Shown here piece by piece: positions 1 through 20,517 of a stretch of 20,517 nucleotides of DNA. Below the pieces are notes generated by a model. It was given only the letters and a program-made list of their open reading frames with translations, searched no databases and was not told the DNA's origin. Made by a program: the position numbers and the translations under genes. The DNA is from an uncultured Victivallales bacterium. Its GTDB lineage: Bacteria; Verrucomicrobiota; Lentisphaeria; Oligosphaerales; JAFGRS01. The stretch is taken from the NCBI GenBank assembly GCA_903834675.1, contig CAILKC010000447.1, positions 1-20,517 of the forward strand, written 5' to 3'. Each line of letters begins with the position of its first letter. Positions within the stretch are counted from its first letter, which is position 1.

Positions 1-20
1 CCCGGGCGCTCCAACATCGC

Positions 21-189
21 CTGGAGATGCGGTGGGCTCCACCGCCGCGCCTGCGGCCAGGCGCCTCTCCAGAATCCAGTGGAGATGCGGTGGGCCGCCA
101 CCGCCGCGCCTGCGGCCAGGCGCCTCTCCAGAATCCAGTGGAGATGCGGTGGGCTCCACCGCCGCGCCTGAGGCCAGGCGCCTCTCCAG
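21..189. repeat. Tandem 58-59 bp palindromic repeat, three copies
   Basis: Three near-identical units start at about 21, 80 and 139. Each contains three nested dyads that together form a three-way junction. In copy 1 the closing stem is CTGGAGA (21-27) with TCTCCAG (66-72). Arm 1 is GCGGTGG (29-35) with CCACCGC (39-45), and arm 2 is GCGCCTG (47-53) with CAGGCGC (58-64). The closing stem is 6 bp in copies 2 and 3. Between closing stems, the copies differ only in loops: one inserted base plus substitution in the arm 1 loop of copy 2, and one c-to-a change in the arm 2 loop of copy 3. The array ends about 12 bp beyond the stop of the minus-strand gene at 201, so it would lie in that transcript's 3' end. 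It may act as a transcript-end or REP-like element. Confidence 0.9.
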
Positions 190-200
190 AAGACCCGCGC

Positions 201-2306
201 TCAGGTGCTGACGGTTACATCCCGGAAGCCCATGATGCCGCGCTCGAAGAGGAATCCTGCCCCACCGCCATCGAGCACGGTCTCTTCGGCCTCGAGCACC
301 GTCTTGCCGTCGCAGGTGCCGGTGATGTGGCTGCCGCGGCAGACCAGGCGCAGTTCGTGCAACTCGTCCCGGGCCCAGGCCGAAGGCGTCTCGGCCAGGA
401 CCGTGTCGCTGCCGTACCAGCGCCGGATGAGTTGCAGGCGGTCACGGGTCTGCACCAGAGCGACGTAGCGCTGCAAGCCCTGGTAGCGCACCAGGATCCC
501 GGCCTGATCGGCCAGGTGGATCTTCACCCGCGCGGCGAAGGTGTAGTCGCGCCAGTCGGTGGTGCCGGTGACCAGGACGCCGCGACCCTCGTTCTTGCCG
601 GCGTGGCGCACCGCCTCGCGGTCGTCCGAGAAGGGGCCGCGTACGATGTCGGCATCGAGGATCCAACCGGGGAAGGTGCCACGTACCAGCGTCGGGCCCT
701 CTTTCCAGGACAGCGCCGGAGCCCCGCCGCACGTCACCCGGTCGCAGTAGAGGGTACCGCGGGCCGCCTTTGGACTGACGATCTCGAAGCCGACGTCACG
801 GACCGGCATGCCGTCCGTCTCGGGGATGGCCAGCGTCAGCGCGGCCGTACCGCCGGGGCGCAGATCCAGTTCCGGACCCGAGATGACCTTCCCTTCGCCT
901 TCGGCCGCGGCGAAGCGCACAAACAGCCGGGCGCGGGCCGCGCCGCTGATCTCGCCCGCCACGCATTCGGCGCGCACGGTCATGCCGGGGTAGAGTCGCG
1001 GCGTGGCCTGGATGCCGTAGCCGCCCTGCACCTCGGGCGGCAGGATGGGAGTGCTGATGCGGGCCGTACGTCCCGCTGAGGTCTGGAAGTCCAGCTTTAG
1101 GGCAAGCTCCTTGCCTCCCGGCAGCGGCGCATTCGTCACCGCCGCCGCGCCACGGGTCTCGAAACGCTGCTCCTCGGACTGGTAGCCATGCACCGCCCCC
1201 GGCAGCGCAAAGTGCTGCCAGGCGCTGTCCTTGGGCGCGGGCCGGGCGGGCCAGCCCATGATGCGGCGGCCGATGCGGGCGAGGTGCAACGCCTCGGCCA
1301 GGCAGTCGGTCACGCCCCGCGTGCCCTCGGCGGTGGGCAGGATGATGCGGTCGGCCATCGGCGTGCGGAAGTCATAGGCTTCGCAGATGCGCTCCAGGCC
1401 CACCACCAAGCCCAGCACCGAACCGACGTTGGCGGCATTGCAGTCCGTGTCCCAGCCGGCGGTGTTGATGATCGTCTGGGCCAGGTGGAAATCGTCCGGG
1501 GCGTAGCCCCAGGCCATGATCATGATGGCGTGGTTGGGGATGACGTGGCAATTGCCGCCGTAGAGCTTGTAGCCGTAGCGCTCGTTGATGCGCTCGTAGG
1601 TCCGCCGCCAGTCGCCATCCTCGCGACACCAGGCGCGCACATCGCGATGCACCTGAGCGATGAGCGAGTCTGCCGGAATCAGCCCGATGCCGGTATCGAG
1701 CAGCTTCTGCATGTCCTTCTCGACGAAGGCGGCGCTGACCATACCGGCGACCACCACGGCCGCATGCACCGCCTCGCCATCGTGCGACACCGAGGCGCTG
1801 CGCCGGGCCAGCGTCGCGGCCAGCTTCGGGTTGCCGGGGGCGACCATGCCGAAGGCGTCGATGAAGATCTGTGCTCCGATCTGCTCGGCTACCGTGTGAC
1901 CATTCAGCGCGATCGAGCCCGACTGCGGCGCCCGCACCCCGTGCTTCAAGCGCAGGTAGGCCGTGTGCTCGGTCGAGTGGCCCAGGCCACCCCACCAGAG
2001 CACCGTCTTGCCCTCGATCAAATAGTTCATCCAGGTGTCGCCAAAGAACTCAACCGGGGTCTCGGCGTAGCGCCCCGAGTCCTCCAGGGCCCGCACGAAG
2101 GTGAGCGTGCCGGAGATGTCGTCGTCGGGCACCACCAGCGGCTTGCCGCAGTCCTCGTGGACATAGCGGTCCACCCGCCCCCAGCGCTTCTCCAGAGCGT
2201 CCTTCCACCAGCCCTCGAAGGGCCGACCCATGTAGACGCCGATGACCTTGCCCAGGACCCCGGCATACACCTGCTGTTCGTAGTCGCGTAGTGCTTCCAT
2301 CTTCAT
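201..2306 (-). CDS. ADP-ribosylglycohydrolase family protein with C-terminal jelly-roll
   Basis: The 701-residue protein is probably cytoplasmic, with no signal peptide. Residues about 8-345 match the ADP-ribosylglycohydrolase (DraG/ARH) fold: a glycine-rich start (GVLGKVIGVYMGRPFEG, 16-32), a metal-binding acidic triplet DDD (61-63) followed by ISG, a SVSHDGEA helix (172-179) and the family signature GWDTDCNAANVG (284-295). The metal ligands are therefore kept and hydrolase activity is plausible; the substrate (ADP-ribosyl protein, ADP-ribose or another N-glycoside) is not evident. Residues about 370-530 look like a beta-sandwich. Residues 540-700 resemble a LamG/3-keto-disaccharide hydrolase jelly-roll (DYTFAARVKI, GILVRYQG, LRLVCRGS, CDGKTVLEAEE). 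Two starts are possible: AAGGAG lies 3 nt before Met1 and 9 nt before Met3 (2300), so Met3 may be the real start. A small CTGCGG/CCGCAG hairpin lies just upstream. Confidence 0.85.
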   Translation of the reverse strand: MKMEALRDYEQQVYAGVLGKVIGVYMGRPFEGWWKDALEKRWGRVDRYVHEDCGKPLVVPDDDISGTLTFVRALEDSGRYAETPVEFFGDTWMNYLIEGKTVLWWGGLGHSTEHTAYLRLKHGVRAPQSGSIALNGHTVAEQIGAQIFIDAFGMVAPGNPKLAATLARRSASVSHDGEAVHAAVVVAGMVSAAFVEKDMQKLLDTGIGLIPADSLIAQVHRDVRAWCREDGDWRRTYERINERYGYKLYGGNCHVIPNHAIMIMAWGYAPDDFHLAQTIINTAGWDTDCNAANVGSVLGLVVGLERICEAYDFRTPMADRIILPTAEGTRGVTDCLAEALHLARIGRRIMGWPARPAPKDSAWQHFALPGAVHGYQSEEQRFETRGAAAVTNAPLPGGKELALKLDFQTSAGRTARISTPILPPEVQGGYGIQATPRLYPGMTVRAECVAGEISGAARARLFVRFAAAEGEGKVISGPELDLRPGGTAALTLAIPETDGMPVRDVGFEIVSPKAARGTLYCDRVTCGGAPALSWKEGPTLVRGTFPGWILDADIVRGPFSDDREAVRHAGKNEGRGVLVTGTTDWRDYTFAARVKIHLADQAGILVRYQGLQRYVALVQTRDRLQLIRRWYGSDTVLAETPSAWARDELHELRLVCRGSHITGTCDGKTVLEAEETVLDGGGAGFLFERGIMGFRDVTVST

Positions 2307-2322
2307 GCTCTCCTTGCCGAAC

Positions 2323-2337
2323 CTGCGGAGTCCGCAG
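2323..2337. promoter_or_regulatory. Small hairpin upstream of the ADP-ribosylglycohydrolase gene
   Basis: CTGCGG (2323-2328) and CCGCAG (2332-2337) form a 6-bp stem around a 3-nt loop, about 17 nt before the minus-strand start and next to its ribosome binding site (AAGGAG). It would lie in the 5' leader and could affect translation. No function is established and the short GC-rich dyad may be chance. The rest of the 160-bp gap (2307-2466) shows no convincing promoter. Confidence 0.35.
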
Positions 2338-2466
2338 CCCGGGGCTCGGATTCACGGATATCTCTAAGCCGACCGTAGGCGGCAACACTCTACCCGCGCT
2401 CTGGCTCCGCCTCAACCTGCAGCCGCACATCTTGCAGTAGATGGCGGTTCGGGGTAGATTCCGGCC

Positions 2467-2685
2467 ATGGACTACTCGAAGATCATCACCCTGGAAGCCG
2501 GTAAGCGCAGCGGTAAGCCCTGCATCCGCGGGATGAGGATCACCGTCACCGACGTCTTGGAGTACCTGGCCTCCGGCATGACTGAGGACGCGATACTCCG
2601 GGATTTCCCGGAGTTGACGTGCGCCGATATCCGTGCCTGCCTGGCCTTTGCTGCGGAGCGCGAGCGTAGACTTGTAGTCGCATGA
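2467..2685 (+). CDS. DUF433 domain antitoxin
   Basis: This 72-residue protein is a complete DUF433 domain. The family pattern of an N-terminal strand, the GKPCIRGMRITVTDVLEYLA segment (16-35) and a TEDAILRDFPELTCADIRACLAFA helix-turn-helix-like region can be read directly (the latter spans residues 39-62). In known families DUF433 proteins pair with a DUF5615 PIN-like toxin, and the same pairing is seen here: the next gene starts inside this stop codon (ATGA overlap at 2682-2685), which implies translational coupling. The antitoxin role and DNA binding or autoregulation are inferred from the family. The ribosome binding site is weak (GGGG about 12 nt before ATG). The antitoxin is intact although its partner is broken. 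Confidence 0.85.
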   Translation: MDYSKIITLEAGKRSGKPCIRGMRITVTDVLEYLASGMTEDAILRDFPELTCADIRACLAFAAERERRLVVA

Positions 2686-3010
2686 GACTGCTCTTCGATC
2701 AGAACCTCTCCCAGCGACTCGTTCAGCGGCTCGATTGTGCTTTCCCTAACTCCAAGCATGTCAAGGACTTCGCTCTTACCAGTGATGACGACGAACGCAT
2801 CTGGCGCCTTGCATTGCCGAGGGGTTTGCCATTGTCTCCAAGGACTCTGATTTCCTGTACCGCAGCCTGGTGCGTGGCCACCCGCCGAAGGTCATCTGCA
2901 TCCGTGCAGGGAACTGCAGCACAGAGCGTATCGCCGACCTCCTTGTTGCGCATGCAGAGCAGCTTGAGGCGTTCCTGGTAGATTCGGGCGAGTCGGTGCT
3001 GTTCATCTGA
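2682..3010 (+). pseudogene. DUF5615 PIN-like toxin, frameshifted
   Basis: The gene begins MRLLFDQNLSQRLVQRLD and runs to DDERIWRLA in frame, typical of DUF5615 (Mut7-C/PIN-like) toxins. At about 2808-2816 the coding signal moves to another frame and continues as AEGFAIVSKDSDFLYRSL, then HPPKVICIRAGNCSTERI, ending GESVLFI and TGA at 3008-3010. The span of 329 nt is one base short of a whole codon number, so a single-base deletion restores a protein of about 109 residues, the normal length. The unshifted frame runs on to 2981 with an unrelated tail. The acidic residues expected of the nuclease-like fold (D6, and the KDSD segment) fall on opposite sides of the frameshift, so the toxin should be inactive unless this is a sequencing error. 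Confidence 0.85.
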
Positions 3011-3073
3011 CGGCAAGACGACGCTCGGCCCCGCCTGGAAGTTATCACCTGACCTGGAACAGCCGCACGGCCA

Positions 3074-3105
3074 GGTGGCGCAGGGCTGCGTTCACGGCGG
3101 CCACC
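3074..3105. terminator. Possible stem-loop between convergent genes
   Basis: GGTGGC (3074-3079) pairs with GCCACC (3100-3105), and an internal CGCA/TGCG hairpin lies within. It sits between the 3' end of the broken DUF5615 gene (3010) and the 3' end of the minus-strand gene at 3119. No T-tract follows on either strand, so an intrinsic terminator is only a guess. Confidence 0.25.
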
Positions 3106-3118
3106 GGGAATGGCGCCT

Positions 3119-4990
3119 TCACTGGTTCGGTTGCCCGGGGGCGAGCGCCAGCAGCGGCGTCATGCCCTTGCCCAGGCGGATGCGTGCGTCCTCGAGCACG
3201 CCCACGTCGGCCTTGCCCAGTTCCAGCGACCACTGCTGGCCAGGTTCCCAGGCTTTCACACAGAGCTTGGCCTCATGTTCGGCGAGCGTGGTCTGGGCGC
3301 TGTCCGCAACGGTGCCATCCGGACCATAGAGCGTCAACCGCACCGTCTCGGCTCCGCTGCTGCTGACCGTGATGCAGAACTTGGCGTCTTTGGCCGGCGC
3401 GGCCAGGTACAACCGTTTGGCGCCAAGAATGGTATTCACGCCGCCTTCGGCCAGGACCCCAAGCGGCGCGTTGCTGCTGAGGATGCGGCCGGCGCAGGCG
3501 CCAGCGGAGAGGCTGAGCAGGTACAGGCCATCCCTGGCGGGGGTAAAGCGGATCGCCCCGGCGTCCTTGCCGGGCACCGAGCCCGTGGCCACCGGCTGCC
3601 AGTCGGGATCCTTGACCTCCCACGTCAGCGCGGCCTCGTAGCGCCCCACCTGCAGCAACTGCACCGCAAGCTCCACCGGCATATCCTTGCGGCAGGAAAC
3701 GAAGAGCAGATGCTCGCCACGCAAGGCGACCGGCTCGGCGAAGGTCACGGTCTTGCCGTCCGGCGGCGGCAGCAGCGCGTTGCCGGCCTGATTGCCGACC
3801 GGTTGCCGCAGATGCAGCATCCACTCCTCGGGGGTTTCGCGGGGTTGCTGCCAGTCGCTCAGACGCCGCTCGTCCAAGGCCCGATTAGCCCAGGCGAACC
3901 AGGTGAAGTAGGCCGGGTGATCCTCCTTGTACTTCGGGCCTTCGTAGAAGACCCAGTAGCCGTCCGTCGCGTCGCTGATCATCAGCGCATTGCGGCCGCA
4001 GAACTCGGGGTCGGCGCCCTGCACCACCGGGTCGATCCCCCCGGTGTACAGGTACGGAATGCCGGCAGCCTTGGGGATCGCTTGGCCCGCGAGCAGCGCC
4101 TTACGGTTCGCGGCCAGGGCCGCTGTCTGCGGCGCGAAACGCGAAGGCCGACCGTAGGTGTTCGCGTCGGCCAGGATCAGCGGCGCCTTCGTCGTGCCCC
4201 ACTCCGGGTAGATGCCCTGGACCATGAACGGCGTCCCGGGCGCCGGGTAGACGCAGAACTGGAAGGCCGGATCAATGGCATCGACCTGCTGCCGCAAGGC
4301 CCGGCAGCGCTCGCGCCAGTGTGCCACCTGGAACTGCTCGAAAGCCTCATTCAGCCCCTGCTCCCGCAGCCAGGCGGCACGCTGGTCCAGCGGCAGCTCC
4401 GGCAGCGTGATCTGACGGGCGGCAGCGAAGCGCGCCAGAATGCCATCGTCATAGGAGAGCGAGTAGAGGTTGCCAGCGCCGCCCTTGCCATAGTTTTCGT
4501 AGTCCAGGAAGACGCCGAGCAGGGCCGGGTCGGCGGCGCTGAGGCGGGCGTAGTCAAGCACATAGCGCGTGGTCCATTCCCAGAACTCATCCGAGTTCGG
4601 GCTCCAGAGCTGCTGCTCACTGCCATTGGCCCAAACCATGCGGCGGCCCGTAGCGACGGTGCCCGCAGGAACGTCAAGTGAACCGCGCATCCAAACGAGA
4701 TGGAAGATGCCAACCTGCCGACACCAGTCCGTCACCTGGCGGACGGTGTCCAGGTTGTCAAAGCCGTGCCGACCCGAGTAGACGTTGAAACCCGCCTGCG
4801 CCGTCTCGCGGATCATCCACTCCTCTGTCTTCCAGCCGCGCTCCGGCTGCATCACCTTGTCCACCAAGATGCGCAGCTTCACCTCGCGGCCAAGCTGCGC
4901 CCGAGTCACCGCCGGCGCGGCACTGACCGAGATGGCGGCAGCGGCCAGCGTGGCGGCCGCCGCCAGGCGAAAGGCGCGAGTGCTGTGCAT
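3119..4990 (-). CDS. Secreted protein of unknown function, TIM-barrel-like N-terminal half
   Basis: The frame is open back to 6262, but the start is placed at the ATG at 4988-4990. It has GGGGGA about 7 nt upstream, and translation from there begins with a Sec signal peptide (MHSTRAFRLAAAATLAAAAI, cleavage near SAA-AP around residue 25). This gives 623 residues. The mature N-terminal half reads like a glycosidase-type (beta/alpha)8 barrel: EEWMIRETAQAGFNVYSGRH (56-75), GIFHLVWMRG (94-103), GVFLDYENYG (159-168, with acidic D163 and E165) and a later VYPAPGTPFM strand. Residues from about 400 to the end look like two beta-sandwiches. I do not recognise a named family, and catalytic activity is inference only. 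It is divergent from the UroD-like gene across 96 bp. Confidence 0.75.
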   Translation of the reverse strand: MHSTRAFRLAAAATLAAAAISVSAAPAVTRAQLGREVKLRILVDKVMQPERGWKTEEWMIRETAQAGFNVYSGRHGFDNLDTVRQVTDWCRQVGIFHLVWMRGSLDVPAGTVATGRRMVWANGSEQQLWSPNSDEFWEWTTRYVLDYARLSAADPALLGVFLDYENYGKGGAGNLYSLSYDDGILARFAAARQITLPELPLDQRAAWLREQGLNEAFEQFQVAHWRERCRALRQQVDAIDPAFQFCVYPAPGTPFMVQGIYPEWGTTKAPLILADANTYGRPSRFAPQTAALAANRKALLAGQAIPKAAGIPYLYTGGIDPVVQGADPEFCGRNALMISDATDGYWVFYEGPKYKEDHPAYFTWFAWANRALDERRLSDWQQPRETPEEWMLHLRQPVGNQAGNALLPPPDGKTVTFAEPVALRGEHLLFVSCRKDMPVELAVQLLQVGRYEAALTWEVKDPDWQPVATGSVPGKDAGAIRFTPARDGLYLLSLSAGACAGRILSSNAPLGVLAEGGVNTILGAKRLYLAAPAKDAKFCITVSSSGAETVRLTLYGPDGTVADSAQTTLAEHEAKLCVKAWEPGQQWSLELGKADVGVLEDARIRLGKGMTPLLALAPGQPNQ

Positions 4991-5086
4991 AGAAGTCCCC
5001 CGCTTACGCTTGTTTTCAGTGTCACCGCGTATCAAGCTAACGCCCGACCGCCAGTAGGGCAACGCCGTGGAGCGAAAGGAAGCATC

Positions 5087-6067
5087 ATGACGCCGCGCGA
5101 GATCATCCTGGCCAATATCGAGTACCGCTGCGACGAGCGCATCGGCATGAACTTCGACGGCGCTCGCCTGAACGACCTCACCGGCGCCGGCGTCCAATGC
5201 ACCATCCCCACCAAGAAGTGGGTCGAGGGCGCGGTCGAGTACTCCACCGACATCTGGGGCAATACCTGGTTCCGGCTGGAGGCGCTCTCCAAGGGCGGCG
5301 AGATCTTCAAACCGGTGCTGGAAGACTGGGCCGACCTCGATCGTCTGCAGCTCCCCGACCTCGACAACCCGGCCTACTACGAGGCGGCCCGCAAGGTCGG
5401 CGCCAGCGGCACCGACAAGTTCCGCATCGGCTGGCTGCCCGGCTGGCCCTTCGCCATCTGCCGCTACATGCGCAAGATGGAGATCTACTTCGTCGACCTG
5501 GTGACCGAGCGCGAGCGCATCGACATCCTCCACGACCGGGTCACCACCCTGCTCGAAGGCGTCATCGACCGCCTTGGCGAAGCGCGCCTGGATGCGGTCA
5601 TGTTCTGCGAGGATCTGGGTACGCAGGACCGCGTCCTGATCGGGCCGCGCATGTGGCTCGACATCTTCCGGCCGCTCTACGAACGCCTCACCAGCCGGGC
5701 CCACGCCCACGGCATGAAGGTCATCCAGCACTCCTGCGGCTACAACTGGGAACTGGTCGATCCCCTCTGCGAGGCCGGCATCGACTGCCTGCAGTTCGAC
5801 CAGCCCGCCGTCTACGATCAGCCCGCCCTGGCCGCAAAGCTCCGGCGCCACCGCGTCGGCCTCTTCTCCCCCTGCGACATCCAGAAGGTCCTGCCCACCG
5901 GCAACCGCAGCTTCATCGAGGCCGAAACGCGCCGCCTGGTCGAGACCTTCCGCGGCGGCCTTATCGCCAAGAACTACGGCGATCTGCACGGTATCGGCGT
6001 CCAGCCCGAATGGGACCAGTGGGCCTACGAGGCCTTCGTGCAGGCGGGGGCGGCACCGGCCCGCTGA
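5087..6067 (+). CDS. Uroporphyrinogen decarboxylase-like (URO-D/MtaA superfamily) protein
   Basis: The 326-residue protein starts at an ATG preceded by AAAGGA (6 nt spacing). The frame is open upstream to 4700, but that part is antisense to the divergent gene. It has the URO-D-superfamily layout: an N-terminal REIILANIEYRCDERIGM segment, LDAVMFCEDLGTQ (168-180), KVIQHSCGYNWELVDPLCEAG (211-231; I quote it in part as HSCG 215-218) and a C-terminal YGDLHGIGVQPEWD. The HSCG motif is shared with corrinoid-dependent methyltransferases and with many environmental URO-D homologues that do not make haem. Because no haem genes are nearby and the neighbours concern carbohydrates, a methyltransferase-type or uncharacterised role seems more likely than HemE. 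Cytoplasmic, no signal peptide. Confidence 0.85.
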   Translation: MTPREIILANIEYRCDERIGMNFDGARLNDLTGAGVQCTIPTKKWVEGAVEYSTDIWGNTWFRLEALSKGGEIFKPVLEDWADLDRLQLPDLDNPAYYEAARKVGASGTDKFRIGWLPGWPFAICRYMRKMEIYFVDLVTERERIDILHDRVTTLLEGVIDRLGEARLDAVMFCEDLGTQDRVLIGPRMWLDIFRPLYERLTSRAHAHGMKVIQHSCGYNWELVDPLCEAGIDCLQFDQPAVYDQPALAAKLRRHRVGLFSPCDIQKVLPTGNRSFIEAETRRLVETFRGGLIAKNYGDLHGIGVQPEWDQWAYEAFVQAGAAPAR

Positions 6068-6069
6068 CC

Positions 6070-6117
6070 ATGGAGGGCGAAGCTCCTGCTGAGCCGCTGC
6101 GACCCGCGCGAGCGGCT
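6070..6117. repeat. REP-like palindromic intergenic element
   Basis: Just after the UroD-like stop lies a segment that reads GEAPAEP when translated, followed by AGCCGCT (6092-6098) paired with AGCGGCT (6111-6117), a perfect 7-bp dyad with a GC-rich loop. GGAG/CTCC (from 6072) gives a second short dyad. I recall this GGAGGGCGA..GCTCCTGC..GAGCCG pattern as a dispersed non-coding element in Planctomycetota and related genomes that is often mis-annotated as small proteins; that is memory, not a search. It lies between two convergent genes (3' ends at 6067 and 6225) and may terminate both. Confidence 0.5.
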
Positions 6118-6224
6118 GTCGATGGTCTGGATGGCTGGCTGTGGCCCGGTCCTGCAGTGACCGCGATGCAGGCGCTTGTGGCCTGGCCTGGCCCCGCGGC
6201 CGTCTGGAGCGACTGAGGCCGGGG

Positions 6225-7091
6225 TCAACTGGCGGCGGCTGCGCCTTCGACGGCGAAGGCAATTACACGGGACTGCTCGGCGAAGGAGACCACCTCAACG
6301 CCGCCCCGGGTCAGTTCGCCGAGGATCTCGTCACAGGCCCGACGGCGGCGCGTATCGGCGGAATCGGGCTCCCGAACCACGAACAGCATACGGTCAGGCA
6401 TAGCGCGCATCGTCTGCAGTCGGTGCACCCGGCTAAGCCAGGCGTCTCCGTGGTCGCGGATCTCGGTGGGCTCGTCCTGACCCAGATTCAGCGGACGAAT
6501 GGCCCGGACTGCCCGCTGGTTCACCAGGTAGACGAAGGGCATGCGGACATGGAAGTCGTCGTTCCCCAGACGGCTTTCGCGGTAGAATCGCAGAAGGTCA
6601 TGCGAATGCAGGACTTCCTGCAGCGCTTGGCGCATCCGCGCCTCCTGGTACTCGTGCGTTAGGGCAAACTGCCTTTCCACCAGGTCGGCGTAAAGCGCGT
6701 CGAGAGTGGCCTGCGGGTCGTGGGACAGGGCCGTGCCGACTCCGCTGAGGCGGAATAGAGTCTCGCGCGGACGTGTAAGCTCCTGGAACAGGGCGCGGTG
6801 AACCTCCGGGGCGACCACCAACGGCAGATCGCCCTCGCGGCCGGCCGGCGTCAACTCGCGCCCAAGACGCTCGAGCTCCTGCACGAGACGGGCACGGCCT
6901 TCGGAGAACACCGCCGGATCGAGTTCTGGCCAGAAGTCCGTCACGCGCTTCCGGTGGCTGGTGTCCACCCGGAACAGGAACAGCCCCTCTGTGGCACAGC
7001 TCAGGACCACACCGATGTTGGCGAATTCCTCGGTTTCCGGGTAAGGCCGGAACCGGACTGCCGCATAGTTGCAGGCAACACGCGTTGTCAT
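6225..7091 (-). CDS. DUF3037 family protein
   Basis: The 288-residue protein starts CNYAAVRFRPYPETEEFANI within residues 7-26 and continues GVVLSC, the signature of the DUF3037 family (an N-terminal beta-rich domain; the C-terminal two-thirds is mostly helical). The family has no established biochemical function; members are commonly encoded directly downstream of a HipA-like kinase, which fits the remnant found upstream here. Its ATG overlaps the stop of that remnant (ATGA, 7088-7091), so translation is probably coupled. It is the last gene of the operon that begins with hsdR. Because the kinase partner is broken, its present role is unclear. The 3' end faces the UroD-like gene across 157 bp. 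Confidence 0.8.
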   Translation of the reverse strand: MTTRVACNYAAVRFRPYPETEEFANIGVVLSCATEGLFLFRVDTSHRKRVTDFWPELDPAVFSEGRARLVQELERLGRELTPAGREGDLPLVVAPEVHRALFQELTRPRETLFRLSGVGTALSHDPQATLDALYADLVERQFALTHEYQEARMRQALQEVLHSHDLLRFYRESRLGNDDFHVRMPFVYLVNQRAVRAIRPLNLGQDEPTEIRDHGDAWLSRVHRLQTMRAMPDRMLFVVREPDSADTRRRRACDEILGELTRGGVEVVSFAEQSRVIAFAVEGAAAAS

Positions 7092-7258
7092 GGCCAGTCA
7101 CCTCCCCTGGAACGCGGCGACATCCCGCGCGCGAGCCAGGCACTCACGAACCCTCTCACCCAGTACAGGCAGCCATCCTCCGCCTGACAGAGGAAGGGCT
7201 GCGTCAGCCCCTGCTCGGAGCGTCGCCATATCTGCACGATGGAGACGCTATCGGCCAT
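7088..7258 (-). pseudogene. HipA-like kinase remnant, 56 codons
   Basis: Between hsdS and DUF3037 a 56-codon frame begins with an ATG that shares a base with the hsdS stop (TAATG, 7256-7260) and ends in a TGA overlapping the DUF3037 start (ATGA). It encodes IVQIWRRSEQGLTQPFLCQA (7-26), EDGCLYWVRGFVSAWLARGM (27-46) and a short tail. The pattern of a hydrophobic start, QGLTQPFLC, DG.YWV(K/R)G and a following E/AWLA helix matches the N-terminus of HipA-family (PF20613-type) kinases that usually precede DUF3037. Full-length members are about 270 residues. The ATP-binding and catalytic loops are missing here and the segment after WVRG looks shortened. I infer an internal deletion that kept both ends. 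It may alternatively be an intact small protein. Confidence 0.6.
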
Positions 7259-8409
7259 TACAGCTCCCCGTGGAACGCCCGGGCCAAGGCGGCGGACATG
7301 AGGGTGTCGAGGGCCTCGATGGCAGCTTGGCGCGCGGCATCGGCAGCGCGGACGCGGGCTGCGAGGTCCGCAAAGCGGCGCTGGGCGTCGACGGGGGGCA
7401 CGGGAACTGGAATGGCCGCCAGCTTGCCGATCCCCAGCGTCCGGTTGCGGCCGGCAGCACCTGGCGAGGCGGCGCGGATGGCAGCCATCCCCTCGTCCGT
7501 GAGGAAGTACCGGCAGAGGAACTCCGGCGTCGCCTGCGTCCGATCAACCAGGCAGGTGATGAAGCGGTGCGAGCCGTACCGCCCTTCGTCCTCGGGCTGG
7601 ACCACGGCAATGGCGCCTTCCCAGGCAAAGACATTGCTGAGCAATAGATCGCCGGGCTCGATGTGGAAGATGCGTTTGCCGCCCAGCTCGGCGCCGAGGA
7701 TGGGGGGCTTGTGGAACGTCCCCTTGCCGAAGGACCGGATGCCGAGCTCGGGATACCACGTCTCTGGATCCACCTCGACGGCGCGGCGGACGATGGGGGC
7801 CACCTCTGAGAGCAGGCGGCGCGGTGCGCCCTTGGCCAGCTCCTCGACCTGTCGCAACAGAAGGGCTTCGCGCTCCGAAGCCGCTTCCTCGCTCAGCCGC
7901 CTCGCCTCCTCGACGCGGCGGGCAACCTGATCGAGCAAGGCCACAATGCGGCGCTGCTCGGACAGCGGCGGGAGAGGAATCGACACGTTCTGGAACTGGT
8001 GGGGCCTGACGGCCGCGTAGCCGGTGGTACCCTTTGCGCCATCGGCAAGATCACGCCCGATCAGGTTACCAGAGAATACCCAGCGTAGCCATCCGATGTC
8101 CACCTTGGCCTTGTCAGGGTCGAACAGGAAGAAATGGCTCGTGCATAGGGCGCCCTCACCTTCAGAAGGAACAACCCCGATGGCGCCCTTCTTGCCCCAT
8201 ATCTCCGACAGGATTATCTGACCCGCTCTGGCAATCTGGTGCCGCTTCATCTTCACTGAGGTACCCGCGACCGATCCCGCGGGTACGGCACCTTTACCGT
8301 AGAGACGGACGGAGAGTTTGGGATAGTCCCTATCTTCAAGACTCGTCACGTATTCGCGGTTGACCGCAAGAATGTCTCCCAGCGGCACCAATGGCCACGG
8401 CGCGCTCAT
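7258..8409 (-). CDS. hsdS: Type I restriction-modification specificity subunit HsdS
   Basis: The 383-residue subunit recognises the DNA target for the HsdM/HsdR complex. Two target recognition domains are visible: TRD1 (about 1-143) opens with [15 protein letters not shown], and TRD2 (about 195-330) has a similar architecture. They are separated by the conserved spacer [20 protein letters not shown] (144-163) and a heptad-like helix [20 protein letters not shown]. The second copy of the spacer ([20 protein letters not shown]) and helix closes the protein near residues 335-380. This two-TRD, two-helix plan is normal for HsdS and implies a bipartite target, whose sequence cannot be read from the protein. 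Its ATG overlaps the ORF6N stop (ATGA at 8406-8409), and its TAA overlaps the HipA-remnant start. Confidence 0.92.
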
Positions 8410-9026
8410 GGCTGGCCTCCGTCCCGAATGGCCGAAGTCAGCGGCTCATAGCGGTAGACGCCTGGGCTCTCCTGGACTCCGAAGCCGATGCGGCGGCGGG
8501 CTTCGTCCTCGGGCGGGGCCGTGAGTTCTCGCAGGGCCTCGAAGACGAGGCGGAACTGGGCATCGTAGCGCTGCTCCAGTTCGTCGAGTTTGAGCGCCAG
8601 GTCGGCATGCGAGGCCAGTAGCTCGCGCAGGCGGACGAAGGCGCGCATGATGGCGATGTTGACCTGTACGGCCCGCTCACTGCGCAGCACGCTGGACAGC
8701 ATGGCCACGCCCTGCTCGGTGAAGGCGTGAGGTCGGTAACGTCGGCCGCCGCGGCCCTCGTTTGAGGTCACAATTTGTGACCTCAAAGTCGCAACTTCAT
8801 CTGGCGCAAGTTGAAACATGAAATCAGCAGGGAAGCGCGAGAGATTCCGTGCCACCGCCTGATTCAGGACTTTTGGCGCTACGCCATAGAGCGCCGCCAG
8901 GTCGGAGTCGAGCATGACCTTCTGGCCGCGGATGAAAAGGATGGCGCGCGCGATACGCTCAAGCGCAACCACATCCGTATCCGGTGCTTGCGGTCCATCA
9001 GGGCTGCTGTCGGAGGCCGTTGCCAC
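8406..9026 (-). CDS. ORF6N domain DNA-binding protein
   Basis: The 206-residue protein has an ORF6N (KilA-N-related) domain at about 26-115: [20 protein letters not shown] (28-47), [20 protein letters not shown] (48-67), then [19 protein letters not shown] (102-120). The segment from about 120 to 175 ([26 protein letters not shown]) is predicted as a coiled coil, and the C-terminus is charged. These proteins came from phage regulators and are often found inside type I restriction operons, where they are presumed regulators. The start is GTG, with GGAG about 9 nt upstream. It overlaps hsdS by 4 nt and lies 46 bp after the phosphatase gene. Confidence 0.85.
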
Positions 9027-9072
9027 GCTGGTTCACTCCATCCCACTACCGTGGTTCGATCATCGCGCTTCC

Positions 9073-9597
9073 TCACACCTGGACAGGTTGCCGCCGGCCA
9101 CTGAGGTATCTGGCAAACTGCCGGACCCACTCGCGCTGCTCTGGCGTGTCCGGGACACGCGCCCCCCGCGCCGCGGCCACCGTAGCGAACGCCGCATCCG
9201 GCGCAGTACCGGCCAGCACCAGCAGGCTGGCGGTCACCAGCGCCGAGCGCCCGATGCCTTGCCGGCAGTGCACGGCCACGTGGCGGCCGGCATCGAGGGC
9301 AGTGCGTGGCCCGTCGAGCACGCGGGCGCTGGTGCCCATGGACTGTGGCACGCCGCGGTCGGCGATGGGGAACGCAACCAAGTCGATCCCGTGCTGGCGG
9401 CATGCGCGCGCCTCGCCAGCCAGATCGAGTTCGGTCGCTTCGTCGTCGGTGAGCAGCGAAACCACCGTGTGAATCCCGCTGTCTTGCCAGGCCGCGGCCT
9501 CGTCCGCGAGCCAGTCGCCGCCCCGGGGACGGAGCACGATGGACAACGGGCCAGGCCAGGGGCCAGGGATGCGGTAGGTTGCGGTTCGGGGAGACAT
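9073..9597 (-). CDS. Dual-specificity/tyrosine phosphatase-like protein
   Basis: This 174-residue cytoplasmic protein has the cysteine-phosphatase signature HCRQGIGRSA at 110-119, in which C111 is the expected nucleophile and R117 binds phosphate. The upstream loop PIADRGVP (77-84) supplies D80, in the place of the general acid. The preceding DSGIHTVVSLLTDDEATEL (39-57) fits the atypical dual-specificity or CDKN3-like group. All catalytic residues are present, so the enzyme is probably active; the substrate (phosphotyrosine, phosphoserine or a non-protein phosphate) is unknown. GGAG lies 9 nt before ATG. It sits 28 bp after hsdM and before the ORF6N gene, inside the restriction operon, which is not part of the core type I set. 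Confidence 0.85.
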   Translation of the reverse strand: MSPRTATYRIPGPWPGPLSIVLRPRGGDWLADEAAAWQDSGIHTVVSLLTDDEATELDLAGEARACRQHGIDLVAFPIADRGVPQSMGTSARVLDGPRTALDAGRHVAVHCRQGIGRSALVTASLLVLAGTAPDAAFATVAAARGARVPDTPEQREWVRQFARYLSGRRQPVQV

Positions 9598-9625
9598 GAC
9601 TCAGGTCTCCGGTTCTTTGGTCGGA

Positions 9626-11155
<1,530 letters not shown>

Positions 11156-11159
11156 CGGC

Positions 11160-13688
11160 TCAGGCGGCCTCCTCGCTATACAGGCGGCGGATCATCTCGT
11201 CCAGAGCGCGGCGGAGTTCGGGCACGCCGCCGAAGGCCTTGGCCACGCGGCGCAGGTCGCTACGGAACGGCGCCAACGTGAAGACCTGGGAATCGGCCAC
11301 TTCCAGAATGCCGCCGTAGCGGTACTTGTCGAGCAGAGCCAGGAGGACCGCCCGCGCCTCGGTATCGAAGCTCTCCAGGAACTCGCGGTGCAGGGTGAAG
11401 AGGGCATTGGCACGCTCCTCGCGACTGTGCAACTCCGCGCCGAAGCCGATGTGGGCCAGCAGATCGAAGGAATCTGCGTCAGGCCGTTGGAGGATGGCCC
11501 GGAGAATGTCCACGTGCACCATGCGGGACTCCAGCTCAGCCAGCAACGGGTCGCGGCGCCGTCGGTCGGTCCAGGCCTCCTGCAAGTCGATCATGGAATG
11601 ACAGGCCTTCAGGACCTCGGCGCGGACCTTCTTGAGATAGTCCTCGGGGGTGACCAAGGTGCCGTCGGCGTCACGCTCCTCGTACGTATCGTCCGCAACC
11701 TGCACGTCGAGGCCAGTGATCCGGATGAGCAGGTGTGGTTGCTCCTTGGCCGGCTTCAGAGAGAAGTCGATAGCATGGGGGGATGAACAGGGCTCGATGG
11801 CGACCGTCATCTGGCAGCCGAGAAAGCCATGGGCGCCAGCCGACAGAACGATGTTTCCTGTGCCTACCGCGGTGAAACGGTAGTCGCCGCCGTCGGTCGT
11901 CAGGCAGTCGGTCACCTCGTTCGGGCCGACCTGGAGGCAGACACGGGCTCCCGCGATGGGCTCCCCGGTGCCGGCGGCGCGGACGACGCCCTCGACCACC
12001 GAGGTGTACGGCGGGCCGGTCTGGGCGCCGCCGTCCCCCGGCTCCTGGGGTTTGTCCCAGTCGTCGAAGAGGCGGCTGGCATCGGTATAGTCGATGACCC
12101 GGAACCAGTACTTGCCGGTGTCCGGGCAGAGCCGCGAGCCGCGGCCCACGATCTGCTTGAAGGTGACCACAGAGCCGATGGGTTTCATGAAGACGATGTT
12201 ACGGACGCTCGGGGCGTCGACACCCGTTGTAAGGAGGTCAACCGTGGTGGCGACCACCGGCACCTGCTTCTCGGTGTCCTGGAAGCGTTCCAGAAGGGCC
12301 TTGCCCGTCGCGCCCTCCTCCGAGACGATACGCACGGCGTAGTCCGGCAACCCCAGGTCCGCGTTCAGACGGTTCAGCTCTTCGGTGACCCTGAGCGCGT
12401 GGTCCATGTCCGCGCAGAACACCATGGTCTTCTCCATGCGACCGTAGGTGCGCATGAGCTTGGCGAGGTGCTCGCAGAGCTTCCGCACGTGATCCGGCAT
12501 GGTCACGGCCTTCTCGAAGTCCGGCAGGTTATACCGGTCCCGGAGCTCAGCACCAGGAGGGACCTCGAGCTCGGCTCCGTCCTGCACTGCCGCAGCCACA
12601 TCCAGGCCGTGCTGGGTGTGATAGGTGATCCAGCGATGCACCTTGTAGGTGGCCAGGAAGCCGTCGTCGATGCCCTGCCCGAGCGAGTAGACGAAGGTCG
12701 GCTTGCCGAAGTAGCGGTAGGTGTCGATGTTCTCGGTCCGCCTGGGGGTGGCGGTCATACCCAGATGAACGGCCCCGTCGAAGTGCTTCAGGATCGCATT
12801 CCAGGTGCCAAAGCCGGACCGGTGGCATTCGTCGATCACGATGAGATCGAAGAAGTCGCGCGGATAGCGCTCGTACAGCCGGTCGCCGTGCAGGCCGGAG
12901 TACAGGGCCTGGTAGATGCTGAAGTAGACGGTCCGGTTCATCGGGGCCTGGCCCTCGGCGATCGTCTCGCGCTCCTTGCCAAAGGGCTCGAAGGTGTTGT
13001 AGGCCTGGTCACGGAGCACATTGCGGTCGGCGAGGAACAGCACGCGGGGGCGGTCGTCGCCGCCCTTGCGGTTCCAGCGGGCGTGCCAGAGCTTCCACGC
13101 GGCCTGGAAGGCGATCAGCGTCTTCCCCGTACCGGTGGCCAGGTTGATCAGGATGCGGGTTTGACCCTGGAGAATAGCCTCGATGACACCGTTGACCGCG
13201 ACCTCCTGGTAGTAGCGCGGCGTCTTGCCTCCCGCCGTGCAGTACGGCACCAAGAGCGGGTTGGCCGCTGGTGAGGCGGCCAGCGACTTCGCGGCGCACA
13301 AGCGCTGCCACAGTTCCTCCGGTGAAGGGAAGGCGACGAGCGACCGCTGGCGGTTGGTGGTAAAATCCCATTCCTCGATGCCATGGCCGTTCGTCGAGTA
13401 GGCGAAAGAGAGGCCAAGCGTCTGGGCGTAATCCTTGGCCTGCTGGAGGCCAGCCCCAGGCTCGAGGTCTTCGGCTTTAGCCTCAACCACCGCGATCGAC
13501 AGCGACTCCGCGTAGCGCAGAAGAAAGTCCGCCTTCTTGGCCTTGCGGCGCTTGTGGCCGTCCCCTACCAGCACGACCTGACCATCGGTGAAGAAGTGCT
13601 GCTCTGCGAGACGCCAGACAGGATCGCCCCAGCCGGCCTGCTTGAGGGCTGGAGTGACGTATACGCGGCATGTGTCGGCTTCGTTCAT
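11160..13688 (-). CDS. hsdR: Type I restriction endonuclease subunit HsdR with inserted beta-sandwich
   Basis: The start is placed at the ATG at 13686-13688 (MNEADTCRVYVTPALKQAGW, the usual family start); an upstream in-frame start at 13760 would add 24 atypical residues. This gives 842 residues. Domain order: PD-(D/E)XK nuclease (D54, then EAK 69-71), a SF2 helicase/translocase with Walker A ATGTGKT (184-190), DECH (286-289), GMTATPRR (310-317) and motif VI QIVGRGSRL (512-520), and a C-terminal EcoEI-like region from about 650. All key motifs are present. Between motif VI/RVIDYTDASRLFDDWDKP and the C-terminal region, residues about 563-647 form an extra domain (EGVVRAAGTGEPIAGARV, then DGGDYRFTAVGTGNIVLSAG) resembling carboxypeptidase-regulatory-like folds. 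It is the first gene of the operon and the ATP-dependent DNA cutter. Confidence 0.92.
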   Translation of the reverse strand: MNEADTCRVYVTPALKQAGWGDPVWRLAEQHFFTDGQVVLVGDGHKRRKAKKADFLLRYAESLSIAVVEAKAEDLEPGAGLQQAKDYAQTLGLSFAYSTNGHGIEEWDFTTNRQRSLVAFPSPEELWQRLCAAKSLAASPAANPLLVPYCTAGGKTPRYYQEVAVNGVIEAILQGQTRILINLATGTGKTLIAFQAAWKLWHARWNRKGGDDRPRVLFLADRNVLRDQAYNTFEPFGKERETIAEGQAPMNRTVYFSIYQALYSGLHGDRLYERYPRDFFDLIVIDECHRSGFGTWNAILKHFDGAVHLGMTATPRRTENIDTYRYFGKPTFVYSLGQGIDDGFLATYKVHRWITYHTQHGLDVAAAVQDGAELEVPPGAELRDRYNLPDFEKAVTMPDHVRKLCEHLAKLMRTYGRMEKTMVFCADMDHALRVTEELNRLNADLGLPDYAVRIVSEEGATGKALLERFQDTEKQVPVVATTVDLLTTGVDAPSVRNIVFMKPIGSVVTFKQIVGRGSRLCPDTGKYWFRVIDYTDASRLFDDWDKPQEPGDGGAQTGPPYTSVVEGVVRAAGTGEPIAGARVCLQVGPNEVTDCLTTDGGDYRFTAVGTGNIVLSAGAHGFLGCQMTVAIEPCSSPHAIDFSLKPAKEQPHLLIRITGLDVQVADDTYEERDADGTLVTPEDYLKKVRAEVLKACHSMIDLQEAWTDRRRRDPLLAELESRMVHVDILRAILQRPDADSFDLLAHIGFGAELHSREERANALFTLHREFLESFDTEARAVLLALLDKYRYGGILEVADSQVFTLAPFRSDLRRVAKAFGGVPELRRALDEMIRRLYSEEAA

Positions 13689-13989
13689 GGCACCTATACT
13701 GGCTCCCCCTACGACGCGGCCGGGCCAAAGTCGGTTGCTGGGTTCAGCTTCCCCAGCCACCCGTGTTCTCTGCGTTCCTCCGAGTTTCCCACCTCTGCGG
13801 CAATCCTACTGTAGCGTATGGTAGCGACCAGGCAACATGGTGGCAGCGGGGAAGGGCGCCCGCTCCCTTGTCGAGGAGGCCCGGCCGCGCTATCCTGTCT
13901 GGCCGCGGAACCAGACGACAGCGACCATGTAATCACCGCTCCCTGTCTCGCGTTGCCTCTTGACCGGTGCCAGCAACGTGGAGTATACC
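13689..13989. other. Gene-free stretch upstream of hsdR
   Basis: No convincing gene was found here on either strand. It holds the leader and likely promoter of the hsdR operon on the minus side. A hairpin, GTCTGG (13897-13902) with CCAGAC (13911-13916) around an 8-nt loop, lies on the side of the downstream propeller remnant. The long frames overlapping this segment are arginine- and proline-rich shadows. Confidence 0.6.
13808..13835 (-). promoter_or_regulatory. Weak candidate promoter for the hsdR operon
   Basis: On the minus strand TTGCCT (13830-13835) is followed after 16 nt by TACAGT (13808-13813). Both match sigma70 consensus at 4 of 6 positions, and the implied leader is roughly 110 nt. 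It is the best candidate in the 300-bp gene-free stretch, but promoter consensus is not known for this organism. Confidence 0.25.
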
Positions 13990-14265
13990 ATGGCCAATGC
14001 AGGCGCGGTGGCCGTGGCCTTCGCGACGGTCGCATATCGGACCACGACGGCCGAAGCGGCGACACCCGAGGTAGCCGGCACCCCGCCGCACTGGGAGTGG
14101 TCCGGCTGGGGCGGCGGCTTCTTCTGGAGTTGCGCCTGGAATCCGGCGGACCGTCGCGTCCTCTACCTGGGCGGGGACGTCGCCGACGCTTACCGTTCAC
14201 TCGTGTTACGTTACGATCCCACGACCCGCGACCTCTGGGCTGGAGGCGTCGGTGTGTTTCGTTAG
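13990..14265 (+). pseudogene. Remnant of a secreted BNR/sortilin-type beta-propeller
   Basis: The frame from the ATG at 13990 reads a hydrophobic, signal-like start, then HWEWSGWGGGFFWSCAWNP (about residues 33-51), ADRRVLYLGGDVADAYRS, and after it LVLRYDPTTRDLWAGGVGVF with a stop. The first two pieces match the opening blade of secreted sortilin/BNR-type propellers, where a Gly-rich WSGWGGGG segment leads to a Y(L/V)GGDV(A/G)G.Y.S strand. The last piece matches a DP..p..lwaGt..GvFrS strand that normally lies much further on. The remaining several hundred residues are absent. I infer an internal deletion plus 3' loss; the alternative of a genuine 91-residue protein is less likely. Confidence 0.55.
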
Positions 14266-14331
14266 CGGCAGTAGAGTGTGAACTGGCGTGAGGCGGAACA
14301 GACACGGCAGACAGGACAAAAGGAGAAGACC

Positions 14332-17088
14332 ATGAAACGGCTAGGATTACGGCGGTGCTCTCACCGGCTCTCTGCGGCAGCGGCGCTGCTGCTTCTCGCG
14401 GCGGGCCTGGCCCGCGCCGAGCCGCTCGTTCTCTACCTTGCCCCGAACGGCTCGGATGCCTGGTCGGGACGCTTGGCCGCGCCGACCGCGGACCAGAAGG
14501 ATGGCCCGTTCGCTACCCTCGAACGGGCCCGCGACGAAATCCGCCGTCTCAAGCAGGGCGCCGGCCTGCCTGCTGACGGCGTCGCCGTGGCCCTGCGCGG
14601 TGGCAGCTACTTCCGCGGCGAGGCGCTGGGGTTGGGCGAAGCGGACTCGGGCACGGCGACGGCGCCCATCGTCTACACGGCGTATGGCGATGAAGAGGTC
14701 CGGTTGAGCGCCGGCAAGGCCATCCGCGGCTTCGTGCCGGTCGCCGATCCGGCCATCCTCGAACGCCTCCCGGCTGAGGCGCGGGGGAAGGTCCTGCAGA
14801 CCAGCCTGTCAGCGCAGGGCATCACCGACTTCGGCGTGATCGGGTTGCAGACCCGCCAGGCGTCGCTGGCCGCGCTGGAGCTGTATTTCGACGGCAAGCC
14901 CATGACCCTGGCCCGCTGGCCGAACACTGGCTTTGCGAAGGTCGCCGGCGCTCCCAAGGGCGAAAAGGGCGACCAGTTCGCCTACGCCGACGAGCGCCCG
15001 GCGCGCTGGCTCGCCGAAACCGATGCCCGCGGCAATGGCTACTGGGACTTCGACTGGGCCTCCTCCCATGTCGCCTTCGCCGCCATCGATACGGCCAAGC
15101 GCACCATCACCACCAAGCCCCCCCACGCTAACTACGGCTATCGCAAAGGCGGACGCTTCTACGCCTACAACCTGCTGTGCGAGATCGACCAGCCCGGCGA
15201 ATGGTACTTGGACCGCGGCACGGGCCTGCTCTACTTCTGGCCACCCGCCGACCCTGCCAAGGCGCTCATCGAGGTGTCGCTGGGGCCGGGCTTCCTGACC
15301 CTGGACAAGCTGTCCTTCGTCACCTTCCGCAAGCTGATTCTGCAGGGGTGCCGCGGCGAAGCGGTCACTATCCGCGGCGGCGCCCACGTCCAACTCATCG
15401 GCTGCACCCTCCGCAACCTCGGCACCCGTGCGATCACGATCACGGGCGGCACCGACCACCGCATCGCCGGCTGTGACCTCTATGACATCAACGAAGGCGC
15501 CATCTCCTGCTCCGCCGGCGAGCGCAAGACCCTGACCCCGGCCAACCACGTCATCGAGAACTGCCTCTTCACCCGGATCGGGCGCTGGCAGCGCACCTAC
15601 ACTCCCGCCGTGAGCCTGACCACCGTCGGCTGCCGGGTCGCCAACAACCTCATGTACGACATCGCGCACTCCGTCCTGCTCTTCAGCGGCAACGATAACC
15701 TCATCGAGTACAACGAGGTCCACAGCATGGGCTACGAGGGCGGCGAGATGGGCGCCTTCTACTGCGGCCGCAACTGGACGCTGAGCGGCAACATCCTACG
15801 CTACAATTACCTCCATGACATCTACAATCCCTGCCCGCAACGTAACCGCGCCTTCATGCTCGACGACGGCGCCGCTGGCATCACGATGATCGGCAACCTG
15901 ATCGTGCGCGTCGCCGAAGGCATCAGCCTGAGCGGCATCAACAACGCCATCGACAATAACCTCTTCGTGGACTGCTATCCGGCGATCGGCTGCTGGGGCG
16001 GCGCGGCGGCCTTTCCACCCTTCGACCCCAAGGCGGGCCATAACCCGACCATGTGGCCACCGCTGCAGGAACTCGCCCTCGACCAGCCGCCGTGGAGTGT
16101 GCGCTTCCCGGAGATGCTGCCCCTGCGCGAGGCCATCCGGACCGGCGGTCCCGTGCCGCCCGAGTGCCGCGCCCGGATCACCCGCAACATTGTCTGGCAG
16201 GGCGACCCGGCCTGGGCCGGCTTCCACATGACCCAGGACAAGGCCGCCTGGGTGATCGCTGACAACCTCGTCGGCGAGGATCCGCTGTTCGTGGATGCTG
16301 CCAAGGGCGATTACCGACTGCGGCCCGAATCGCCGGCGCTCAAGCTCGGCTTCAAGCCCATTCCGGTCGAGAAGATCGGGCTCTACGCCAGTTCCGAGCG
16401 CGCCTCCTGGCCGGTGCGGCACGAGGTGCGCCAGGACGTCTGCCGCGACTACGTCTACGCGCCGCCCCCGGCCCCGCCGCGTCCAACCGTGCCGCCCCTG
16501 CGCGTCCCGCGCCTGGTCGCCGCGCCGACCCTCGATGGCGCGCTCGGTGAGGGCGAATGGCCTGGGCCTGGCGTGGCGTTGGAGCAGGATGCGGCTGGCG
16601 ATGTGGTCTTCAGCCCCAGCCGGGCCTGGCTGGGTTGGGACGACCAGGCACTGTATGTGGCCTTCAGCAACCCGGTGAACGGCACCAATCCCCTGGCGCT
16701 CGACACCGCCTGGGGCAAGTCCGAAGCGGTCGAGGTGGCCTGGCGTCAGGCGGATACGAAAGGCGCGCCAATCCTGGTGCTGCGCGGCTATGCCAAGGGC
16801 GCGTTCGAGAGCAGCAACGAGGCTGGGGCAAACCCGGAGCTCGCGCGGCGGGCGACGGCCGGAGTGACCTTCGCCGCCAAGGCGGTCAACGCCAGCCTGT
16901 GGACCTGCGAATGGCGTATCCCCTTCGCCGCGCTCGGGGTCGAACCGAAGGTCGGGCGCAGCCTCAGCGCCAACTTCACGGTGCGCAAAGTCGCCGACAA
17001 CCTTTGGGTCATGTGGGTCGCCACCGGCGGTCGCTCCTGGGAACTCGACCGGGCTGGCCGACTGGAGTTGGTCGAGACCCCGAAGTAG
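14332..17088 (+). CDS. Secreted right-handed parallel beta-helix protein with CBM9-like C-terminus
   Basis: The start at ATG 14332 is preceded by AAAAGGAG (6 nt spacing); 18 upstream in-frame codons are probably not translated. The 918-residue product has a Sec signal peptide (basic KRLGLRRCSHR, hydrophobic run, cleavage ALARA-EP near residue 29). Residues about 32-110 carry the DUF1565-like opening YLAPNGSDAWSGR...GPFATLERARDEIR (split by unconserved residues). Residues about 340-590 are a parallel beta-helix with repeated N/G-rich turns (HVIENCLFTRIG, CRVANNLMYDIA, DNLIEYNEVHSM, ITMIGNLIVRVA). A proline-rich linker (near 16460-16500) joins a CBM9-like domain (LDGALGEGEWPG onward). Such proteins usually bind or cleave acidic or complex polysaccharides outside the cell; the catalytic residues were not identified. 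It probably precedes the sialidase-like gene in one unit. Confidence 0.85.
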   Translation: MKRLGLRRCSHRLSAAAALLLLAAGLARAEPLVLYLAPNGSDAWSGRLAAPTADQKDGPFATLERARDEIRRLKQGAGLPADGVAVALRGGSYFRGEALGLGEADSGTATAPIVYTAYGDEEVRLSAGKAIRGFVPVADPAILERLPAEARGKVLQTSLSAQGITDFGVIGLQTRQASLAALELYFDGKPMTLARWPNTGFAKVAGAPKGEKGDQFAYADERPARWLAETDARGNGYWDFDWASSHVAFAAIDTAKRTITTKPPHANYGYRKGGRFYAYNLLCEIDQPGEWYLDRGTGLLYFWPPADPAKALIEVSLGPGFLTLDKLSFVTFRKLILQGCRGEAVTIRGGAHVQLIGCTLRNLGTRAITITGGTDHRIAGCDLYDINEGAISCSAGERKTLTPANHVIENCLFTRIGRWQRTYTPAVSLTTVGCRVANNLMYDIAHSVLLFSGNDNLIEYNEVHSMGYEGGEMGAFYCGRNWTLSGNILRYNYLHDIYNPCPQRNRAFMLDDGAAGITMIGNLIVRVAEGISLSGINNAIDNNLFVDCYPAIGCWGGAAAFPPFDPKAGHNPTMWPPLQELALDQPPWSVRFPEMLPLREAIRTGGPVPPECRARITRNIVWQGDPAWAGFHMTQDKAAWVIADNLVGEDPLFVDAAKGDYRLRPESPALKLGFKPIPVEKIGLYASSERASWPVRHEVRQDVCRDYVYAPPPAPPRPTVPPLRVPRLVAAPTLDGALGEGEWPGPGVALEQDAAGDVVFSPSRAWLGWDDQALYVAFSNPVNGTNPLALDTAWGKSEAVEVAWRQADTKGAPILVLRGYAKGAFESSNEAGANPELARRATAGVTFAAKAVNASLWTCEWRIPFAALGVEPKVGRSLSANFTVRKVADNLWVMWVATGGRSWELDRAGRLELVETPK

Positions 17089-17107
17089 GCACGGTAATCC
17101 CGGCACG

Positions 17108-17131
17108 CCGGGCGAGGACAGCCTCGCCCGG
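17108..17131. terminator. Strong hairpin between the beta-helix and sialidase-like genes
   Basis: CCGGGCGAGG (17108-17117) pairs perfectly with CCTCGCCCGG (17122-17131) around a 4-nt loop, a 10-bp stem. No T-tract follows, so it may be an mRNA-stabilising or attenuating hairpin or a dispersed palindrome rather than an intrinsic terminator. It lies 20 bp after the beta-helix stop and 55 bp before the next start, so it could set different expression of the two genes. Confidence 0.6.
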
Positions 17132-17185
17132 GCCAAATCCCCAGCGTCAACTCCTGAGTTTCTCACCCACGAAAGCGAGGTCCGC

Positions 17186-18589
17186 GTGACTACCAGCGCC
17201 AAACCGCAACCCCAGGCCGCCCCCGGCGGGCGGGGCATGACCGCCCCGGCCGCCCCACCGCAGACCCGGACGGAGCCGCCCCTGATCGCTAGCGCTGCCG
17301 AGCTCAAAGCGCGCCTCGGCAGCCAGTTGCACATCACCCGGCCGGACTATGTGGTGTTCGTGCCGGAGGTCAGTGGCGACCAGGTCAGCGACACCGGCAA
17401 TGAGCATTTTCTGGTCTTCGACGGGCCGGACGGCTCGCTGCTGGCGGTGTGGACCCAGAGTTCCATGGAATGCTACTCACCCACCTTGCCGGCGGACCAG
17501 CACATCGCCTTCTCCCGCAGCACCGACGAGGGCGTCACCTGGAGCCCGGCGCGCGTCATTGCCGGTCCGCAGAAAGCAGGGCAGGGGCACATGGCGAGCT
17601 GGGGCTACCCACTGGTCAGCCGCTCTGGCCGCATCTACGTGCTCTATAACCAGCATATCGGCAAGCACGACACCTTCTACCACCACACCGGCTGGGTGCA
17701 TGGCATCTACAGCGACGACGTCGGGCAGACCTGGTCCCCGCCCGAGAATGTCCCCGTGGCCCGCAGCTGCAACGACAACCCTGACCTCAGCTTTCCGCCC
17801 AACATGCTCTGCTGGCAGAAGCCGCTGCGCCTGGGCGCCGCGGGCAAGTACCTCGCCGGTTTCACCCGCTGGACCAGCAACGCGGTGCGGACAAATCCCA
17901 CCAAAGACTGGCGCTCGCACGACGCTCGCGTCGAGTTCATGCGCTTCGAGAATGTCGACGCGAACCCCACCCCGAAAGACCTGCAGATCCGCTGGTTTGC
18001 CGCCAACGAACAGGCGCTCACGGTGCCCTTCCCGGGGAACCCCGAGACCAGCGCCTGCCAGGAGCCAGCCATCGTGAAGCTTCCCGACGGCCGGCTCTTT
18101 GTCGTCATGCGCACGGCTTCGGGCAGCCCCTTCTGGTCGCTCAGTGCTGATGCGGGCGAGACCTGGACCCAGCCCCGGCGGTTGCTGCGTCGCGACGGCG
18201 GCGAGCCGGTCCTGCACCCGCTCTCGCCCTGCCCGATCTACGACGTCGGCGGCAATACGGCCGGCAGCGGCCGCTATGCCCTGTTCATCCACAACCACGA
18301 CGGCCACTACGGCGCCTACGGCCCACCCGACTGCAGCTACCACCGCCGCCCGATCCACCTCGTGCCTGGGACCTTCCAGCCCGGCGCCGAGCAGCCGGTG
18401 TGGTTCGGCGAACCGCAGTTCTTCATGGACCACGATGGCGTCGGACTCGGCCTGCCCGGCACCCGCGGCCGGGTCGATCTGGCGCTTTACTCCAGCTTCA
18501 CCGTCCGCCAGGGCCGCGCCGTGCTCTGGTACCCGGAACGCAAGTTCTTCCTCCTGGGTCGCACCCTCGGCGCCGAGTGGTTCGCGTGA
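17186..18589 (+). CDS. Sialidase-like (BNR/Asp-box) six-bladed propeller protein
   Basis: The start is a GTG at 17186 with GAGG 5 nt upstream; a later ATG (17237) is an alternative. The 467-residue protein has no signal peptide, only a low-complexity Pro/Ala-rich first 30 residues. Asp-boxes are visible at about 110-119 (SRSTDEGVTW), 176-183 (SDDVGQTW) and 320-327 (SADAGETW). Between them, CQEPAIVKLPDGRL (near 289-302) is the usual strand of exo-alpha-sialidase-like proteins. The Arg-triad and the nucleophilic Tyr of true sialidases could not be confirmed, so specificity is open: it may act on other sugars or be a cytoplasmic glycoside enzyme. It follows the secreted beta-helix protein by 97 bp. 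Confidence 0.8.
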   Translation: MTTSAKPQPQAAPGGRGMTAPAAPPQTRTEPPLIASAAELKARLGSQLHITRPDYVVFVPEVSGDQVSDTGNEHFLVFDGPDGSLLAVWTQSSMECYSPTLPADQHIAFSRSTDEGVTWSPARVIAGPQKAGQGHMASWGYPLVSRSGRIYVLYNQHIGKHDTFYHHTGWVHGIYSDDVGQTWSPPENVPVARSCNDNPDLSFPPNMLCWQKPLRLGAAGKYLAGFTRWTSNAVRTNPTKDWRSHDARVEFMRFENVDANPTPKDLQIRWFAANEQALTVPFPGNPETSACQEPAIVKLPDGRLFVVMRTASGSPFWSLSADAGETWTQPRRLLRRDGGEPVLHPLSPCPIYDVGGNTAGSGRYALFIHNHDGHYGAYGPPDCSYHRRPIHLVPGTFQPGAEQPVWFGEPQFFMDHDGVGLGLPGTRGRVDLALYSSFTVRQGRAVLWYPERKFFLLGRTLGAEWFA

Positions 18590-18681
18590 GGGCGGAAGTG
18601 AGCCGCGACCAGGCTGCCGGAATCTTGGGCCTACCCCAGGGCGCAAGTCAGCTCCGTAGGTGGTGACTACTCAGGTCCTAG

Positions 18682-18779
18682 GGTTCCAGGTTCAGGGTTC
18701 AGGAAACGGCGAGACGGCGAGACGGGGAAACGGCGACTGGAGGAGAAGGAGACGGAGAGGGAAACGGCGGAGAGAAAAA
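18682..18779 (+). repeat. Purine-rich tract with GGTTC and ACGGCGAG octamer repeats
   Basis: Three imperfect GGTTC(C)A copies (18682-18703) lead into four tandem octamers: ACGGCGAG (18706-18713), ACGGCGAG (18714-18721), ACGGGGAA (18722-18729), ACGGCGAC (18730-18737). A strongly purine-biased strand then continues to about 18779. Similar motifs recur as intergenic low-complexity sequence in planctomycete-like genomes, as I recall; function is unknown. Confidence 0.8.
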
Positions 18780-18789
18780 CAGGGTTCTG

Positions 18790-18822
18790 ACCGCCGCGGC
18801 GGTTCAGCCGGGCCCCCGGCTG
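18790..18822. repeat. Pair of adjacent GC palindromes
   Basis: ACCGCCGCGGCGGT (18790-18803) is a perfect 14-bp palindrome. Directly after it, CAGCCGGG (18805-18812) and CCCGGCTG (18815-18822) form a perfect 8-bp dyad. The palindrome is flanked by TGA/TCA. These could be cruciform or regulator sites, or simply members of the dispersed hairpin family in this region. Confidence 0.55.
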
Positions 18823-18858
18823 CGGCCGGACATAGCGGAATGAGACTTGCCGCCGCGG

Positions 18859-18989
18859 TTCCCCTTCCGATCCGGCCGGTACGCGGCGGATCGCCTGGAG
18901 GGCGGCCCTGCGTGGCCGCCGCGGCGCCGACGCAGCGGCGCCCTCCAACGCCCGTTGTCCGCGGCGGCGGACGAAGGGCGGAAGGGGAA
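18859..18989. other. Potential 131-nt cloverleaf (three arms plus closing stem)
   Basis: A closing stem, TTCCCCTTCC (18859-18868) with GGAAGGGGAA (18980-18989), encloses three arms. Arm A is GATCCG (18869-18874) with CGGATC (18887-18892), extended by CCG/CGG. Arm B is a 17-nt stem, 15 paired (18897-18913 with 18930-18946), with an internal GC-rich loop. Arm C is GTCCGC (18957-18962) with GCGGAC (18967-18972). The whole element thus resembles a four-way junction. It could be a structured RNA, a palindromic mobile element (MITE-like) or a recombination site. There is no evidence yet that it is transcribed. Confidence 0.55.
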
Positions 18990-18992
18990 GCG

Positions 18993-19031
18993 CCTTGGGT
19001 CATACGAGGTTGCGGCAAACCTCATCCAAGG
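18993..19031. terminator. 14-bp bulged hairpin followed by TTTT
   Basis: CCTTGGGT (18993-19000) pairs with ATCCAAGG (19024-19031), including one G-U pair. GAGGTT (19006-19011) pairs with AACCTC (19018-19023), and a 5-nt bulge (CATAC) sits on the left side. On the plus strand GGTTTTCC follows, a weak T-tract, so it could be a terminator for transcripts coming from 18589 or for the cloverleaf element, or the end of a structured RNA. Confidence 0.5.
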
Positions 19032-19134
19032 GTTTTCCTGGAGTCTCAGACCAGGATACGGCGCCATCCCGAGGTTTGGCGGGCAAGTACAGGGGCGGCT
19101 TTGCCGAGTCGGCACGCCGCCGTCTGGGTAGAGC

Positions 19135-19180
19135 GCCCCGCCGGACAGCGGGGCTGCGGCGGCGATGTGCCCGGCCGGGC
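19135..19180. repeat. Hairpin and 12-bp palindrome upstream of the lipoprotein gene
   Basis: GCCCCGC (19135-19141) pairs with GCGGGGC (19148-19154). GCCCGGCCGGGC (19169-19180) is a perfect palindrome about 75 bp before the lipoprotein start and may be an operator, though GC-rich sequence makes chance dyads common. CCTGG/CCAGG (19188-19192, 19196-19200) adds a third short hairpin. Confidence 0.4.
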
Positions 19181-19256
19181 GAATTGACCTGGAACCCAGG
19201 GGTTAGGCCCGCTACATTTGGACGAGATGCGTCGCGTTGCGCAAGAGGCTACACCC

Positions 19257-19885
19257 ATGCTATGCAGATCTATGCCACCGCGGGTTGGGAAGTTCCGCCC
19301 TGTGCGGGCCTGCCGGTGCGAAGTTGCCCTGCTGGGGGCGCTGCTTGCCCTGCTGCTCAGCGGCTGCGACTTTCTCCCTCTGACCGATGAACAGTTCGTG
19401 AAGAATAAGATGCGCGAGCATGCCGAGGCGGTGACCGCGCGGGACTGGCGGACCGCGGCCGCCTTCTACGACTTGAACGTGAAGTGGCAACGAGATGTGG
19501 TGGTGAGGACGCCGAAGGGTTGCTGGAGTTTCAGGAAATGCAGAAGCAGCAGCGGGGCACCGTGACGCTGCAGGGGTCTCAACGGGCAACCGTGACCTTG
19601 CAGGGGCGGGACGCGGCGAAGGGTTTCCTGGCATCCTTGAACGAGATGACCCAGATGGACGAGTTCTTCATCATCGTCAACAGCACCAGTAAACTGAGCC
19701 CTGACCTGATCGAGGCGAAGGTGACGATGCAGGCGCACCTGGTGCTGTCGAGTGCCGAACTGAATTTCTCAAACCGCTTCTGGGATGCGCGGATGGGGTG
19801 GGTGAAGCGCGGCCCCGGGAAGTGGCAGATCGCCTACATCATCGAGACGACCGACCGCAGGAGCGGCACGTTCAGCCGCATCTGA
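19257..19885 (+). pseudogene. NTF2-like lipoprotein, frameshifted
   Basis: The start at ATG 19257 has AGAGG 7-8 nt upstream; the N-terminus (basic, then VALLGALLALLLSGC) is a lipoprotein signal with lipobox LLSGC, so the product would be anchored to a membrane. The frame continues FVKNKMREHAEAVTARDWRT and AAAFYDLNVKWQRD, then shifts near 19494-19505 into the next frame: DAEGLLEFQEMQKQQRGTVT, an imperfect internal duplication of TVTLQG, and a C-terminus RFWDARMGWVKRGPGKWQIA to TGA at 19885. The two halves together resemble a SnoaL/NTF2-like domain of about 200 residues. The shift equals one missing base (or a -1 slip). No canonical slippery heptamer is present, so I treat it as a mutation or sequencing error. 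Confidence 0.75.
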
Positions 19886-19897
19886 GGGCAGGAACGT

Positions 19898-20410
19898 CTA
19901 GCCTTTGCTTTCCCCGCTCCCGCTCCCGTTCCCATTCCCGTCCCCACCGCCGAAAAGTCGCCGCAAAAGGTTTGCCTTGGCAGGCTCTGGCGGTGGCGGT
20001 GACGGCGGCGTAAGCGCGAGCTCGGTTTCACCGGCCAGGAGCCGCTGGTTGATTTCCTGCGTTTGCGTCTCGGGGGAGAGAGCGCCGTCGGTGGGCGAGG
20101 CTTTCCTGACGACCCTGTCCTCGCCCTCGCTGAGCTTGAGAACGGTGTGGCCGATGTCGACGCGATCACCGAGGTGTAGTCTGATGCGATGGGAAATGCG
20201 CTTACCGTTCACGAAAGTGCCGTGGCGGCTGCCCAGGTCTTCAATGGAGATGGCATCTCCCTTGCGGTAAATCTCGGCGTGCGCCCGGGAGCAGGCCTTA
20301 TCGAACAGCATGATACCTGTATCGGGACAGCGACCGACCCGGTTGACGCCTTCCTTGATGGCGAAAACCTCTTCGGAGTTATTGCCGTGCGTGCATACCA
20401 GCCTGGGCAT
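19898..20410 (-). CDS. FHA domain protein
   Basis: The start at ATG 20408-20410 is preceded by AGGAG (7 nt spacing); 14 upstream in-frame codons are not needed. The 170-residue protein is a single FHA domain plus a tail. Conserved positions: GRCPDTGIMLFD (26-37), ACSRAHAEI (39-47), IEDLGSRHGTFVNGKRIS (55-72) and an LHLGDRVDIG strand (76-85). FHA domains bind phosphothreonine, so this is a reader of Ser/Thr kinase signalling; no partner kinase is in the window. The last part is proline-rich (PPSPPPPEPAK) then a glycine-rich GGDGNGNGSGSG run encoded by tandem hexamers (about 19915-19950), probably a flexible tail. Cytoplasmic, no membrane segment. Its stop lies 12 bp from the convergent lipoprotein stop. 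Confidence 0.9.
   Translation of the reverse strand: MPRLVCTHGNNSEEVFAIKEGVNRVGRCPDTGIMLFDKACSRAHAEIYRKGDAISIEDLGSRHGTFVNGKRISHRIRLHLGDRVDIGHTVLKLSEGEDRVVRKASPTDGALSPETQTQEINQRLLAGETELALTPPSPPPPEPAKANLLRRLFGGGDGNGNGSGSGESKG
19914..19952 (-). repeat. Tandem hexamer repeat coding the FHA protein tail
   Basis: On the plus strand about six CCCGCT/CCCGTT/CCCATT-type hexamers stand in tandem. Read on the minus strand they code Gly-Asn/Ser pairs at the end of the FHA protein. Such repeats change length easily, so the tail is likely to vary between strains. Confidence 0.65.
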
Positions 20411-20460
20411 TGGCGCACTCCTGAGCGTGGTGCGGATGATAAACCCATACAAACAGCTAA

Positions 20461-20497
20461 CTATCTAAATGATAGCCTGAGTATGCGGGGAAAGCAA
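20461..20497 (-). promoter_or_regulatory. Promoter for the FHA gene with an overlapping inverted repeat
   Basis: Reading the minus strand, TTGCTT (20492-20497) is followed after 17 nt by TATCAT (20469-20474), a 5-of-6 match to the -10 consensus. The -10 box overlaps the inverted repeat CTATC-TAAAT-GATAG (20461-20475), a possible operator. The start codon lies about 58 nt downstream of the -10 box. Confidence 0.5.
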
Positions 20498-20517
20498 AGG
20501 CAGCTGCCAAGAACGGG

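Follow-up and report, generated by a model that had tools for sequence, protein, structure and literature searches.

The seven genes analysed here probably make up an ordinary EcoAI-family type I restriction-modification operon in which defence cargo is embedded and has partly decayed. They lie on the minus strand of a metagenome contig from an uncultured Victivallales bacterium (the window, 20,517 nucleotides, to which all coordinates refer) and run from 13688 to 6225 in the order hsdR, hsdM, phosphatase, ORF6N, hsdS, a 56-codon HipA remnant, and DUF3037. As an earlier sequence-only reading had described, all seven co-directional frames are present, separated by gaps of 4, 28, and 46 nt and then joined by start/stop overlaps of 4, 1, and 4 nt. 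Pfam matches in the operon comprised ResIII and EcoEI_R_C, N6_Mtase and HsdM_N, DSP/PTP families, ORF6N, Methylase_S, and DUF3037. Between positions 6000 and 14400, promoter-like sites (1, against a shuffle mean of 0.7) and terminator-like sites (2, against 3.7) did not rise above the level of shuffled sequence, so that a single transcript across the seven genes is plausible from their spacing. The overlap between the remnant's stop and the DUF3037 start falls in the remnant's unrelated tail and is a weak indicator of coupling. Under the embedded-cargo reading, other defence genes would use the type I operon as their landing platform ("guilt-by-embedding"), HsdRMS would restrict and methylate in the usual way, and the ORF6N protein and the phosphatase would be passengers.

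The type I core and its closest relative

The hsdR gene (11160..13688, minus strand) encodes an 842-aa restriction subunit of the EcoAI/FtnUII family, scoring 745.6 bits against NF046051, above the EcoAI cut-off of 550, with residues 1-544 aligning to PDB 3h1t (phmmer) and a Walker A motif (ATGTGKT) and DECH box readable in its sequence. ResIII and EcoEI_R_C were matched with 134.5 and 73.3 bits, respectively; the N-terminal nuclease domain reached only 17 bits with HSDR_N_2, below the Pfam cut-off of 25, yet the 3h1t alignment starts at residue 1. The N6-adenine methylase gene hsdM (9626..11155, minus strand, 509 aa) was identified by PF02384 (196.5 bits), PF12161 (48.1 bits), and PADLOC MTase_I (457.7 bits), and the specificity subunit gene hsdS (7258..8409, minus strand, 383 aa), with two target-recognition halves, by PF01420 on the first half only and by PADLOC Specificity_I over residues 4-381 (336.2 bits). 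The operon encodes HsdM and a two-domain HsdS alongside an HsdR that has the nuclease, the translocase, and the EcoEI C-terminal domain, and these profile matches support the earlier claim of a complete type I set in one compact unit; judged from its sequence, the core looks complete and working. All three subunits are shared with the EcoAI/EcoEI family, which we take to be type IB, but the window differs from that family in carrying the phosphatase and ORF6N genes between hsdM and hsdS and an extra Ig-like domain in HsdR.

This rare domain (CarboxypepD_reg-type, about residues 556-650; 11739..12023, minus strand), absent from the earlier description, was recognized by Pfam, alignment, and AlphaFold. 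Residues 565-626 matched PF13620 with 34.2 bits (cut-off 32.3), and the block is all-beta in the AlphaFold model, with pLDDT values of about 62-92. An alignment of HsdRs placed the insertion at a site that is a variable linker in most of the other EcoAI-type HsdRs aligned, and the region was matched by seven protein clusters, one of which was the window's own.

Among the operons found in genomes, the closest relative (G218; 71% for HsdR, 79% for HsdM) consists of hsdRMS without any of the window's passengers in the 12.4 kb read. Its hsdM and hsdS overlap directly, and the phosphatase and ORF6N genes therefore look inserted between the two in the window. The G218 hsdS is short (278 aa), however, so this operon may be damaged as well. 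The HsdR subfamily had two full-length matches among 392 Planctomycetota genomes, for nearly all of which at most two candidates were scored: G218 at 71% and G165 at 49%. In 397 genomes of G218's class, a set sharing some genomes with the former, G218 gave the sole full-length match at E <= 1e-150, and among nine genomes of its family it was again the only one with a match. No HsdR match at that threshold was obtained in 87 Verrucomicrobiota genomes, a result uninformative by itself.

A broken HipA_2-DUF3037 pair at the 3' end

The last gene (6225..7091, minus strand) encodes a 288-aa DUF3037 protein, a family that in the HipAD/DS-6/PDC-M66 system supplies the antitoxin to HipA_2, with scores of 80.5 bits for PF11236 (cut-off 22.6) and 40.7 bits for PADLOC PDC-M66B. 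It is full length, aligning over its whole extent with 13 relatives. The excerpted text of PMC12548924 presents HipA_2 and DUF3037 as toxin and antitoxin, in that deletion of HipA abolished defence whereas deletion of DUF3037 was toxic, and that of PMC13092281 describes a catalytic mutant without defence. The window shares with this system the DUF3037 gene and the remains of a kinase gene directly upstream, in the usual order, but the kinase is broken and the module forms the 3' end of a restriction operon.

The gene that the earlier reading listed both as a HipA remnant and as half of a HipA-kinase/DUF3037 pair is a remnant without a kinase domain (7088..7258, minus strand, 56 aa), matching positions 1-37 of the 246-position HipA_2 profile with 33 bits before running into an unrelated tail; intact HipA_2 neighbours of DUF3037 measure about 235-262 aa. 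Six residues invariant in 13 intact HipA relatives (N124, D126, R127, N137, D151, and H152) all fall outside the remnant, the invariant lysine K32 is replaced by arginine, and the NxDR and DH residues that mark an intact HipA_2 kinase in HipAD/DS-6/PDC-M66 are missing from what is left. In another frame, positions 7098..7154 (minus strand) may hold the last 18 codons of the HipA gene, in the right order and at the right distance from the stop; this match (-3.5 bits, not significant) is suggestive of an internal deletion, which could itself be an assembly error of the metagenome contig. The second abortive-type layer proposed from the sequence agrees with the HipAD family, but since the toxin gene is broken, this layer is probably inactive in the window's copy.

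Under the embedded-cargo reading, an ancestor would have gained a HipA_2-DUF3037 pair behind hsdS, and, between hsdM and hsdS, the ORF6N gene and the phosphatase. According to the published model, the HipA kinase of intact pairs would be an anti-phage toxin restrained by DUF3037, and the window's copy would have lost most of the kinase gene while keeping the antitoxin. Such an outcome would be expected if cells tolerate losing the toxin and the antitoxin is harmless or still useful. Alternatively, DUF3037 may have been retained to neutralize HipA_2 toxins arriving with prophages or plasmids, whose phosphorylation the phosphatase may reverse. The full-length antitoxin beside a lost kinase is in keeping with this idea, as are the same-strand HipA_2 genes found in the retrieved sequence around DUF3037 in 59 of 60 viral-collection loci and the DUF3037 genes without HipA at two further loci (L193, and L197 behind hsdRMS). 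Nevertheless, the sampled DUF3037 proteins share only 19-38% identity with that of the window and may be pair-specific, and antitoxins can survive as relics; we regard this explanation as very improbable.

Phosphatase and ORF6N genes between hsdM and hsdS

The third gene (9073..9597, minus strand) encodes a stand-alone DSP/PTP-type phosphatase of 174 aa, scoring above the cut-offs of PF22785 (38.1 bits) and PF05706 (31.5 bits). Its catalytic motifs had been called complete, and alignment agrees: D80, H110, C111, and R117 are invariant in 39 sequences, the window's included, encompassing the CX5R loop (HCRQGIGR) and D80 as the candidate general acid. These retained residues, together with the position of the gene 28 nt behind hsdM, are what speaks for the proposal that restriction is controlled by phosphorylation, with the phosphatase and the HipA-like gene switching HsdR or HsdM on and off within the operon. 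The proposal is not supported, however. No kinase domain is left in the operon, the G218 operon lacks the phosphatase along with every other passenger, and none of 80 relatives' loci (the best 80 of 132 relatives, 53 of them flanked by 3 kb or more in each direction) had a same-strand type I gene within 6 kb of the phosphatase. A frequent neighbour of this family is instead an approximately 82-aa DGHHR protein, a companion ORF in many relatives, rather than a restriction gene. Phosphorylation control is thus extremely improbable, and on the evidence of these 80 loci the phosphatase was rejected as a regular restriction partner. The window has the phosphatase of the two-gene unit but not its small DGHHR partner, for which a profile built from 39 such ORFs gave a best E value of 1. 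Two scans of viral contigs yielded no relative of the phosphatase or of the window's HsdM, and plasmids contained four distant matches to the phosphatase.

The adjoining ORF6N-domain protein (8406..9026, minus strand, 206 aa, GTG start) matched PF10543 over positions 2-86 of 86 (112 bits) and the PADLOC model PDC-S05, a single-gene ORF6N defence candidate, with 187.3 bits. Type I genes were seldom close to the sampled ORF6N loci (same strand within 6 kb in 2 of 39), whereas the window's ORF6N gene lies inside a type I operon; at one of the 39, ORF6N directly followed an hsdM. At locus L152, an hsdM-ORF6N-hsdS order was considered, but the ORF after ORF6N, hsdS-like by eye, had no Pfam match and the order is unconfirmed. 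No paper in open-access PubMed Central paired "type I restriction" with "ORF6N".

Restriction genes with HipA_2-DUF3037 at other loci

The linkage of restriction genes with HipA_2-DUF3037, already noted for the window, recurs elsewhere. The pair follows hsdM-hsdS at L167, MmeI at L195, and hsdRMS at L206/L207, with start-stop overlaps at L195 and L206; hsdRMS accompanies pairs of one HipA subfamily at L206/L207, L306, L307, and on a Pseudorhodobacter plasmid, and type I genes with an interrupted hsdS precede the pair at L285. Looser linkage was seen at L194, L197, and L295, the last with about 0.9 kb between MmeI and the pair. The L206/L207, L306, L307, and L285 loci belong to a single HipA subfamily (77-100% identical to that of L206) and were retrieved with HsdR or the L206 HipA itself as the starting query, and thus document recurrence rather than frequency.

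Of the 6 DUF3037 loci found in Planctomycetota and Verrucomicrobiota genomes, 3 had same-strand type I genes no more than 6 kb away, compared with 0/80 for the phosphatase and 2/39 for ORF6N (Fisher p = 0.0006). None were detected near DUF3037 in 14 Pseudomonadota loci (five of whose anchors were unseen by tblastn and scored as misses), 8 plasmid loci, or 56 viral-collection loci, the last forming 18 groups at 90% identity. Combining the PVC, Pseudomonadota, and plasmid loci gave 3/28 (p = 0.048). Outside the PVC sample, the link is rare, and most sampled DUF3037 genes sit elsewhere. The counts from our HMM panel lean, as it was trained partly on L167, L197, L206, and L195; the fairer 6-kb neighbour count was made with the window's own proteins and omits the MmeI loci L195 and L295. 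A scan with the L195 HipA returned no relative, the L206 hsdS-HipA-DUF3037 DNA had no match in 20,395 E. coli records, and none of the open-access PubMed Central titles and abstracts listed linked HipA_2-DUF3037 to restriction.

These distributions bear on whether the extra genes are shared by homologous loci, the point on which the sequence-only reading had staked its case: HipAD is shared in some lineages, ORF6N is borderline, and the phosphatase is not shared. They also bear on a chance neighbourhood, in which unrelated inserted genes, HipAD included, would have no functional tie to restriction. The preponderance of DUF3037 genes elsewhere, the scarcity of ORF6N and phosphatase genes near type I genes, and the bare G218 operon are all compatible with chance. 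However, the pair stands behind different partners (hsdMS at L167, hsdRMS at L206 and L285, MmeI at L195 and L295), and this variety, together with the start-stop overlaps, is not readily produced by pure chance, which we therefore consider unlikely. A comparable arrangement appears in the excerpted text of PMC12255303, where the toxin-antitoxin pair DarTG2 is embedded in a type I system, the RRDM island of enteropathogenic E. coli. As in the window, a toxin-antitoxin defence pair lies in or beside a type I operon; there, DarTG2 is intact, controlled by the repressor RptR, and placed between hsdS and hsdR, whereas here a broken HipAD lies behind hsdS.

A further, quite improbable reading is that HipAD has been recruited time and again by restriction operons as a fail-safe, its kinase being held in check as long as restriction functions and freed when a phage disables or overloads it; the window would then hold a decayed copy whose DUF3037 was kept as an immunizing antitoxin against incoming prophage HipA toxins, perhaps aided by the phosphatase. 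The phosphatase itself is unremarkable for restriction, but points to an uncharacterized gene unit found again at many loci, and an HsdR with a folded Ig-like domain in place of a linker lends itself naturally to probing the connection between motor and methylase core. If the linkage holds in a large count, HipAD would be another toxin-antitoxin family, besides DarTG2, riding on restriction operons, and the fail-safe model would be directly testable.

Operon layout and the HsdR insert

The seven same-direction frames described in the sequence-only reading were confirmed on the minus strand (window 13688-6225), with gaps of 4, 28, and 46 nt followed by overlaps of 4, 1, and 4 nt. Profile searches identified hsdR, hsdM, a DSP/PTP-type phosphatase, an ORF6N protein, hsdS, a 56-aa HipA remnant, and DUF3037. 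The GC content of the operon (0.63-0.71 in 700-base steps) lay inside the window range (0.61-0.72), and the best relative bearing an organism name, most rows being nameless, of the ADP-ribosylglycohydrolase flanking the operon belonged to a Lentisphaeria bacterium (72% identity).

Against the EcoAI/FtnUII model, which has a cut-off of 550 bits, HsdR reached 745.6 bits, and its residues 1-544 aligned to the solved R subunit 3h1t. HsdM and both HsdS halves were recovered by profile matches. A profile match placed a CarboxypepD_reg-like domain at HsdR residues 565-626, within an Ig-like insert at window 11739-12023 (minus strand); an AlphaFold model (mean pLDDT 75, pTM 0.56) folded the insert region entirely as beta structure, its pLDDT by block running from about 62 to 92. 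This site is a variable linker in most other EcoAI-type HsdRs aligned (24 sequences). A protein-database search with residues 535-680 matched seven clusters among 671 candidates, including the window's own protein, and the six others, one of them a fragment, were 69-71% identical; on these matches, the domain is rare in HsdR. Full-length HsdR matches occurred in genome G218 (71%) and the viral-collection contig L204 (70%), and the HsdR of genome G165 shared 49% identity over residues 1-840; the insert was directly visible in the alignment for G218 and G165 (L122, L123). Among the operons located in genomes, that of G218 was the nearest relative; it consisted of hsdR-hsdM-hsdS with an hsdM/hsdS overlap, an hsdS of only 278 aa, and no passenger genes in the stretch read. 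L204, as close as G218, stops within hsdM.

A truncated HipAD module

HipA_2 and DUF3037 form a known pair in which kinase deletion ended defence and DUF3037 deletion was toxic, according to the available excerpts of PMC12548924, which equate it with PADLOC PDC-M66; the accessible text of PMC13092281 describes the pair as DS-6, renamed HipAD, with a catalytic mutant that lost defence. In the window, DUF3037 is preserved at full length, matches PDC-M66B, and could be aligned with 13 relatives (19-38% identity). Intact kinases adjoining DUF3037 measured about 235-262 aa, with N124, D126, R127, N137, D151, and H152 invariant among 13 HipA_2 sequences. The window remnant keeps profile positions 1-37 of 246 (33 bits), followed by an unrelated tail, and its invariant lysine K32 is replaced by arginine. 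A short stretch in another frame resembled the usual HipA C-terminus with a non-significant score, which would fit an internal deletion in the HipA gene. The HipAD toxin is lost in the window, and its abortive layer is therefore probably off; DUF3037 would persist as a relic or as an antitoxin that immunises the host.

On the plus strand (window 2467-2981), a DUF433 gene is followed by a DUF5615 gene matching in its first 45 residues only, after which the frame seems to change. We take DUF433 to be the likely antitoxin and DUF5615 the likely toxin, so that this may perhaps be a second pair with a whole antitoxin and a broken toxin.

Restriction genes beside HipA_2-DUF3037

At E <= 1e-8, one Planctomycetota genome out of 294 and five Verrucomicrobiota genomes out of 194 had a DUF3037 homologue, phylum names being taken from the titles of loci used as centres. 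Among these six loci, L167 carried hsdM-hsdS-HipA_2-DUF3037, L195 a full-length MmeI and then HipA_2-DUF3037, and L194 the pair preceded by an HSDR_N protein. L197 (1255-9304, one strand) carried hsdR-hsdM-hsdS, two unassigned ORFs, a further ORF matching DUF1828 below threshold, and DUF3037, with HipA absent; L196 had only the pair, and in L193 DUF3037 stood as an orphan. Searches started with HsdR or with the HipA of L206 yielded further type I genes upstream of HipA_2-DUF3037 in L206/L207 (whose contigs recur as L305 and L304, respectively), L306, L307, and L285, a Pseudorhodobacter turbinis plasmid in which hsdS is interrupted; the HipA proteins of these loci belong to a single subfamily. 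In L295 (8430-13583), from a Pseudomonadota genome, a four-domain MmeI-like gene lay ~0.9 kb upstream of the pair, the second such restriction gene near HipA_2-DUF3037 after that of L195. The combination of HipA_2 and DUF3037 was frequent in the viral collection (L304-L363), with a same-strand HipA_2 gene in 59 of 60 loci examined.

For the neighbourhood counts, the queries were the HsdR, HsdM, and HsdS of the window itself, and a match had to lie on the same strand no more than 6 kb away, at E <= 1e-4. Type I genes lay near DUF3037 in three of the six Planctomycetota/Verrucomicrobiota loci (L167, L194, L197), in 0/14 Pseudomonadota loci (five anchors not seen by tblastn being scored as misses), in 0/8 plasmid loci (those read out of 20 matching plasmid records), and in 0/56 viral loci (18 groups at 90% identity). 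The first proportion exceeded that of the ORF6N (2/39) and phosphatase (0/80) loci combined (Fisher p = 0.0006); pooling the Planctomycetota/Verrucomicrobiota, Pseudomonadota, and plasmid loci gave 3/28 (p = 0.048). Based on these counts by context, the link between restriction genes and HipAD exists in some lineages and is missing from most contexts sampled.

The other passengers and the overall reading

ORF6N homologues (E <= 1e-8) occurred in 61 of 294 Planctomycetota genomes, and some contained internal stop codons; the genes were multicopy in several genomes, as if mobile or decaying. Of the forty regions fetched, one was a DUF3037 place and the rest were ORF6N places (39 of the top 40 by score); 21 of these 39 ORF6N loci extended 3 kb or more to either side. 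ORF6N lay immediately 3' of an hsdM in one of the 39 (L152, where the following ORF matched no Pfam family), and a same-strand HsdR-like gene was 1.7 kb away in L187.

With 3467 proteins, the family of the phosphatase is a large one, and among the 120 matches listed, four showed 86-93% identity and the remainder <= 60%. The best 80 of 132 relatives in genome contigs had no type I genes nearby. BLAST placed an ORF of ~82 aa with a DGHHR motif within 3 kb of the phosphatase in 39 of these loci (36 upstream on the same strand), and its profile matched anywhere in the fetched DNA in 54, with nothing significant within the window. Three members searched against Pfam had no family, and ParB N-domains ranked first in the PDB for a model of the protein (pLDDT 88.5) with a non-significant E-value (best 0.62); this protein and the phosphatase perhaps form an uncharacterised ParB-like protein-phosphatase unit. 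Control of restriction by phosphorylation, as the sequence-only reading proposed, is unsupported because no kinase domain is left and the phosphatase relatives in the 80 loci do not keep type I company.

The likeliest reading is an ordinary type I system, as judged from its intact families, with defence cargo embedded in it. Such embedding is described for DarTG2 inside a type I system in the available part of PMC12255303, and PADLOC PDC candidates were found through guilt-by-embedding, according to excerpts of PMC12988326 and PMC10855318. The earlier interpretation is supported in part: restriction genes with HipAD do recur, and phosphatase-kinase control is unsupported. Two points are worth following in place of the phosphatase-kinase idea, namely the repeated company of HipAD with restriction genes and the HsdR Ig-like domain.
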